DNA of 64,000 nucleotides, from contig JANPRD010000004.1 in assembly GCA_024699715.1 (NCBI GenBank), forward strand, positions 1 through 64,000, in the 5' to 3' direction. The notes under the pieces are model-generated. The model saw only the letters and a list, made by a program, of their open reading frames with translations, had not been told where the DNA came from and ran no database searches. The first letter of the stretch is position 1; each line of letters opens with the position of its first letter. Positions 1-64,000 of this stretch are shown in pieces. Origin of the DNA: Candidatus Methanophagales archaeon. GTDB taxonomy: Archaea; Halobacteriota; Syntropharchaeia; Alkanophagales; Methanospirareceae. Both the position numbers and the translations under genes were made by a program.

Positions 1-59
1 GTGGAAAGGGGAAAAGGGAAGGGGTGTAGTAAGCGACGGAGAAGGGAGGGTATTTAGGG

Positions 60-1079
60 GTGCGGAGAGACACTGTTGCCGTTTTCAAAATGTTAAGTGA
101 GATGAAAGATTTCCAGGATATTGTGCTTATAATTTTTCTCGCACTCTTATGCATACCTTTCGTTCTACTTTCCCCTCTAAATGAGACACCAATAAGAATG
201 ATTCTCGGCTTGCTTTTGGTGCTTTTCCTTCCGGGTTATTCTTTAATTGCTGTGTTGTTTCCGAGAAAAGAGGATTTGGATTGGATAGAAAGGGTGGCGC
301 TAAGTTTTGGATTGAGCATTGCGATTGTCCCTCTGATAGGACTTGCTCTTAACTACACACCTTTTGGCATACGATTGACGCCAATTCTCCTTGTTCTTGC
401 AATCTGCACGGTCATATTCGCCATAAGCGCTTATGTAAGAAGGAGAAGAATTCCGAAAGAGCAGAGATTCTTCGTTGACTTCAGAGCAGCTTTCAGTGTT
501 ATAAGAGATGCTTTCTCCAATCTATCATTAATAGATAGAATTTTGACAGTTGTCCTCCTTATTTCAATTATACTTGCAATATCTGCACTCATTTATGTGA
601 TAATAACACCAAAAGTGGGTGAGAGATTCACCGAGTTTTACATTCTTGGAGAGGAAGGTAAGGCTGCCGGTTATCCAACGAACTTGAGTGTTGGGCAGAA
701 CGCTACTGTAATAATAGGAATTGCGAACCATGAATATCGGAGAGTGAATTATACGGTTGAAATCTGGCTTGTGAATGCGAGCTATGAGGATAATCAAACG
801 ATAATTCATGAAATGTTTTTCCTTGACGCATTCAGCGTCGCTTTGAACCATACTGATGTGAATGTGGAGGGTAACTGGACACCACAATTCGAAAAACCTT
901 ACACATTTTCCATAAACAAGGCGGGGAAATTCAAAATCTGGTTCCTTCTGTTTAAGGAAGCTCAAGAGCAAAGATTTGAAAGGGAGAGGAATTATGCGGG
1001 GACGGAGGTTGAGAGAAGGATTCATGATGCGATTGAAGGCAGAATACAGAGCCTAAATCTCAATATTTTTGTGGAATAA
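60..1079 (+). CDS. DUF1616-family membrane protein
   Basis: This is a 339-residue membrane protein of the archaeal DUF1616 type; its function is unknown. Five hydrophobic segments lie at about residues 20-38, 45-66, 79-100, 107-127 and 161-183. They are followed by a soluble domain of about 150 residues, rich in Asn and probably extracytoplasmic, with several N-X-S/T sites. A GTG start at 60 is used because a purine-rich ribosome-binding site (GGGAGGG, 44-50) lies about 10 bases upstream; an in-frame ATG at 90 is the alternative. DUF1616 proteins often sit beside polysaccharide and glycosylation genes, as here, so a role in envelope glycan assembly is an inference from context. Confidence 0.75.
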   Translation: MRRDTVAVFKMLSEMKDFQDIVLIIFLALLCIPFVLLSPLNETPIRMILGLLLVLFLPGYSLIAVLFPRKEDLDWIERVALSFGLSIAIVPLIGLALNYTPFGIRLTPILLVLAICTVIFAISAYVRRRRIPKEQRFFVDFRAAFSVIRDAFSNLSLIDRILTVVLLISIILAISALIYVIITPKVGERFTEFYILGEEGKAAGYPTNLSVGQNATVIIGIANHEYRRVNYTVEIWLVNASYEDNQTIIHEMFFLDAFSVALNHTDVNVEGNWTPQFEKPYTFSINKAGKFKIWFLLFKEAQEQRFERERNYAGTEVERRIHDAIEGRIQSLNLNIFVE

Positions 1080-2029
1080 TGAAAATGCAAAACCGTTAAG
1101 GGCTTGATATTCCCCACTTTTCAGTTCTGCCTGTTTGTGTTCACCTCGCAACACTATGCGCTGACTGCGGTCAGCATCATGTCTTCAGCATGCACTAAGC
1201 ACTCTTAATGCGAATTGCATTGGGGTTCGTTCTATGTTTAGGTAACGTTCGCATATGTTGCAGATGTCTGCAATATAAGATACATGAGAGACGTGAAACG
1301 GAGAGGCTGATAAGCGTGATGTGTGAGGGGAAAGACGTAGGGAGCCTCTGTTTACCGAATGCCACATATGGAGCGGAGGTGGAAAGCTTCTAATTATCTT
1401 ATCGGAAGCCAAAACGGCTCCACATGAGCCTCTCGAGCAGAATGTAAACGAACGCAGCCAGAGCATACAGCGAGCCAGAGACTGAAAAACATTGACGGTG
1501 GTAGTTGACGAACCCACTCCTTGCTCACGAGCTTGCCTAAGCTTTTTTTATACATTGCGACAGAAGACGCACCTTCTCTGAAGGTGTGATGAATGCCGCT
1601 GTCCACACTGTCGCCCTATGTAATCATTGCCAAATTACGATGAAATGCAGGGATGAGCAAAACCCTTAAATCTAATCTGCATCTATGTTTTTTATTTTTA
1701 AACATTGCACATTCAAATATAAAATATTTTAAAAAAATCTTTAGAATTTGTGATGTTTTAAATAGCCCCTTCTGAGCAATAATGAAAGCAGCTGTGCTGC
1801 AAGGTTTGGAGCTCATAATGGACTTCGGCTATAAGCTGGAAAACAGGGCTGCCGTGAACCAGCCCCGAACCCCCATGGTGTGCTACGCTCCCGATAAGGG
1901 AGCCGTTAAAGGGCGGTGTGCGATGGGGGAAGCTTGGAGGTGAGTAACATAAGCAGATGGGGTGTGAAATTGTCATGTTGTTGGTAGCAAAGGCGTCTGC
2001 GATAACGGTAGATGTGCTTTTTGCGTCAT
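1080..2029. other. Gene-poor decayed region
   Basis: I find no intact gene in these roughly 950 bases. On the minus strand, 1399-1475 reads as a hydrophobic C-terminal tail (YALAAFVYILLERLMW then a stop), reminiscent of the end of DDE transposases, but the preceding coding is spread over other frames. A small hairpin (GCTGAC/GTCAGC) lies near 1160-1176. The stretch 1800-1950 is GC-richer and has short inverted repeats. The region is best seen as a graveyard of an inserted element; the identification is weak. Confidence 0.3.
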
Positions 2030-2335
2030 TCCGTAGAGGTCTCAGGAACGGAAATTGGAGGAAGCTGAAAGAGCGGGAGAGGGCATTATTCAAGGCGGCG
2101 CTTTGTCTATCTGAGGCGAGGCGGAAGGATCGTGAGTGCGTCTGTTTTGGAGAAGCTCCGCTTCCTCATAGAGAAATTGAATGAGACGATAGGAATGAGG
2201 ATATTCAGAAGAGGGTTTGAGAGGGCGATTGGAATCCTGAGAGCATGCGAGAATGCATTTATGGCACCTTTAAAGAAATGGCTTAAAGATCCCGACTATA
2301 TCTTCTGGCTTGGGACGGTGAGTGAAAGCCGATAG
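2030..2335 (+). pseudogene. Frameshifted small protein with RNGNWRKL motif
   Basis: Two overlapping frames together give one coherent protein of about 100 residues. The first frame carries RNGNWRKLKERERALFKAAL up to about 2105. The second, one base out of phase, continues with GRIVSASVLEKL and ends in a Trp-containing tail (WLKDPDYIFWLG). Neither half makes sense alone. The same motif recurs in the fragment at 12838-13056, so this is a small family present at least twice. Its function is unknown. The break could be decay or a sequencing indel. Confidence 0.45.
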
Positions 2336-2493
2336 AGCGTGAAGCGATAAAATAAGCAGCAAGCGAGAAGAGGTTGTGCGTGCTGAGTTCCATAGGAGGA
2401 ATGGGATCTCGAAGGAGACTATTATCGTAAGAGTAAGGATGAGCGGAAATGGCAGGAAATTTGTGGAGGAAGAATTTAGTTGGGGGAGGATTT

Positions 2494-2791
2494 GAGGATA
2501 CTGGCTCAAATATCGTTCTATCTCCTGAAGAGGATTTAGGGTTACATGAGACGCCTCACATTAGCGGATAAGAGAGAGGTTGAAGTGAGTGTGTTTTTAG
2601 CAGAAGTTGAAGTGAAGGGCAGGAAAGGGCCTGCATTTGTCGCAGAGCTTGAGACACCGAAACCCCTCTTAGGAGTCTATGCACTTGAAACCTTAGGGTT
2701 TAAGGTGAATCCGAGAACAGGAGAAATTGAAGAGATCTCACCTGAGGGAGGTTATCTGTTAACTGCTGAGGTTTCCGAGGATGAATGCTAA
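2494..2791 (+). pseudogene. Broken clan AA (retropepsin-like) aspartyl protease
   Basis: The intact part from 2546 encodes 81 residues ending in the segment typical of small archaeal and bacterial clan AA aspartic proteases (AELETPKPLLGVYALETLGF, NPRTG). The catalytic Asp-Thr-Gly motif is not in that frame. It lies just upstream, one base out of phase, at 2497-2505 (DTGSNIVLSPEEDLGL). The two halves join naturally near 2545, so a single indel has separated the active site from the C-terminal lobe. The region further upstream to 2336 shows no clear start. It sits among other decayed genes. Confidence 0.5.
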
Positions 2792-2852
2792 AAAGAAATA
2801 TAAAAATTCGTTAGAATCGGACTGAAAGATTACAAGGAAACACAGGAAGTTG

Positions 2853-3020
2853 AAATTTTACAAGTTTGAAAGGATTGATATAGGCTGTGGAAACTTCTCT
2901 GTCATTAAAAAGGCATGCAAAGCGTATGAAGTTTATGAGAATGAAATTTGCAGGCAAGAGCACCTGTTTGACCCTGACCATTAAACAAGGTCTTGAAGCA
3001 ATGGAATTTTCGTTTCATCT
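2853..3020 (+). pseudogene. Fossil of a SAM-dependent methyltransferase
   Basis: Translation from 2853 gives KFERIDIGCGN, then SVIKKACKAYEVY, then EHLFDPDH and a stop. These pieces align in order with the intact methyltransferase at 6340-7080 (RFDRILDIGCGDGRFS, LLKEACKAKEVYG, EHLFDPDHFLEEV), with the roughly 35 residues between motif I and the EHLFDPDH block deleted. A further matching stretch (LNKVLKQWNFRF) follows in another frame. It is an internally deleted, frameshifted relic of a related gene lying directly before the glycosyltransferase at 3104. Confidence 0.5.
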
Positions 3021-3103
3021 ATGCCAAATTTACTTTACGCCCTTTAAATTCTTATAATGAAATGTGCGATGTTTCCGATATGATAATTCATTGAGGTAGA
3101 ATT

Positions 3104-4229
3104 ATGCCGGAGGTATCTGTTGTGATTCCAACTAAGGATGAGGAGAAATCAATTGGTATTTGTATAGAGAAGGTGCTTAGGGTGTTCAATGATAATCACA
3201 TAGATGGAGAGATAATTGTTGCTGATAGTTCAAGCGATAGAACGCCTGAGATAGCGAGAAATCTTGGTGCGAAGGTGATAAAGGTTGATAAACTTGGCTA
3301 TGGAAATGCTTATATATGTGGATTGGAGCATGCCGCTGGTGATTACATTGTTATGGGTGATGGAGATGCCACATACGATTTCTCTGAGATACCAAGGTTA
3401 CTTGAGCCTCTGAAGCGGGGAGAAGCAGATATGGTGATTGGGAGCAGATTCGATGGTGAAATTAAGAAAGGTGCCATGCCTTGGCTCCATAGATACATAG
3501 GGAATCCTGTGTTAACTTTATTTTTGAACTTATTTTTCAAAGCGAATGTGAGTGATGCGCACAGTGGATTCAGAGCTTTAACAAAAGATGCTTTGAAGCG
3601 GATGAAACTCAGAACACCCGGCATGGAGTTTGCATCTGAGATGATAATAGAGGCGAAGAGGAGGGGTTTGAGGATAAAAGAAGTTCCAATAACATACTAC
3701 CCAAGGCTTGGAGAGCCGAAGCTCAATTCATTCAGCGATGGCTGGAGGCATCTGAAGTTCATGCTTCTATATACACCTAAGCATCTTTACATCTTACCGG
3801 GATTCACGCTGCTCATGCTTGGCATCTTATTGATGCTCTCTGCTTACTTCCACATAAACATAGGCTACACCCCAGGACCGCATTCAATGATCTTGGGAAG
3901 TCTATTAACAATAGTTGGCTATGAGATATTCATGCTTGGTATATTTGCAGGTGTATACGGTAAGAGAAATGATTTCCTTGAATTAGATTCGATTACGAAA
4001 GCAATTTTAAAGCACGCTTCACTTGAAAGAGGAGTTTTATTTGGAGCAGTGCGTCTTCATAATAGGCTTCGCTTACTCCTTACATTTGGTTTTAAACTGG
4101 ATGGAGAGTGGATTTAAATCGCTACCTTTAAATGGACAGGATATGATCGGCTTCACACTCATAGTAATTGGAATTCAAACAATATTCTTCTCATTCTTCC
4201 TAAGCTTAATAGGAAGTGCGAGTGAATGA
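3104..4229 (+). CDS. Family 2 glycosyltransferase (dolichyl-phosphate sugar synthase type)
   Basis: The N-terminal two thirds is a GT-A glycosyltransferase of the DPM1/DPG synthase type, which moves a sugar from a nucleotide donor to a polyprenyl phosphate. Visible motifs are VVIPTKDEEKSIG at the start, VADSSSDRT, the DGDATYDF acid motif, and IGSRF. Two or more membrane helices follow residue 225. The first frame runs to 4117, but its last 30 residues are unlike the family. From about 4030 the family-like tail (FAYSLHLVLNWMESGF, GIQTIFFSFFLSLIG) continues one base out of phase to 4229. The entry therefore spans both frames and contains one frameshift. Its product would feed lipid-linked sugars to neighbouring envelope genes. 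Confidence 0.75.
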
Positions 4230-4415
4230 ACAATATGAAAGTTGCAGCAGGATTTGTCTTGTTAAGTATCAGTTCAGCTACATTCTTTGCCAAACATAAG
4301 ATGATACTGGTTCAGCAAATTTCACATCAAAGCTCGCGAAAACTTGTTACATTGAAATTATATAAAAGTGAGAGGTTAAGGTAATGAATTAAGGTGATGG
4401 AAAAAACTTGCGAGA

Positions 4416-5057
4416 GTGGCATTTATGGATTTATTAACACATATTTTCCTACCTTTAACGGCTTTGTATGTAGTGAAAAGAGAGGAGTTTAATTCTCCTT
4501 ATCCTTTCTTATTGGTTTTATTCGCAATTCTTCCAGATTTTGACAAGTTAATAGGAATGCCGGGACTTTTTCACTCGCTTGTCACACTGTTTCCTTTGAT
4601 TCTTTTCATTTTGCTTTTTGAAAAGCTTGTTAAAGGAACAAGTATGCACACGAGCATGGCAGCTTTCTTCATTTCCTCTCATCTTGTCTTAGATATTTTG
4701 GATGGCGGGCCTGTTCCATTCTTCTATCCGTTCATTAAGACGGGTATAGGATTGGAGTTCCCATTGAAAATAACTTTTCATAGCCTTACTTTCTCATTTC
4801 AAGACGCCCCGATGCGATTAGTTTATGCAGTGCCGAAGATGTGTTTTACTTACGAGCTACTCAGTGGGTTCGGTGTGGCATCCCTTTTTCTTTTCGTTTT
4901 TGTTTATTTAGCGAGGAGGCAAAGAGAAGGAATATCACATTTTATGCCATCTTTGGATAAAAGGCACAAAAACGAATGTATGAGATTTCAAAAAGACTAT
5001 ATGATAAGCATGAGGTTCACCGAGAATTGGATAGTGGAAAGATGGCTATTTCGTTGA
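4416..5057 (+). CDS. Membrane-bound metal-dependent hydrolase-like protein (DUF457/YdjM type)
   Basis: A 213-residue protein with an early DLLTHIF motif, the PDFDK motif, a GLFHSL segment and SHLVLDILDGG followed by an aromatic PFFYPF stretch. This His/Asp-rich pattern set in hydrophobic helices is typical of the YdjM/DUF457 membrane hydrolase family. The substrate is unknown. The frame opens at a GTG (4416) with an in-frame ATG at 4425; neither has a strong ribosome-binding site. The last 45 residues are charged and less family-like. Its position among glycosyltransferases suggests, without proof, an envelope lipid or glycan role. Confidence 0.65.
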   Translation: MAFMDLLTHIFLPLTALYVVKREEFNSPYPFLLVLFAILPDFDKLIGMPGLFHSLVTLFPLILFILLFEKLVKGTSMHTSMAAFFISSHLVLDILDGGPVPFFYPFIKTGIGLEFPLKITFHSLTFSFQDAPMRLVYAVPKMCFTYELLSGFGVASLFLFVFVYLARRQREGISHFMPSLDKRHKNECMRFQKDYMISMRFTENWIVERWLFR

Positions 5058-5189
5058 TGTGAAAAACTACTTAAGATAGATGAAGTATCTAAAACCTTCT
5101 TAGAAGGATTATCCGAAAAGATCTTCAAATGAGTTTGGAAGAGTTTATAGAGAAGTTCAACGAATTTAAAGGAAAAAGAAACTCTAAAC

Positions 5190-5200
5190 CTTTAATATTT
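5190..5200 (+). promoter_or_regulatory. AT-rich TATA-like box before the GT4 operon
   Basis: A TTTAATATTTT stretch lies about 15-25 bases before the ATG at 5215, a spacing expected for a leaderless or short-leader archaeal transcript. It precedes a tightly packed gene run (5215-10516) with gaps or overlaps of less than ten bases. Confidence 0.35.
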
Positions 5201-5214
5201 TTGTATGATTGTGT

Positions 5215-6339
5215 ATGAAAATTGCCTTCGTCTACGATGCGGTTTATCCTTGGATAAAAGGTGGAGCGGAGAAGAGGATTTATGAGATTGGTAAGAGATT
5301 GGCTGATAAAGGGCATGAGGTTCACTGGTATGGGATTGGATGGTGGTTTGATGGTAACAATGGTAGAACAATTGACCACGATGGCATAATCCTGCATGGT
5401 GTTTGCGAGCCGATGCAACTTTATGTTGATGGAAGAAGGAGCATAAAGGAGGCTATTTATTTTGCCGAAAAGCTCTTGCCGAAGCTAGTGAGGGAGAGAT
5501 TTGATGTTATTGACTGTCAAGAGTTTCCTTACTTTCCTTGTTTTACCGCTAAAGTTCATTCGTTATTTAGAAGAACATCGTTAGTCATAACTTGGCATGA
5601 GATATGGGACAACTACTGGTTTGAATATCTTGGTAAGAAGGGTTTGTTTGGATGGATTGTAGAAAGACTGACCGCAAGATTGATAAGTAAAAATATTGCT
5701 GTTTCTGAGAGAACTAAAAAGGATTTGGAAAGCTTAGGAGTAAAAAATGTTAAAGTTATTCACAACGGAATAGATTTCAAAAAGATAGAGAGTGTAAAGC
5801 CTTCAGAAGAAGAATCAGACATCGTATTCGCTGGAAGGCTGATTAAGGATAAGAATGTAGATGTTCTGATTAAGGCGATCTCGTTGATAAAAAGGGAGAT
5901 TTCCGATATTAAATGCATAATCATTGGAGACGGTCCTGAGAAAGAGAAGTTAATGAAGTTGGCAAAAGAGCTAAGAGTTGAAAATAATGTAAAGTTCGTC
6001 GGATTTCTTGAGAATCACGATGACGTCATAGCTTATATGAAATCGTCTAAGGTTTTTGTTCTGCCTTCAACAAGAGAAGGATTTGGAATCGTTGCGTTGG
6101 AAGCAAATGCATGTGGTTTGCCAGTTGTTACGGTAAATCATGGGAGAAATGCAGCATGCGATTTCATAAATGGTGAGAATGGATTTGTTTGTGAGCTTTC
6201 AGCTGAAGATATTGCTGAAAAGGTATTAATTGGATTGGAAATAGGTAAAATCATGAGGAGAAAGTGTATAGAAAATGCGATGAGGTATGATTGGGATAGA
6301 ATAGCTAAAAAATGCGAAGGAATATATAGGGGGTTTTAG
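5215..6339 (+). CDS. Family 4 glycosyltransferase
   Basis: A 374-residue GT-B retaining glycosyltransferase. The N-terminal Rossmann half has MKIAFVYDAVYPWIKGGAEK, with the Gly-rich acceptor loop. The C-terminal half has VFAGRLIKDKNVDVLIKAI and the donor-binding E-x7-E region within REGFGIVALEANACGLPVV. The length is normal for the family. The ATG at 5215 is preferred over the TTG two codons earlier. The sugar transferred cannot be read from sequence. The stop is followed directly by the methyltransferase start at 6340, so the two are probably cotranscribed in an envelope-glycan operon. Confidence 0.88.
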   Translation: MKIAFVYDAVYPWIKGGAEKRIYEIGKRLADKGHEVHWYGIGWWFDGNNGRTIDHDGIILHGVCEPMQLYVDGRRSIKEAIYFAEKLLPKLVRERFDVIDCQEFPYFPCFTAKVHSLFRRTSLVITWHEIWDNYWFEYLGKKGLFGWIVERLTARLISKNIAVSERTKKDLESLGVKNVKVIHNGIDFKKIESVKPSEEESDIVFAGRLIKDKNVDVLIKAISLIKREISDIKCIIIGDGPEKEKLMKLAKELRVENNVKFVGFLENHDDVIAYMKSSKVFVLPSTREGFGIVALEANACGLPVVTVNHGRNAACDFINGENGFVCELSAEDIAEKVLIGLEIGKIMRRKCIENAMRYDWDRIAKKCEGIYRGF

Positions 6340-7080
6340 ATGGTTGTTAAGGATAAGTATGCTGATGAGTTTGTAGGAATCTATAAAGAGCTTGAAGATT
6401 GGCACAAAAAGGCTCTTCAAGTATTTTCTAGATACAGATTTGACCGCATCTTAGATATAGGCTGCGGAGATGGTCGTTTTTCTATCCTCCTAAAAGAGGC
6501 TTGTAAGGCTAAAGAAGTTTACGGGCTCGACATATCTGAAAAAGGTGTAAATTTAGCAAGACAGAAAGGGGTTAAGGCATTTCAAATGAATATTGATAAG
6601 GAAAATCTTCCTTTTGAAGACAACTACTTCGACGCTGTCTATGCTGGCGAGGTAATTGAGCATTTATTTGACCCAGATCATTTTCTGGAAGAAGTGTATA
6701 GAGTCCTAAAAGAAGGTGGAAGCTTTGTTATATCCACAAGAAATTTGGCGTCTCTATATAATCGAATTTTGCTTCTATTCGGTTTTCTTCCTAATGCAAT
6801 GCAGTCCAGTCTTAGGTATAATGTAGGACATCTATGGTCCTCTCCAAAGGAAGAAGGTAGAATCATATCTGCAGCAGATCATATAAGGTTATTCACGTAT
6901 CGTTCATTAGTATCCTTACTGAAGATATATGGCTTTAACGTTAGACAAATTATAGGATTGAAAGCGGCATCACCTGCGCCATCATCTCACTTATTTAAGT
7001 TAATTGATGATATTATATCTAAATTCCCAAGATTAAGTGCTGGAATACTAGTGGTTTGTGAGAAGGGTGAAAGAATATGA
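6340..7080 (+). CDS. Class I SAM-dependent methyltransferase
   Basis: A 246-residue methyltransferase. Motif I is ILDIGCGDGRFS near residue 36; an acidic residue (GLDIS) ends strand 2; and YAGEVIEHLFDPDHFLEE followed by YRVLKEGGSFVIS gives motifs IV-VI. This organisation is that of the Methyltransf_11 group. It lies between a glycosyltransferase and a sulfatase-like gene, overlapping the latter's start by four bases (7077-7080), so methylation of a glycan or glycolipid is a plausible inference. A fossil relative lies at 2853-3020. Confidence 0.85.
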   Translation: MVVKDKYADEFVGIYKELEDWHKKALQVFSRYRFDRILDIGCGDGRFSILLKEACKAKEVYGLDISEKGVNLARQKGVKAFQMNIDKENLPFEDNYFDAVYAGEVIEHLFDPDHFLEEVYRVLKEGGSFVISTRNLASLYNRILLLFGFLPNAMQSSLRYNVGHLWSSPKEEGRIISAADHIRLFTYRSLVSLLKIYGFNVRQIIGLKAASPAPSSHLFKLIDDIISKFPRLSAGILVVCEKGERI

Positions 7081-8357
7081 GAAACATAGTATTAGTGACA
7101 CTAGATAGTGTAAGAGCCGACCATTGCAGTTTTATGGGCTATCACAGAGAGACCACTCCAACTTTGGATAAAATGGCAAGGGAGGGATTAGTTTTTGAGA
7201 ATGCTATAGCAGCAGGTGTTGGGACTCCTGCGTCTATGATGGGTGCATTTACTGGTAATTTCGCTCCCCTTGCTGATGAGATTAACTCAAAATTATGGAG
7301 AGAAGAATTTAAACGAAGAAAAACATTAGCTCAAGTATTATCAAAGCTTGGATATTCAACTGGAGCTGTAGTTCCAAATACATTTGCATCAAGCTATTTT
7401 GGTTTTAATAAGGGATTTCAATATTTCCAGGACTTTCTTGGAGGTAAAACTAAATTTTATGAAAGAATTTTTGAAAGAGTATTTAGAAAGAATGGTAAAA
7501 CTGCATTCTTTATTAGGAATTTAATGAATTTCGTATTGAAGAGAGAAGTATTCACACCTTGGGAGAAGTATTATGAAGAAATAACGGATTGGGTCGAAAA
7601 GACGAAAGAACCCTTCTTTCTCTGGATTTTGTTAATGGATACACATTTCCCCTATTTAGCTCCTAGAAAGTTTAGAAAGAGGAGCAGTTTTTTGAGTATG
7701 TATTGCTCCAATTGGAAACTTCAGAGTGTTAATTTTGAAAATAGATTAATTGAGAGGGAAAGACAGAAATTGATTGACGCTTATGACGATTCTATAAGGT
7801 ATGCTGACGAATTCGTTAAAAGACTTATAAAGGATTTGAAAGATTATGATCCAATTTACATTATTCATTCAGATCACGGTGAAGGCTTTGGAGAACATGG
7901 CTTTTACATGCATGGTTTCATAAGAAATAAAGCAGTTTGTCTTTATGAAGAACTTATACACATTCCTTTAATTATTTACAATGCTGATATTATGGGAAGA
8001 ATAAAAGAGCCTGTATCACTTCTGGGTTTGTCTCCAACAATTCTTGAGATAATTGATAAAAACAACGAATTTCCATCAAAAAGCTTTTTAAGGAGTGGTA
8101 ATGAGTGGGTAATGGTTGGAGCAGTTGAGAATGGAAGGATAAAGATCGCTATAAGGATGAAAAACTGGAAATTTATAACTGGACAAAAAGATGTAGATGA
8201 ATTGTACAATCTAAAGAGCGATCCACATGAGCAGGAAAATGTAATTAACGAGTATCCAGAGCTTGCTAAGGAGATGAGAAGAATCGTTGAAATTCATGTA
8301 AAGCAGGAGATGGAAAAGAGGAAGATTCGTGAAAGAATTTCAAGGATAAAACTGTAA
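7077..8357 (+). CDS. Sulfatase/alkaline-phosphatase superfamily hydrolase
   Basis: A 426-residue enzyme. The N-terminal metal site is VTLDSVRADHCSFMGY and the second metal cluster is HSDHGEGFGEHG near residue 265. DELYNLKSDPHEQENV near residue 375 is a classic C-terminal sulfatase element. The nucleophile region reads GVGTPASM, not C/S-x-P-x-R, so there is no formylglycine precursor. Thr50 would be the candidate nucleophile, making a phospho- or sulfo-transfer role (as in phosphoglycerol or phosphoethanolamine transferases) at least as likely as sulfate hydrolysis. It overlaps the preceding gene by four bases and appears soluble. Confidence 0.82.
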   Translation: MRNIVLVTLDSVRADHCSFMGYHRETTPTLDKMAREGLVFENAIAAGVGTPASMMGAFTGNFAPLADEINSKLWREEFKRRKTLAQVLSKLGYSTGAVVPNTFASSYFGFNKGFQYFQDFLGGKTKFYERIFERVFRKNGKTAFFIRNLMNFVLKREVFTPWEKYYEEITDWVEKTKEPFFLWILLMDTHFPYLAPRKFRKRSSFLSMYCSNWKLQSVNFENRLIERERQKLIDAYDDSIRYADEFVKRLIKDLKDYDPIYIIHSDHGEGFGEHGFYMHGFIRNKAVCLYEELIHIPLIIYNADIMGRIKEPVSLLGLSPTILEIIDKNNEFPSKSFLRSGNEWVMVGAVENGRIKIAIRMKNWKFITGQKDVDELYNLKSDPHEQENVINEYPELAKEMRRIVEIHVKQEMEKRKIRERISRIKL

Positions 8358-8365
8358 AAGTTGAT

Positions 8366-10516
8366 ATGATCAACAGTGATAGATTTGTCCTCAATTCCAA
8401 GAAAATCCTCATAGTTATAGTCTCTCTCCAATTAGCATTCCTTGGACTAATAGCTTTAGATAGTTTAGGTTTAGGAATTCCAATTTTAAGGCAGGTTCTA
8501 GGCTTCCTCTACTTAACATTCGTACCTGGTATTCTTTTACTTGGTGTTTTCAGAATAAATAATCTAAATACACTTGAAACATTTCTTTATTCTGTTGGTC
8601 TAAGTCTTTCACTCTTAATGTTTATTGGCTTTTTAATGAATTTTTTCTATCCCCTCATTGGCATTTCAAAGCCTATCTCCGCAATTCCTCTAATAATTAC
8701 CATAAGTGTTATTACTTTAGTTCTATGTGCTATCTTCTATTACCGAAATAAAGAATTTAAAATCTCTCTTTCTGTTAAAGAAATAACATCTCAAGCAGTG
8801 CTTTTACTTATCTTATTACCATTTATCAGCATTTTCGGAGCTTATTTCTTTAGTTATTACACCATCAATATAATACTTCTGGTTCTATTCGGAATTATTG
8901 CTATTATACCAATTATTGTATCGCTGGATAAATTTCCAACTAAGGTGCTACCGTTTCTCATATGGACTATTTCAATTTCACTGTTGCTTTCCGTTGCGTT
9001 GCCAACCAAACATCTCTCGTATGGTGATGCCTGGGTAGAATACAGCTATGCAAGATTGGTTCTTGCAAACGGATTTTGGGATTCATCAGTTTTTGGAAAT
9101 TGTAATGCTATGCTTCGAATTGTAATGCTTCATCCAATCCATTCCATCATGCTCAACTTAAATTTAGAGGATGTTTTTAGAGTTATTCATCCTCTCTTGT
9201 ACTCTTTCACTCCGCTCGTTCTTTACATAGCTTTCAGATATTTAACAAATGAAAAAACAGCATTCTTTTCCTCGTATTTCTTTATGTCTGTTTTTTCTTT
9301 TTTTGTTATTTTATCAAGAAACACAAGAACAGGAATAGCAGAGCTCTTCATCGCACTATTCATTCTCTCATTGGTCAGCAAAAATATAACTAATGTAAAG
9401 AAATCCCTACTACTGCTAATATTTTCGCTATCTATAGCTGTATGCCACTACGGAACCAGTTATCTATTCATGTTTGCCCTCCTTACATCAACCCTTCTTT
9501 TGGCTTTGAGTAATCGATTTTTGTCCAAAGCAGAAAAAGGGAATTTGACTCCAACTCTCAGTGTGCTATATGTTGTGTTTGCTCTTACTTGGTACATGTA
9601 TGTTTCAGGCTCTTCATCCTTTGAAACTCTTGTAAGTTTTCTCAGCCATATGTTCGCTCAAATGTCAGAATTGCTCTCTCCTGAAACTTCCTATTCAGTT
9701 TACGCATTGTCAAGAGACTGGCCATTTTCTGTTGAAGTTTCAAAAGATTTACTTCTTGTTGCTTTCATATTTATTGCAATTGAAGTAATAGCAATGATCT
9801 GGAATGTTCTCAGAAAAAGAGAACTTGAGTTTCAAAAGGAATTTGCTGCACTTTCAATAGTGTTCTTTGGAATTGTGTTAGCAACTTTTCTTCCTGCCAA
9901 GGGTTTTAACCCTGCAAGAGTGATACACTTATCTCTATGTTTTTTAGCATCTTTTTCTGTAATCGGATTTTTAAGAGTATGTAGATATTTCGGGAGGATC
10001 ATCAAAGGTATTGAGGTACAAAGCGATAGGACTTACGTAGCATTCTCGACCTTCTTGGCAATTCTCTTTCTTTTTAACTCTGGTTTTATCTCAGAAGCGG
10101 TAACCAAAGGTGACGATTATTCCCCAAATGTCATGATAAGCAAACCACGTGCAATGGATATAAACACTCCTCAGTATATATACGCTTATTACCGTGAAAT
10201 CATTTCTGATCAGGAATTCATTTCGGCTAGATGGTTAATGGAGAGAAAAGATAATTCGATGAAAATATACTTAGATCCATACGCTGATGTACTATTTAGG
10301 CAGATTTCTCATCCTCTGTCCAAACCGTGGGTTGTGATAAGGAACGGAACGATAATAGAAAAGGGGTATATCTTTCTCAGAACCTATAACCTCGTCAAAA
10401 AAGTATCAATAATTCAGACTTATCCACCAGAAATGAAAAATATTAGTGAAGTCTATCCAATAGACGTCAGCAGTAAGATCTACACTAATGAAGGAAGTGA
10501 AATCTACTACCGTTGA
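8366..10516 (+). CDS. Large polytopic membrane protein (DUF2206-like)
   Basis: A 716-residue protein with more than a dozen hydrophobic helices. It begins with a DUF1616-like helical pair (YLTFVPGILLLGVF) resembling residues 52-66 of the protein at 60-1079. A middle loop (SYGDAWVEYSYARLVLANGF) and HPIHSIMLNLN look like the external loop of polytopic GT-C-type or DUF2206 proteins. The C-terminal 110 residues are soluble. It lies eight bases after the sulfatase-like gene and converges on the flippase gene, overlapping its end by ten bases. A role in glycan transfer across the membrane is inferred from context; there is no direct catalytic evidence. Confidence 0.65.
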   Translation: MINSDRFVLNSKKILIVIVSLQLAFLGLIALDSLGLGIPILRQVLGFLYLTFVPGILLLGVFRINNLNTLETFLYSVGLSLSLLMFIGFLMNFFYPLIGISKPISAIPLIITISVITLVLCAIFYYRNKEFKISLSVKEITSQAVLLLILLPFISIFGAYFFSYYTINIILLVLFGIIAIIPIIVSLDKFPTKVLPFLIWTISISLLLSVALPTKHLSYGDAWVEYSYARLVLANGFWDSSVFGNCNAMLRIVMLHPIHSIMLNLNLEDVFRVIHPLLYSFTPLVLYIAFRYLTNEKTAFFSSYFFMSVFSFFVILSRNTRTGIAELFIALFILSLVSKNITNVKKSLLLLIFSLSIAVCHYGTSYLFMFALLTSTLLLALSNRFLSKAEKGNLTPTLSVLYVVFALTWYMYVSGSSSFETLVSFLSHMFAQMSELLSPETSYSVYALSRDWPFSVEVSKDLLLVAFIFIAIEVIAMIWNVLRKRELEFQKEFAALSIVFFGIVLATFLPAKGFNPARVIHLSLCFLASFSVIGFLRVCRYFGRIIKGIEVQSDRTYVAFSTFLAILFLFNSGFISEAVTKGDDYSPNVMISKPRAMDINTPQYIYAYYREIISDQEFISARWLMERKDNSMKIYLDPYADVLFRQISHPLSKPWVVIRNGTIIEKGYIFLRTYNLVKKVSIIQTYPPEMKNISEVYPIDVSSKIYTNEGSEIYYR

Positions 10517-11763
10517 ATCACCTTTAACCCAACTCCACTTGCAATAACCACATTTGCGAGCACCCATGCAATTCCAACGCCAACTATCCCTATGCTTCGT
10601 GCCAATAAATAACTTCCCACTAAAGTTATAACCGCAATACTTGCATAAATCCAGATCACAGGCTTTATCTCTTTTTGAACTCTCTTAACAGAAGCATAAA
10701 CAACATTGAAGGCAAAAGGAATACTTCCCAGCACCAAAATCAATAAAACATCCAGGGAATTTCTGGCATACTCCTCTCCAAAAATCCAGAGCAAATACTT
10801 TCCAAACAGAAATATGCCCGCTATTGCCACAGCAAGCAAAATGAGAATAAACTTCATAGCTCTTCTTGCATTCCATACAATCTCTTCCTGATTATACGAC
10901 CCTTCAGCAAGCAAAGACATAGAAGTCCATCTTGGAATCGCATGTAATAGCATTGAAATTTGCCATGCAATATAAAAATAAGCATTTTTCTCTGCCCCTA
11001 ATACGTTTATCACCATAATAGGTAGAACAAAAGTTGGAAGTATCTCAAATATCCTTGCAATATAGTTGCCAGATGAGAAATGGAATAAATCATTTATTAC
11101 TTCTCTTTTTACTGAAGGAAAGGGTCTGTATTTGCATACTCTCGAAATCAAGAAGAATCCGAGCAGAAAAGCCAGTATGGGTGTTAAGCCGTAGGAAGCG
11201 TAGATTCCAAGAGCACCAAAAGCAGTTAAAAATGGAACAATTCCGATGCGGGCAAAAGTTACGATTGTTTGAATAAATGAGTATTCAGCTTTCCTGAATC
11301 CAACAAAAATTCCCTGGCTTTGCAATGCTGTTAAAGGTGCTATGGCTGTAAAAGCCACAAAAAGCAAAAGCAAGATTTTATTCTCTCTTATGATGCTCAG
11401 AGAAGGGCTCCATATATTAATTCCTGCGATGAATATTAAAGCCAAAGCAAGCGAGAAAATGAAAGAGATTGTGAGGCATGAGTTTATCAGTTCCTGTTTG
11501 TCTTCTCGCTCCGGCAGAAATCTCACCAAAGAGATGTCGAAACCCAAGAGCGAGAGCATGGAGATTAAGCCCATAGCTGAAATAATAGCAGATGCAAGAC
11601 CTATGTCGGCAGTGGAGTAAAAGCGTGCGGCAATCAGCCAGAAGAAGAAGCCTGAGCCTGCTGATGTGAGGGAGGAGAACATGAGGAAGTATGCATTCTT
11701 GAAAAGGGGGTCGCTTAGATGCGTTTTCAGTTCCTCTCTGTTTTTCGGTATCCAAAGCCCCAT
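10507..11763 (-). CDS. Oligosaccharide flippase (Wzx/MATE-like)
   Basis: A 418-residue membrane protein with about twelve to fourteen helices, of the polysaccharide biosynthesis/flippase type. The N-terminus has FSSLTSAGSGFFFWLIAARFYS and DIGLASAIISAMGLISMLSL, the usual first two helices of Wzx-like transporters. Such proteins flip lipid-linked glycans across the membrane, which matches the neighbouring glycosyltransferases. A GAGGAGG ribosome-binding site lies upstream of the ATG at 11763, with a TATA-like element at 11834-11847. Confidence 0.85.
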   Translation of the reverse strand: MGLWIPKNREELKTHLSDPLFKNAYFLMFSSLTSAGSGFFFWLIAARFYSTADIGLASAIISAMGLISMLSLLGFDISLVRFLPEREDKQELINSCLTISFIFSLALALIFIAGINIWSPSLSIIRENKILLLLFVAFTAIAPLTALQSQGIFVGFRKAEYSFIQTIVTFARIGIVPFLTAFGALGIYASYGLTPILAFLLGFFLISRVCKYRPFPSVKREVINDLFHFSSGNYIARIFEILPTFVLPIMVINVLGAEKNAYFYIAWQISMLLHAIPRWTSMSLLAEGSYNQEEIVWNARRAMKFILILLAVAIAGIFLFGKYLLWIFGEEYARNSLDVLLILVLGSIPFAFNVVYASVKRVQKEIKPVIWIYASIAVITLVGSYLLARSIGIVGVGIAWVLANVVIASGVGLKVIQR

Positions 11764-11833
11764 GCTTAAATCCTCCTCGCAAGCCCCATCCTAAAGATGA
11801 GAGGACACTTGCCAACTGTTTTGAGATTATTTT

Positions 11834-11847
11834 TATTTATATCTTTA
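11834..11847 (-). promoter_or_regulatory. TATA box for the flippase gene
   Basis: Read on the minus strand, this is AAAGATATAAATAA, about 75 bases upstream of the flippase ATG. It fits an archaeal TATA box with upstream purines. No other gene starts between it and 11763. Confidence 0.45.
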
Positions 11848-11881
11848 CCCAACTAAACTCCTCTTTTTTCGCTTTTCCAAT

Positions 11882-12013
11882 TACTTCCTTGAACAATTCT
11901 CATATACTGTCATGAATAGCATCGCAGTGGGATGTCCCTTACTAATTATCTCTCTGAATTCCTCGGATGGATATCCAACCGGCTCTATAGGAGCAAATTT
12001 CCCACCAAATAAG
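11882..12013 (-). pseudogene. C-terminal remnant of a MNT-type nucleotidyltransferase
   Basis: The minus strand reads FGGKFAPIEPVGYPSEEFRE then IISKGHPTAMLFMTVYENC and a stop. This is the usual last 40 residues of minimal nucleotidyltransferases (EPVxYxPEEF, then a hydrophobic end). No GSxxRG catalytic half is present upstream. It is a relic lying next to a second, intact nucleotidyltransferase gene at 12405. Confidence 0.4.
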
Positions 12014-12077
12014 CCATGATTCCAAAGTATTTTACTGCATATTCCGCTGCTTGCTGCACCTTATACTAATTATTCAC

Positions 12078-12472
12078 TCAACTCTGTGATTTATCGTGAA
12101 TCTCCTTTATTGCCTCTTTTATTCGCACTAAAAACTTCTCCGCATCTTTGACAATATCTTTGGCTTCTTCTTCGAGATGGCTCGAAATATATGTCATAAT
12201 CTGACTTTTCACGACTTCGTTTCCGCTTTTGCCAAACTCTTCGCATATAATTCCTCAATAAGTCCTTCAGTAACAAACTGCAATCCGAACTGCGAAACAA
12301 CATCAGCATGCGTCTTCGGATAGATGCCTCTTAATGCAAGCAAAGCCTTGGCGGCATGAAACATTGCATAATACGCCTCGCTTATGGCTTCGGAAAACAT
12401 TGTCTCAAGTAAAAGATTTGCCGCCCTCAGCTTCTCTTCCGCCCTCTCCAAATGCTTCTCCCATTCTTTCAT
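12078..12472 (-). pseudogene. HEPN-domain toxin, frameshifted at the C-terminus
   Basis: The first 87 residues (to 12209) form a HEPN helical domain: RAEEKLRAANLLLET, AISEAYYAMFHAAKALLALR and GIYPKTH. The family's C-terminal parts are present but in two other frames, first KSDYDIYFEPS and then EEEAKDIVKDAEKFLVRIKE ending at 12078. At least two single-base shifts are therefore needed to rebuild a protein of about 130 residues. HEPN proteins are usually RNases paired with a MNT nucleotidyltransferase antitoxin, which is the gene directly upstream. Confidence 0.6.
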
Positions 12473-12803
12473 ATAATACCACGCCTTCCCTCAAGACATT
12501 TCTTACAAATGAATGTCCTTCCTTTGCTGCAAAATCAAAACGGTCTTTTTCCATATTCTTCGCTGAAATGAACTCACCATATTCCAATAATATTGGAAAC
12601 GATACTTCTACCAATTCTTCTAAGCTCACATCACCAACTACCAAAATATCAATGTCAGAATCCTCTTTCGCCTCACCCCTCGCAACAGACCCAAATAAGA
12701 TAATGCTATCTATTTTGTCTTTATATCTCTCTAACACTCTCCTCACAAATTCTTCCACCGCTTCCCGATATCTCCTCTGAATTTGCATATTATTTATCTG
12801 CAA
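12405..12803 (-). CDS. MNT-type nucleotidyltransferase antitoxin
   Basis: A 132-residue minimal nucleotidyltransferase. The catalytic motif is LFGSVARGEAKEDSDIDILV, the GSxxRG-x-DxD pattern of Pol-beta-like enzymes. In HEPN-MNT systems it neutralises the HEPN toxin, by AMPylation in studied cases. Its reading frame overlaps the HEPN start by 68 bases, longer than usual, and its last 25 residues are low-complexity, so the true stop may have been lost by a shift. It is transcribed first, ahead of the HEPN gene. Confidence 0.72.
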   Translation of the reverse strand: MQINNMQIQRRYREAVEEFVRRVLERYKDKIDSIILFGSVARGEAKEDSDIDILVVGDVSLEELVEVSFPILLEYGEFISAKNMEKDRFDFAAKEGHSFVRNVLREGVVLYERMGEAFGEGGREAEGGKSFT

Positions 12804-12837
12804 TGACTATATAAAAGCTTTCTCAACAGCACCCTTA

Positions 12838-13056
12838 CTACTCCAAACCTCCATTAGTAACTTTCGTACTTCCTTTATATCTATTCATTTCTTTGCCTCG
12901 CTCTTCACTATTATCTTTTTGATCTTCATCAGCATATTCACCACGCTCACACGCACAATTTTTCCTTCCCTCACTCCTTTTCGCCCTCCTATATGCAAGC
13001 ACGATAAATAGCATTCGAGCGAGCTTCTTCCAATTTCCGTTCCGCTGACCCTTCAC
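12838..13056 (-). pseudogene. Second RNGNW-family fragment
   Basis: The minus strand reads RNGNWKKLARMLFIVLAYRR then a charged tail of poor quality. A one-base shift at the GGAAGGAAAAATTG tract restores KIVRVSVVNMLMKIKKIIV, matching the GRIVSASVLEKL part of the gene at 2030-2335. The two copies are broken at corresponding places. The remaining 100 bases to 13166 hold nothing I can identify. Confidence 0.35.
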
Positions 13057-13166
13057 AAATGCACATTATAAATCCTCATGCATCAACATCTCTCTCGCCC
13101 TTTTCCCTCGCACCTCAGAATCCTTTACCGCATTCTCCTAATGGATAATTATAATTTTCGTTCCTG

Positions 13167-13934
13167 CTATTGCATGAGAGGGGCGACGAGAAATAATATG
13201 ATATTTATTAGTCCGTGTGAGATAGAGATTCCGTATATTGTTCCCGTCCTTTCTCGCACGATTGAGAACAGGAAGCCGACGAAAAATGCGAATATACAGT
13301 CAAGAATGGAGAGATTTCCCATGTGAAGCACGGCGAAAATTGCTGAAATAAGCAATATACCGCTCCATTTGCTCATCACTCTCGTTGCATTATACTGGAG
13401 TAAACCTCTGAAAGTGAGCTCTTCCACGAGACCTGTGCATATAATTAGGATAAGCGATGCACCGATGAAAGAGTGATGCGGTAAGGGTTCAGGCTTCAAA
13501 ATTTGATATTCTGCAAATCCGAGAGGAACAGCAAGAGGAATCACTCCGCATTCAAGCGGTATGTTCCGCAGTATCGGCTTTGAAAACCCCACATCCCCGA
13601 GTTTAATGCCCTGCAGGTATATGCATGTGAATATTGCGATGAATATTGGTATTGAAATCAACATAAACCATGATATCCGGCTGAAATGGGTGAGAGGCAT
13701 GGATATACTTAGGATGCGAATGAGTGGAGCAAGGACAAGAGACATGATGAATGCCGATAAATTTCTATCTGATGTGAGTGTTGAATGTATAAGTGTTGCG
13801 AAGAGTATGAAAATATGAGCTGTTATTCCTATTCTTGCATCTTCCACAGTCAATATCTCAGCAAGTGCTATCAAAAACAAATAGGTGATTCCTACATAGA
13901 TGCCAAGGCGGGATGGCTTAATGTGATTCCACAT
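13167..13934 (-). CDS. CPBP-family intramembrane metalloprotease
   Basis: A polytopic protein with the three CPBP (Abi/CAAX protease) motifs: VEELTFRG, AVLHMGN and ISHGLINI, all in C-terminal helices. These proteases cleave near or inside the membrane; in archaea the substrates are unknown. The start at 13934 (MWNHIKPSRLGIYVG) has a GAGGTAGG ribosome-binding site; a longer frame begins at 14000 but adds a charged, low-complexity leader. It lies upstream of the cohesin gene's end on the same strand, separated by about 120 bases on the far side. Confidence 0.82.
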   Translation of the reverse strand: MWNHIKPSRLGIYVGITYLFLIALAEILTVEDARIGITAHIFILFATLIHSTLTSDRNLSAFIMSLVLAPLIRILSISMPLTHFSRISWFMLISIPIFIAIFTCIYLQGIKLGDVGFSKPILRNIPLECGVIPLAVPLGFAEYQILKPEPLPHHSFIGASLILIICTGLVEELTFRGLLQYNATRVMSKWSGILLISAIFAVLHMGNLSILDCIFAFFVGFLFSIVRERTGTIYGISISHGLINIILFLVAPLMQ

Positions 13935-14122
13935 ACCTACCTCTCCCGTGCCTTCTCTTCTACCGACGGTTTCTGTTTCGCCTCCCTTCAACGAAATCAC
14001 CTTTTCCCGTGAGAGAATTCAAACTTCCTCGGTGGTGTCCTCACGAAGCACTTCTCTCAGCGATGTGAATTCACAACTACACAACTCACCCGCCTTTTCG
14101 CAACTTAAAAGGAGAATTTATA

Positions 14123-14575
14123 TCACCTTCCCCCTTTCTTAATTGACTTTTTCCTCCACAGCATCATTAGTAATATTATCATGATTGCCATTATCATAAT
14201 TGCTATCAGAATGAAAAGAGTTAGCTCCTCTTTCTTCCTTTCTTTTATCAAGATTTGCCCATTCCTTACCGTTATCTGCGTTCCATTTCTTATCTCATTC
14301 ACTTCCAGTCTCAATTCACCCGCAGTGTGCGCTCTTCCTATTGCTTTCATTTTTATTTCCGCTAATTTTACCGTTCCTTTAAGATGTTTATTTGTATATG
14401 CGACCATTTCAATGCGTCCATTTGAGATATTATATGAGAAATTTTCATAATCTCCCGCATATACTTCCTCTACTTCCACTATTGGTGGAACAAAGAGCGT
14501 CAAGTTCGCATACTTAACGCCATCTCCCGTGATTAATATCGGAACTTCAGCATATTCCCCCTCCTCAATCGTCAC
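14123..14575 (-). CDS. Second cohesin domain and membrane anchor of the cohesin protein (fragment 2)
   Basis: This frame carries a cohesin-type beta-sandwich (IEEGEYAEVPILITGDGVKY through RNGQILI) and then a strongly hydrophobic helix (LFILIAIMIMAIMIILLMML) followed by a basic tail. The frame upstream of its ATG is open and Pro/Ser/Thr-rich (SPSPALTPAFSSPTPSPSPS), continuing the linker of the adjoining fragment at 14565-15302. The two are one gene with a single shift in the linker near 14750. The full protein would be signal peptide, cohesin 1, stalk, cohesin 2, transmembrane anchor. Confidence 0.6.
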   Translation of the reverse strand: MTIEEGEYAEVPILITGDGVKYANLTLFVPPIVEVEEVYAGDYENFSYNISNGRIEMVAYTNKHLKGTVKLAEIKMKAIGRAHTAGELRLEVNEIRNGTQITVRNGQILIKERKKEELTLFILIAIMIMAIMIILLMMLWRKKSIKKGGR

Positions 14576-15302
14576 ATTTTCTATTTGAATAATAATTTCT
14601 CGGCTCTCTAAGGAGGGCGAAAGTGAAGGGGGAGACGGCGAAGGTGAGGGCGTTGGAGAAGAGAATGCAGGCGTAAGTGCGGGAGATGGAGAGAGGGCAG
14701 GTGTAGTAGCGGGGGAAGTAGTGGGGGATGGAGAAGGAGGGATGTTGGTGCGGGTGAGAGGTGGTGTTAGGTGAAGGTGAGGGAGTCGGCGTGGTGTCGG
14801 TGTCGGAAGGGGAGCTGGTGGAAGTGGGGGAAGCGGATGGAGTAGGAGATGCTGTTGGAGAACTTACGGAAATAAAACCGTTTAATGCCGTTGCAGGGAC
14901 TTTCTTCCCCTCATTATCCTTCAGTGTCTCTATCTCCAAGTTTAATGGAGAATAGCCTTCATTTTTTGCTTCTACATACAAATTCGCCACAATTCCCTCC
15001 TTTAACCCCTCCTCTCCTGTTTGAAAAGCAACTATTTTTATCCTCCCAGGAGTATTATTGCATACAAGCCGGTCAAAATCACCCTCACTCACCGAGACAA
15101 CACGCACAATATCTCCATCATAAGTGACAACTATCGTGGCGCAGCTTATCTCTTCATCTGCATCAATTGTTATTGGAATATTGACATGTTCTCCCACAGT
15201 TATTGTGGCATTACCAATTTTAACAGATGCGGGTGAGGCGCTTACTACTACCGCAGAGAACAAGATGAACAGTAAGAAAATGACTATCCTCTTCATTTTC
15301 AC
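14565..15302 (-). CDS. Cohesin-domain surface protein, N-terminal part (fragment 1)
   Basis: A signal peptide (KMKRIVIFLLFILFSAVVVSA) is followed by a cohesin-like domain at residues 25-145: SVKIGNATITVGEHVNIPIT, ATIVVTYDGDIVRVVSV and PLNLEIETLKDNEGKKVP. A Pro/Ser/Thr stalk comes next. After about residue 180 the frame turns into an unconvincing sequence because the true stalk continues in the frame of 14123-14575. Cohesins bind dockerins; a dockerin protein is encoded two genes upstream. The start overlaps the preceding gene's stop by four bases, indicating translational coupling. Confidence 0.68.
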   Translation of the reverse strand: MKMKRIVIFLLFILFSAVVVSASPASVKIGNATITVGEHVNIPITIDADEEISCATIVVTYDGDIVRVVSVSEGDFDRLVCNNTPGRIKIVAFQTGEEGLKEGIVANLYVEAKNEGYSPLNLEIETLKDNEGKKVPATALNGFISVSSPTASPTPSASPTSTSSPSDTDTTPTPSPSPNTTSHPHQHPSFSIPHYFPRYYTCPLSISRTYACILFSNALTFAVSPFTFALLREPRNYYSNRKCDD

Positions 15303-15673
15303 CCGTAAAGTTTAAATGCTGGTATCCAATCTTCATATCTCCTCCCGTTTACATCCACAAATCCTACACATCTAATCTTCCCTACATCCGTTTCTAATTC
15401 ATTTGTGTGATGAATCTGTGGGTAGGAACCTGTTTTCATCATTATATTATATGTCTCATAAGGCATTAAGATGACTGTTCTGTTGAAAGAAATGTTCATC
15501 CAGTCATCCTCATATCCTTTCCATGATGCTTCAGCACACCATGTTGCATTCCAAATAAGAGCATATTCAGTATGACCGCCTGTTCTTTCGCAGGGATAAA
15601 TAGTATCTCCCCTCAGCATTATTATAGATGACATTGCCAACAACATATATGTCAGTAAAATTATCCGCTTCAT
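15299..15673 (-). CDS. Small secreted protein of the cohesin-dockerin operon
   Basis: A 124-residue protein with an N-terminal signal segment (KRIILLTYMLLAMSSIIML) and four to five Cys and Trp residues in a short mature part (YPCERTGGHTEYALIWNATW, GKIRCVGFVDVNGRRYEDW). I do not recognise the family. It overlaps the dockerin gene's stop (15670-15673) and the cohesin gene's start (15299-15302) by four bases each, so all three are almost certainly made from one transcript. It may be a third structural or accessory component. Confidence 0.6.
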   Translation of the reverse strand: MKRIILLTYMLLAMSSIIMLRGDTIYPCERTGGHTEYALIWNATWCAEASWKGYEDDWMNISFNRTVILMPYETYNIMMKTGSYPQIHHTNELETDVGKIRCVGFVDVNGRRYEDWIPAFKLYG

Positions 15674-16185
15674 TTCAACTCCTCATATCCGGATATTCCA
15701 GCGATATATCTCGCAAGATAGACACAATCGTAAGCATCAACAATTCCATCTCCGCTGACATCTGCAACTTTCTCCTCCAAATCATATCCTTCTATACCCG
15801 CTATCCATCTCGCTATATGCATGTAATCAGCGCTGTCAATCACGCCATCTGCATTCACATCACCATTCAGGAATATGCGAACTTTTTTCTCCTTTCCTCC
15901 TGCATTTATCCGGAATTCTCCCGGTGGAACGCCTTTCGTGCCCACTTCCAGCTCAAAACGACCTTCAGAATCGGCAGTCACCTTTATTGATGTCTTCACG
16001 ATTAAATGCACAGCATCCGCACCTTCCAAGGCATCTCCATATACCTTAATGTCCTTCGCCCCATGGATGTCTATGGGTTTACCATAGAAATCCGCTGGAA
16101 ACGAGACAGAAATTGTGGCAGTGCCGTTCGTTGCATTCAGAGGCCCTTCAAGAGGATATTCAATTGTCTGCCAGCCAGAATACAA
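15670..16185 (-). CDS. Dockerin type I module of a secreted protein (fragment 2)
   Basis: The last 65 residues are a complete type I dockerin: GDVNADGVIDSADYMHIARW and DVSGDGIVDAYDCVYLARY, two EF-hand-like calcium loops each followed by a helix with an ARW/ARY end. An Ig-like beta-domain with FYGKPIDIHGAKDIKVYGDA and GKEKKVRIFLNGDV precedes it. The open frame continues the protein of 16160-16501 after a one-base shift near 16170. Dockerins dock onto cohesins, two of which are encoded downstream in the same operon. Confidence 0.75.
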   Translation of the reverse strand: MYSGWQTIEYPLEGPLNATNGTATISVSFPADFYGKPIDIHGAKDIKVYGDALEGADAVHLIVKTSIKVTADSEGRFELEVGTKGVPPGEFRINAGGKEKKVRIFLNGDVNADGVIDSADYMHIARWIAGIEGYDLEEKVADVSGDGIVDAYDCVYLARYIAGISGYEELK

Positions 16186-16501
16186 AAACAGGATATATTG
16201 AAATTCTAATGTTTTTTACATTTTCAGCAGTTACAGAAATGGTCTTCTCACCTGGAGGAATTTCAATTCCTTTAAACTCCTCACAATACCTTCCTTCAGA
16301 GACTGGTGTCGAAATCTCAAACGAAGCGCCTAACCATACATCTTCATTAGGAGAGGCTTTCCCCCACACCTTCACTTTCTCACCCTGTAATACCACATCT
16401 GGAGTTACATTCAATTCCGTCACAGTTGCACTCCCTATAATAGGAAAAATAAGGAAAGCAAGAGCAACTGCACTCGTCCACACAAATATTTTCCTTTTCA
16501 T
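16160..16501 (-). CDS. Dockerin protein, signal peptide and first Ig-like domain (fragment 1)
   Basis: An N-terminal signal peptide (KRKIFVWTSAVALAFLIFP) is followed by a beta-rich domain (VTELNVTPDVVLQGEKVKVW through GEKTISVTAENVKNIRIS). The frame ends in PVFVFWLADN, where the other frame gives YSGWQTIEYPLEGPLNATNG and continues without interruption into the dockerin half at 15670-16185. The rebuilt protein has about 275 residues: secreted, one or two Ig-like domains, one C-terminal dockerin, and no membrane anchor. It would be held at the surface through cohesin binding. Confidence 0.65.
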   Translation of the reverse strand: MKRKIFVWTSAVALAFLIFPIIGSATVTELNVTPDVVLQGEKVKVWGKASPNEDVWLGASFEISTPVSEGRYCEEFKGIEIPPGEKTISVTAENVKNIRISIYPVFVFWLADN

Positions 16502-16544
16502 GCTCTACTCAATGGCATTTTTACCTCTTCGTATGCTACCGTTC

Positions 16545-16784
16545 CTATAATACCTCAAGCACCTTTACCGCTACGATTACCATAAATACGAACAAAAGAG
16601 GGTTAATCGCCACAGATGCTATTTTTCCGAGCGTGCTTGCCTTCTGACCCTCACTTGCACTCGCCAATTCCTTCAATATGAGCAGCGATATTAACACAAC
16701 CGTGCTCACGGCTCCAAATACCGCCACCTGCCCCAACGCCACCACCGTCGTAGTGGTGGTCGTGGTTGTTACTGTTGTCAGCAT
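16545..16784 (-). CDS. Small Thr-rich membrane protein
   Basis: A 79-residue protein with two hydrophobic helices (VAVFGAVSTVVLISLLILK and INPLLFVFMVIVAVKVLEVL) joined by a short polar loop. It starts with a run of threonines and valines encoded by a repetitive ACC/GTT tract (16735-16770). I do not recognise a characterised family. It has its own TATA box and palindrome at 16787-16813 and may be leaderless. It lies upstream of the dockerin-cohesin operon on the same strand. Confidence 0.6.
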   Translation of the reverse strand: MLTTVTTTTTTTTVVALGQVAVFGAVSTVVLISLLILKELASASEGQKASTLGKIASVAINPLLFVFMVIVAVKVLEVL

Positions 16785-16786
16785 GT

Positions 16787-16813
16787 TATGCCCTCTTGGG
16801 CGGGCATATAAAA
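16787..16813 (-). promoter_or_regulatory. TATA box overlapping a palindrome
   Basis: The inverted repeat TATGCCC (16787-16793) and GGGCATA (16802-16808) surrounds an eight-base centre. It overlaps a TATA-like element (minus strand TTTTATATG, 16805-16813) that ends about 20 bases before the ATG at 16784. The palindrome sits where a repressor could block transcription start. It is a candidate operator for the small membrane protein gene and perhaps the operon behind it. Confidence 0.45.
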
Positions 16814-16850
16814 TCTTTTCGGTTCTGGCTAAAATCTTTTCGGTTCTGGC
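16809..16850. repeat. 21-bp perfect tandem repeat, two copies
   Basis: TAAAATCTTTTCGG followed by TTCTGGC occurs twice head to tail at 16809-16829 and 16830-16850, directly upstream of the promoter region. It could be a duplicated binding site or a replication slippage product. Confidence 0.6.
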
Positions 16851-16859
16851 AACTCATAT

Positions 16860-17041
16860 TGAATACTCTTCCCCCTCGCCCCTGCCGCAGCGAACCCCCC
16901 AACGGAGGCAGGTTGTCTCCACGGCTGAAGCCGGGAGATTCTCGGTCTGTTAGGCCTTCATAACATAACCTTCATTCTACTAAATTCTAGTGGCAGCCCC
17001 TGCTATGGGCGTTGTCCATAGCCCACTTGAGTATGTCACAT
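16860..17041 (+). mobile_element. IS200/IS605-type 3' end relic
   Basis: The plus strand reads GGCAGGTTGTCTCCACGGC then TGAAGCCGGGAGATTCTCGG, a sequence style seen at the 3' end of TnpB genes of IS605-family elements. A perfect 7-bp hairpin follows (GCTATGG-7-CCATAGC), and the sequence ends in GAGTATGTCAC, like an IS605 right end. No transposase gene remains. The terminal bases at 17036-17038 provide the stop codon of the minus-strand gene at 17036-17563, so the element appears to have inserted at that gene's 3' end. Confidence 0.45.
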
Positions 17042-17563
17042 TATCCTTCCCATGCCTTTACCCTTTCTTATGCTAGAAGCTGCAAATAGGCATAAAAGCA
17101 CTACCAGAAGAATTCTCCCCCAGAGCGACATTACCGGAACTTTCTTTCCTTCTGAAACCCCTACTGAAGTAACATTTACTCTCTTGCTGACGCTTACCCC
17201 TCCCGGATGCCCTTTATGCCATGACGCCTTTACAACTACTTCCACGGGTGCTGTTTCATTAACTGATTCCAGAATCAAATTTGTGTATGCTTTCCCATTC
17301 GCATCTGTTTGCGCAATACTTTTTGTCAAATAATATCCGCTTTCTTCACCTTTTACTTCCTCTATTTCAAATTCAATTACAAACCCCTCTGGTTTGGTAA
17401 GGTTTCCTTCCCACTTCTTTACTGTTGCTATTACTGTTATATTTGCATTAGAATTAACAGTTGTGGAATTGACAGTTGACAATGTCATCTCTGTTACTTT
17501 TGGTGGGGGAGGCGGTGTTAACTTGCAAACTGAAGGTGTTGGGAACGTTAATAATAATATCAT
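17036..17563 (-). CDS. Secreted Ig-like (Big_1) protein with VP/IPTL-type sorting tail
   Basis: A 175-residue protein with an invasin-like Big_1 domain: TVNSNANITVIATVKKWEGN, IAQTDANGKAYTNLILES and VVKASWHKGHPGG. It ends with a tripartite sorting signal: KVPVMSLWG, a hydrophobic helix (RILLVVLLCLFAASS) and the basic RKGKG. This resembles the IPTLxxWG tail processed by exosortase H; an archaeosortase of that type is encoded at 26164. The N-terminus is a poor signal peptide, and the frame extends upstream through a better one (KKIISSSIFIFILM) lacking a standard start. The stop lies inside an IS605-like end. Confidence 0.65.
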   Translation of the reverse strand: MILLLTFPTPSVCKLTPPPPPKVTEMTLSTVNSTTVNSNANITVIATVKKWEGNLTKPEGFVIEFEIEEVKGEESGYYLTKSIAQTDANGKAYTNLILESVNETAPVEVVVKASWHKGHPGGVSVSKRVNVTSVGVSEGKKVPVMSLWGRILLVVLLCLFAASSIRKGKGMGRIM

Positions 17564-17640
17564 AAGAATAAATATGAAAATACTACTACTTATTATCTTC
17601 TTCCCTTCCGCACCTCTCCCTTATCCCCCCTCTTATCCTC

Positions 17641-17656
17641 ATTAAAAAAAATAAAG
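17641..17656 (-). terminator. T-run terminator upstream of 17563
   Basis: Just after the thioester-adhesin gene's stop (17671), the minus strand reads CTTTATTTTTTTTAAT. A long U-run of this type is the usual archaeal termination signal. Confidence 0.45.
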
Positions 17657-17670
17657 GAGGAAGAGAGGTA

Positions 17671-19480
17671 TTATTTTTTCTTTTTATTTATGCTTAAAAC
17701 CATCAGCAGACTTAGCAGCCCTATTAACGCAGCAAGACCAATTGGCGTAAGCACTGGAACCTTTTTACATTCTACATACACGAATGCATCGTCCTCATCC
17801 GAAACAGGACCAGAACACCAGCTACTATTCGCCGTCACATACGCAACATCCCTGAGCATTCCGCATGCTTCCGGGTCAACGGTCGCATTGAAGGTAATCT
17901 CAAATGATTCCCCTGGCTCCAGCGGTTCGAATTGTGTTAAGTTTCCAGGAGTTGTGTTATAACCCCACCAGTGGATTGTGAAGTGTATCCATCCACTCGG
18001 ATCAATCGAACTTAAAAGTCCATCTTCGTGTGGAGTTGCTGCATCTGCATATGTCAGTCCCTTATTCGCTTGCTTAAGCGGTAGTACATCCGTCACTGAA
18101 AGATTCGTGAGGTTTACGCTTCCCGTGTTCGTAATGATCAATGTAAATGTCACTGTCTCGCCGCGTTCCGCACTTATGCTATTCTTACCATTTACCAGCT
18201 TCTCGATGCGTATCCCTATCCTCGCCTTCACCCCGAAGTCATGCCTCGCTTTCCCTCCCGCTGGAACTGTCACATTTCCCTCTGTTGCGCTCCCTCCATC
18301 ATCGTCGCATTTCGGGCTTAGATGCGCTGGAAGTTCACTTGCATTATACCTCACCGTATAATTCCCCGCAGGTATATTTGTGAACTTGTAATATCCACTT
18401 GCATTTGTCTTTGTCGTGTTTACAACCGTAGAATCATTTAGAAGTTCAACCGTAACGTTTGCAACTCCCGGCTCAGGATAATCCGGATTGTATTCGCAGT
18501 TACAGCTCCTGTCCTCGTAAATGTATCCCTCCAATTCGCCCGTCGTGATTTCGTAAAAACTGAATTTAGCGTCATCGGTAATATTAACAAGTGCGATAGT
18601 TTCCTGATATTCTTTAGGGTTACAGCCGGTTGGGTCAACTATCTCGAACCACTTCTTATTTTTTACTCGCACTGTGACATTTGCGCTTTCTGCATTACAG
18701 ACCAAAGTGGCTTTGGCTATTCCATTAACAGTTTTATTCTCATAGACGCTTCTTCCTGATTCGTTGAAATAACCGGCGTCTGTTTCAAATACAACGGTAA
18801 CCTCTTCTCCAACGCCTCCAAGGCAGTAATCAACCTTAGCTTCAAGCTCTACTGGCTCTCCCTTGACATAACTTCCAGTCTTTGGACTGATTGTGATGTT
18901 GTACGGGACGCTCTTGTTTATCGATTCATTGATAAACTCACAAGCTAACGGATGTGCAGTGCAGTTGGGTATCCAATTTGACTCCCAGCCAGGGTCACCT
19001 GGAGTTGCTGTATGATTATATCGGGGCGTGCCGAGTCTGCAGAAAGTTTCGTTTATGTACCAGAAATACCATACTGCGGATTGCCCCGCAGAGACGTTAT
19101 CGCAATGATCAGGGTCAATTGTCCAGTTATTCAATATATATGCGATTGAATTGTTCTTACAGGTTGGTTCCGCAGTGTATTTTGATGCATTGAACGTATC
19201 CCCTTCACTGAGGTACACTGTGAGGTTTATGCAGAGTGCATTGTATGTATCTCCATCAACCGTGAGTTGGAATAGGTATGTAGGTAGATTATCATAATAG
19301 CCCCAGCTTGTTCCATTGTAAAACCAGCCTGCTGTCGTTTTACACCGCAGTAAAACTCAAAACGTTCACATGATGGTCGCACGGCGGCTGTGCCGAAGCA
19401 ACTGAGCTAAGCGAAGCAATGCATAAAAGGGCTGCTAATAGGGCTACCACTGTCGCTGTTTTCCTTATCATCTTATCCAT
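17671..19480 (-). CDS. Thioester-domain adhesin with SdrD-B/DUF11 domains and sorting tail
   Basis: The gene starts at 19480 with a GGAGGTGT ribosome-binding site and a signal peptide (MIRKTATVVALLAALLCIAS). One base shift near 19330-19345 moves it into the main frame (ORF 17671-19218). Domains in order: a TQXA/thioester-like region with the Cys of NALCINL (codon 19231-19233) and the Gln of AGQSAVWYFW (codon 19081-19083); Cys-rich Ig-like segments; a carboxypeptidase-regulatory/SdrD-B-like domain (PGVANVTVELLNDS, NASGYYKFTNIPAGNYTVRY); a DUF11 repeat (GETVTFTLIITNTGSVNLTN); and a tail KKVPVLTPIG, hydrophobic helix, KKKK. Gram-positive thioester adhesins bind host surfaces covalently. The Cys-Gln bond here is inferred. 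Confidence 0.68.
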
Positions 19481-19507
19481 ACACCTCCCTCCTTATAGTC
19501 ATTTGAG

Positions 19508-19520
19508 GAGTATTTAAACT
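19508..19520 (-). promoter_or_regulatory. TATA box for the thioester adhesin
   Basis: The minus strand reads AAGTTTAAATACTCC here, about 30-40 bases upstream of the ATG at 19480. It is divergent from the promoter array of the S-layer-like gene. Confidence 0.5.
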
Positions 19521-19526
19521 TTTTGG

Positions 19527-19731
19527 TGTTGAAACGAGGGATGAAAGAAAAGTTTATATATGAGGAGAGGAAAGGGGTTAAGGAGGAGCAAAGTTTTGGA
19601 AACAAGGGATGAAAGCTCCGAAAAGTTTATATATAGGGAGGGGGAAAGGGGATGAGGGGGGTTTCATGCTCATCCGTATCCACGGATGAGGGCGCCGAAA
19701 GGGGCGCTATATACCGAAGGTTTTAAATAGA
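19527..19731 (+). promoter_or_regulatory. Promoter array before the S-layer-like gene
   Basis: Three TATA boxes lie in tandem: GTTTATATATG (19552-19562), GTTTATATATAG (19625-19635) and TTTTAAATAG (19721-19730). The first two belong to imperfect direct repeats that share GAAAC(G/A)AGGGATGAAAG and AAAAGTTTATATA (about 19531-19567 and 19599-19640). The third lies 45 bases before the ATG at 19775 and is the most direct promoter. Stacked promoters upstream of a signal-peptide gene suggest very high expression. Confidence 0.6.
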
Positions 19732-19774
19732 CATAGGGGAATAGTGGAGGGGGGATGGATCCCCTTAGGAGGTG

Positions 19775-19894
19775 ATGACCGGGAAAATGGGTGCGAAGGG
19801 CGAAAGCAAAAAAGGCGTAATAGGGCTGGCGTTAGTGGCGATGATGATTGCTTCGATATTCGGAGTAGTTGCGCCGACGGCGATTGCGAGGTGA
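19775..19894 (+). CDS. Signal peptide of the S-layer-like protein (fragment 1)
   Basis: A perfect ribosome-binding site (TAGGAGGTGA, 19766-19775) precedes the ATG. The 39-residue frame is a textbook signal peptide: a basic start (GKMGAKGESKK), a hydrophobic core (GVIGLALVAMMIASIFGVV) and APTAIA, then a stop. After a one-base shift the mature protein follows (TIRIYGAPDKVAPLRYDNW, then FDPTVIPSDSITF). It matches the NVTLRIYGGANNAPVRYSSY and FNPTVIRKDSITF segments of the downstream repeat module. A second shift near 20115-20140 leads into the frame starting at 20106. It is the 5' end of one large gene running to 23855. Confidence 0.62.
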   Translation: MTGKMGAKGESKKGVIGLALVAMMIASIFGVVAPTAIAR

Positions 19895-20105
19895 AACCAG
19901 CCAGGTCCAACGCATTCAAATTCGACCATAAGAATATACGGTGCACCGGATAAGGTGGCTCCTCTCAGGTATGACAATTGGACACAGCCGTTCGACCCAA
20001 CGGTAATACCCTCTGATTCTATAACATTCAACCCCGCAATAATAGAGGAAGTAGGGGAGGCGGATCAGAATAATAGTGATATAAAGACATATCTGAGGAT
20101 GTGGT

Positions 20106-21365
20106 ATGAGCCTGCAGCATCCGTTCTCGCAAGGAACTAATCCAGCAATTATAACTGAATACACATATATGATAATTCATAACAAGCACAAGACGCCTTG
20201 GCATGCGAAAGAAGGTGACACTCTCGGATACCTGCTCCCGATAGTTGAAGTGCCAAATCAAACGGGATTGGGTGGCTATGAGAACACTGGTGTTGGAATA
20301 TATCCAGCAAATCCAAACGCACTGCGTATTGCAGAAATAGACGGAACAACAGCTCCTTATGGCAAGACAGTGAACGGCACGATAGCAATAGAGAAGAAAT
20401 ACTGGCTTGAGTCTGGAAAAACAGTTCAATTCATGGACTACAAAGTGAAATACATGTGGACAGGGCTGTATGGAAGTCCGGTTGTCCTGGCGATTTATTA
20501 CGCAGGGAATGTAGAAGATGAATATCTGGGTCTCATTGAGATAGGCGAGAATGAAACAAAGTATATAAAGAGAGACGGCTCAACAAGCGATTCATTTGAT
20601 AGACATCATCCGTTCTATGTGCACTTCCAGTTCAAGACGCAAGATCACAGGGTAGGGATAGATGTGGGCAGGTATCTATGGAATTGCAGTATCTTCTATG
20701 TTAATGGCGTGAGATACGAGGTTCCTGCGGTAGAAGTGCTGGACACGGATGGAGATGGCACTGCGGATGCGTTTAAGTATATCACGATAAGAGCGATTCT
20801 GCCGAAAGCACCAACTGACGGACCTGATGAGCTAAGAGATGATGGGGATGCAGTGTCATCAATATGGATAGACACTATTAAGCCGTATGAGAGAATACCA
20901 GTTTTGCCGCCGTTCAACATGGAACACAAGATAATAGATGACATAAATGTTCCGCTCTGGGCTCCGCTCAAGCACTTAGACAAATGGCCAGAAGGAGACC
21001 CGAATGGACTCTCGGTGAGGAATACTTCCCGTGTGCGAGAGCGCTACTTAACACAGCAGTATCCGCCTGAGGCATGGCTGAAATACTTCAGGGCGGTGCC
21101 AATAGGTGCTGCGCCGGTTACTGACCCGGAGCTATGGGAAGGACCTTACTATCCAGGCGACCCGAGAGTTAACTGGGACGAGTGGATTGCTTGGGATATA
21201 TCGGCGCGTATCATTGATGACGTTCCCGCGCTAAACATGAGTTACATAGCGGAGGCGCAGGAGGAGAGGTATTCGACGAACCTGCTGGAGAAGTTGATGG
21301 AAGAGAGGAGATGGGTCAGAGATCTTAGAGAAGTGGGCGAAGTTCGACATCTGGTCGAGACCTGA
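20106..21365 (+). CDS. S-layer-like surface protein, module A (fragment 2)
   Basis: The frame holds most of the first of two homologous modules of about 480 residues. Landmarks shared with module B are YMIIHNKHKTPWHAKEGDT, IEKKYWLESGKTVQFMDYK, VYLG-type YLGLIEIGENE, VHFQFKTQDHRVGIDVGR and LWAPLKHLDKWPEGDPNG. The opening codons are not the true start; the module begins near 19900 in another frame. The frame ends at a shift near 21320, after which KWAKFDIWSRPDDYTEFILP continues in the next fragment. I do not match it to a named S-layer family; module duplication, the signal peptide and promoter strength suggest a major surface layer glycoprotein. Confidence 0.6.
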   Translation: MSLQHPFSQGTNPAIITEYTYMIIHNKHKTPWHAKEGDTLGYLLPIVEVPNQTGLGGYENTGVGIYPANPNALRIAEIDGTTAPYGKTVNGTIAIEKKYWLESGKTVQFMDYKVKYMWTGLYGSPVVLAIYYAGNVEDEYLGLIEIGENETKYIKRDGSTSDSFDRHHPFYVHFQFKTQDHRVGIDVGRYLWNCSIFYVNGVRYEVPAVEVLDTDGDGTADAFKYITIRAILPKAPTDGPDELRDDGDAVSSIWIDTIKPYERIPVLPPFNMEHKIIDDINVPLWAPLKHLDKWPEGDPNGLSVRNTSRVRERYLTQQYPPEAWLKYFRAVPIGAAPVTDPELWEGPYYPGDPRVNWDEWIAWDISARIIDDVPALNMSYIAEAQEERYSTNLLEKLMEERRWVRDLREVGEVRHLVET

Positions 21366-21402
21366 TGACTACACGGAGTTTATACTGCCTGAGTGTCCGG
21401 AT

Positions 21403-22983
21403 GTGGTGGTGAGCTGGAGGACAAATCAAACGGATCACACGATGAGCTTGCCTGGAGATTATTTCATAATGACTAATCTTACCGTTGCTCCAGATCAGGT
21501 GCCGGAGAATGCTTCGTTCAACAGAGTGGCGTTCTGTTATGACCAGACGAATGAAACTGCGAAACTGGATGGTAATGACTGGTGGGTTGAACCTGGCATG
21601 GACGGAAAAGACCTCTACATCAATTCGGCTTATGGCCCAGGTTGTAAGAGTCCGTCGTGTTATGCCCAGAACGTAACGTTGAGGATTTACGGTGGAGCGA
21701 ATAACGCACCGGTAAGATATTCAAGTTATGAGCAGGTATTCAACCCGACAGTGATAAGGAAAGATTCCATCACGTTTGATGCAGCGATAATGGAGGATGT
21801 GGCGAAGGCACAACAAAAAGACACGGACGTGAAAGTTTATCTGCGCACTTGGTATGACACTGCATATCACTATGAGCAAGAAGATGCGCCTTCAGTGGTA
21901 ACAGAGACGACATACATGCTGATAGACAACAAGCACAAGAAGCCATGGCACGGTTCAGCAGGCGATACATGGTTCCCATTCCCGATTGCGGAGAATGAAT
22001 CAACGGAACAGATAGGGCTGGAGCTGTTCGAGAATGTTAACGGGACGCCAGCGAGACCGGGTGTTGTGAAGCTTGCGAAGGTCGAGGGCACGCCTGACGA
22101 TCCACACGGTCTTAACAAGACAGTAAACGGGTCTATATGGATAGAGAAGAAATACTTCTTAACCAACAATTCGGGACGGATTCAGTTCCTTGACTACAAG
22201 TTCGAGTATGTCACTACGAAGTGGAATGGAACAGTGGCAGTTGTGGATGTCTGGTATGCGGGTAACAAAGAAGATGTCTATCTTGGAAGGAAGGAGTTCA
22301 ACGAGAGCGTGACCTACTGGCTCAAAGATGACGGGAGTGTAACGACAACTGGACCGGAGCCGCCGAGAAGGACGACATATGTGCACTTTGAGTTCAAGAC
22401 GCAGGAGCATGCGATAGCAATAGACGTCGGCAAGGTGCTGTATAACTGCAGCGTGTTCTACGTGGACAGCGTGAGATACGAGGTTACCGCAGTAGAGACC
22501 CTTGACTTAAACGGAGATGGAAAGTGTGAGAAGTTCAAGTTCATCACGCTCCGAACACCATTCCCGAAAGATCCGACAGGTGCACCGTTCTGCACAGAGA
22601 AACTACGTGATGATGGGCGTTATGCATCTTCGATATGGATAACTAAGATACCGCCATGCCATCCGATACCGGTGCTGCCGCCGTTCAACGAAGTGCATTC
22701 AATCGTGGATGACACGGATGTGGTGCTATGGGCGCCATTGAAGCATATGGACAAGTGGCCACAAGGAGATCCACATGGTATCCCAGGTATAGAATGGTTC
22801 GGAAATGCGAGTGAGAAATTCATGACGATGCAGAGACCACCGCATGCGTGGTTGAAGTTCTTCCGTGCAGTGCCGATAGGCGTGCCTGGTATGCCAACCG
22901 ACTGGCAGTTATGGGAGACTATGGAGGGCCGTTCTATCCGCCAGAGAACCCATGCTCTGATCCAGAGTGGCAGCACTGGATAG
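21403..22983 (+). CDS. S-layer-like surface protein, module B (fragment 3)
   Basis: A 526-residue frame with the end of module A (GDYFIMTNLTVAPDQVPENA) and nearly all of module B, from NVTLRIYGGANNAPVRYSSY to PPHAWLKFFRAVPIG. It carries many N-X-S/T glycosylation sites. A DLNGDGKCEKFKF segment resembles a calcium loop, matching DTDGDGTADAFKY in module A. The last 18 residues are an artefact of a shift near 22925; the true continuation (GPFYPPENPCSDPEWQHW) is in the frame starting at 22848. Confidence 0.65.
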   Translation: MVVSWRTNQTDHTMSLPGDYFIMTNLTVAPDQVPENASFNRVAFCYDQTNETAKLDGNDWWVEPGMDGKDLYINSAYGPGCKSPSCYAQNVTLRIYGGANNAPVRYSSYEQVFNPTVIRKDSITFDAAIMEDVAKAQQKDTDVKVYLRTWYDTAYHYEQEDAPSVVTETTYMLIDNKHKKPWHGSAGDTWFPFPIAENESTEQIGLELFENVNGTPARPGVVKLAKVEGTPDDPHGLNKTVNGSIWIEKKYFLTNNSGRIQFLDYKFEYVTTKWNGTVAVVDVWYAGNKEDVYLGRKEFNESVTYWLKDDGSVTTTGPEPPRRTTYVHFEFKTQEHAIAIDVGKVLYNCSVFYVDSVRYEVTAVETLDLNGDGKCEKFKFITLRTPFPKDPTGAPFCTEKLRDDGRYASSIWITKIPPCHPIPVLPPFNEVHSIVDDTDVVLWAPLKHMDKWPQGDPHGIPGIEWFGNASEKFMTMQRPPHAWLKFFRAVPIGVPGMPTDWQLWETMEGRSIRQRTHALIQSGSTG

Positions 22984-23855
22984 GGTGCGATGTGTCAAAG
23001 CGTATCATTAGAGGAGTAGAGCCGCTGGAGTTCTGCTGGCTGAGCGAGGGCAAAGAGCCGAGGTTCTCAACGAACTTGCTGGAGGTCCTGAACGAGAAGA
23101 TAACATGGGAAGAACCTATTGAAGAATCCTGGACGAAGTATGACATCATGACGATGCCAGACGAATACACAGAGTTCAGATTGCCGGTAATACCCTCGAT
23201 AGACCCAGAAGTGTATATTGGTGGTGACTTCCAGGATACGTTCCACCCAGACACAAGGCTATATCCAGGAAGCTACCTGATAACGACTTCGTTCTTAGCT
23301 CCGAATGCGAATGGAACCTTGAACCCCAATCAGTCATGGGACGAGATAAACAGGTTTGCATTCACGTTCAATGCAAGTGATGGCAGAGGCATATACATGG
23401 AGGAGGACCCGGTAATCGAAGCAGAGGAGGGAACACCAACAATCACGCTGAAGAAAGGCATTAATTATGTCTCACTACCGGTAGAGCCAAATGGTAGCGC
23501 AACTCCTGAGGCGATATTCGGCGCTGACTGCGAGGTTTGGGCATACGATGCCGGCACTGGATGGTATCATCCATCAGTGTTAGAACCCGGCAAGGGATAC
23601 CTCGTCAGGAGTCCAGAGGATAAAACGGTAGTAATAGAGGGAACAACAGTGGATATTTCGTGGGAGACAATCAAGGAAGGTCTCGCAGAGGGATGGAACC
23701 TGGTCGGTTCTGACAGCGATGGCATAGTGATTGGAGATAAAACAGGACTCGACGTCTTTGGCTGGAATGAGAACACGGAATGGGATCAACTGGAAGAAGG
23801 CGATACGCTGAAGAGCGGAGAGGCATACTGGATACTCAAACTGCCAGAGGAGTAA
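22848..23855 (+). CDS. S-layer-like surface protein, C-terminal part (fragment 4)
   Basis: The genuine part begins near 22930, with module B ending in KYDIMTMPDEYTEFRLPVIP, then GSYLITTSFLAPN. A C-terminal module of about 130 residues follows: TLKKGINYVSLPVEPNGSAT, FGADCEVWAYDAGTGWYHPS, EGWNLVGSD and DTLKSGEAYWILK. The same module closes the protein at 23967-24869, and a related one closes those at 28084 and 31573. No membrane helix or sorting tail is present, so attachment probably relies on lattice contacts or the end module. Confidence 0.65.
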   Translation: MVEVLPCSADRRAWYANRLAVMGDYGGPFYPPENPCSDPEWQHWIGCDVSKRIIRGVEPLEFCWLSEGKEPRFSTNLLEVLNEKITWEEPIEESWTKYDIMTMPDEYTEFRLPVIPSIDPEVYIGGDFQDTFHPDTRLYPGSYLITTSFLAPNANGTLNPNQSWDEINRFAFTFNASDGRGIYMEEDPVIEAEEGTPTITLKKGINYVSLPVEPNGSATPEAIFGADCEVWAYDAGTGWYHPSVLEPGKGYLVRSPEDKTVVIEGTTVDISWETIKEGLAEGWNLVGSDSDGIVIGDKTGLDVFGWNENTEWDQLEEGDTLKSGEAYWILKLPEE

Positions 23856-23887
23856 ATTGAGTAGCGGCACAAGTAAAGCGAAAAATA

Positions 23888-23930
23888 TAAAAAGTTTTTA
23901 TTTTTTTCCTCTTTTCTTTCTTCTTGAAAT
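23888..23930 (+). terminator. T-rich terminator after the S-layer-like gene
   Basis: An AAAAAGTTTTTATTTTTTTCC tract followed by more pyrimidines lies 35 bases after the stop at 23855, as expected for an archaeal U-run terminator. Confidence 0.5.
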
Positions 23931-23966
23931 GAGAAATGAAAGGAACGGGGGTGAGGAGATAGGGGG

Positions 23967-24869
23967 ATGTGGAAAAGGATAGGTATTTTATCGGTGGTCG
24001 TGTTGTTTTGTGCATGTGTGGTAGCAGCACAGCCGAATATAGTGGAGCTTAGAGATTTGATAAAGGTGAGTGTTGAACCTGCGAGCATACCTGCTGATGG
24101 AGTCTCGGCATCAAGGATAGAAATCGCTGTTTTCTTGCCTGAGATGCTCGGGGGAGGACCCGCAGCTCATACGGAAGTTTATGTTTCAACGGATTTGGGG
24201 ACGCTCAGGGATGCTGAGAACGAGAGCAATTCAGGCAGCGAAATCACATTATTTACGAATGACACCGCTATCGCAGTCGCTCTATTATCTGCTGATGAAC
24301 CAGGAAAAGCAAATATCACCGTGAGAGCACCATCAATAGAAGAAGCAATAAACCTCGAGCTCGGAAATGAAACAACAGTCTATATCGTCAAAAACAGCAC
24401 AACGATAACTTTCTTGAAGGAGAAGGTGACAAAAATTGATTGCGGATGGAGATTTTACTTGAAGAAAGGCGTGGACTACATATCAATGCCTGTTATTCCA
24501 AATGGCGATGCAAGTCCTGATGCGGTGTTTGGTGCGGATGTGGAGATATGGGAGTGGAATGCGACATCTCAAACATGGGTTCATCCAAAGGTCTTAGAAG
24601 CGGGTAAAGGATATGTGATACGATGTCCAGAACATAGACGAGTAGACGTATATGGAACAAATGTCGGGACCATTACATGGGGGATGATAATATCAAATCT
24701 TAATAATGGGTGGAATCTTATCGGTGTTGGTGATAAGAATGTCAAGATTACAACAAATAGTCCAAATATAACAGTGTTGGGCTGGGATGCAGTTTATGAT
24801 AGATGGATTACATTGCACAAAGGCGATATATTATATAGAGGACGCGGATATTGGATATATAAGGGGTAA
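23967..24869 (+). CDS. Secreted Big_1-like protein with WNL-type C-terminal module
   Basis: A 300-residue protein. A signal peptide (KRIGILSVVVLFCACVVAAQ) precedes an Ig-like domain (KVSVEPASIPADGVSASRIE, HTEVYVSTDLGTLRD, EPGKANITVRAPS). From residue 150 comes the end module also found in the S-layer-like protein: FYLKKGVDYISMPVIPNGDA, FGADVEIWEWNATSQTWVHP, LNNGWNLIGVGDKN and RGRGYWIYKG. The Ig part is almost identical in DNA to the next gene (24965-25347), but the C-termini differ. It lacks a membrane anchor. Confidence 0.75.
   Translation: MWKRIGILSVVVLFCACVVAAQPNIVELRDLIKVSVEPASIPADGVSASRIEIAVFLPEMLGGGPAAHTEVYVSTDLGTLRDAENESNSGSEITLFTNDTAIAVALLSADEPGKANITVRAPSIEEAINLELGNETTVYIVKNSTTITFLKEKVTKIDCGWRFYLKKGVDYISMPVIPNGDASPDAVFGADVEIWEWNATSQTWVHPKVLEAGKGYVIRCPEHRRVDVYGTNVGTITWGMIISNLNNGWNLIGVGDKNVKITTNSPNITVLGWDAVYDRWITLHKGDILYRGRGYWIYKG
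24027..24409 (+). repeat. 383-bp near-identical duplication, copy 1
   Basis: This stretch, coding for the mature Ig-like domain, is repeated at 24965-25347 (offset 938 bases) with only about half a dozen base differences. The flanking signal peptides and C-terminal parts are unrelated, so only this domain was duplicated or homogenised. Confidence 0.85.
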
Positions 24870-24874
24870 AACTT

Positions 24875-25685
24875 ATGAGGGAGAAAAGAGCGGTAAGGGG
24901 GAGGATAACTGCGATAGCAGTAATTGCAATTGCCTTTTTTGCCTTTTCTGATGTTGTGACGCTGGCACAGCCGAATATAGTGGAGCTTAGAGATTTGATA
25001 AAGGTGAGTGTTGAACCTGCGAGCATACCTGCTGATGGAGTCTCAACATCAAGGATAGAAATCGCTGTTTTCTCGCCTGAGATGCTCGGGGGAGGACCCG
25101 CAGCTCATACGGAAGTTTATGTTTCAACGGATTTGGGGACGCTCAGGGATGCTGAGAACGAGAGCAATTCAGGCAGCGAAATCACATTATTTACGAATGA
25201 CACCGCTATCGCAGTCGCTCTATTATCTGCTGATGAACCAGGAAAAGCAAATATCACAGTGAGAGCACCATCAATAGAAGAAGCAATAAACCTCGAGCTC
25301 GGAAATGAATCAACAGTCTATATCGTCATAAACAGCACAACTATAACACTTCTGGAGCCTGAAGTGACTCCATCACCTACTGAAGTAACTCCATCACCTA
25401 CACCGCCTACACCTACGCCATCTCTGACGCCTACGCCTACACCTACCCCCTCTCTGGTGCCCTCTCCGTCTCCTCTAACACCATCACCTACACCATCATT
25501 GCCTACTACACCTACACCACCGCTACCAGGGACACCATATGGGGACGCCTACGATTTCACCTTTACTAACACCAACAGCAACGCCTTCGCCAAGTCCAAC
25601 ACAAAAGCCATTTGGCTTTGAAGCAGTTTTCACAATTATTTCGCTATTCGTGGTAGCATATATCGTGCTGAGAAGAGGAGTATAG
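24875..25685 (+). CDS. Secreted Big_1-like protein with Pro/Thr stalk and PGF-CTERM-like tail
   Basis: The gene begins five bases after the previous stop. A signal peptide (ITAIAVIAIAFFAFSDVVTL) and the duplicated Ig-like domain are followed by about 70 residues of Thr/Pro repeats. The first frame stops at 25621. A one-base shift within the stalk (about 25520-25550) gives TPTATPSPSPTQKPFGFEAV, a hydrophobic helix (FTIISLFVVAYIVL) and RRGV, ending at 25685. This is a PGF-CTERM-like signal, the substrate type of archaeosortase A, which removes the tail and attaches a lipid in haloarchaea. The variant PFGF at the motif is unusual. Confidence 0.65.
24965..25347 (+). repeat. 383-bp near-identical duplication, copy 2
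   Basis: The partner of 24027-24409. The few differences include A-to-T and T-to-C changes that alter single residues (ADGVSTSR for ADGVSASR, AVFSPEM for AVFLPEM). Confidence 0.85.
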
Positions 25686-26142
25686 AAAATAGCCGAAGTT
25701 GCGTTGATAACATCAGTAGGAGGGATGATACCTATGAAGCAATAAGAAAAGACAAGAGCAACAGAAAATCTTTGTTCAATTATTGAACAGGGATATCGCT
25801 TATAGAGAAATAATAAACAATAGCAGTCAAAGCAATGACAGAAGAGAATTAAAACAGAAGACTATTTAATTAGATTTAAGATTTATGAGAGAGATATTGT
25901 TTTTACCTTTGGACATCCTGCTTCAGTTTGTCATCAGTAGCAAAAGGAGCATGTGATTGTGAAAGTAAAATCAGAGAGCAAAAAGCAATGTTGGGGAAAG
26001 ATGTCAGGGAAAGAAAAGCTATATGTAAGAGGCGGAGAGGGGATTCCACTTCCTTACCTCTCGTCGGGGATAATGCAGCAGTTGATGGCGCTGACAGCTT
26101 TCTCTTCAAAAGCATTTTGAAGCCTTAAGTTGCACATTTGTT
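25686..26142. other. Intergenic region without a recognisable gene
   Basis: In these 457 bases I see no convincing gene. Short frames exist on both strands at 25903-26128, but their composition is unlike neighbouring genes and no start has a ribosome-binding site. A small inverted repeat (TTCAATTATTGAA, 25776-25788) lies in the middle. The sequence before the archaeosortase is purine-rich. Confidence 0.4.
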
Positions 26143-26163
26143 ATGGTAAGGAGGAGGGAGGAG

Positions 26164-26727
26164 ATGGAGAAAAGAAGAAAAGTAGGAAAAAGAAAGAAGG
26201 TTGAGCGGGACATTACCCATAGGAATATAACCATAGTAGAAAGGGCGAGAGAGATGGAAGAAGCATTAAAATACGTTGCGCTTTTCTTAGCTTTCTGTCT
26301 TGCTTTTTATCTTGTTTATTATTTTCTCAGGTTGCGATGTTCATTATCATTATTAAATGACATGACAGCGCTCATTTTGGGCGGTATTTTCTCGTTATGC
26401 GGTGCGAATGTGATATTAAAAGGAGCAACACTCTCTATTAATGGTTTTGTATTGGAGATAATAGATGAATGCACGGCGGTATTTTCCTCAATTGTTTATT
26501 GCTCAGCAGTATTAGCGTATCCAACGACATTAAAAAAGAAATGCATAGGTATTGCTTTTGGCGTGCCTGCTCTTTATACGATAAACATCATTCGCCTTTT
26601 CATATTGACGCTTATCGGTATTCATCATCCTGAGATGTTTGAATTCGTGCACGTGTATCTCTGGCAAGCTTCTTTTATCATATTCGTGGTCGTGATCTTC
26701 CTTTTATGGCTCAATTCGATAAGATAG
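26164..26727 (+). CDS. Exosortase/archaeosortase family enzyme (exosortase-H-like)
   Basis: A polytopic transpeptidase-like enzyme of about 188 residues. The Cys-Arg-His triad of the family is visible: Cys in IDECTAVFSSIVYCSAVLAY, Arg in YTINIIRLFIL, and His in FEFVHVYLWQASFI. AYPTTLKKKCIGIAFGVPAL between the first two is also typical. The short length and the CTAVF context are closest to exosortase H, which processes IPTLxxWG tails. Two surface proteins here (17036-17563 and 17671-19480) carry related VPVMSLWG and VPVLTPIG tails. The start at 26164 is preferred because a GGAGGAGGGAGGAG tract precedes it; a longer frame starts at 26143. Confidence 0.82.
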   Translation: MEKRRKVGKRKKVERDITHRNITIVERAREMEEALKYVALFLAFCLAFYLVYYFLRLRCSLSLLNDMTALILGGIFSLCGANVILKGATLSINGFVLEIIDECTAVFSSIVYCSAVLAYPTTLKKKCIGIAFGVPALYTINIIRLFILTLIGIHHPEMFEFVHVYLWQASFIIFVVVIFLLWLNSIR

Positions 26728-26734
26728 GGAAAAA

Positions 26735-27295
26735 ATGAAAGGTAAAGCGACTGAAAAGCAAAAAGAGAATACGAATGAAGAGGAGGGAGAGGGGGAGATA
26801 AAGAGAGGGGAGCTTAAGTTAAATGTGAGTTCAAGACAGATTATAATATTTCTGATAGAATTTATGGCTGTTTCTGTGGTATTTTTATGTATATGGTATT
26901 ATATTGGTGAGTTTTATCAGTGCGTTGTTTTCTTCTTCGCTAAAAATATTTTGATTGCGATGGGATATACTCAGTTGCAAATATCAGCTGTGAGGTTATC
27001 ACATGCATATCTGGTGAATTTCAATTTGGTACCTCTTTTTGCGTTGGCGATAGCAACACCAAAGATGCCTCTGAAGTCGAGAATTGAGATGCTCGCTGTA
27101 GGCATCCCTCTTATATTTCTTCTGCACATTTTTGATTTGGTGGCGCATTTCCCGATGTATTTTTATGGCTCGGAAATTGCGAAACTTGTTGTATATTCAA
27201 TAGGAGTTGGCAACGTGGCAATGCCTTTTGTTATATGGTTCGTATTTTTCGTTAAAAACTATATTAAGGTCGAAAAAGAAAAACTTTATGTATGA
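26735..27295 (+). CDS. Exosortase-associated membrane protein
   Basis: A 186-residue protein beginning with 30 charged residues and then four to five hydrophobic helices (IIIFLIEFMAVSVVFLCIWY, VNFNLVPLFALAIATP, VGIPLIFLLHIFDLVAHF, VGNVAMPFVIWFVFFV). It starts seven bases after the archaeosortase stop. The VNFNLVPLFALAIATP segment and the gene pairing resemble the partner membrane protein commonly encoded beside exosortase H. Its molecular role is not known. Assignment rests on context more than on motifs. Confidence 0.62.
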   Translation: MKGKATEKQKENTNEEEGEGEIKRGELKLNVSSRQIIIFLIEFMAVSVVFLCIWYYIGEFYQCVVFFFAKNILIAMGYTQLQISAVRLSHAYLVNFNLVPLFALAIATPKMPLKSRIEMLAVGIPLIFLLHIFDLVAHFPMYFYGSEIAKLVVYSIGVGNVAMPFVIWFVFFVKNYIKVEKEKLYV

Positions 27296-27609
27296 GACTT
27301 TATAGCATTTCGTAAGCAGCAAGTCAAAAAATAAGCGAGAAAGTTGAGAAAGATGAAAAAAGCTTTTTCTAAGAACCTGCGCTGAGAAAGTGAAACTAAA
27401 TGCGGTGGCTTCTGTGGTGTTATCTTCCTGTTGCTTGCAAGACCTCTTCCGAAAGGGGGATACGCAAGAGGAGGGGATAGGTAGTTAACTAAATAGCATA
27501 CTGCATCTTGTAGCCCACGCTCTAACGAGAGAAAATGCAGGGCTTGTGCCGTCCCGAAGGATGCATGGACTCAAAGCATAAAGCTTCGGGTGAACACCTA
27601 ATCTCCCAG

Positions 27610-27645
27610 CTCTGCGAAGCTTCCAGGAAGCCCCTTGCGTAAGCA
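27610..27645 (+). mobile_element. Possible IS605-type right end
   Basis: The hairpin CCCCTTGCG-TAAG-CAAGGG with flanking GGAAG and a GGGGGAGTCAC end is the usual layout of the 3' terminus of IS200/IS605 elements, similar to the relic ending at 17041. No transposase or TnpB frame is recognisable upstream. Confidence 0.35.
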
Positions 27646-28001
27646 AGGGAGGGGGAGTCACTTGCCTGATGCTTTACCTCTGCTCTGCCGTTTCTGCGCT
27701 GTTCGTCGAAAAAATCCCACGTCTTAAGGCATGAGCTATCACAACACTAAGAGCGGACAAACCCGCAATGCCCCCTCATCGGCAAGAGCCTCTTTTCCGT
27801 TGAAGAGGTGAGGGGCGTGGGCGCATCCACCATGTGTTTCTTGCGCAACTTTTATAAAGGGAAGACGAAGGGTAAGAAGGGGTAAAAGGAAATGAGGGGG
27901 GGAATATGGGGGCGCAGGCGCACCCGACGCAAACGCTCCTTGACTCCCACATGCTGGAAGTAAGGGGCTTGAAAAGCTAGGGGAGTCAGGGGAATGGAAA
28001 A

Positions 28002-28011
28002 TTTTATAAAA
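28002..28011 (+). promoter_or_regulatory. TATA box of the large Big_2 protein gene
   Basis: TTTTATAAAA lies 73 bases before the ATG at 28084, preceded by a purine-rich GGAATGGAAAA. Confidence 0.5.
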
Positions 28012-28083
28012 GTATGAGAAAGGGACTTCCTTATGTCCCCCTAAAAGCGAAGGGGGATGGGATAGAGAGGTGAAAGAAAAGAA

Positions 28084-31000
28084 ATGGCAGAAAGAAGGGG
28101 AAAGAAGGGGGAGGCAAAAAGGAGAGCAGAAAAAAGCAGAGAAAAAGTGATAAGCAGCTTTGTAGTGATTTCCATTGTTCTTTCAGTCCTTGCAGCTTCG
28201 GTAGCTACGGTAAGTACACAGGTTCCTCCTGGAGCTCCTCCTCTTCCTGAAGTAACGGAAATAGTGGTGACTGCGAGTCCTGAAAGCATACCTGCGGATA
28301 ATTCTTCCACATCTACTATAATAGCAACAGTGACAAATTGGGCGAACAAAGAAACGCCAGATAACTTTACAATCTATTTTGAGTTCGTAGGGGACGATTT
28401 AGGTGCTCATATATCTACTAAACACGACACGTATAACAAAACAGACAGTGAAGGAAAGGCATACGCTACTCTAACTGCTGGATTAACACCTGGAACTGTA
28501 ACAATTAAAGCATGGTGGAACGAAAGCGTTTTCAACACAACAACTGTTACATTACTTCCGCCACCTGAAATCGTAGCTCATGCACCAGAATCGCCGGTGA
28601 AGGACAACGAAGGAGCAGCGAGAACATTTAGCATTACCGTTAATCAACCTGCGAATGTGACATGGCTGATAAACGGCACGGTTAAGCAAATAAACGAAAG
28701 CGTGCCAGCATATACACCGTGCAATTACACGAACGAAAGCGCAGTAGCGGGTGTATGGAATGTGTCCGCTCTCGTTGAAAATCCGAACGGAACTACGATG
28801 TGGACATGGATATGGAATGTGTCAAGATTAGAGAGGATAGAAGTTTTGCCTTCAGAGGCGACGTTGCAAGTTGGCGACGGAATGCAGTTCACTGCTATCG
28901 CTTATGACCAGTTTAACGAAATAATGTCAGGCATTATATTCACATGGAGCAGCAGTAATACAACAGTCGGCGAAGTTAATGAAACAGGTTTTTTCATTGC
29001 GAAATCACCAGGAGAGACATTTGTGAATGCAACAAATCGGAGCGTGGTTGGCAGCGCACATGTGACTGTCACACCAGGACCTTTAAAGAAGATAGTGGTG
29101 ATTCCAAGCGAAATAACATTAAATGTGGGCGAGACTTGTCTGTTCGAGGCGAAGGGATACGATGAGTTTGATAACGAGATTCCGGGACTTATATTCACAT
29201 GGAGCAGCAGTAATGAGACGGTTGGAACTGTGAATGAAACAGGATTCTTCACTGCACTCTATCCAGGATTTACATACGTGAATGCAACTAATCAGAGCGT
29301 GGTTGGCAGTGCAAGAGTGAATGTGATATATACCCCTGAGGTTACCACAGTGGTTGTTTCGCCAAGCGAAGTCACTTTGAACATAACGGAAACGCTACAA
29401 TTCACTGCTACCGCTTACGATCAGTTTGGGAACGAAATGCCCGACGTAGCATTCACATGGAGCAGCAGTAATGAGACGGTTGGAACTGTGAATGAAACAG
29501 GATTCTTCACTGCACTCTATCCAGGATTTACATACGTGAATGCGACGGCTCCAAATGGTGTAAATGGAACAGCCTCGGTAACAGTAACATATACACCGAA
29601 AGTGACAACGATAATGATCGAACCGGCAGAAGTCACTATATATGAGGGCGATACACAGGAATTCACAGCTACCGCTTATGACCAGATAGGGAAGGAAATG
29701 CCTGAGATAACGAATTTCACATGGAGCAGCACCAACCCGACTGTTGGGACGGTATCTCCAACAACGGGTAAAACTACGGTCTTCACGGCACTCAAGGCTG
29801 GAGACACAACGGTAATTGCATCGGCAGCGGGAGTATCTAATACTTCGGCGGTGCACGTTCTACCGAGACCTGACTTAGTTGTTGAGGAGATAATGCCAAA
29901 TCCTGATTGCGGCGGCTATCTATTCGCAAATGAGAGCAATGAGATATGCGCAGTAATAAAGAACAATGGCAGTGGTGATGCATTACCATTCAATGTCAGC
30001 TTCATTATAGGTGATTTCAGTAAAAGAGAACGTGTTGATGGTTTAGCTGCGAGTGCAAACACAACGATATGCATTACTGATCCGACGAAAAGAAATGCTG
30101 ATGACTCGGTAACAATAAAAGTTACTGCAGATTGCGATAATGAAATTAACGAAACAAACGAGATGAACAATGACAAAAGCACCGAAAAAATAGTAGTGAA
30201 CAACGGATATAAGGGCAAGCGATACACGGGTGGCGAGGATATATCCACATGGAGGACGTATGGACTCAACGGCAGCGTGCTCTATTCGGTTGGCGATAGC
30301 TACTACCTGAGTGCATGGTCATACCCGAACTGGACAGCATACAGAGTCAACTGGAGTGCGAGCGACCTGCCGGTTCCTACGGGAGCAACCGTCGTAGAGG
30401 CGAGATTGTATGTGATATACACGTGGGATAAGGCAGGAGTGATGCCTGATGAAGTCAGCCTGACATTCAATAAAGAGGTGCAAACACTGGAAGCACACTA
30501 TTCTGATAGAAAGGGCTACGGTGAGTATAACTATCCATATGGAATGCTGGTATACAATGTAACTGATGTATTCAATACAAGCGGCAACACAGCGATACTC
30601 AATAATATGCACGCCGGCGGTGGCAACGTATCCATCCGTGGCATGCTCCTGGTAGTGGTGTATGCAGATGAGAGCGAGCCGATGCGGCAGATATTTATAA
30701 ATGAAGGGTTCGATATGCTTTACGGTGGCTCAGATATGTGCACGACCCCTGAGGAGGCGACTGCTTTCGCACCTTTCTCGGGGACGATCGAGGACATAGC
30801 GAATAAGAGCGCGAGGTTGATAACCGTCGCACCGGGCGCGGGACCGAACGAGGGCGAGTTGATATTCAACGGACATGTGTGGAACGATGTGTGGAACTTC
30901 GCAGGCGATTCACAGATTGGAATTGACGACCGCGATGTTACTGCATATCTGAACACAACGAACGAAGCAGGATTCCAGAGCAGTGGAGATTATATGGAAG

Positions 31001-31548
31001 CAAGTAATGCGATATTGGTGGTGGAATCCAAAGTGGCAATAACTTTCGAGCTACCGCTTGATGAAGAGTGGAACCTAATATCACTTCCGCTAATACCGGA
31101 AAACACGTCGATAGATGAAATATTCAAGAATGCAACGGGTGGAGATAGAGTATATGCGTATTCCAACGGGTCATTCACGAGCAGTGAATATTATGAGGGG
31201 TATGGCTGGTATCCGAAGATGGAGATAATTCCTGATAAGGGTTACTGGTATTATGCGGTTTCTGCATACAATGCTACGATAACGGGGAAGGCTGCTGTTG
31301 AAAACAGGACGGTTCCGATGTCAGCGGGTTGGAATTTGGTCGGTTATACGAGTCTTAGAACGAGACCTGTCGGGGAAGTGATAAATGAGCCACATGGAGG
31401 AGATAGGATATATGCTTATATCGAAGGAGCGTTTGAGAGCAGTGAATACTATGAAGGCTATGGTTGGTATCCAGAGATGGATATGGAGCCGGGGAGAGGA
31501 TATTGGTATTACACTGATACGCCTTTTGTGTGGGAGTATTCTCCATGA
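28084..31548 (+). CDS. Large modular Ig-like surface glycoprotein
   Basis: A 1154-residue secreted protein. Domains in order: a basic leader and signal helix (VISSFVVISIVLSVLAASVA); Big_1 (to about 155); an Ig-like unit ending WTWIWNV (about 160-255); four Big_2 repeats (about 258-600: PSEVTLNITETLQFTATAYD, FTWSSSNETVGTVNETGFF); CARDB (PDLVVEEIMPNPDCGGY); a DUF3344-like region (YKGKRYTGGEDISTWRTYGL, SADLP-type SASDLPVPTGATVVEARLY); and a C-terminal pair of WNL units (EEWNLISLPLIPENTS, AGWNLVGYTSLRTRP). Many N-glycosylation sites. No sorting tail. The last 480 bases are shared exactly with the next gene. Confidence 0.8.
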   Translation: MAERRGKKGEAKRRAEKSREKVISSFVVISIVLSVLAASVATVSTQVPPGAPPLPEVTEIVVTASPESIPADNSSTSTIIATVTNWANKETPDNFTIYFEFVGDDLGAHISTKHDTYNKTDSEGKAYATLTAGLTPGTVTIKAWWNESVFNTTTVTLLPPPEIVAHAPESPVKDNEGAARTFSITVNQPANVTWLINGTVKQINESVPAYTPCNYTNESAVAGVWNVSALVENPNGTTMWTWIWNVSRLERIEVLPSEATLQVGDGMQFTAIAYDQFNEIMSGIIFTWSSSNTTVGEVNETGFFIAKSPGETFVNATNRSVVGSAHVTVTPGPLKKIVVIPSEITLNVGETCLFEAKGYDEFDNEIPGLIFTWSSSNETVGTVNETGFFTALYPGFTYVNATNQSVVGSARVNVIYTPEVTTVVVSPSEVTLNITETLQFTATAYDQFGNEMPDVAFTWSSSNETVGTVNETGFFTALYPGFTYVNATAPNGVNGTASVTVTYTPKVTTIMIEPAEVTIYEGDTQEFTATAYDQIGKEMPEITNFTWSSTNPTVGTVSPTTGKTTVFTALKAGDTTVIASAAGVSNTSAVHVLPRPDLVVEEIMPNPDCGGYLFANESNEICAVIKNNGSGDALPFNVSFIIGDFSKRERVDGLAASANTTICITDPTKRNADDSVTIKVTADCDNEINETNEMNNDKSTEKIVVNNGYKGKRYTGGEDISTWRTYGLNGSVLYSVGDSYYLSAWSYPNWTAYRVNWSASDLPVPTGATVVEARLYVIYTWDKAGVMPDEVSLTFNKEVQTLEAHYSDRKGYGEYNYPYGMLVYNVTDVFNTSGNTAILNNMHAGGGNVSIRGMLLVVVYADESEPMRQIFINEGFDMLYGGSDMCTTPEEATAFAPFSGTIEDIANKSARLITVAPGAGPNEGELIFNGHVWNDVWNFAGDSQIGIDDRDVTAYLNTTNEAGFQSSGDYMEASNAILVVESKVAITFELPLDEEWNLISLPLIPENTSIDEIFKNATGGDRVYAYSNGSFTSSEYYEGYGWYPKMEIIPDKGYWYYAVSAYNATITGKAAVENRTVPMSAGWNLVGYTSLRTRPVGEVINEPHGGDRIYAYIEGAFESSEYYEGYGWYPEMDMEPGRGYWYYTDTPFVWEYSP
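29193..29543 (+). repeat. 93-bp internal direct repeat in Big_2 domains
   Basis: The segments 29193-29285 and 29451-29543 are identical, 258 bases (86 codons) apart, which is the Big_2 domain period. It shows recent homogenisation between adjacent domains of the same gene, in frame. Confidence 0.8.
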
Positions 31549-31974
31549 AATAGAAGGAGGTGGGAAGGAAAGGTGGGAAGGAAAATGAAAGGGATTGGAA
31601 AGAAGGGGGCAAGTATGGTTGTCGCAGTGGCTTTGATGGCGATGCTAACGGCAGGGCTGATGTCTGCATCTGCGCAAATGCCGTTGACTATCAAGGGTAA
31701 TGTCACATACATGAATAATGGGACGCGTGTGCCAGCTGGTTGGACTGTTAATATAAGCGATTTGACAAAGGGCTGGAGCATTTCAACAACAACTGAAGAT
31801 ACACCTCCTGTTGTGGATTTCAACTATAAGGCGGAGAAACCGATAGATTATGAGGTGTCAGCGGGCGATATCTTCGAGGTTTATGCAGAGGATCCAACTG
31901 GAACGTTCTATGGAAGCACCTCTCATACTATCACACAGAGTGAGATCGATGCTGGGCTCGTTAGGATAGATGTG
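31069..31974 (+). repeat. 906-bp perfect direct repeat, copy 1
   Basis: This block is repeated without any visible difference at 32329-33234 (offset 1260 bases). It covers the end of the gene at 28084, the intergenic bases, and the first 134 codons of the gene at 31573. The units are separated by 354 bases unique to the middle gene. Confidence 0.9.
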
Positions 31975-32808
31975 GAGGTCTATGAGGATCACACTCCTCC
32001 AGTGATTGAATTTATTCCGCCTACACCCGAGAATAATACAAAAATAACTGAGAACTATATTATCATTAACGTATCGGTGGTGGATGAGAGCGATATATCA
32101 ACAGTGATACTCAACTGGAATGGCGAAAATGAAACGATATTCTGTGGAGGACTATATATCCAATCCAGTGTTGTGAATTTCTACAATTGGACCAAAACGA
32201 ACTTATCTGACGGAACTTACGAATACAAGGTATATGCAAATGACACTTTTGGCAATATGGGCGTTAGTGAAACGAGAGTAATTACCGTAGAGACAGAAAA
32301 AACATTCAATATAACATTAAATCAGAAATGGAACCTAATATCACTTCCGCTAATACCGGAAAACACGTCGATAGATGAAATATTCAAGAATGCAACGGGT
32401 GGAGATAGAGTATATGCGTATTCCAACGGGTCATTCACGAGCAGTGAATATTATGAGGGGTATGGCTGGTATCCGAAGATGGAGATAATTCCTGATAAGG
32501 GTTACTGGTATTATGCGGTTTCTGCATACAATGCTACGATAACGGGGAAGGCTGCTGTTGAAAACAGGACGGTTCCGATGTCAGCGGGTTGGAATTTGGT
32601 CGGTTATACGAGTCTTAGAACGAGACCTGTCGGGGAAGTGATAAATGAGCCACATGGAGGAGATAGGATATATGCTTATATCGAAGGAGCGTTTGAGAGC
32701 AGTGAATACTATGAAGGCTATGGTTGGTATCCAGAGATGGATATGGAGCCGGGGAGAGGATATTGGTATTACACTGATACGCCTTTTGTGTGGGAGTATT
32801 CTCCATGA
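31573..32808 (+). CDS. Chimeric surface protein (signal and N-domain plus WNL module)
   Basis: A 411-residue secreted protein. Signal peptide (MVVAVALMAMLTAGLMSASA). The N-terminal domain (MPLTIKGNVTYMNNGTRVPA, TPPVVDFNYKAEKPIDYEVS) is identical to that of the next gene. A unique Ig-like segment follows (HTPPVIEFIPPTPENNTKIT, YKVYANDTFGNMGVSETRV). The C-terminal WNL pair is identical to that of the preceding gene. It is therefore built from the head of one neighbour and the tail of the other. Start is GTG 31573 or ATG 31585, after an AGGAGGT site at 31555-31561. Confidence 0.8.
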   Translation: MGRKMKGIGKKGASMVVAVALMAMLTAGLMSASAQMPLTIKGNVTYMNNGTRVPAGWTVNISDLTKGWSISTTTEDTPPVVDFNYKAEKPIDYEVSAGDIFEVYAEDPTGTFYGSTSHTITQSEIDAGLVRIDVEVYEDHTPPVIEFIPPTPENNTKITENYIIINVSVVDESDISTVILNWNGENETIFCGGLYIQSSVVNFYNWTKTNLSDGTYEYKVYANDTFGNMGVSETRVITVETEKTFNITLNQKWNLISLPLIPENTSIDEIFKNATGGDRVYAYSNGSFTSSEYYEGYGWYPKMEIIPDKGYWYYAVSAYNATITGKAAVENRTVPMSAGWNLVGYTSLRTRPVGEVINEPHGGDRIYAYIEGAFESSEYYEGYGWYPEMDMEPGRGYWYYTDTPFVWEYSP

Positions 32809-33234
32809 AATAGAAGGAGGTGGGAAGGAAAGGTGGGAAGGAAAATGAAAGGGATTGGAAAGAAGGGGGCAAGTATGGTTGTCGCAGTGGCTTTGATGGC
32901 GATGCTAACGGCAGGGCTGATGTCTGCATCTGCGCAAATGCCGTTGACTATCAAGGGTAATGTCACATACATGAATAATGGGACGCGTGTGCCAGCTGGT
33001 TGGACTGTTAATATAAGCGATTTGACAAAGGGCTGGAGCATTTCAACAACAACTGAAGATACACCTCCTGTTGTGGATTTCAACTATAAGGCGGAGAAAC
33101 CGATAGATTATGAGGTGTCAGCGGGCGATATCTTCGAGGTTTATGCAGAGGATCCAACTGGAACGTTCTATGGAAGCACCTCTCATACTATCACACAGAG
33201 TGAGATCGATGCTGGGCTCGTTAGGATAGATGTG
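32329..33234 (+). repeat. 906-bp perfect direct repeat, copy 2
   Basis: Identical to 31069-31974. It covers the end of the gene at 31573, the spacer and the beginning of the gene at 32833. Confidence 0.9.
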
Positions 33235-33696
33235 AGTGTTAAAGAAAAAATAGCACCAACAACAAACGTGACGGCGCCACCCACTCTTTGGCCAGGTAAG
33301 CCAAACGAGACGACAATACCCTCGGGAACAATACTGCCCTGGACGAATGAGACAGTGAAGCTTTGGTTCTTTCGCACCGATAATGGTGGCAGCGGTGTTG
33401 CTTATACTAATCTATCTCTGGCGGCGGAGTCGGAAACAGACACGTTGAATGTAACAATCAGCAACAACTCATGGGCAATGGACAGGACACTCAAGAAGGG
33501 AGAGAATGTGACGGTTCCATTCAACGAAATCTTCGGCGAATACTTCAACGTTACAATCAGCGAGGAATGTAACGCCACGATTGAGTATTATTCGGTGGAC
33601 AACGCTGGCAATTCTGAGACTCAAGACAGTGACTGTGAGAATAAAATATCCAACGACGGGCAATGTGAGCATAAACGAGATCATGTATGCGCCTAA
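32833..33696 (+). CDS. LTD/Ig-like surface protein, N-terminal part (fragment 1)
   Basis: It shares signal peptide and first domain with the gene at 31573, then diverges (KEKIAPTTNVTAPPTLWPGK, DNGGSGVAYTNLSLAAESE, ECNATIEYYSVDNAGNSETQ), an Ig-like segment. The last 25 residues are out of frame. The true reading passes by a one-base shift near 33610 into the fragment starting at 33581. It is the first of several fragments of one gene of about 1200 codons ending at 36452. Confidence 0.65.
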   Translation: MGRKMKGIGKKGASMVVAVALMAMLTAGLMSASAQMPLTIKGNVTYMNNGTRVPAGWTVNISDLTKGWSISTTTEDTPPVVDFNYKAEKPIDYEVSAGDIFEVYAEDPTGTFYGSTSHTITQSEIDAGLVRIDVSVKEKIAPTTNVTAPPTLWPGKPNETTIPSGTILPWTNETVKLWFFRTDNGGSGVAYTNLSLAAESETDTLNVTISNNSWAMDRTLKKGENVTVPFNEIFGEYFNVTISEECNATIEYYSVDNAGNSETQDSDCENKISNDGQCEHKRDHVCA

Positions 33697-34576
33697 TGAG
33701 GAATGGGGAGGTCAGTATAATGAGTGGATAGAACTCTACAACAAAGACGATAAAACCATTAATCTGGCTGGTTGGGAGATAGATGGCAAGGAAATACCTG
33801 ATGGAACGATCATACAGCCTCAAGGCTATCTAATAATTGCGAGAAACGATACTTCGTTTGCGGAGATATATCCGGGAGCTGTGTGCTCTGTGGTGAAAGT
33901 GAGTATAGAACTCAACAATGATGGGGAGGAGTTGTTCCTGAAAGATAGTGCTGGAAACGTTGTTGACAGCGTGAATTACACGTCTTATGCGAATAAAAAG
34001 CTTGGTAAGAAGAACGGAAAAACGCTTGAGAGGAATGAAACAGCATGGGAAGAGAGCATAAGGAATGGTGGCACTCCCTGTCAGCGCAACAGTGTGTTGC
34101 CGCCAACGTCGTTTGTGATAAATGGATATGTATTCTACGAAGATAACACTGCATGCAACAATCCGGCAGTGAAGATAACAAATGATAAGATAGGAGAATG
34201 GTTCGCCGAGAATTCAACAGATTCCAATTACTACATGCTCACACTCAAAAGCACGGCGGAGGTGATGGCGGGAGACACACTGCGGATTGATGCGAGCAGT
34301 CCTGATGGCACGCAAATCAATGTCACAACGTTCGTAGTTACGCAGGCAGATATAGATGAAGGAAGTGTGCAGATTAATATCACACTTGAACAGCCCAAGC
34401 TCAATGAGATAAAAGTTACGCCACAGTCTGCGGTTGTTACCGTGAACACAACCAAAGAGTTCATTGCTACCGCTTACGACCAGTATGGAAATCCGCTTGA
34501 AGGCGTGTTCATCTACTGGACAAGCACAAATAAGACAGTGGGAACTGTGAGTCCAGCACTTCCGAATATGTTGTGA
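33581..34576 (+). CDS. Surface protein with lamin-tail and Big_2 domains (fragment 2)
   Basis: From about 33640 this frame holds a lamin-tail domain: NVSINEIMYAPNEEWGGQYN, EWIELYNKDDKTINLAGWEI, QPQGYLIIARND. A carboxypeptidase-regulatory-like unit follows (FVINGYVFYEDNTACNNPAV), then a Big_2-like domain (IKVTPQSAVVTVNTTKEFIA, TAYDQYGNPLEGVFIYWTST). It breaks near 34560. After a shift, YVVTGPDGNATATFTARAPG continues the Big_2 domain toward the repeat region. LTD domains occur in secreted nucleases and adhesins; here the context is structural. Confidence 0.65.
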   Translation: MSIIRWTTLAILRLKTVTVRIKYPTTGNVSINEIMYAPNEEWGGQYNEWIELYNKDDKTINLAGWEIDGKEIPDGTIIQPQGYLIIARNDTSFAEIYPGAVCSVVKVSIELNNDGEELFLKDSAGNVVDSVNYTSYANKKLGKKNGKTLERNETAWEESIRNGGTPCQRNSVLPPTSFVINGYVFYEDNTACNNPAVKITNDKIGEWFAENSTDSNYYMLTLKSTAEVMAGDTLRIDASSPDGTQINVTTFVVTQADIDEGSVQINITLEQPKLNEIKVTPQSAVVTVNTTKEFIATAYDQYGNPLEGVFIYWTSTNKTVGTVSPALPNML

Positions 34577-34664
34577 CAGGACCAGACGGGAATGCAACAG
34601 CAACCTTCACCGCTCGTGCTCCAGGAAACACGACAGTGGTAGCAGTGAATCAGACCGATGCTGG

Positions 34665-35983
34665 ATGGATAATAGGATTGGCGAATGTTACTGTCATATG
34701 CCAACGGCACCTGGGCCTGAGATAGTGTCATATTATCCCACTGAGGAGACGGTGACGAACAAGGAGGGTGAATCAAGAGAGTTCAAAGTCAAAGCGAATC
34801 AGACCGTGAACGTGTCCTGGTACATTAATGGCTCATTGGTGCATGAGAACATCAGCGTACCTGCGTTCGTGAATGCAACATATACGAACACGAGCGCAGT
34901 ACCAGGACTCTGGAATGTGTCAGTGATTGTCGAAAACGAAAACGGAACCGATATGCACTCATGGATTTGGAATGTGACGGGTGTGGCAATAGTGGCGCCC
35001 CACCAAATATAACCGAGTGGTATCCGGTAGCTATCGAGATAAGCAACAACGCAGGAGAATCAAGAGAGTTCAAAGTCAAAGCGAATCAGACCGTGAACGT
35101 GTCCTGGTACATTAATGGCTCATTGGTGCATGAGAACATCAGCGTACCTGCGTTCGTGAATGCAACATATACGAACACGAGCGCAGTACCAGGACTCTGG
35201 AATGTGTCAGTGATTGTCGAAAACGAAAACGGAACCGATATGCACTCATGGATTTGGAATGTGACGGGTGTGGCAATAGTGCGCCACCAAATATAACCGA
35301 GTGGTATCCGGTAGCTATCGAGATAAGCAACAACGCAGGAGAATCAAGAGAGTTCAAAGTCAAAGCGAATCAGACCGTGAACGTGTCCTGGTACATTAAT
35401 GGCTCATTGGTGCATGAGAACATCAGCGTACCTGCGTTCGTGAATGCAACATATACGAACACGAGCGCAGTACCAGGACTCTGGAATGTGTCAGTGATTG
35501 TCGAAAACGAAAACGGAACCGATATGCACTCATGGATTTGGAATGTGACGGGTGTGGCAATAGTGGCGCCACCAAATATAACCGAGTGGTATCCGGTCAG
35601 CTATCGAGATAAGCAACAACGCAGGAGAATCAAGAGAGTTCAAAGTCAAAGCGAATCAGACCGTGAACGTGTCCTGGTACATTAATGGCTCATTGGTGCA
35701 TGAGAACATCAGCGTACCTGCGTTCGTGAATGCAACATATACGAACACGAGCGCAGTACCAGGACTCTGGAATGTGTCAGTGATTGTCGAAAACGAAAAC
35801 GGAACCGATATGCACTCATGGATTTGGAATGTGAGGAGCCCCTATGCAGTCGAACTAAGCGTTGAGCCGCCCGTGTATGTATGTGTGAGGCCGAATGAGA
35901 ATGCGACATTCAGGATTATCGTGAAGAACAATGGGACAAAGCCTGACAAATTCACCTCACAGTTGAAGCACCAGGAAATGTAA
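34665..35983 (+). pseudogene. Repeat section of the LTD surface protein, frame broken at each repeat
   Basis: The stretch encodes four copies of an Ig-like unit of about 95 residues (GESREFKVKANQTVNVSWYI, SLVHENISVPAFVNATYTNT, SAVPGLWNVSVIVENENGTD, MHSWIWNV), related to residues 160-255 of the protein at 28084. Each copy is intact, but every junction changes the frame, giving overlapping open frames 34665-35012, 34961-35296, 35248-35685 and 35663-35983. After the fourth copy, AVELSVEPPVYVCVRPNENA begins a further domain, which shifts again near 35965. Confidence 0.6.
34770..35834 (+). repeat. Four tandem copies of a 208-bp core with variable junctions
   Basis: Identical 208-bp cores start at 34770, 35057, 35341 and 35627. 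The junctions are 79, 76 and 78 bases long. Differences are confined to two spots: the GTGGCGCC(CC)ACC tract and CCGGT(C)AGC. None of the periods (287, 284, 286) is a multiple of three, although 285 would keep the frame. Confidence 0.9.
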
Positions 35984-36044
35984 ATGCAATACTCAGCAAA
36001 AAGAGACCTCTGAACTCGATCCTGGTGAAACTGAAAATATAACA

Positions 36045-36452
36045 TTGAATGTATCAACCTCTCAGATAGGAGAATACATCGTAAGTGTCACAGCGACTTC
36101 ACAGAATGATCCGAGTGTGAGTGATACGGTGATCACAACAACGAATGTAACTGAGGTTCCGCACAGAATTGTTGAGCTCGTTTACAATGAGAATAATAAA
36201 GGATACAACTACATAGCATGGACTGGAAATTACACGATAAACGCAAGCGATCTTGTCTTCATGATAAGAAGGGGCGCTGGCGAGAGAGTGTTTCCTGATG
36301 ATGCGTTCATTGCATACTTCAACACCACAAGCGGAGATTGGGAAATATTCTTCGGTGACGGGACGGGAACAACAAATTTCAAATTGAAGCAGTATGAAGT
36401 GGTATGCGTGAGAGTCGCTGATGAAGGCAAATTCTACATGCCAGTACCATAA
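36045..36452 (+). CDS. C-terminal part of the LTD surface protein (fragment 4)
   Basis: Reads NVSTSQIGEYIVSVTATSQN, the end of a NEW3/CARDB-like domain whose start (ETSELDPGETENITL) lies just upstream in frame. A C-terminal domain follows: HRIVELVYNENNKGYNYIAW, NASDLVFMIRRGAGERVFPD, DGTGTTNFKLKQYEVVCVRV. No membrane anchor or sorting tail follows. I do not recognise this last domain. Confidence 0.55.
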   Translation: MNVSTSQIGEYIVSVTATSQNDPSVSDTVITTTNVTEVPHRIVELVYNENNKGYNYIAWTGNYTINASDLVFMIRRGAGERVFPDDAFIAYFNTTSGDWEIFFGDGTGTTNFKLKQYEVVCVRVADEGKFYMPVP

Positions 36453-36469
36453 ATAGAGGTGAAGGAGAA

Positions 36470-38075
36470 ATGGATGTGGGAAAGAGAATGATAGTGGTTG
36501 GTGCCATTCTTCTTATCGTAATGGCACCAACCTCATTTTTTTCATTGCCAGTTTCAGCCGAGGAACTGCGGCATCCGTATCCAGTGCGGGTTATGTCTAT
36601 GACTCCACTGGTAACCCTGTCCCAGAAGGGGTAACTGTATATATAACTGATGTAACGAAGAATGTGACAATCAGCACAGAAACTAATGAAAGCGGCTTTT
36701 ATTGTAAGGAATATATTGTAACATTCCTAATGCCGAAGATGGCGATCTATTTGTATGTTCAGCAACATACAACTATGAAAGCGGCTCATGTTCATTCATA
36801 TTGAATAGATCTACAAATCTATCACAGCGATGTGACATATACCTTCAGAGAGAGACGACTCCTCCTGTAATAACTAACCTACAACCACCAGATGGTTCTA
36901 TATACGCAATTTGAGACCCACTATATCTGCAAATTACTCAGACCCTTCAGGGATAAATTTGACATCGGTCATATAAAAGTGGATGGCATTGATGTGACAG
37001 AAGATGCGTCTGTAAGAGAGACGGGGGTATCGTATACGACGGACATAGACTTGGCGGAGGGAGTACATTGTGTAACTGTCAATGTCAGTGATAATGCAGG
37101 CAATGAAAACAGCAAAACATGGTGCTTTACAGTTGATGTGACTCCGCCAGACACCTCAATAATATCTGGTCCATCTGGAACAATAGATTATGATACCGTG
37201 ACATTCGAATGGGCCGGTACTGACAACATTGCTGCGACAGAGGATCTTCAGTATTCATACAGATTAGATGATGGAGATTGGTCCGGCTGGACGCACAGCA
37301 CAAGTGTCACATTTCCCAATCTGCCGAGTGGTACGCACACATTTGAGGTGAAAGCAAAGGACCTAGCTGGCAACGAGGACCCAACACCTGCCGAGAGGAC
37401 TTTCACTGTGAGTCGTCCTGCTCCTCGCCGAGCGCCGGGAGGAGCACGAGCGGCACCACCTGTAGCAGCGGGAGAAACTTCGCTACCGACGACTGCGGAG
37501 GGAGAAGTGACTGCGACGACGACTGCTAAATCTGCGGATGGGAGAGCGGCGGTGACAATTCCAGCGGGAATAAAGGCGACAATCGGAGGTGCGCCAATCA
37601 CGAAAATAACGATAAAGCCGCCTTCTGTTCTTCCGGCTGTTCCTCCGCCGAATGTTGAATACAAGGGTTATGCATACGATTTCGGGCCGAGTGGAGCAAC
37701 ATTCAGCGAGCCTGTTGAAATATCAATCACATTTGACCCCGCTGATTTTGAGGGCTTGACGCCCGTCATTTACATGTATGACGAAACAACAAAAGAATGG
37801 AAGCGCCTCGACACAAAAATCGTGGACAACAAGGCAATCGCAAAAGTGACTCACTTCACTACTTTCGTGCTTTTCGGAGAGAAAGTGCCTCCATCGCCTT
37901 CACCGACGCCTACGCCAGACGCCAACACCGACACTTCCTGGGACGCCAACGCCTACGCCAACACCTACGCCGACACCATCGCCTTCACCCTCACCGACGC
38001 CGGGCTTTGAGGCGATTTTCGCTGTTGCAGGGTCTGCTCGCAATCGCATATCTGGTGCTGCGTAGGAGGAAGTGA
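36470..38075 (+). CDS. PGF-CTERM surface protein, multiply frameshifted
   Basis: It starts at ATG 36470 (GAAGGAG site at 36461) with a signal peptide (MIVVGAILLIVMAPTSFFSL). Shifts near 36570, 36715 and 36900 break a carboxypeptidase-regulatory-like domain (GYVYDSTGNPVPEGVTVYIT). The long frame 36892-38010 gives Ig-like domains (HCVTVNVSDNAGNENSKTWC, SGTHTFEVKAKDLAGNEDPT) and a ZU5-like region (YDFGPSGATFSEPVEISITF, VIYMYDETTKEWKRLDTKI). Two more shifts (about 37920 and 38030) restore a Thr/Pro stalk, SPTPGFEAIFAVAG, LLAIAYLVL and RRRK, a canonical PGF-CTERM tail ending at 38075. That tail is normally processed by archaeosortase A. Confidence 0.65.
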
Positions 38076-38114
38076 GAGCGTGAAAACGCAAGCAAAATAA
38101 AAAGTTGAAAGTTT

Positions 38115-38142
38115 GAGGGGGTTTTCCCCTCCCTATTTTTTC
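38115..38142 (+). terminator. Hairpin plus T-run between converging genes
   Basis: GAGGGGG-TTTT-CCCCTC followed by CCTATTTTTTCC forms a strong hairpin with a U-rich 3' side, 40 bases after the stop at 38075 and before the converging ATPase gene. Confidence 0.55.
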
Positions 38143-38247
38143 CGCTTTCTACTTTCGCTTTTATTTCATGTTTCTAATCCCTTGTCCCACATCTTTTCTC
38201 ATTCTCGCTCAATTTTCCTCTCTAATTCCTCTGGATTTTCCTCATAT

Positions 38248-39186
38248 TCATACATAATTCCGCCTATAGTCATCGAAATTCTGCAATTTTTTCCGCTGCA
38301 TCCACTCTAAAACAGTTATTCTGCGGTTGAAATCTTCCGCCAATTCCTCCTCGCTCATCTCAAGCCCGTTCATTATCTCAATAAATACCTTTGATTCGCC
38401 CTTGAAAGCGAACTCGTCAGGGGGTTGCCACAAGAAAAGTTCATTCGCAACGACCTCCTCCTTCTCGTAATCCACATCCACGACCTCAAACAAGTGCGTG
38501 CATCTCCTCACCCTGCTCCTTGCCTTCCTTTTCACCGCATCCACCGCTTCCACCGCATCCACGCCGCCACCTTCGCTCGCTTTCCCACCCTTCCCCGTAG
38601 CCGCCGCCTCTTCATGAATCTCAACAAATCCCTGAACAGGCACGACATCCAAATAGCGAAGAAAATCAAGGGGCATCCGCAAAGGGGACTTCACGAGCCT
38701 GCTCACGAGAGCATCCGCAGAAATCGCATTCATCGTTGAGAGCGTCGCAACGCCCGAAAATATTGACTGAAAGAATATATTTGCGGTCTTCTTGCTACTA
38801 ATTTCACCCACGAAGATATAATCAGGATGCATTTTCATCGCTGTATTGAGCAATTCCATTTCATCATCAAACGCATTCACATTCAGCGAGATGCAATTTC
38901 TGTGCGGCAGGTTCAATTCACGCACATCCTCAACAGAAACAATCCTGCGATTCGGCGGAATGAACATGGAAATTGCACGCAAAACACTCGTCTTTCCCGA
39001 CGCAGGTTCTCCCAAGATTAAGATGTTGAAGCGGTGCTGAACTGCCATCCAGAGGTAAGCGAGCATCTCCACAGAGAACACACCATCGCTCAAAAGGTCT
39101 ACTGGCGTGATCTCCCGCCTCTTCCGAATCGTGAATGCTTCTTGCGAAGTCCCTGCGAACATGATGTGCACTAACTTGCGCCTCAC
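38248..39186 (-). CDS. Type II/IV secretion ATPase (TadA/VirB11-like), C-terminal part
   Basis: The ATPase domain carries Walker A (LILGEPASGKTSVLRAI), an Asp box (RRIVSVEDVRELNLPH) and a Walker B region (MHPDYIFVGEISSKKTANIF). The usual glutamate/arginine-rich Walker B (GEIR) reads GEIS. The C-terminus (ITVLEWMQRKKLQNFDDYRR) is typical of archaeal secretion/pilus ATPases. An insert of about 30 low-complexity residues (GKGGKASEGGGVDAVEAVDA) lies near residue 205. It is in the same frame as 39190-39780, separated only by a TGA, so both probably form one 510-codon gene. Confidence 0.78.
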   Translation of the reverse strand: MRRKLVHIMFAGTSQEAFTIRKRREITPVDLLSDGVFSVEMLAYLWMAVQHRFNILILGEPASGKTSVLRAISMFIPPNRRIVSVEDVRELNLPHRNCISLNVNAFDDEMELLNTAMKMHPDYIFVGEISSKKTANIFFQSIFSGVATLSTMNAISADALVSRLVKSPLRMPLDFLRYLDVVPVQGFVEIHEEAAATGKGGKASEGGGVDAVEAVDAVKRKARSRVRRCTHLFEVVDVDYEKEEVVANELFLWQPPDEFAFKGESKVFIEIMNGLEMSEEELAEDFNRRITVLEWMQRKKLQNFDDYRRNYV

Positions 39187-39189
39187 TGC

Positions 39190-39780
39190 TCACGCTGGCA
39201 CGCCCCCTCTCAAAGACTTCGCCGACGGCACCTTGATTTTTCCCTTATGAAGAATTGAAAATATTTCATCGTTGAAAACTAAATTCGTCTCAATATGACC
39301 ATATTTTCGGTGAAATACGAAAACAGGTTTGCCCATTCCAGCGGCAGAAATCTCTTCTACATTCTCATCCCTAAGCAATACATCTAATTCACCATACCCA
39401 AGCAAATCTCGCTCCAAATAATACTTTATCTTTCCACGCTGCTCCTCGCTTAATCCCATCTTTTCAATATTCCGCTCTATTTCATCAGCACATTCACGCA
39501 CATCTCCGACATCTCCGCTCTCTCCTCCGCTAACTGCTGTTGTGGTGGAGGCTGTCTGAATCTTTCGCTTAACCTCTTCAAGCGCCTCTTTCTCCGCCTC
39601 TGAAAGTTTTGGCTCTTCAACCCTGTATCTCGGCGGCGTCCCCGCCTCTATAACGACAAAAGCATAAGGCTCAACAGCATACCGCTCCAGCACCGCTCTC
39701 CCGCTTCCCATTTCATTTAACAGACACTCGCCCTTAATTCTCCCAATGCAATACTCAACAAAACTCACGGTATTAAGCAT
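39190..39780 (-). CDS. Type II/IV secretion ATPase, N-terminal part
   Basis: The N-terminal domain of a TadA-like ATPase: EKMGLSEEQRGKIKYYLERD, LLGYGELDVLLRDENVEEIS and KPVFVFHRKYGHIETNLVF are the standard signature preceding the catalytic core. It ends at TGA 39190-39192. The next codons in the same frame continue directly into the ATPase half (GCA, then GTG 39186). The junction is also shorter than usual, as the segment between the two domains lacks about 25 residues normally present. A mutated gene, an error, or a two-part protein are all possible. No TadC-like membrane gene adjoins. Confidence 0.72.
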   Translation of the reverse strand: MLNTVSFVEYCIGRIKGECLLNEMGSGRAVLERYAVEPYAFVVIEAGTPPRYRVEEPKLSEAEKEALEEVKRKIQTASTTTAVSGGESGDVGDVRECADEIERNIEKMGLSEEQRGKIKYYLERDLLGYGELDVLLRDENVEEISAAGMGKPVFVFHRKYGHIETNLVFNDEIFSILHKGKIKVPSAKSLRGGVPA

Positions 39781-39822
39781 TATTCTTACCTCTCACCGTC
39801 GCACCTTTCTCTCTCTGGGCAT

Positions 39823-41073
39823 CTATTTCACCTTCGGGAGCGTGAAGTAGAAAGTGCTTCCTTCGCCCACTGTGCTTTCGACCCATATTTTTCCGCCGAG
39901 ACGCTCAACCATCTTCTTGCACTGCGGTAGTCCAGCGCCACTGCCCACATATTCAAACTTCGCCCTCCATCGCTCCTCCTCTTCCCTTGTGCGCTTCCTG
40001 AATTGGTGAGCAAGCTCGAAAATTTCAGGAATTCGCTCAGCAGGTATGCCGTTCCCGTTGTCTCTCACGCTGAACAGGTATTCTTCAGGATGCTCCTCAC
40101 ACCGCACTTCAACAATCACACGCTCTTTGTCGTTGTAAATAATACCGTTTACAATAAGATTCGTGAGAATAGTCTTTAGGAAGAATTTGCTTGTCTTTAA
40201 TCTTGCATCGCAAACCGCTTTAACTTCCGCATTCTTGCTTATTATAAGTCCCTTTATTGAACTCTTTATCTCTTCCACAAGTTCTTTGACACATACTTCC
40301 TCATACTTCACATCTAAATATCCCACTTTCGCAACTTCCAGCAGCATGTCTATTAAATACCACATGTTTTCCGCATTCTCTTCTATTAACTGTAGATATT
40401 TGAGCGCATTTTCGTCAAGTTTTCCAGAATAATCTTCAAGAATGAACTGAGATAGCGATTTTATAGAGAACAGTGGCGATTTCAAATCGTGAGAAATCAC
40501 ATACACAAGCTCTTCCAATTCTTTTGTGAATGCTTCAAGCTCCTTGTTTTTGCGACGAAGCTCCTCTTCCGCCCTCTTTCTGTTTAAGATGTTTTCCCAT
40601 TCTCTTAACGCTCGCTTCGCCGTCCATGGTAAATTCTCCAAATCCTCAAGACGCTTCACAACATAGTCCAACGCTCCAGATTTGAGTGAGCGGACTGCAA
40701 TGCGCTCAGAGCCGTAAGCGGTCATTATGATGAGCGGAGCAGGCATCTCATCAGGACGCTTCGCCCCTCTCGTGAGGTCAAGCCCTTTTCCATCCGGAAG
40801 CAAATAGTCAGCAAGAATGAGCGATGGTCTCCCGCTTTCAAGATATTCTAATGCTTCGCTTATGCTCCTCACCCACTTAATTTTCCATTTTATGCCGTTT
40901 TCATCCGCCCTCTCCTCAAATATCCTACGAATAAGCTCCGCATGCCCCTCGTCATCCTCAACAAGCAGAATCTCCCGCTCCTCTTTCCCCCTTCCGCTTA
41001 TATCCTCCAATCTACCTCTTAATGCCTCGTGATTCCATTCCCTTCCCCCATCCTCGCTCCCCACTACTTTCAT
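39823..41073 (-). CDS. Receiver-histidine kinase hybrid
   Basis: 416 residues. The N-terminal receiver domain (EILLVEDDEGHAELIRRIFE, phosphoacceptor Asp in SLILADYLLPDGKG, Thr in LIIMTAYGSERIA) is followed by a coiled stretch and a HisKA domain with the phosphoacceptor His in VYVISHDLKSPLFS. The HATPase domain has TILTNLIVNGIIYN, VRDNGNGIPAERIPEIFE and YVGSGAGLPQCKKMVERLGG. There is no membrane helix, so it acts in the cytoplasm, probably receiving phosphate from another kinase. It is divergent from the FilR1 regulator at 41195. Confidence 0.88.
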   Translation of the reverse strand: MKVVGSEDGGREWNHEALRGRLEDISGRGKEEREILLVEDDEGHAELIRRIFEERADENGIKWKIKWVRSISEALEYLESGRPSLILADYLLPDGKGLDLTRGAKRPDEMPAPLIIMTAYGSERIAVRSLKSGALDYVVKRLEDLENLPWTAKRALREWENILNRKRAEEELRRKNKELEAFTKELEELVYVISHDLKSPLFSIKSLSQFILEDYSGKLDENALKYLQLIEENAENMWYLIDMLLEVAKVGYLDVKYEEVCVKELVEEIKSSIKGLIISKNAEVKAVCDARLKTSKFFLKTILTNLIVNGIIYNDKERVIVEVRCEEHPEEYLFSVRDNGNGIPAERIPEIFELAHQFRKRTREEEERWRAKFEYVGSGAGLPQCKKMVERLGGKIWVESTVGEGSTFYFTLPKVK

Positions 41074-41095
41074 CGCGTCTGACTTAATTTTGCTT

Positions 41096-41172
41096 AAAAA
41101 TATATGTTTTGTTTCAAGTAAGAAAAATTGCTCAATCCGAGCAATATTTCAAGATGGAAACTATAAAACTTA
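41096..41172. promoter_or_regulatory. Divergent promoter region between kinase and FilR1 regulator
   Basis: A TATA-like AAAAATATATG (41096-41106) suits the minus-strand kinase. AACTATAAAACTTATTC (41159-41175) suits the plus-strand regulator 25-35 bases before its ATG at 41195. Confidence 0.45.
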
Positions 41173-41194
41173 TTCTCTTTGAGATTATCTTAAT

Positions 41195-42080
41195 ATGACA
41201 ATAGAGGAGGAAATAATAAAAGTAATAGGGTTTCGTGAATTAGACATAATGGAGGCAGGCAGAGGGGCGGGGGGGAGCGAAGCAACAAGCATCGTCCAAA
41301 ATATCATACGCCTCTCTCTCTGCTCAGATTTACGCAGAAATATTATTATTCTTTTGAGCGAGGGTAAGAAATCACTGCGAGAAATCAGAGAAGCGCTTAA
41401 CACGAGTGCTACGACCGCTCTTCACGCACTCAGAGAGCTTGAGAAAGCGAAAATCATTTTCAGGGATGAGGAGCGGGACTATGTGCTGACGAAGACGGGA
41501 GAAATCCTCGCTTGGAAGATTTCAGATATTGTGGATGCGATAGAAGCGTTGAAAAAGCACGAGAGCTTCTGGAAGCAGCATGACCTCAGCGGTATTCCCA
41601 CGCATTTGCTTGAGAAGATAGGATGTTTGAAAAACTCAGAAGTGCATAGAATAAACGCACTTGACATCATAAAAACGCACAAAACTTTCCTTCAGTTCCT
41701 CAAGAATGCGAAATGGGTGAAAGGGGTTTCTCCTATTTTCGCACCTGACTACCCCATAATCTTCAGAGAACTCGCAACAACCGTTCCGACACAGCTCGTC
41801 CTGACGAGAGAAGTGCTTGAGAAATTGCTTCAGTCTGTTGACAAGAATGAACTCAAGCGGGCAATAAGCGAGTGCTGTTTGGAAATCTTCGTGACGGAAG
41901 AGGATGTGAAGGTCGCTTTCACTGTCACAGACACATTCCTTTCGCTCGGTCTCTTCTCAACAGAGGGCGTATATGACACGACAAGCGACTTAATAAGCAC
42001 AGATCAGCAGAGCAGTCCGCTGGGGTTCAGAACTTTTCAAGCATTACCAAAAAAAAGCAGAGAAATTTCTGATGGAATAG
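41195..42080 (+). CDS. FilR1-type winged-helix transcriptional regulator
   Basis: An N-terminal winged helix (RRNIIILLSEGKKSLREIRE, LNTSATTALHALRELEKAKI, DYVLTKTGEIL) is joined to the FilR1 ligand domain: HDLSGIPTHLLEKIGCLKNS, VKGVSPIFAPDYPIIFRELA, VKVAFTVTDTFLSLGLFS. These regulators are widespread in methanogen-related euryarchaea; in Methanothrix they act beside the FilI kinase. The frame printed to 42085 ends badly; a one-base shift near 42017 restores the normal end (AVRWGSELFKHYQKKAEKFL) with a stop at 42080. It is divergent from one REC-kinase and near another. Confidence 0.8.
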
Positions 42081-42112
42081 TGTGAATAGCAGGGATATAA
42101 CGGACATTATAG

Positions 42113-43027
42113 ATGCCGCTGTTCGCTGTCAAAAGAAACCCCTTCCCTCCTCTTAATAAATATGCAAGAAATTTTAAGGAAAATTTAGAACATTTCAAAA
42201 ATTTTTTAATATCATCTTCAATTTTCATTTCAATAAATGGGGCTTTAAAGGTGCTGTTTGCGTCCTTACTCCTCGGCGTCTTCGCTCCTAACCTGATTCT
42301 CGCCTCTTTCTTCTCCGTTTACAGCGTATATTCGCTGAACAAATTGACAGATATGAAGGAGGATGCGATTAATAATCCTGATAGAGTGAAAGTTATAGCT
42401 GGTAGAGAGCGTATTTTCGCTACTTCTGTCTTCTCTTCATTTGTCATTACATTTATTCTTGGATTTATGCATGATTTCTGCTGCGTCTTCATACTCTTTT
42501 TCCCTCTTTTCTGCGGAATTATATACAGTGTGAGGATTTTACCCTCTTTACCTCGCCTGAAAGACATCACAGGCGTGAAAAATCTGATTATTTCAATCTC
42601 TTGGGGCGTCGGCTCTTCACTCCTGCCTGCGACATGCCTTCAGGAGAGACAGCCGCTGCAAGTCGCATTTCTATTCTATTTCTTCGCCACGAAAAGCTTT
42701 GTAAATTCGCTTCTTTTTGATGTTCGTGATATAGAAGGGGACAGAATAAACGGTGTGAGGACGATTCCTGTTGTAATAGGCAGGGAAAAAGCGAAAAAAC
42801 TCATGCTCTCTCTCAATTCCACGCTCCTAATATGGCTGATTTTGTCCTTTTATCTCGGATTTTTTCGCAAATATCTGCCCGTTTTGGCGTTCAGCATCGC
42901 TTACGGATATTGGTATATCCTGCATTTCAGCAGGAAGAGAGAAATAGGGAAGTCGCTTGATTTGCTCGTTGACGGTGAGTGGATGCCGACAGTGCTTCTC
43001 GCTCTACTCTTCGCTTGCCTCCTTTGA
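42113..43027 (+). CDS. UbiA-family prenyltransferase
   Basis: A 304-residue membrane enzyme with about eight helices. The two Asp-rich motifs are NKLTDMKEDAINNPDR (first, near residue 80) and DVRDIEGDRINGVRTIP (second, near residue 205), which bind Mg-diphosphate of the prenyl donor. The acceptor is unknown: archaeal UbiA proteins make ether lipids, quinones or haem. It begins 32 bases after the FilR1 gene and could be cotranscribed with it. Confidence 0.85.
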   Translation: MPLFAVKRNPFPPLNKYARNFKENLEHFKNFLISSSIFISINGALKVLFASLLLGVFAPNLILASFFSVYSVYSLNKLTDMKEDAINNPDRVKVIAGRERIFATSVFSSFVITFILGFMHDFCCVFILFFPLFCGIIYSVRILPSLPRLKDITGVKNLIISISWGVGSSLLPATCLQERQPLQVAFLFYFFATKSFVNSLLFDVRDIEGDRINGVRTIPVVIGREKAKKLMLSLNSTLLIWLILSFYLGFFRKYLPVLAFSIAYGYWYILHFSRKREIGKSLDLLVDGEWMPTVLLALLFACLL

Positions 43028-43076
43028 CGCCTACGCTTAGACGCATGCCTTTCGGCTCAAAGATAAGTTAGGGAAG

Positions 43077-43598
43077 TCACGCACGATTTTCAACGATGCC
43101 TTCCTCTTCTTCTCTTGCCGTGCTTGTTGCTCTTCGTGTTGCATTTGTAGGAGCATTCCGCCAAGGATGTCTGTTCCAGACGAGCCAGTAGAATCCGACA
43201 TGTTCTACCATCCGCTCAAATTTCTCAAAATCTAAGGGCTTAACGAGGTAGCTGTTCGCATATTGAATGTATGCACGCATCATATCCGCCTCGCTTTCTG
43301 ATGTTGTAAGCACCACAACAGGAATAACTCGCAGCTCTTCAGACTGCTTTATTTCCATGAGAACCTCATGACCATCCTTCCTCGGCAGCCTCAAATCAAG
43401 CAGAATCAGGTCGGGTCTCGGCGCCTCCGCATACCTGCCACGACGATACAGGAAGTCAAGAGCCTCTTCTCCATCCTTCACCCAATATATCTTGTTTGCG
43501 ACCCTTCGCTCCTCTAACGCACGCATTACAAGAATTGCATGAGCTTCTTCATCCTCAACAAGCAGAATAACCGCTGGATTCCCCCTTATTTCTTCCAT
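43077..43598 (-). CDS. Stand-alone receiver-domain protein (Rcp1-like)
   Basis: A 173-residue response regulator without an output domain. Receiver motifs are AVILLVEDEEAHAILVMRAL, the Asp in DLILLDLRLPRKDGHEVLME, Thr in VVVLTTSESEADMMRAY and Lys in SYLVKPLDFEKFERMVEHVG, ending in the WLVWN stretch common to the Rcp1-like group. It lies downstream of a hybrid kinase on the same strand and is its likely partner. Confidence 0.88.
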   Translation of the reverse strand: MEEIRGNPAVILLVEDEEAHAILVMRALEERRVANKIYWVKDGEEALDFLYRRGRYAEAPRPDLILLDLRLPRKDGHEVLMEIKQSEELRVIPVVVLTTSESEADMMRAYIQYANSYLVKPLDFEKFERMVEHVGFYWLVWNRHPWRNAPTNATRRATSTAREEEEGIVENRA

Positions 43599-43717
43599 TC
43601 TGCTCGCATATTCATCCTAATAGATAAAAAACTGTCTATCAGCGATATTTTTCTCATCATTTTTGCGATTAAAATGCGGACATTTGCAAAATTATATCGG
43701 CACCTTTTAAATTTCTA

Positions 43718-45304
43718 TCATTGTTTTGATTTTAATTTTGAAGGTAAAGTGAAGAAGAAAGTGCAACCCTTCCCTTCGCCCTCTGATTCAACCCAGATGC
43801 GTCCGCCATGCACTTCTACAATCTTTTTCACGATTGCGAGACCCATGCCCGTGCCTGCTGCTGCACGGTCAATTTTATAGAAAGCCTGAAAGACTTTCTC
43901 CTGCTCTTCTTTCGGGATGCCGATGCCGTTATCCTTCACGAAAAAGACGGTTTCGCTGCCTTTTCGGTAATATCCGATCTCTATCTTCGGTTGTGGCTGT
44001 TCGCCCATGTATTTTATGCTGTTCTCCACAATATTCTGAAGCATCTCCGCTATTCTCATCTTATCCACATGAACAACTGGAAAATCATCCGCAACTTTCA
44101 CTTCAACCCCTCGCTCTTTTATTTTACCATCCAAAACTTTCAACACTTCCCTCACAATTTCACCAAACGGAACATCCTCAGGTGGATTCGCCACCCTTCC
44201 TATGCGTGAGAGTTCAAGCAAATCCTCCATAAATTCGCTCATTTTGTTCACAGCATCCTCAATCATTCGCAAATCCGTCTCTATTTTCTCCTTATCACCT
44301 CGCTGAACATCCCTTCGCAGCAAATTCACAAAGCCACGAACAGTCACAAGCGGAGAACGCAAGTCATGCGAAACGATATATGCGAACCATTCAAGCTCTT
44401 CGTTCTTCCTTCGCAGTTCCTCCTCTACCTGCTTCAAACGGGTTATGCTTCTTGAAATTACTGCCACTGCGACTACTTCGCCGTCCTTCTTCACAGGACT
44501 CAAAGTGCGAAGAAACCAACGACCATGCTCACTCTTCGCCTCGTAGACCAAAGGCTCGCCAGTCTCAAACACCTTACGCAACTTCTCTTCCATTTCCCTC
44601 GCAGAATGCTCGCCGAGGAAATCACCGAATTTCCTGCCAACAAGCTCCTCAAGCGAGACACCCAATATTGAAAGCGTTTTCTTGTTTGCGAACAAATAAC
44701 GCATATCTCTGTCAAGAAGATATATTGATGCATTGATACTTTCAACAATAGAACGGTATCTTTCCTCCGCTTCCCGCCTCTCTTCCTCAATTCTAACGAA
44801 ATCTGCTGCCTTATTCACCTTAATAATCAACTCATTAACATCAAAAGGCTTCTCTAAATACATAAATGCGCCGCTATTCAGTGCTTCTATTACCGTTTCT
44901 TTCGTTGCGTATGCTGTTATGATTATGACGAGGATGCGAGGGTTTATCCGCTTCAATTCTCGTAAAGCGCTCAGTCCGTCCATGCCCGGCAGTTTCATGT
45001 CAAGAATGCAAATAGGAAATTTCCTCACGGATGCTGCTCTCAATCCCTCCTCCGCAGTTCCGACCGCATGAACTTCGTAGCCTTCTCCTCGCAAAATCTC
45101 GCTCAGCGTCTCTCGCATCTCCGCATCGTCCTCAATTATAAGCACAGAAATCCGCTCTTCTCCCTCTCCTCCTCTATTCCAATTGCTTTTTTGTTTGCAC
45201 CCTTCTCCCTTCCCTCCTCCACCATCTCTCCACTCATCCCTCCACGCCGAGCAGTGAAAGAGATTTGAGCCATTCACCGTGTGCTTCCCTCGTTGTCCCG
45301 ACAA
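43718..45304 (-). CDS. Hybrid REC-PAS-histidine kinase
   Basis: 528 residues. Receiver domain (ISVLIIEDDAEMRETLSEIL, Asp in PICILDMKLPGMDG), a PAS domain (NASIYLLDRDMRYLFANKKT, LSILGVSLEELVGRKFGDFL), HisKA (FAYIVSHDLRSPLVTVRGFV) and HATPase (MLQNIVENSIKYMGEQ, FFVKDNGIGIPKEEQEKVFQ, GTGMGLAIVKKIVEVHGGRI). It is soluble. The first 50 residues are low-complexity, so the real start is probably internal, near residue 48. Its frame overlaps the end of the upstream nucleotidyltransferase gene by about 30 bases. Confidence 0.87.
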   Translation of the reverse strand: MSGQRGKHTVNGSNLFHCSAWRDEWRDGGGGKGEGCKQKSNWNRGGEGEERISVLIIEDDAEMRETLSEILRGEGYEVHAVGTAEEGLRAASVRKFPICILDMKLPGMDGLSALRELKRINPRILVIIITAYATKETVIEALNSGAFMYLEKPFDVNELIIKVNKAADFVRIEEERREAEERYRSIVESINASIYLLDRDMRYLFANKKTLSILGVSLEELVGRKFGDFLGEHSAREMEEKLRKVFETGEPLVYEAKSEHGRWFLRTLSPVKKDGEVVAVAVISRSITRLKQVEEELRRKNEELEWFAYIVSHDLRSPLVTVRGFVNLLRRDVQRGDKEKIETDLRMIEDAVNKMSEFMEDLLELSRIGRVANPPEDVPFGEIVREVLKVLDGKIKERGVEVKVADDFPVVHVDKMRIAEMLQNIVENSIKYMGEQPQPKIEIGYYRKGSETVFFVKDNGIGIPKEEQEKVFQAFYKIDRAAAGTGMGLAIVKKIVEVHGGRIWVESEGEGKGCTFFFTLPSKLKSKQ

Positions 45305-46242
45305 TCAGCCTCAGTCTCCCCATCACTCGTCCTTTCAACGACGCCTTGAGCCTCCACTATTTCACCTTCAAATGCCTGACCCGCATATGTGTGCGTGAAT
45401 GATAAAATTTTCTCAACACTTAATATTTCTTTAAGCTCACCGCAACCGCTTAACGCTCGCAGCTCTCGCCCCTTAAGTGTCTCAACTTCGTAAACCGCAG
45501 GACTGTCAAATGCATATGTGGCATCTCTCACAATCGCTGAAATCCTCGCCCTGCATACACGCTCCCCTCGCTTGTAAATATCACGAATGCCTCCCATTTC
45601 TGACCAGTCTCGCACAAAAAGAACATCAAAATATGTGTTTCCGACGCATCCTCTGTTCCATTTACGCATCTCATGTGCCTTGAAGACATCATAAGATATT
45701 GAAGGGCGCCTCTTTTCGTATATGCGACGCCACATTTCATCGCTCAACTCATCCAATTCACCGCTTTCCGTCGCATATTTCACGATTTCTCTCGCCTTTT
45801 TGAAATTTTCAACGCCGTAAATGACGAAATCAATATCTGAATGTGCTGTTTGAAGACCGCAGAGGAAAGAGCCTGTGATGCCCATCTTCTCTGCGGGAAT
45901 TCCGCCTTCGCTGAATATCTCCGCAATCTTACGAACTCGCTCGTCACGAGCAGCAACCGCAGGTAAAACCGAAGAAGGACGCAGAACCTCTTCAATCGCA
46001 TCCTTCGGAACGACCTGAAACACGCCTCTCAAATACTCTGGACGATGCCTGCGTAAGAATTCGTAAGAGGCTGCGAAGTCCAATTTGCGAAATCGCTCTC
46101 CTGCTCTTGTTCTGTCGCCTTCAGCGTCAGGAATGTAGCGAAGCAGGCATTTCACATCCGAAGCCTCTCCTGTCTCGTAGCAGACGACTGCGAATATCCA
46201 TTTCTCCTTCGTGACAACGAAGTCCCTTATTCTCACTCGCAT
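45274..46242 (-). CDS. Predicted nucleotidyltransferase (COG1665-like)
   Basis: A protein of about 322 residues starting at ATG 46242, behind a good ribosome-binding site (GAGGAGGAA); the frame runs further to 46425 but through a hydrophobic stretch unlike the family. The nucleotidyltransferase motif is KMGITGSFLCGLQTAHSDID followed by FVIYG. It is much larger than MNT antitoxins and resembles an archaeal family annotated as predicted nucleotidyltransferase/DNA polymerase beta subunit, function unknown. It is divergent from the isomerase gene at 46325. Confidence 0.65.
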   Translation of the reverse strand: MRVRIRDFVVTKEKWIFAVVCYETGEASDVKCLLRYIPDAEGDRTRAGERFRKLDFAASYEFLRRHRPEYLRGVFQVVPKDAIEEVLRPSSVLPAVAARDERVRKIAEIFSEGGIPAEKMGITGSFLCGLQTAHSDIDFVIYGVENFKKAREIVKYATESGELDELSDEMWRRIYEKRRPSISYDVFKAHEMRKWNRGCVGNTYFDVLFVRDWSEMGGIRDIYKRGERVCRARISAIVRDATYAFDSPAVYEVETLKGRELRALSGCGELKEILSVEKILSFTHTYAGQAFEGEIVEAQGVVERTSDGETEADCRDNEGSTR

Positions 46243-46324
46243 TTCCTCCTCCGCATTTCCCGAGAAGAGTGCAGTGCTGTGTGGTGCGGAAGCATTAAAA
46301 ATAGGGAGGTAGAAAAGAAAACGG

Positions 46325-46855
46325 ATGCCGATTGAAATAGAGGGCGTGGTGCTGAAGAAGTTTCCAGCGAACACGAACACTGACGAGATAATTTCAGGCA
46401 AATACAAGTATGACGAGTTAGACATGGAAAAGCTCGCAGTTCACACATTTGAGGCGGTTTGCGAGGGCTTTTACGAGGCTGCGAAGCGTTGCAAGAATCC
46501 GATTTTGGTCGCAGGTCGCAACTTCGGATGCGGTTCTTCAAGGGAGCAAGCCCCTGCTGTGCTCAAAGCATGCGGAATTGCTTGCATCGTCGCCCCTTCT
46601 TTCGCAAGAATCTTCTTCAGAAATGCGATTAATATTGGACTTCCGCTCGTTGAGGTCGCAGAGGAAAGCGTCGTTCAGCGGATTGAAGAGGGCGATGAAC
46701 TCATTATTGACTTCAACAACGCAAAAATTAGAAATATGACGAGGGGCGAGGAATATCCTGTGAGGGAAATGCCAGATTTCATGCTTGAAATACTGAATGA
46801 AGGCGGTCTCGTTGAATTCTTGCGAAAGCGTAAGGGCTTCCCGATGGATGTGTGA
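46325..46855 (+). CDS. leuD: 3-isopropylmalate/homoaconitate isomerase-type small subunit
   Basis: A 176-residue aconitase swivel-domain protein of the LeuD/HacB type. FPANTNTDEIISGKYKYDEL opens it, and GRNFGCGSSREQAPAVLKAC is the substrate-loop signature. Archaeal members work with a large Fe-S subunit (not in this window) on isopropylmalate, citramalate or homocitrate-derived substrates. Substrate choice depends on the loop after the NTDEI region and cannot be fixed here, so leuD is a family-level symbol. Confidence 0.85.
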   Translation: MPIEIEGVVLKKFPANTNTDEIISGKYKYDELDMEKLAVHTFEAVCEGFYEAAKRCKNPILVAGRNFGCGSSREQAPAVLKACGIACIVAPSFARIFFRNAINIGLPLVEVAEESVVQRIEEGDELIIDFNNAKIRNMTRGEEYPVREMPDFMLEILNEGGLVEFLRKRKGFPMDV

Positions 46856-46931
46856 GTGCGAGTGAGGGTTGCGGAAGCGGAGGAGGCAAAGGAAGAAGAG
46901 AAGAGCGTATGAGAGGAGGTGATTTGGCGAG

Positions 46932-47315
46932 TTGAAGTTGCTTTTGAGTTTTCCATCGCATCTGCACGGCATGCCTCACACAGCAGAAGTGATTTTGGAG
47001 ACGGGAGCGAAGATAAACATAGACAGGGCAAATGTGAATGCGGTGTGTGGCGAGTTAATTATTGATGTGCCTGACGAGAAGGTTGAAGAGGTTGCACGCC
47101 GTTTTGAGGCTCGTGGCGTTGTTGTGAAGCGTTTGTTGTCGCCGATTTCTTGGGACGAGGAGCGTTGCATTCACTGCGGTGCGTGCATTTCAGTGTGTCC
47201 GAAGGGCGTTTTCTCTTTTGACGAAAACTGGCGCATTCGTGTTGAAGCGAGCAAGTGCGTCAGATGCGATGTCTGCGTGAAGGCATGCCCCCTTAATGCC
47301 ATTGAACTCGCCTGA
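46932..47315 (+). CDS. NIL-domain 2[4Fe-4S] ferredoxin
   Basis: 127 residues. The first 70 form a NIL domain (KLLLSFPSHLHGMPHTAEVI, DRANVNAVCGELIIDVPDEK); then two CxxCxxCxxxCP clusters, CIHCGACISVCPKGVF and CVRCDVCVKACPLNAIEL. A TTG start at 46932 is supported by a perfect GGAGGTGA site eight bases upstream (46916-46923). Similar proteins accompany sulfur or homocysteine metabolism in methanogens. Here it follows leuD by 77 bases. Confidence 0.83.
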   Translation: MKLLLSFPSHLHGMPHTAEVILETGAKINIDRANVNAVCGELIIDVPDEKVEEVARRFEARGVVVKRLLSPISWDEERCIHCGACISVCPKGVFSFDENWRIRVEASKCVRCDVCVKACPLNAIELA

Positions 47316-47409
47316 TCTCAGCTTAATCCGTTCAAAGAAATCAAAAATTCAGAAAAAGAAAACTGAAACTCGCACTTATTCACGCATTTTCTCCCTAACG
47401 CATTCCTCA

Positions 47410-48894
47410 TCACCGAAAAATAGATGCACATCTCATCACATCTAACTCCAAAACATACGCTCTTGCACCTAAAATCTCGCTTAAACTCGGCTTCGTTCTG
47501 CCTTCGTCACCAGAAACAAGCTCCTTCACATACAAACCCCCTTCACATTGCACCTCAATCTCTAAAATTGTTTTTGAAACCGAAGACACTTCCCCTCGCT
47601 CTTCCGCATGCTCCTTCTCTCGCTCTCCTTCTTTCGCTCTCGCCTCCGCTTCTTTCGCTCCCGCCTCTGCTTCCTCACAGCGAACACTCAAGAGCCTCAC
47701 GGACTTCACTTCACGCACTCTCACCAAATCCGCCCTGCGGTGCAAGACCCTGCGAGGCGTCCGCTGCTCAATCTTACCGCATATGCGCTGAACCGCATCT
47801 CGTAATGCCTCTTCGCTGAAAACGCCCTCAACAAGCACCTTCGCCCTGTAAGTCTTTTCGGCACGAGCCTGCTTGACACGCTCCACAAAATCCGCAGGAA
47901 CAAAACGAAGGCAGAAAACCTCCACTTTACCTGCACATCTCTCGTTAATGCGACGCTCCACTTCGCTCAAATCCAAGTTTCGGCGGCGAGGCACTTTCAC
48001 TTCCGCAACGAATGGGCGACCACTGCCGAGCATCCTCGCATCTATGTCTTCTCTACCTGCACCGTGCAGAATCATGTCCTCCGCCTTGAAATCCTCCAAA
48101 ACCGCATCACGAATCAGCTCTTCAACAGATTCAGCATACATTTTGCCAGTGTAATTGCATCTTTCGCACCCTTTACCCCAACATTTCTTGCACGGCCATC
48201 TTGTTTGTGGTATTCCTCGCACTAATTTCCTGTATCTTCCGTAAATGAAAAGGGAATTCACCTGCAATTCCACATCATCAGTCCATAAATTCAGCAGAAT
48301 AACAACATCAGGTCGCTTGAAATCAACAATTTTACCAGTTATACGAGATATTCGCTTGCCGACCTCACGATTCAATTCCGCCTTCAAAGGCTCCGCATAT
48401 TCCGCACCTGCGATGTCCCAGAGCATTTCTTCAGATGCGGAGAGCATTCCGCTGACCTTCGTGCCTACGAGGAATGTGTTGAACTCGTATTCTCGCAGCT
48501 TTGAGAGGGCTTTCTGCACGAAATCGTCCAAGCGTTCAAAAATGCCGTTGCATACAAAGCACTTCTCCTCCTGCTCATTCACATTTTCAGCAGCAGAACG
48601 CAGAAGATTTCGCAGAATGCGTCCCCGCTCACTGTTTGATATGCCCGCTCCGATTTTTGCGAACTGCCTGCCGAGACAATTGTCGCAAATCTGCCTGCCG
48701 TTACCGAAAGATTGAATGATTTTCAACGCTTTATTCAATATTTCGGGGCGTTTGAATGCTTCTTCCACTGCTTTTACCGCTTTTGGCATCCATTCCACCT
48801 CCCTCCCACTCCTCACTCCTCTCTCTTCTTTCCTCTTCTTTCCTCTTCTCTCCTCTTCTCCCTCCTCCTTTCTCTTTCCCTGCTCGTCTCTCAT
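47410..48894 (-). CDS. pus10: tRNA pseudouridine synthase Pus10
   Basis: 494 residues. Archaeal Pus10 makes pseudouridine 54/55 in the tRNA T-loop. The N-terminal zinc/THUMP part has ICDNCLGRQFAKIGAGISNS and a second Cys pair (CFVCNGIF), then CKKCWGKGCERCNYTGKMY. The catalytic region is MILHGAGREDIDARMLGSGR with the Asp. The end has TILEIEVQCEGGLYVKELVS and KPSLSEILG. An insert of about 30 Glu/Ala/Lys residues (near residue 420) and a basic leader of 35 residues are unusual; an ATG at 48789 may be the real start. It is divergent from dapB. Confidence 0.9.
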   Translation of the reverse strand: MRDEQGKRKEEGEEERRGKKRKEERGVRSGREVEWMPKAVKAVEEAFKRPEILNKALKIIQSFGNGRQICDNCLGRQFAKIGAGISNSERGRILRNLLRSAAENVNEQEEKCFVCNGIFERLDDFVQKALSKLREYEFNTFLVGTKVSGMLSASEEMLWDIAGAEYAEPLKAELNREVGKRISRITGKIVDFKRPDVVILLNLWTDDVELQVNSLFIYGRYRKLVRGIPQTRWPCKKCWGKGCERCNYTGKMYAESVEELIRDAVLEDFKAEDMILHGAGREDIDARMLGSGRPFVAEVKVPRRRNLDLSEVERRINERCAGKVEVFCLRFVPADFVERVKQARAEKTYRAKVLVEGVFSEEALRDAVQRICGKIEQRTPRRVLHRRADLVRVREVKSVRLLSVRCEEAEAGAKEAEARAKEGEREKEHAEERGEVSSVSKTILEIEVQCEGGLYVKELVSGDEGRTKPSLSEILGARAYVLELDVMRCASIFR

Positions 48895-48923
48895 TTTTAA
48901 GATTGAGAGGAGAAAATGAAATC

Positions 48924-49724
48924 ATGCAGCGAATAAGAGTGGCGGTGGCGGGAGCGAGGGGGAGAATGGGCGGTTTAATGGCAGAGAGGATTTCAAATGC
49001 GGAGGACATGGAGCTTGTCGCCGCTTTTGACCCTCGTGGAGGCTATGTAGAAGGGCTGAAAGTCTCGCATCCAGATGAAATGGAGAAGGTGCTTGATGAA
49101 GCTGCGCCTGATGTTTTTGTAGATTTCACGAATGCTGACGCTGCTGTTAAAAATGTGAAGACCGCAGCAGGAAAGAAAATTAAGCTTGTAGTGGGAACGA
49201 CAGGCTTCACACAATCGCAATTTGAAGAGATGCGTGAGGCGATTGAGCGGAATGGCGTTCCCGCTGTAATCTCACCGAACTTCTCAATCGGCGTTAATGT
49301 GTTCTGGAAGCTTGTCGCATACGCAGTGAAGTTCTTGAGCGAATACCATGTTGAGATTGTTGAGATGCACCACGCACTAAAGAAGGATGCTCCTTCAGGA
49401 ACCGCTCTGAAAGCCGCTGAAATCGTCGCTCAACACTTGAAATCGCTCGGAAAGGAATGCAAAATCGTTCACGGCAGGAGCGGTCTCGTCGGAGAACGCC
49501 CTCAGACAGAAATCGGCATTCACGCAATCAGAGCTGGCGATGTCGTCGGCGAGCATACTGTTATTTTCGCCACAACAGGCGAACGCCTCGAAATCACGCA
49601 CAGAGCGCAGAGCAGAGAAGCATTCGCAAACGGTGCGATGCTCGCAATCCAGTGGGTCGCAGAGCAGAGCAGAGCAGGCATATACTCAATGGACGATGTA
49701 TTGAGCAGCGTCATCCGAGCGTGA
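48924..49724 (+). CDS. dapB: 4-hydroxy-tetrahydrodipicolinate reductase
   Basis: 266 residues; the lysine-biosynthesis reductase acting with NAD(P)H. The Rossmann loop is RVAVAGARGRMGGLMAE. VVGTTGFT, ISPNFSIGVNVFWKL and the catalytic EMHHALKKDAPSGTALKAAE are all present. The substrate-site region VGERPQTEIGIHAIRAGDVV is also typical. The ATG at 48924 is chosen because the family starts directly with the Rossmann strand; the longer frame upstream is Ser/Pro/Leu-rich antisense to the Pus10 leader. Confidence 0.93.
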   Translation: MQRIRVAVAGARGRMGGLMAERISNAEDMELVAAFDPRGGYVEGLKVSHPDEMEKVLDEAAPDVFVDFTNADAAVKNVKTAAGKKIKLVVGTTGFTQSQFEEMREAIERNGVPAVISPNFSIGVNVFWKLVAYAVKFLSEYHVEIVEMHHALKKDAPSGTALKAAEIVAQHLKSLGKECKIVHGRSGLVGERPQTEIGIHAIRAGDVVGEHTVIFATTGERLEITHRAQSREAFANGAMLAIQWVAEQSRAGIYSMDDVLSSVIRA

Positions 49725-49829
49725 AAACAAAGCACCCGCAAGGAAAGCGAAATGTGGAAGGAGCGAGAGGGGGAGCGTCAGAGGGTAGGTGAGGTCAGTC
49801 AGAAGAATGTTGGGGAAAGTATCTTTAAG

Positions 49830-50171
49830 ATGCTTGAGCTTCCCGACATTCTTTCTGTTTTGAATGCTCTGCTCGGCTTTTCTGCCATTCTCCTGGTGGC
49901 GTTTCGTGCTGGTGGTGCTGAATGGCAGGGTGCGACGGCGTCCTTAAAAGACGCTTCTCTGCTCATTTTAATTGCTGCCGCTGTTGATGGCTTTGACGGT
50001 CTCGTTGCTCGCCGCTTCTCTCACTCAAATCTCGGAAAATACTTGGACGCACTCGCAGATTTCCTCTCTTTCGGGGCTGCTACCGCAGTCCTCTTATATT
50101 TTTTCGTATTTTCTGCTCTCTCCAACACAACTGCAACAACACAACTGCCAATATCGCACATGCAATCTTGA
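49830..50171 (+). CDS. pssA: Archaetidylserine synthase, N-terminal part (fragment 1)
   Basis: The CDP-alcohol phosphotransferase signature is complete: DGFDGLVARRFSHSNLGKYL followed by DALADFLSFG, i.e. DGxxAR-x8-Gx3Dx3D. MLELPDILSVLNALLGFSAI is the usual start, so ATG 49830 is chosen over the upstream ATG at 49752. The enzyme joins serine to CDP-archaeol, or another alcohol, in the membrane. The frame ends at 50171 with LPISHMQS, where the family continues into the frame of 50168-50710. Confidence 0.75.
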   Translation: MLELPDILSVLNALLGFSAILLVAFRAGGAEWQGATASLKDASLLILIAAAVDGFDGLVARRFSHSNLGKYLDALADFLSFGAATAVLLYFFVFSALSNTTATTQLPISHMQS

Positions 50172-50710
50172 CGCTGAACGCAGCAATATGCGGCGCTTAT
50201 GTCGCATCTGGCATGCTACGCCTTGCGAGATTCCTAAATGAACTGCCGAATGCAGCGGAAGAAGCGTCAGAGAGAGCGGAGGTAATGTTGCAAAAATTGC
50301 AGAAGTTGCAGAAATCACAGTCGAAGAACGAATACTTCGTAGGCTTCCCAATCACGGGAAGTGCAGTCATTATCGCATCTTTCATCCTCTCTTCTCCGTT
50401 GCTCTCCTCACGCTGCGGTTGCTGCACCACTACTGCTTCCTCCACCACCACTGCTTCCTACTCTTCTTTCGCCGCTGTCATTCCGCTTCTGCTTCTCGCA
50501 ACGCTCTTGAGCATTCTGATGCCGAGCAGAGTGAGATACAAAAAAATAAGGCACAGAAGCTTGGCGTTTATCCTCGCTTTCTCGCTTGTCCTTGTCCTCT
50601 TTCTTCGCTTCTTCGCCCCATTCATGCTCGCATATCCCGCCCTTTTTGTCTTCGCTCTCTCATTCGCTTACCTCGTCAGCCCGCTTTTCCGCCGACACCC
50701 GTTCCGCTGA
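50168..50710 (+). CDS. pssA: Archaetidylserine synthase, C-terminal part (fragment 2)
   Basis: It begins LTLNAAICGAYVASGMLRLA, RF, the normal fourth and fifth helices of PssA, followed by SKNEYFVGFPITGSAVIIAS, a conserved NxFxGxP-type loop, and three more helices. A one-base shift near 50150-50168 separates it from fragment 1. The loop between helices 6 and 7 has a Cys/Thr/Ser-rich insert (RCGCCTTTASSTTTASYSSF). It converges on the hdrA gene with nine bases between stops. Confidence 0.72.
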   Translation: MTLNAAICGAYVASGMLRLARFLNELPNAAEEASERAEVMLQKLQKLQKSQSKNEYFVGFPITGSAVIIASFILSSPLLSSRCGCCTTTASSTTTASYSSFAAVIPLLLLATLLSILMPSRVRYKKIRHRSLAFILAFSLVLVLFLRFFAPFMLAYPALFVFALSFAYLVSPLFRRHPFR

Positions 50711-50719
50711 CACACTCGC

Positions 50720-52834
50720 TCAAGCCAGCGCAAACAGATTCTTGACCTGTGCGGAGATTTGCTCGCTTCTGAAGTGCCTCTGCTCAAGTGCTTTTGTGGG
50801 GCAAGTGGCAACGCATGTTCCACAGCCCTTGCAGAGAGCCTCTACAACTTTCACCCTCTTCTCCGCCTCGTCTATGAACAACGCACCGTAAGGACAAATG
50901 TCAACGCAAAGTGCGCATCCGATGCATCTCTCGTCTGAAACTGCGGTTATTCCTTCAACCTTTGCCTTACCCGTTGCGAGAAGTCTTGCAGCCCTTGATG
51001 CTGCTCCGCTACCCTGCGAGACCGCAAAGGGAATGTCCTTCGGTCCTGAGATGCAGCCAGCGATGAAAACGCCGTCTATTACGGTGTCAACAGGTCCCAA
51101 CTTAGGATGCGCCTCCATCAGAAGACCGTCTTGAGCGCGAGGAATCTTCAGCTTCTTTGAAATCTCCTCCGTGTCAGGATTCGGAACGACGCCTGTGCCG
51201 AGAACGAGCAAATCAACCTCTATCTCACGGACAACGCCCTTGAGCGTGTCCTCAACTCGCACAACAAGATTTCCATTCGGAAGCTCTCGCACTTCTGCGG
51301 GTCTTCCTCTTATGAATTTAATGCCCATCTCTCTCGCACGATTGTAGAACTCCTCGTAACCTCTAAATGGCGTCCTTATGTCCATGTAAAAAATGTAGCA
51401 TGAGATTTCAGGACGCTTCTCCTTCAGCAGAATCGCATTCTTTATGTTGAACATGCAGCATATTCCGCCTGAGCAATGCACATTCGTGTGAATGTCCCTG
51501 CTACCGACGCAATTAATGAAACCGATACGCATCGGCTCCTTGCAGTCTGAAGGGCGAATGACATGCCCCTCTGTGGGACCCGCTGCATTCAGCAGGCGTT
51601 CAAACTCCATCGTCGTTATGACATTGTCGTAAATGCCGTAGCCGTAGTCGTTTCGCTCCGAAGGGTCGTATGTGGCAAAGCCCGTTGCAACAATGATTGT
51701 GCCGACTTTCAGCTCGCTGAACCGCTCTTTCTGCGAGAAATCTATTGCATCACGACCGCATGCCTTCTCACACGCCTTACATTTCTTGCCTTCGCTCCTC
51801 AAGCAGTTCTCAATGTCAATCACCGCCTTCAGCGGAACCGCCTGCGGGAATGGAATGTATGCTGCGCCTCTCGTCCCGAAGCCCTCGTTGAAGTCGTAAG
51901 GAACTTCCACAGGGCAAACACTCGCACATTCTCCGCATCCTGTGCATTTGTTCTCGTCAATATACCTCGGCTTGTGCTTAACTTTCACCTTGAAATTGCC
52001 AACATATCCTTCAATATCCTCAACTTCTGAATAAGCCATTATCTTCACATTCTTATTGCGGGCAACTTCCACCATCTTAGGTCCTAAAATGCAGATAGAG
52101 CAGTCATTAGTCGGGAAAACCTTGTCGAAGCGAGCCATGCGACCGCCTATTGAAGGCTCTTTCTCAACCAAATACACGGGGAAGCCCATGTCACCCAAAT
52201 CCATCGCTGCCTGCATGCCTGCGACGCCTCCGCCAATGACGAGCGCAGAACGCTCAACAGGCACCTCTGACTCGCTCAAAGGCTCAAGCATCGCAGCACG
52301 GGCAACGCCCATTCGCACCAAGTCCTTCGCCTTCTCCGTCGCTTTCTCAGGCTCGTGCATGTGCGTCCAACTGCACTGGTCACGAATGTTCACGAACTCA
52401 AACAGGTATTTGTTTAAGCCCGCTTCCTCGCAACACGCCCTGAATGTAGGCTCGTGTGTCCTCGGTGTGCAAGCAGCAACGACTACTCTGTTCAATTTAT
52501 ACTTGCGAATATGCTCTTTTATGTCCTCTTGACCCGAATCCGAGCATGTATAAGTGTTAACGGATGTGCAAACAACCCCCGGAAGCGTCTCAGCATATTT
52601 CGCTACTTCCTCACAATCCACAACACCTCCAATATTCACGCCACAACGACACACGAACACCCCTATTCGCACTTCTTCCTCCTCTCTTCCTCCTCCCCGC
52701 CTGCTCTCCTCACGAACTCCTGCTTCTCTTAACTCTCCTTCTCTCTCTCCTGCAAACTCTCCCCCTCTCTCTTCCGCAGCCATCTTCACTGAAAGAAGCA
52801 CGCTACTTTTCAAATTTTCGCTTTTCGCCGCCAC
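50720..52834 (-). CDS. hdrA: CoB-CoM heterodisulfide reductase subunit A-like protein
   Basis: 704 residues, flavin- and Fe-S-containing electron-bifurcation subunit. In order: RIGVFVCRCGVNIGGVVDCE, VVVAACTPRTHEPTFRACCE, the FAD loop ALVIGGGVAGMQAAMDLGDM, TNDCSICILGPKMVEVARNK, a 4Fe-4S site (CTGCGECASVCPVEVP), HCSGGICCMFNIKNAILLKE, and a C-terminal ferredoxin pair CIGCALCVDICPYGALF and CKGCGTCVATCPTKALEQ. The first 50 residues are low-complexity and probably not translated. Downstream of mvhD on the same strand. No hdrBC or hydrogenase subunits are nearby. Confidence 0.92.
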   Translation of the reverse strand: MAAKSENLKSSVLLSVKMAAEERGGEFAGEREGELREAGVREESRRGGGREEEEVRIGVFVCRCGVNIGGVVDCEEVAKYAETLPGVVCTSVNTYTCSDSGQEDIKEHIRKYKLNRVVVAACTPRTHEPTFRACCEEAGLNKYLFEFVNIRDQCSWTHMHEPEKATEKAKDLVRMGVARAAMLEPLSESEVPVERSALVIGGGVAGMQAAMDLGDMGFPVYLVEKEPSIGGRMARFDKVFPTNDCSICILGPKMVEVARNKNVKIMAYSEVEDIEGYVGNFKVKVKHKPRYIDENKCTGCGECASVCPVEVPYDFNEGFGTRGAAYIPFPQAVPLKAVIDIENCLRSEGKKCKACEKACGRDAIDFSQKERFSELKVGTIIVATGFATYDPSERNDYGYGIYDNVITTMEFERLLNAAGPTEGHVIRPSDCKEPMRIGFINCVGSRDIHTNVHCSGGICCMFNIKNAILLKEKRPEISCYIFYMDIRTPFRGYEEFYNRAREMGIKFIRGRPAEVRELPNGNLVVRVEDTLKGVVREIEVDLLVLGTGVVPNPDTEEISKKLKIPRAQDGLLMEAHPKLGPVDTVIDGVFIAGCISGPKDIPFAVSQGSGAASRAARLLATGKAKVEGITAVSDERCIGCALCVDICPYGALFIDEAEKRVKVVEALCKGCGTCVATCPTKALEQRHFRSEQISAQVKNLFALA

Positions 52835-52942
52835 TCATGGCAAAACGAAAACAAAAAGAAAAACAAAGAGCAAACACACACTTCACCCACAACATCACAT
52901 GACCCACGACTGCAAAACTCGTCTCATTTTCGTCTCAAAGGC

Positions 52943-53374
52943 TCATTTTCGTTTCAAAGGCGAAGGACCCAACGCTTTCACCTTCGCTGTGAATTCTCGC
53001 ATGACATGCGCAAACTTCTCGCCTTCAGCGGCGGAAATCCACTCCAACCGCAGCCTCTCCGCACCGATGCCCAGGTATTCCAACGCCTTCTTCACCTTCT
53101 CCACTCTTCTCTCCGCCTGCAAGTTTCCCGAAATGTAGTGGCAATCTCCAATATGGCATCCCGCAACAATCACGCCATCCGCACCTCTTTTGAACGCTTC
53201 AAATATGAAATAAGGTTCAACTCTGCCCGAACACATCACTCTTATGATGCGAACATTCGCAGGATATTTGTATCTTGAGACGCCTGCGATGTCTGCACCC
53301 GCATATGAACACCAATTGCAGCAGAATGCCACGATTGAAGGCTCAAAACTTCCAATTTCACGACTCGCTCTCAC
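52943..53374 (-). CDS. mvhD: MvhD/HdrA-interacting iron-sulfur protein
   Basis: 143 residues with the FrhD/MvhD [2Fe-2S] signature: IVAFCCNWCSYAGADIAGVS, RVMCSGRVEPYFIFEAF and GADGVIVAGCHIGDCHYISG. It links hydrogenase or formate dehydrogenase electrons to HdrA; here it immediately precedes hdrA (109-base gap), which may form a stand-alone HdrA-MvhD module. Length and Cys pattern are normal. Confidence 0.9.
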   Translation of the reverse strand: MRASREIGSFEPSIVAFCCNWCSYAGADIAGVSRYKYPANVRIIRVMCSGRVEPYFIFEAFKRGADGVIVAGCHIGDCHYISGNLQAERRVEKVKKALEYLGIGAERLRLEWISAAEGEKFAHVMREFTAKVKALGPSPLKRK

Positions 53375-53447
53375 GCTTCTCTCCCGCTTCTTCGCTCACT
53401 TCCCTCACCCTTCCCTCTTTCGCATCCCAACATCTCTGACCCTGCCA

Positions 53448-54008
53448 TTAAAGGACGCCCAACTGCTTCAATTTTTCAACGAAAATATTCACTGCTCGCT
53501 CGCATTCTTCCTTCGTTCTACCGCCTGTGATTACGAGGCGTCCCGAAGAGAATACGAGTATTGCGGTCTTCGGCTCTTCCAAACGGTAGACCAAGCCTGG
53601 GAAGACCTCAGGCTCGTATTCCATGCATTCCAAGCCGAGACCCTCAACGATTGCGCCGATGTTCAACTCACGCTTCAAATCTGCGGATGCAACGATGTTC
53701 TGCACCTTGAATTCGGGGTGCGGAGGCACTTTATCACCGATATTCGGCAATTTCCGCAGTTCAGCTGCGAGTTTGTCTATCGCCTTTCTGACATCCTCCT
53801 CGTTTTTTGCTCCCGTGCATACGACACGCCCAGAACGGAATATGAGGAATGCCGCTTTCGGGTCTCTTGTCTGGTAGACAAGCCCCGGAAACCTCTTCTT
53901 CGTGAATTTCGCATTCTCTAAATTCTCCTCAATATACTTCAGGTCAAGCTCGTCTGCAATCCGAGCATTCGCCACCACATTCTCTATCTTCACCTGAACC
54001 TTTTCCAT
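53448..54008 (-). CDS. tbp: TATA-box binding protein
   Basis: 186 residues with the twofold-repeated saddle: VKIENVVANARIADELDLKY and KRFPGLVYQTRDPKAAFLIF in repeat 1; VQNIVASADLKRELNIGAIV and EVFPGLVYRLEEPKTAILVF in repeat 2; each ends SGRxVxTG. It is a general transcription factor. It shares an AT-rich intergenic region with the divergent PUA gene. Confidence 0.96.
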   Translation of the reverse strand: MEKVQVKIENVVANARIADELDLKYIEENLENAKFTKKRFPGLVYQTRDPKAAFLIFRSGRVVCTGAKNEEDVRKAIDKLAAELRKLPNIGDKVPPHPEFKVQNIVASADLKRELNIGAIVEGLGLECMEYEPEVFPGLVYRLEEPKTAILVFSSGRLVITGGRTKEECERAVNIFVEKLKQLGVL

Positions 54009-54012
54009 ACCC

Positions 54013-54042
54013 TCTAATTTAACTTTAATTTAAAAATTGTTT
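54013..54042. promoter_or_regulatory. Shared AT-rich promoter of tbp and PUA gene
   Basis: The 68-base gap between the two divergent starts holds TTTAACTTTAATTTAAAAATTG, which can supply TATA elements in both directions. For tbp it would lie about 10-30 bases upstream, a leaderless or short-leader arrangement. Confidence 0.5.
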
Positions 54043-54076
54043 GAAAGAGCAGAAGCAGCAACCGGTGGCGCTCAGC

Positions 54077-54562
54077 ATGAATGGCAGGAATGGGAACAAA
54101 ATGCGTTTGCGTAAGGTTCGTGTCGTTGCTGATTTTCAATTCGGAGCGGGTGCTGGAGAGGCGCTTTTTCCCGAAGATGTGCGCTTCGTCCTCTCAAAAA
54201 CAGGTCGCATTTCTCAAATTTTTGACGCTTCAGGTAGGAGAATTGCCACATTACGCAGTTCTGACGGTCTATTCACGCTCGGCATTGAGGGTGCTCGCAG
54301 GCTTCACCGCTTTTTCAAGCCACCGAGGCTTCGTGTTTTTGTGAACGAGGAGAGCGCTGCGTTCGTCAGGCGAGGGAAGAACGCTTTCTGCAAGCATGTT
54401 CTTTTTGCGGACCCCGAAATCCGTGCTTACGAGGAGGTTCTTGTCGTCGCTGAAAATGACGAACTGCTCGCTACTGGAAAAGCCATGCTCTCCGCTGAGG
54501 AGATGCTCGCATTCCAGCGTGGCGTCGCAGTGAAGGTCCGGCAAGGCGTGGAAGGCGGGTAA
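54077..54562 (+). CDS. PUA-domain RNA-binding protein
   Basis: About 162 residues. The N-terminal segment (RLRKVRVVADFQFGAGAGEA, LFPEDVRFVLSKTGRISQIF) resembles the C2 domain of archaeosine transglycosylase-like proteins. The C-terminal PUA domain has PRLRVFVNEESAAFVRRGKN, AFCKHVLFADPEIRAYEEVL and AENDELLATGKAMLS. It probably binds tRNA or rRNA. ATG 54077 is favoured, with 54101 as alternative; the frame itself opens at a TTG (54041). Confidence 0.82.
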   Translation: MNGRNGNKMRLRKVRVVADFQFGAGAGEALFPEDVRFVLSKTGRISQIFDASGRRIATLRSSDGLFTLGIEGARRLHRFFKPPRLRVFVNEESAAFVRRGKNAFCKHVLFADPEIRAYEEVLVVAENDELLATGKAMLSAEEMLAFQRGVAVKVRQGVEGG

Positions 54563-54575
54563 CTGATATTTTAAG

Positions 54576-54590
54576 AAAAGGTTTAAATAG
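54576..54590 (+). promoter_or_regulatory. BRE/TATA promoter upstream of tRNA-Lys and rpoH
   Basis: AAAAGG followed by TTTAAATAGG gives a purine BRE and a TATA box. Transcription would start near 54612 and run through the tRNA (54721) toward the RNA polymerase genes. Confidence 0.5.
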
Positions 54591-54720
54591 GGGTAATGCG
54601 GGGAAAAGGAGAAAAAGGAGAGGAGGCAAGAGGGGCGAGGGAGTGGGTGTGAAGTTGCTGATGGGTAAAGGGTTAAGTGAGAAAAGGAAAAAAGGAAGAA
54701 TTGTGAGCAGAAAAGAGAAG

Positions 54721-54794
54721 GGGCTCGTAGCTCAGACAGGTAGAGCAACGGGCTTTTAACCCGTTGGTCGCGGGTTCAAATCCCGTCGAGCCCG
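54721..54794 (+). tRNA. tRNA-Lys (anticodon UUU)
   Basis: A full cloverleaf: acceptor GGGCTCG/CGAGCCC, D arm GCTC-GAGC, anticodon arm ACGGG-CTTTTAA-CCCGT with TTT at the anticodon, five-base variable loop, T arm GCGGG-TTCAAAT-CCCGT, and discriminator G. CCA is not encoded. There is no intron. It ends 11 bases before the rpoH start, an unusually close tRNA-mRNA junction that would require tRNA processing to shape the rpoH 5' end. Confidence 0.96.
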
Positions 54795-54805
54795 TTTTGA
54801 AAGAA

Positions 54806-55045
54806 ATGAAGCGTAAGATTTCGATATGTGAGCATGTGTGGGTGCCTAGGCATGAGGTATTGAGTGAGGAGGAGGCGGAGGAGCTTCTCAGGAGATACAA
54901 TGTTAGCAGGGAGCAGCTGCCGAAAATAAAGATTTCGGACCCAGTAATCAAGGAAATAGGTGCGAGGGAGGGCGACATCGTGAGAATTGTGAGGAAGAGC
55001 AGGACGGCGGGTCGCAGTGTCTACTACAGGGTCGTTGTGAGATGA
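54806..55045 (+). CDS. rpoH: DNA-directed RNA polymerase subunit H (Rpo5)
   Basis: 79 residues, the usual size. HVWVPRHEVLSEEEAEELLR, LPKIKISDPVIKEIGAREGD and VRIVRKSRTAGRSVYYRVVV are the family's conserved run. The ATG at 54806 gives the family start (MKRKISICEHV); the longer frame reads into the tRNA. First gene of the archaeal rpoH-B-A'-A'' cluster. Confidence 0.95.
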   Translation: MKRKISICEHVWVPRHEVLSEEEAEELLRRYNVSREQLPKIKISDPVIKEIGAREGDIVRIVRKSRTAGRSVYYRVVVR

Positions 55046-55091
55046 TGCGAGGTAGCGTTGAGATTGTATGTTTTGAGTGTGGTGTGTTGAG

Positions 55092-58000
55092 ATGATTGCT
55101 CGTGATGTTTTGGCGAGGGCTTATTTGAGCGGTAAGAGCATTGCCCAGCACCAAATAGACTCTTTCAACAGATTCATAGATGAGGGCTTGCAAAGGGTTA
55201 TTGACGAGCAACCGATACTTGAGACATCAATCACGGGCGAGGACGAGAAAGGTAAGTTCAAAATCTGTGTGAAGTTCGGCAAGATAAGCGTTGGCGAGCC
55301 GAGAGCCAGAGAGGCGGACGGCTCCTACGACAGAATACTGCCCGCTGAGGCTCGTCTGCGGAATCTGACTTACGCTGCTCCGATGACACTACGCATGCGA
55401 CTCGTGAAAAAATACGAGGCGTTGAACGAAGGGGCGGAAAATGCTGCTGCGTCGTCTGGTAGTCATGCTGTTGCGAGTGCAGAGGCTGCGAGGGCAGCGG
55501 AAGGAGCATATTTTGAGGAGTTTGGCGAGGAAGAGGAGATTCCGATAGGCGAGCTTCCGATCATGGTGAAGTCTAAGAAGTGTGCGTTGCACGGATTGAG
55601 TGCGAAGGAGCTTGCAGATGCGGGAGAAGACCCGCTTGACCCTGGCGGTTATTTCATCGTGAACGGTGCGGAGCATGTTTTAATCACGCTTGAAGACCTC
55701 GCAACGAACCGCATTTTTGTGAATTTTGAGGAGCGCTACGGCGGTAAAACGGCGGTTGCGAAGGTTTTCTCGGAGAAGCATGGCTTCAGGGTGCCTGTTC
55801 GTGTTGAAATCAGCCGAAAAGGGATTATTGAAGTTTCAATTCCTGCGGTTTCCTCAAGGATAGAGTTTGTGATGCTTGCTCGTGCTCTCGGATTGGAGAG
55901 CGACGAGGAGATTGTGAATGCAGTTTCAGACGACCCTGAGATTCAGAAGTATGTGTGGGAGAATGTTGAGCGCTCAGAGTTCAAGAGCAGAGAGCTCGCA
56001 GTGGAGCATCTCGCAAGGAAGGTCGCCCCGGGACAAGCACGAGAATACCGAATGAGACGCCTTGACTACATCCTTGACAGATATTTGCTTCCGCATCTTG
56101 ACGACAGGATTGCGAAGGCTCACTACCTCGGAAAAATGGCTGAAGCCTGCTACGAGTTATATTTGGGGCGAAGACCTGAAGACGACAGGGACCACTATGC
56201 GAACAAGCGATTGAAGCTTGCGGGCGACCTCATTGAAGACTTGTTCAGGGTTTCATTCAGCAGGCTCGTGAAAGACATGCGATATCAGCTTGAGCGAGCT
56301 CACATAAGGGGTCGTGAGCTCAGGATTGCGACTGCCATTCGTGCGGATGTCCTCACAGAGCGCATAAAGCACGCACTCGCAACAGGAAACTGGACGGGAG
56401 GTCGTGTCGGCGTCTCTCAATTGCTTGAACGCAGCAATTATGTCGGCACAATATCGCATCTCCGCCGAGTTGTCTCACCGCTCTCAAGGTCGCAACCTCA
56501 CTTTGAGGCACGAGACTTGCACGGCACGCAATGGGGACGGCTCTGCCCGACGGAGACGCCAGAAGGTCCCAACTGCGGACTTGTGAAGAACCTCTCTCAA
56601 ATGGTGGAAGTCTCCGTTGGCATCAGTAAGGAGCATTCACAAAAGCTCATGGATGTGCTTAAGGAGCTTGGGCTGATTTCGCCGAGGGAAGCGCCTCGTG
56701 GTCGGAGAGCAAGAGTATTCGTGAACGGCGAGCTCGTCGGCTTCACAACAACGCCTGAAGAGTTCGTCGCAGCGTTCAGAAAACGAAGGCGAAGAGGCGA
56801 AATCTCACCGCAAGTGAATATCGCTTACTACGAAGACCGCAAGGAAATACTCATAAATTCAGACGCTGGGCGTGCTCGCAGACCGCTGATTGTCGTTGAA
56901 AATGGCAAGCCCGCCGTTACTGAGGAGCATATTGAGCGATTGAAGCGGGGCGAAATCTCGTTTGAAGACCTTGTTCATGCGGGTGTGATTGAATATTTGG
57001 ATGCGGAAGAGGAAGAAAATGCGCTTATCGCCATCAATGAGGAAGATTTAAGCGAGGAACACACGCATCTTGAGATAGACCCTTCGCTGATTTTGGGCAT
57101 TCCAGCGGGGCTTATTCCGTATCCAGAATACAACTCATCGCCACGAAACACGATGGGCTGTGCGATGGAGAAGCAGTCCTTGGGTCTTCCTGCTGCGAAC
57201 TTCAGAAAAAGGACGGACTCAAGGTTGCATCTCTTGCACTACCCGCAGAAGCCGCTCGTGAGAACAAAAACCGCAGACATGATTGCGTATGAGAAGCGAC
57301 CTGCGGGTCAGAATTTTGTTGTTGCGGTGCTTAGCTACGAGGGCTACAACATGGAAGATGCGGTGATTTTGAACAGGGCGGTGCTTGACAGGGGAATGGC
57401 ACGCAGCCACTTCTTCAGAACATACGAGGCGGAGGAGGGTCGCTACCCCGGCGGAGAGGAAGACAAGTTTGAGATTCCTCAAGAGGTGACCGGCTTGCGT
57501 TCTGCAGATGCATACAGGCATCTGAACGAGGACGGCGTCATTTCGCCCGAGGTTGAGGTCGGGGGTAACGATGTTCTCATAGGAAGGACATCGCCTCCGA
57601 GATTCTTGGAGGAATCTGCTGAACTCTTGAGACCTTTGGAGCGGAGAGACACTTCTGTTTGCGTGAGACCTTCAGAGAGCGGTATTGTTGACGAGGTCAT
57701 TCTGATGGAATCTTCAAATGGCAGGAAACTTGCGAAGGTGCGAGTGCGAGAGGAGAAGATTCCAGAGATAGGCGACAAGTTCGCATCTCGCCACGGTCAG
57801 AAGGGCGTCGTCGGACTGATTCTTCCGCCAGAAGACATGCCTTTCACCGAGAATGGCATCACGCCTGACATGATAATCAACCCGCATGCGATTCCTTCAC
57901 GAATGACCGTCGGGCATGTCTTGGAGATGATTGGCGGTAAGGTCGCTGCTCTTGAAGGCAGGTTCGTGGACGGAACCGCTTTCTCTGGTGAGAAGGAGAA

Positions 58001-58508
58001 GGATTTGCGAGAAGCACTCCTGCGTGCTGGATTCTCACACACGGGAAAGGAAGTCATGTGGGACGGAAGGACGGGCAAACGCATAGAAGCGGACATTTTT
58101 GTTGGTGTTGTATTCTACCAGAAGCTTTACCACTTGGTCTCTGCGAAGCTGCAGGCTCGTGCTCGTGGTCCCGTTCAAATACTCACGAGGCAACCCACAG
58201 AGGGCAAGGCTCGTGAGGGCGGTCTTCGTTTCGGAGAGATGGAGCGTGATGTTTTAATCGGTTACGGCGCTGCGGTCGCTTTAAAAGACCGTTTGCTTGA
58301 CGAATCGGATAAGGTAGTGGAGTTAGTGTGTGCGAAGTGCGGTATGATTGCCTCTTACGACAGCAGGACAGGCTCACCATACTGCCCTCTTTGCGAATCA
58401 GATGTGGATATTTATCCTGTTGAGATGAGTTATGCGTTCAAATTGCTTTTAGATGAGTTGAAAGCGATGTGCATCGCTGCAAGGCTTGAGCTTGAGGATG
58501 CGGTTTGA
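55092..58508 (+). CDS. rpoB: DNA-directed RNA polymerase subunit B (Rpo2), undivided
   Basis: 1138 residues, the complete catalytic beta-type subunit. Conserved runs include [95 protein letters not shown] and a C-terminal zinc ribbon (CAKCGM, CPLCES). In methanogens, Archaeoglobus and haloarchaea this protein is normally divided into B'' and B'; here the reading frame is continuous through that point (about residues 500-560). ATG 55092 is chosen over the upstream GTG. A low-complexity Ala/Ser insert sits at about residues 120-145. Confidence 0.96.
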
Positions 58509-58625
58509 ATGTCGGTCGGCGATGAGACGGATGAGCGGTGGGAGCCGGACAGATGGGACGAGAAGAAGCGTGCGGTGGAAGAGAGGCAGGAGAGGCATGA
58601 GGAGGCGGATGTGAGGGAGGGGTGA
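58509..58625 (+). CDS. Small charged ORF between rpoB and rpoA1
   Basis: A 38-codon frame starts with the ATG directly after the rpoB stop and ends three bases before the rpoA1 ATG, its stop overlapping the rpoA1 ribosome-binding site (GGGAGGGGTGA). The peptide (SVGDETDERWEPDRWDEKKR then mostly Glu/Arg) is highly charged. It fills the gap exactly and could couple translation of rpoB to rpoA1. I know no homologue, and the composition could equally be chance. Confidence 0.3.
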   Translation: MSVGDETDERWEPDRWDEKKRAVEERQERHEEADVREG

Positions 58626-58628
58626 GAA

Positions 58629-61340
58629 ATGCCGTTAAAGAGGATAAAGAGCATAAAATTCGGTCTCCTTTCGCCGAAGGAGATTCGTAAGATGAGTGCA
58701 GCGGAGATAATCACACCTGACACTTACGACGAGGACGGCTTTCCGATAGAATTTGGGCTGATGAGTCAGCGTTTGGGCGTGATTGACCCTGGGTTGAGAT
58801 GCAAGACTTGCGGAGGTCGTATGGGCGAATGCCCCGGTCATTTCGGTCATATTGAGCTTGCTGCGCCGGTCATCCATATAGGGTTCGTGAAACGGATTCA
58901 GAAGATTTTGAGCGCCACTTGCAGGGCATGCGGTAGGGTTCTTCTTGCGGATGTGGAGCGAGAGGAATTCATGGAGGAGATTGAGCGGGCTCGTGAGAGA
59001 GGGGATTTGGATGTGTTTGAGGAAGTCGTGAAGCGAGTGCTGAAGACCGCATCCTCTCGTTCGGAATGTCCTTTCTGCGGAGAGCGTCAGGCTCGCATCA
59101 CGCTTGAGAAGCCCGCTGCTTTTTACGAAGTTGAGGGCGAGAAAGGGGGCGAAGTGAAGAAGCGTAGGCTGATGCCCACGGATGTCAGGGAACGCCTTGA
59201 GAGGATTCCGGACGAGGATGTCCGCCTTCTCGGCATGGACCCTGAGAGTGCTCGTCCTGAATGGATGGTTCTCACTGTTTTACCTGTTCCGCCTGTGACT
59301 GCTCGCCCATCAATCACGCTTGAAACTGGTCAGAGAAGCGAGGACGACCTCACGCATAAGCTCGTTGACATCATTCGCATAAACCAGAGGCTCATTCAGA
59401 ACAGAGATGCGGGCGCCCCTCAACTTATTATTGAAGACTTGTGGGAGCTGCTGCAATACCATGTGGCGACCTTCCTTGACAACGAGATGCCCGGCGTCCC
59501 GCCTGCGAGGCACAGGAGCGGAAGACCTCTTAAGGGAATCGCTCAAAGGCTGAAAGGAAAAGAAGGTCGCTTCAGAGGCTCGCTCTCAGGTAAGCGGGTG
59601 AATTTCTCCGCTCGCACGGTCATCTCGCCAGACCCGAACATCAGCATAGATGAAGTGGGCGTTCCAGAGCAAATAGCGAAGGAGCTCACCGTGACGGTTC
59701 ATGTGACGCCTCGCAACTTGGAGGAAATGCGTGAGACGGTTCGCAGAGGCACCGAACATCCGGGCGCAAATTATGTCCGAAGACCTGATGGAAAGAAGCT
59801 GAAAATCACGGAAAAGAACAGGGAGACACTCGCATCCGAGCTTGATGTCGGCTGGAAGGTTGAGCGACACTTGAGAGACGGCGACATTGTGCTTTTCAAC
59901 AGGCAACCCTCGCTACACCGCTTGAGCATCATGGCTCACTATGTGAAAGTGATGCCCGGAAAGACTTTCAGGTTGAATCCTGCGGTCTGTCCGCCTTATA
60001 ATGCTGATTTTGACGGCGACGAGATGAACTTACATGTCTTGCAGACGGAAGAGGCGAGGGCGGAAGCGAAAATATTGATGGAAGTTCAGGAGAATATAAT
60101 ATCACCACGCTTCGGCAGACCGATAATTGGAGGGCTACACGACCACATAACGGGCATGTTCATGCTCACGCACGGCGAGAAGCGATTCAGGAAGGAGGAA
60201 GTGCTGGAGTTCCTGCGTGGTATTGATTTTGAGGATTTGCCTGCTCCTGCTGGTTATGACGAGAATGGGGAGCCTTTCTGGACGGGAAAGCAGATATTCA
60301 GCATGCTTCTCCCTTCGGATTTGAACATGCGTTTCAGGGCGAAGTTCTGTGAGAAGTGTTATGAGCGAGGCGAGAGGTGCAAGGAGGAGAGATGTGAGAG
60401 AGATGCGTTTGTTGTGATAGAAAATGGGCAATTATTGCACGGCGTGATTGACGATAAAGCGATTGGAGCGTTCAAGGGAGAGATTATTGACGAGATTTAC
60501 AGGAAGAAAGGGGCATCAGCAGCAAAAGAATTCATAAATAAGTTCACAAAACTCGCAATAAACTACATAATGAGGCGGGGTTTCACCTATGGTATTGACG
60601 ATTCTGATTTGCCGGGTGAGGCGAAGGAAATCATTCGTGAGGAAATTTTGAGGAGTGCGACGAAGAAGGTTGAGGAGCTGCTCGCTGCGTATTCGGTGGG
60701 TGAGCTTGAGCCTTTACCTGGGAGAACGGAGGAGGAGACGCTTGAGCTACTTGTGATGCAGGAGTTAGGTAGGGCAAGAGACGACGCAGGAGAGATTGCA
60801 GGGAAGTATTTGGATGTGGAGAATCCTGCGGTGCTTATGGCGAAGTCGGGAGCGAGAGGCTCAATGCTGAACTTGACGCAGATGAGCGCTTGCGTGGGTC
60901 AGCAGGCAATCAGAGGCGAGAGGGTGAAGCGGGGCTACCAAGACCGCACACTTCCGCACTTCAAGCGAGGAGACTTGAGCGCATTCGCAAGAGGCTTCGT
61001 GAAATCCTCGTTCAAGGACGGTCTCTCGCCGATTGAATATTTCTTTCATGCAGCGGGTGGCAGAGAAGGTCTCGTAGACACGGCGGTAAGGACATCGCAG
61101 AGCGGATACTTCCAGCGTAGGATGATTAATGCACTGCAAGACCTCTCCGTGCGCTACGACGGCACCGTCAGAGAAGCAAGAGGAAGAATCGTGCAGTTTT
61201 CATACGGGGACGACGGCGTAGACCCTTCAAAGAGCAGGTATGAGAGGCATATTGAGGAAATCGTGGAGGAAGAGCTTGCGAATGTGCTCGGAGAGGGGAG
61301 AGAGGAGAATAAGGGGCGAGTGTGTCGGCGGAAATGTTAG
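58629..61340 (+). CDS. rpoA1: DNA-directed RNA polymerase subunit A' (Rpo1N)
   Basis: 903 residues. Zinc site CKTCGGRMGECPGHFGHIEL, zinc site 2 (CPFCGE), LSGKRVNFSARTVISPDPNI, and the catalytic NADFDGDEMNLHV with its three Mg-binding Asp near residue 460. The C-terminus has the bridge-helix region (QAIRGERVKRGYQDRTLPHF, GFVKSSFKDGLSPIEYFFHA). A GGAGGGGTGAGAA site precedes the ATG. Its last 19 bases overlap the first possible start of rpoA2. Confidence 0.96.
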   Translation: MPLKRIKSIKFGLLSPKEIRKMSAAEIITPDTYDEDGFPIEFGLMSQRLGVIDPGLRCKTCGGRMGECPGHFGHIELAAPVIHIGFVKRIQKILSATCRACGRVLLADVEREEFMEEIERARERGDLDVFEEVVKRVLKTASSRSECPFCGERQARITLEKPAAFYEVEGEKGGEVKKRRLMPTDVRERLERIPDEDVRLLGMDPESARPEWMVLTVLPVPPVTARPSITLETGQRSEDDLTHKLVDIIRINQRLIQNRDAGAPQLIIEDLWELLQYHVATFLDNEMPGVPPARHRSGRPLKGIAQRLKGKEGRFRGSLSGKRVNFSARTVISPDPNISIDEVGVPEQIAKELTVTVHVTPRNLEEMRETVRRGTEHPGANYVRRPDGKKLKITEKNRETLASELDVGWKVERHLRDGDIVLFNRQPSLHRLSIMAHYVKVMPGKTFRLNPAVCPPYNADFDGDEMNLHVLQTEEARAEAKILMEVQENIISPRFGRPIIGGLHDHITGMFMLTHGEKRFRKEEVLEFLRGIDFEDLPAPAGYDENGEPFWTGKQIFSMLLPSDLNMRFRAKFCEKCYERGERCKEERCERDAFVVIENGQLLHGVIDDKAIGAFKGEIIDEIYRKKGASAAKEFINKFTKLAINYIMRRGFTYGIDDSDLPGEAKEIIREEILRSATKKVEELLAAYSVGELEPLPGRTEEETLELLVMQELGRARDDAGEIAGKYLDVENPAVLMAKSGARGSMLNLTQMSACVGQQAIRGERVKRGYQDRTLPHFKRGDLSAFARGFVKSSFKDGLSPIEYFFHAAGGREGLVDTAVRTSQSGYFQRRMINALQDLSVRYDGTVREARGRIVQFSYGDDGVDPSKSRYERHIEEIVEEELANVLGEGREENKGRVCRRKC

Positions 61341-61945
61341 GCGAAAGCTTCATTCGTCCGGGCGAGGATGCATGGATGGAAGAGCCGAAAGCGGAGGAGG
61401 AGAAGGAGAAAGGGGAGGCTCGTGAGGATATTCTCACGGTAATAGGAGCGAGCATGGAGAAATGGACATCGCTGTTGCGTCAGGACTTTGAGGTTGCGGA
61501 AATTCCGGAATTGGATGCGGATGCGCTTATTGAAATGGGTGCGAATGAGGAGCAGGCGTTGGACATTCTTCGCTTCGTTTTCAGGGATGAAGAGGGCGAG
61601 GTCAAGACATACGAGATTGAGGAGCGTCTGCTGCGAAGCAGTCTTCCGGTGAGTTTGCGGGAGAGATTGAGAAGGAAATTGCGTCCTTTGCGGAAGAAAC
61701 TCACGAAAGAGGCGGTTGAGCGTGTGATAAGCAGAGCGGAGCGAGAATACGAGCGCATGCGTGTTGAGCCGAATGAAGCCGTAGGAATCGTCGCAGCTCA
61801 AAGCATCGGCGAACCCGGCACGCAGATGTCGCTGCCTGGCTGGGAGCGCATTCTTTTGCTGACGAGAGGAGGAGAGGCGCCGGCAGGAGGAAAAGAGAGA
61901 GAGCGAAGAGCGTTTAGTTGTGCGAGAGATAGGCGATTTTGTTGA
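61322..61945 (+). CDS. rpoA2: RNA polymerase subunit A'' N-extein and intein start (fragment 1)
   Basis: Starts at GTG 61322 or ATG 61334, overlapping the rpoA1 end. The N-extein runs to 61828 and ends in VGIVAAQSIGEPGTQM, the start of the trigger-loop region. The intein begins with Ser at 61829-61831 (SLPGWERILLLTRGG). About 20 codons later the frame becomes nonsense and stops at 61945; the intein continues one base shifted (RLVVREIGDFVDACISKFG). This is the amino-terminal half of the A'' gene. Confidence 0.88.
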   Translation: MSAEMLGESFIRPGEDAWMEEPKAEEEKEKGEAREDILTVIGASMEKWTSLLRQDFEVAEIPELDADALIEMGANEEQALDILRFVFRDEEGEVKTYEIEERLLRSSLPVSLRERLRRKLRPLRKKLTKEAVERVISRAEREYERMRVEPNEAVGIVAAQSIGEPGTQMSLPGWERILLLTRGGEAPAGGKERERRAFSCARDRRFC

Positions 61946-62923
61946 CGCTTGCATATCAAAATTTGGTGCTATTCGGATAGGAGATGCGGAAGTTTGTGAT
62001 TTAGTGAGAACTGACGCTGAAAGTGATGCAACTCCATTCGTTTTGAGTCTTGATAAGGACGGGAGATTGCGGTGGAAGCGAGTTAAGAGCTGCATAAGGC
62101 ATAAATTTTCGGGTGAATTGCTGAGAATAAGGACGAAATCCGGTAGAGAAATAACGGCGACGCCATTCCACTCATTCGTCACGAAGAAGGACGGCGAAAT
62201 CATCGCAGTTGCGGGAAGCACGCTGAAAGAGGGCGACAAGATTCCAGTTTTGAGGCGTCTGCCATTGAACCGTGTGTCTGCGGTTGAGTATTGGGGGCTG
62301 CAGCGAGTGGGCGAGCAAGCAAGCGGCGACAGCGACGGCGACAGCGACAAAAGGACAGCGATGAATGTCGTGTTGAGTGAGGAGGCGAGTAGGGAGAGGG
62401 GTATGCTGTTGGCAGGTATAATGAGGAGGCATCGGAGGCTTCATTAGATGCGAGATTGCTTTCTTTCGTGTTGAGTGCGAATGAGGGATTTCTGTGCGGT
62501 TTGCTTCGTAATCTTTTCTCGGAGCTTGCAGCCACTCATGTGGAGGAGGGCGTTGAGTTGAGCATGCCAACGAGGGATTTGAGGGACATACTCTCACTGC
62601 TCCTCGCAAGATTTGGCGTTTTCTCGCTGAAGCGTGAGCGTCGTGCTGTTGAGGAGAAGGGAGAGGAAGGGGCGGAGAAAAGGGAGGAATACCTGCTTGT
62701 CGTTCCTCGTGAGGAGTTTGAGAGGCTTGAGAAATTTTTGCGTTTCAGTGGCGTGGAAGGTGGCGAGTGTGCGGAAAAAGTAGTATCAGAGGGCGTGGAG
62801 GATGTAGTTTGGGATGAGATAGAGCGGATAGAGGCTGTGAAGTGTGAGAATTCGTATGTTTACGATATATCAGTGGAAGGATTAGAGACATTTACGACAT
62901 TTGATGGCGTGATTACGCATAAT
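61829..62923 (+). other. Intein inserted in the RNA polymerase A'' trigger loop
   Basis: The 1095-base insertion (exactly 365 codons) splits GTQM from TMRTFHYAGV of A''. It carries splicing block A (Ser1, SLPGW), block B (RTKSGREITATPFHSFVTKK, then STLKEGDKIPVL) and the C-terminal blocks F/G (YVYDISVEGLETFTTFDGVI, THN before Thr). Between them, GYAVGRYNEEASEAS and RDILSLLLARFGVFSLKRER look like remains of a LAGLIDADG endonuclease. Two compensating single-base shifts (about 61880-61915 and 62390-62400) lie inside the intein, while the exteins remain in the same frame. Confidence 0.85.
61920..62447 (+). CDS. rpoA2: Intein middle part in the shifted frame (fragment 2)
   Basis: This open frame holds intein sequence that is out of phase with the exteins: EIGDFVDACISKFGAIRIGD, AEVCDLVRTD, WKRVKSCIRHKFSGELLRIR and the block B segment. 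It is not a separate gene, having no start signal of its own. It ends in a G-rich tract near 62395 where the frame returns to that of the exteins. Confidence 0.7.
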   Translation: MREIGDFVDACISKFGAIRIGDAEVCDLVRTDAESDATPFVLSLDKDGRLRWKRVKSCIRHKFSGELLRIRTKSGREITATPFHSFVTKKDGEIIAVAGSTLKEGDKIPVLRRLPLNRVSAVEYWGLQRVGEQASGDSDGDSDKRTAMNVVLSEEASRERGMLLAGIMRRHRRLH

Positions 62924-63886
62924 ACGATGCGGACATTTCACTATGCTGGCGTCGGAGCGCTGTATGTTACGATGGGATTGCCTCGTATTATTGAAATAAT
63001 GGATGCGAGGAAGAAGCCGTCGACGCCGACGATGAAGATAAAGTTGGAGAGCGAGTATGCTTTTGAGCGGGAGAAGGCGGAGGAAGTCGCTGCTGCGATA
63101 GAGGAGACGAGAGTGCAGGATATCGCATCTGTGAGGGCGGATTTGGATGAGCGTTGCGTTCTCGTGTCTTTGAGGGAAGAGAGGCTTGAGGAGCGGAGAT
63201 TGAGGAGGGAGGAAGTTTTGGAGAAGTTGAAGAAGATGGGCGTTGAGATGGATGTGCAAGAGAACCTCATTAGAATTTACCCGAAGGAGGAATCGTATTA
63301 TGAACTGCTCAGTTTAGAGAAGAAGATTGCGAATATGCTGATAAAGGGAATAGAAGGCATAAAAAGGGTGCTGATAAGGAAGGATGAAGATGGCGAGTAT
63401 GCTTTGTTCACGGAGGGTTCAGCGTTGAGGAAGGTGATGCGAGTAGAGGGAGTGGATTTCACAAGGACAACAACAAACAATATCATTGAAATAGCGGAGG
63501 TTTTGGGCATTGAAGCGGCTCGTAATGCGATTATTGAGGAGATTTTAAGCACACTTGAGGAGCAGGGATTGGATGTTGACCCTCGCCACATCTCGCTTAT
63601 CGCAGACGCAATGACGATGGACGGCGAAGTGAAGCAGATAGGAAGGCACGGCTTAGCGGGTGAGAAGGCATCAGTGCTTTCAAGAGCTGCGTTTGAGGTC
63701 ACCGTTGAGCATCTGCTTGACGCTGCACTGCGGGGTGAGCGGGATGAACTGCAAGGCATCACCGAGAATGTGATTGTCGGGCAGCCTATCCGCCTCGGCA
63801 CAGGCGCAGTTGAACTCGTCGCAAAACCATTCAGCATGCACGCAAAGCAAGACAAAAAAGGAAATAGAGAGGAGCGTGGCGTCTGA
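62456..63886 (+). CDS. rpoA2: Intein end and A'' C-extein (fragment 3)
   Basis: In this frame the intein's endonuclease-like and C-terminal splicing blocks run to 62923. The A'' C-extein follows: TMRTFHYAGVGALYVTMGLP, RIIEIMDARKKPSTPTM, EGVDFTRTTTNNIIEIAEVL, HISLIADAMTMDGEVKQIGR, HGLAGEKASVLSRAAFEVT and GITENVIVGQPIRLGTGAVE. These are the standard A'' landmarks, so the polymerase part is intact. The displayed start codon is only the first in frame after the shift. Confidence 0.9.
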   Translation: MLSFVLSANEGFLCGLLRNLFSELAATHVEEGVELSMPTRDLRDILSLLLARFGVFSLKRERRAVEEKGEEGAEKREEYLLVVPREEFERLEKFLRFSGVEGGECAEKVVSEGVEDVVWDEIERIEAVKCENSYVYDISVEGLETFTTFDGVITHNTMRTFHYAGVGALYVTMGLPRIIEIMDARKKPSTPTMKIKLESEYAFEREKAEEVAAAIEETRVQDIASVRADLDERCVLVSLREERLEERRLRREEVLEKLKKMGVEMDVQENLIRIYPKEESYYELLSLEKKIANMLIKGIEGIKRVLIRKDEDGEYALFTEGSALRKVMRVEGVDFTRTTTNNIIEIAEVLGIEAARNAIIEEILSTLEEQGLDVDPRHISLIADAMTMDGEVKQIGRHGLAGEKASVLSRAAFEVTVEHLLDAALRGERDELQGITENVIVGQPIRLGTGAVELVAKPFSMHAKQDKKGNREERGV

Positions 63887-63959
63887 AGGCGAAAAGGCGA
63901 AAAGAGAAAGAAGAGGAGAGGAAGTGAGCGGAGAGTAGTGTAAAGAGAGGTGTGTGAAA

Positions 63960-64000
63960 ATGCGAGCGACTGCTGACATTTTTAACCGTGAATTGAGGAG
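63960..64000 (+). CDS. Start of ribosomal protein L30e-like gene (cut by window end)
   Basis: ATG 63960 opens RATADIFNRELR, cut by the window edge. FNRELR near the N-terminus and the position right after rpoA2 match the archaeal order rpoA2-rpl30e-nusA. Only 13 codons are visible. Confidence 0.45.
   Translation, partial: MRATADIFNRELR

Follow-up and report, generated by a model that had tools for sequence, protein, structure and literature searches.

An exosortase-family gene in an ANME-1 genome

A pair of adjacent genes in an archaeal genome raises three questions: to which protein-sorting system the pair belongs, which proteins this system would act upon, and what the second gene contributes. 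The pair lies in a stretch of 64,000 nucleotides (hereafter the window; assembly GCA_024699715.1, contig JANPRD010000004.1, positions 1 to 64,000) from a Methanophagales (ANME-1) metagenome-assembled genome of 1.49 Mb in 16 contigs, whose estimated completeness of 80% leaves room for overlooked substrates. An initial annotation had described the pair as an exosortase H-like enzyme and its partner, and had proposed that an archaeal set of this kind would extend the exosortase H system. Our analysis indicates that the locus is quite probably dedicated to C-terminal protein sorting by a system of the ArtB/XrtH kind, which would operate by the mechanism proposed below. The first gene of the pair is:

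26143..26727, + strand: exosortase/archaeosortase enzyme of the ArtB/XrtH group, 194 aa, with C110, R151 and H170 and matches to family models

An earlier proposed start, at 26164, is the second ATG of this same reading frame. The enzyme is an exosortase-family protein with a Cys-Arg-His triad, as the initial annotation had stated. It scored above the cutoffs of the superfamily models TIGR04178 (60.2 bits; cutoff 23) and PF09721 (35.8 bits; cutoff 25.7), matches that argue against a chance open reading frame, and C110, R151 and H170 are invariant across 29 aligned relatives. In a joint comparison of enzymes and partners, the three catalytic columns were occupied by C, R and H in all 25 enzymes. 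A search by sequence found no solved relative (one match was at chance level), and comparison of the enzyme fold with the PDB gave no match.

The enzyme is not archaeosortase A (ArtA), a comparison that had been suggested as a check: it scored 23.9 bits on TIGR04125, below the cutoff of 75, and a separate ArtA is encoded elsewhere in the same genome (contig 14, 75248-75955, - strand; 164 bits). ArtA-like matches are present in many ANME-1 genomes. A domain survey from 2017 described ANME-1 as lacking archaeosortases A and C and S-layer domains, and as making no S-layer (PMC5244752); despite the reported absence of ArtA, the source genome contains both ArtA and an ArtB/XrtH-type enzyme.

Scores on the ArtB and XrtH models

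The window enzyme scored 110.5 bits on the ArtB model (TIGR04144), below the curated cutoff of 150, and 95.1 bits on the XrtH model (TIGR04177), above the curated cutoff of 86; the NCBI rule would thus name it exosortase H. This pattern is general among the main-clade ANME-1 enzymes. The eight others that were scored reached 95.6-120.9 bits on ArtB and 86.2-110.7 bits on XrtH, so that all nine exceed the XrtH cutoff, by 0-25 bits, and fall below the ArtB cutoff, with the ArtB score being the higher in eight of them. When the scored ANME-1, f5 and f17 sequences are taken together, 14 of 14 reach only 95-121 bits on ArtB. Genuine ArtB enzymes from three complete genomes (L084, L085 and L088), which appear to be Archaeoglobaceae-like partly on the basis of these model scores, obtain 231-316 bits on the ArtB model and 79.6-84.2 bits on the XrtH model, just below its cutoff. 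Because genuine ArtB scores this high, the XrtH cutoff hardly separates ArtB from XrtH, and passing it is therefore weak evidence.

An enzyme tree separated genuine ArtB, a fused type (see below), a second ANME-1/f17 group and the main ANME-1 sequences; this tree was built without bacterial XrtH, has weak deep branches and very long outgroups, and decides nothing on ArtB versus XrtH. The distribution of the enzyme within Halobacteriota looks vertical. A search for XrtH returned only XrtM from plasmids, and nothing from phages and viral contigs. XrtM of Methylomonas plasmids (TIGR04300) is similar in that a small exosortase is followed by a small membrane-protein gene, which on the Methylomonas koyamae plasmid pLM6 (L121), a plasmid with conjugation genes, encodes a 203-aa protein. 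It differs in that this next gene has no significant match to the ArtB-type partner: a likeness of the 203-aa protein to the partner was sought and not found, and no NCBIfam model matched it.

The partner gene and the layout of the locus

The second gene of the pair is:

26735..27295, + strand: partner membrane protein, 186 aa, a probable catalytically dead exosortase homolog and distant relative of NF041730

In the window, 7 bp separate this gene from that of the enzyme. Under a strict rule, 26 of 29 contigs have a partner gene that follows the enzyme at a distance of no more than 300 bp; in the three exceptions it is an overlapping reading frame (L088), a stop-to-stop frame that overlaps the enzyme frame (L174, on the G049 contig), or a gene about 0.7 kb further along (the G035 contig). 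Enzyme and partner are fused in four proteins of 337-410 aa (L081, L083, L191 and L192). The tail profile described below found no significant VPxLTPxG tail in the genome that encodes one of these fusions (G008, L083), and fused enzymes may act on a different signal. A C-terminal C2H2 zinc-finger-like tail (CPxCG...HI..xHG) was observed in 14 of 27 partner sequences, namely the partners of L002, L032, L078, L079, L080, L082, L086, L087, L089, L090 and L025 and the fused L081, L191 and L192; the window partner lacks it.

The suggested resemblance to the exosortase H partner survives as a distant likeness. The model of the XrtH-associated protein (NF041730; cutoff 35) was weakly matched by 11 of 23 partner members, over the same model stretch (about 90-131) wherever coordinates were printed. 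The window partner itself scored 9.7 bits, and the best printed scores among the partners of relatives were 17.9-19.0 bits (E about 0.001), all well short of an assignment to that family.

In each of the three genuine-ArtB genomes, the enzyme gene is immediately preceded by one whose product carries a VPxxxP-CTERM tail (25.9, 39.7 and 39.8 bits for L084, L085 and L088; cutoff 30) and immediately followed by one that encodes a homolog of the window partner. The same triplet of VP-tailed protein, enzyme and partner occurs in ANME-1 contigs (L073-L076 and L035-L038). In the window, the enzyme-partner pair is intact, and 8-9 kb separate it from the VP-tailed genes, which are on the opposite strand. 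Further upstream, the relatives encode a PGF-CTERM protein and then a giant secreted protein, both of which have homologs in the window:

24875..25685, + strand: Ig-like protein with a PGF-CTERM-like tail; a frame break, then the end ...QKPFGFEAVFTIISLFVVAYIVLRRGV
19802..23837, + strand: giant secreted surface protein gene, in several ORFs in the window; conserved upstream of the enzyme in relatives
L073:10093-14811, L035:2060-6808, L039:3812-8092 and L072:11235-15416: relatives of the giant protein, upstream of the enzyme

The Ig-like protein is likely a substrate of ArtA, not of the ArtB/XrtH-type enzyme; its homolog at L073:9229-9954 ends in a PGF-CTERM domain (PF18204, 43.8 bits). The giant protein of the relatives is a repeated, secreted protein of about 1400-1580 aa, with a VWA insert in some, and its comparison with the PDB gave no match. 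Among ANME-1 genomes, it was found in 13 of the 17 that have a main-clade enzyme and in 1 of the 34 that do not (p = 6e-8), and we consider it a candidate surface-layer protein of this ANME-1 group.

Frame breaks recur in window genes that are clearly homologous to those of relatives (17671-19480, 19802-23837 and 24875-25685). These breaks, which affect the signal peptide of a candidate substrate, the PGF tail and the giant gene, suggest uncorrected indels in a long-read assembly. Elsewhere in the window, 31573-35983 (+ strand) holds tandem, near-identical copies with frame breaks, in which ORFs of 411 and 287 aa have a common start and Ig units are repeated at 34665-35983; these copies reflect either a recent duplication of a surface-protein gene or assembly errors. 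At 13167-14000 (- strand) lies a gene for a CPBP/Rce1-type intramembrane protease with matches to myxosortase-like models (MrtS, 47.7 bits; cutoff 130), which could be a second sorting protease.

Candidate substrates and their tails

Two proteins encoded in the window carry VP tails:

17671..19218, - strand: candidate substrate 1, an SdrD_B and DUF11 surface protein; VPxxxP tail at 17674-17763
17036..17563, - strand: candidate substrate 2, a small Ig-like secreted protein; tail at 17057-17143

Substrate 1 ends in KVPVLTPIGLAALIGLLSLLMVLSINKKKK, where the motif VPVLTPIG precedes a hydrophobic stretch and a basic end. A signal peptide (MDKMIRKTATVVALLAALLCIASLSSVASA) starts at 19480 in a different frame, and the gene probably spans 17671-19480 with a frame break. 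Substrate 2 ends in KVPVMSLWGRILLVVLLCLFAASSIRKGKGMGRIM, with VPVMSLWG, again followed by a hydrophobic stretch and a basic end. The distances of the two genes to the enzyme gene are about 8.4 and 9.0 kb, respectively, and a cohesin-domain gene and a dockerin-domain gene (14565-15302 and 15670-16185, - strand) adjoin them. We considered, and rejected, direct orthology between the window VP protein and the VP protein encoded next to the enzyme in relatives: their alignment is confined to the tail and a DUF11-like region.

The VPxxxP-CTERM model TIGR04143 alone returned nothing in the source genome even at E<=10, and gave no match to substrate 1 although this protein has VPVLTP at its C-terminus. 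We therefore built a custom tail profile (A1) from 12 tails. In a genome-wide search the two window tails were matched at E = 1e-16 and 4e-13 and the next sequence at 0.81. The two tails are thus far above chance, which upholds the claim of two tailed proteins in the locus, and they are the sole VP tails in this 80%-complete genome. The scan for further VP tails that had been recommended accordingly came up empty in the source genome itself; relatives have up to 14 (G023). Overall, profile A1 found matches in 48 of 99 genomes, and the C-terminal end was no more than 11 residues away in 66 of 71 distinct matches.

The commonest residues of these tails are V-P-A/V-L-T-P-I-G, and the ANME-1 consensus, VPxLTPxG, is a form of VPxxxP; the WG-type tail of substrate 2 is an exception, not the rule. 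On TIGR04174, which describes the IPTLxxWG type (cutoff 20.5), the better window tail scored 13.7 bits. When NCBI models were applied to 35 tails, the midcut-by-XrtH model matched 30, VPxxxP 14 (E<=1) and IPTL 9, so by these models the ANME-1 tails stand in between ArtB-type and XrtH-type signals.

The tails accompany the enzyme. They occur in all 17 ANME-1 genomes with a main-clade enzyme versus 12 of 34 without (Fisher p = 3.5e-6), and in 7 of 7 versus 12 of 34 once the genomes that supplied seed tails are excluded (p = 0.002); as the genomes are related, there are fewer independent events than these p-values imply, and the 34 include some with divergent or fused enzymes and many that are incomplete. 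The co-occurrence is imperfect: ten ANME-1 genomes, including one that is 98% complete (G002), have tails and no detected enzyme of the ArtB/XrtH group.

The partner as a probable inactive homolog of the enzyme

Profiles of the partner and the enzyme, when compared with hhalign, were collinear over 136 columns with an E-value of 3-4e-6, and the score of 43.8 compares with at most 31.8 in 40 block shuffles and 17.1 for the reversed profile. The two HMMs also match reciprocally when searched against 4223 ORFs. The partner profile ranks enzymes highest, and once the enzymes themselves are set aside, the enzyme profile places partners near the top of its list, after XrtM, fragments of the enzyme and ArtA. 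Individual enzyme-partner HMM matches are weak, with E-values from 0.01 to 7e-6 where an unrelated ORF reaches 0.004. The partner half of the fused L192 was, on its own, matched by the enzyme profile at 6e-7, a pacearchaeosortase model matched 9 of 23 partners, and MAFFT aligned the enzyme and partner sets end to end unprompted. None of the 23 partners has the matching catalytic residue at any of the three columns. AlphaFold models (mean pLDDT 88.7 for the enzyme and 87.4 for the partner) have a similar order of helices, and a strand hairpin before the active site is present in the model of the enzyme, not in that of the partner. The partner fold found no match in the PDB. From this remote profile comparison, in which the sequences give good support, we consider the partner to be probably a distant, catalytically dead homolog of the enzyme from which the triad has been lost.

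Alternative explanations

The simplest alternative is that suggested by the initial annotation, namely that the enzyme is exosortase H of the IPTLxxWG type, perhaps acquired from bacteria. All nine scored main-clade enzymes lie above the XrtH cutoff, the midcut-by-XrtH model matches most tails, the partner weakly resembles the XrtH-associated protein, and substrate 2 ends in a WG-type tail. However, eight of the nine score better on ArtB, the XrtH cutoff is nearly reached by genuine ArtB as well, the enzyme is spread within Halobacteriota in a vertical-looking manner, the consensus tail is VPxLTPxG rather than IPTLxxWG, and the locus layout is that of ArtB; we therefore regard this alternative as improbable. 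Of the earlier XrtH assignment, the score above the cutoff stands, whereas the identity does not follow from it, and the idea of an archaeal extension of the XrtH system falls away since an archaeal counterpart is already known from NCBIfam models as ArtB/VPXXXP-CTERM (TIGR04144/TIGR04143). That the enzyme is simply a divergent ArtB, adding nothing to this known system, is unlikely, if a more serious contender. ArtB is its best model, the triplet layout is shared, the VPVLTP tail fits VPxxxP, and the two systems are alike in archaeal host phylum, enzyme size, triad and the order substrate, enzyme, partner, seen in Archaeoglobaceae-like genomes. Against this, all 14 scored sequences from ANME-1, f5 and f17 fall short of the cutoff of 150 and of the 231-316 bits of genuine ArtB, which forms its own branch in the tree; the tails of ANME-1 frequently fall short of the VPxxxP model, and an ANME-1 genome may have many substrates. 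On sequence evidence we conclude that the ANME-1 enzymes appear to form a third group in the ArtB/XrtH assemblage, rather than being bacterial XrtH in archaea, because their model scores are in between, their layout is ArtB-like and their VPxLTPxG tails are of the VPxxxP form. The likeness to XrtH/IPTL-CTERM (TIGR04177/TIGR04174, with the partner model NF041730, and NF033207) thus includes the enzyme score, the resemblance of the tails to midcut-by-XrtH and IPTL signals and the distant similarity of the partners; the archaeal host, the usually higher ArtB scores, the tail consensus and partner scores of about 19 bits at best set the ANME-1 system apart.

Two further alternatives concern the partner and the tails. 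The partner might share no ancestry with the enzyme and be an accessory membrane protein such as a chaperone or lipid-handling protein whose similarity reflects shared transmembrane composition. Both are indeed small multi-helix membrane proteins, and single HMM matches are no better than that of an unrelated ORF in some cases. Yet the reversed and block-shuffled controls score far lower, the alignment is collinear, the L192 partner half is recognised alone and the pacearchaeosortase model matches 9 of 23 partners, which makes a lack of relationship rather unlikely. The VP tails, for their part, could be ordinary C-terminal transmembrane anchors that remain uncleaved, since a lone hydrophobic helix that ends in basic residues would suffice for anchoring; the strict spacing of the motif in about 66 proteins of varied kinds, the strong co-occurrence with the enzyme and the gene neighbourhood render this very improbable.

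A proposed sorting mechanism

Gene content, the conserved triad, adjacency or fusion of enzyme and partner, their homology and the co-occurrence with tails are direct observations, and from these we propose the following mechanism. An N-terminal signal peptide would direct the export of surface proteins, and the C-terminal tail, consisting of VPxLTPxG, one hydrophobic helix and a basic end, would keep them in the membrane. Cys110, as nucleophile and aided by Arg151 and His170, would then sever the protein close to the VP..G motif, forming a thioester intermediate, and the new C-terminus would be passed to a membrane lipid amine, such that a lipid anchor replaces the helix. Cleavage, thioester formation and lipid transfer are modelled on ArtA of Haloferax volcanii, whose active-site residue is Cys-173 and whose substrates undergo C-terminal cleavage and lipid anchoring (PMC7157517). 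The ArtA/PGF-CTERM system presumably shares this chemistry, but represents another subfamily with another tail and other host genes, and the source genome has its own ArtA and a nearby PGF-type tail. In the papers searched, neither cleavage nor lipidation is reported for an ArtB or XrtH system. The partner most likely stays in a stable complex with the enzyme as a structural subunit that would help to hold or select the tail, a role suggested by its anatomy.

A broader reading combines two ideas: that ArtB/XrtH-type enzymes are heterodimers of an active exosortase and a dead homolog, joined in one chain in some archaea, and that in ANME-1 they process VPxLTPxG proteins tied to a giant protein that builds the outer layer. 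We put this combination forward only tentatively, as somewhat more doubtful than not.

Implications for ANME-1

For ArtB/VPXXXP-CTERM and XrtH/IPTL-CTERM, NCBIfam models exist and mentions in the full-text literature are few. New here are the tails in all main-clade ANME-1 genomes, the constant or fused partner, its probable nature as a dead homolog, and a candidate giant protein that tracks the enzyme. The system bears on how ANME-1 cells construct their surface and place proteins there; a genome study from 2022 found the position of ANME-1 cytochromes within the cell structure unclear and questioned the S-layer inference (PMC9012536). The S-layer protein of Methylomirabilis bears an IPTL tail (PMC8671808), a parallel for such tails on layer proteins. 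A sorting enzyme with a recognisable tail yields a list of surface-anchored proteins in uncultured methane oxidisers, and existing metaproteomes can be screened for the VPxLTPxG tail. Should the partner prove to be a dead exosortase, this would provide the first testable idea for the function of the unexplained ArtB/XrtH partner, and the natural enzyme-partner fusions are good targets for structural work.
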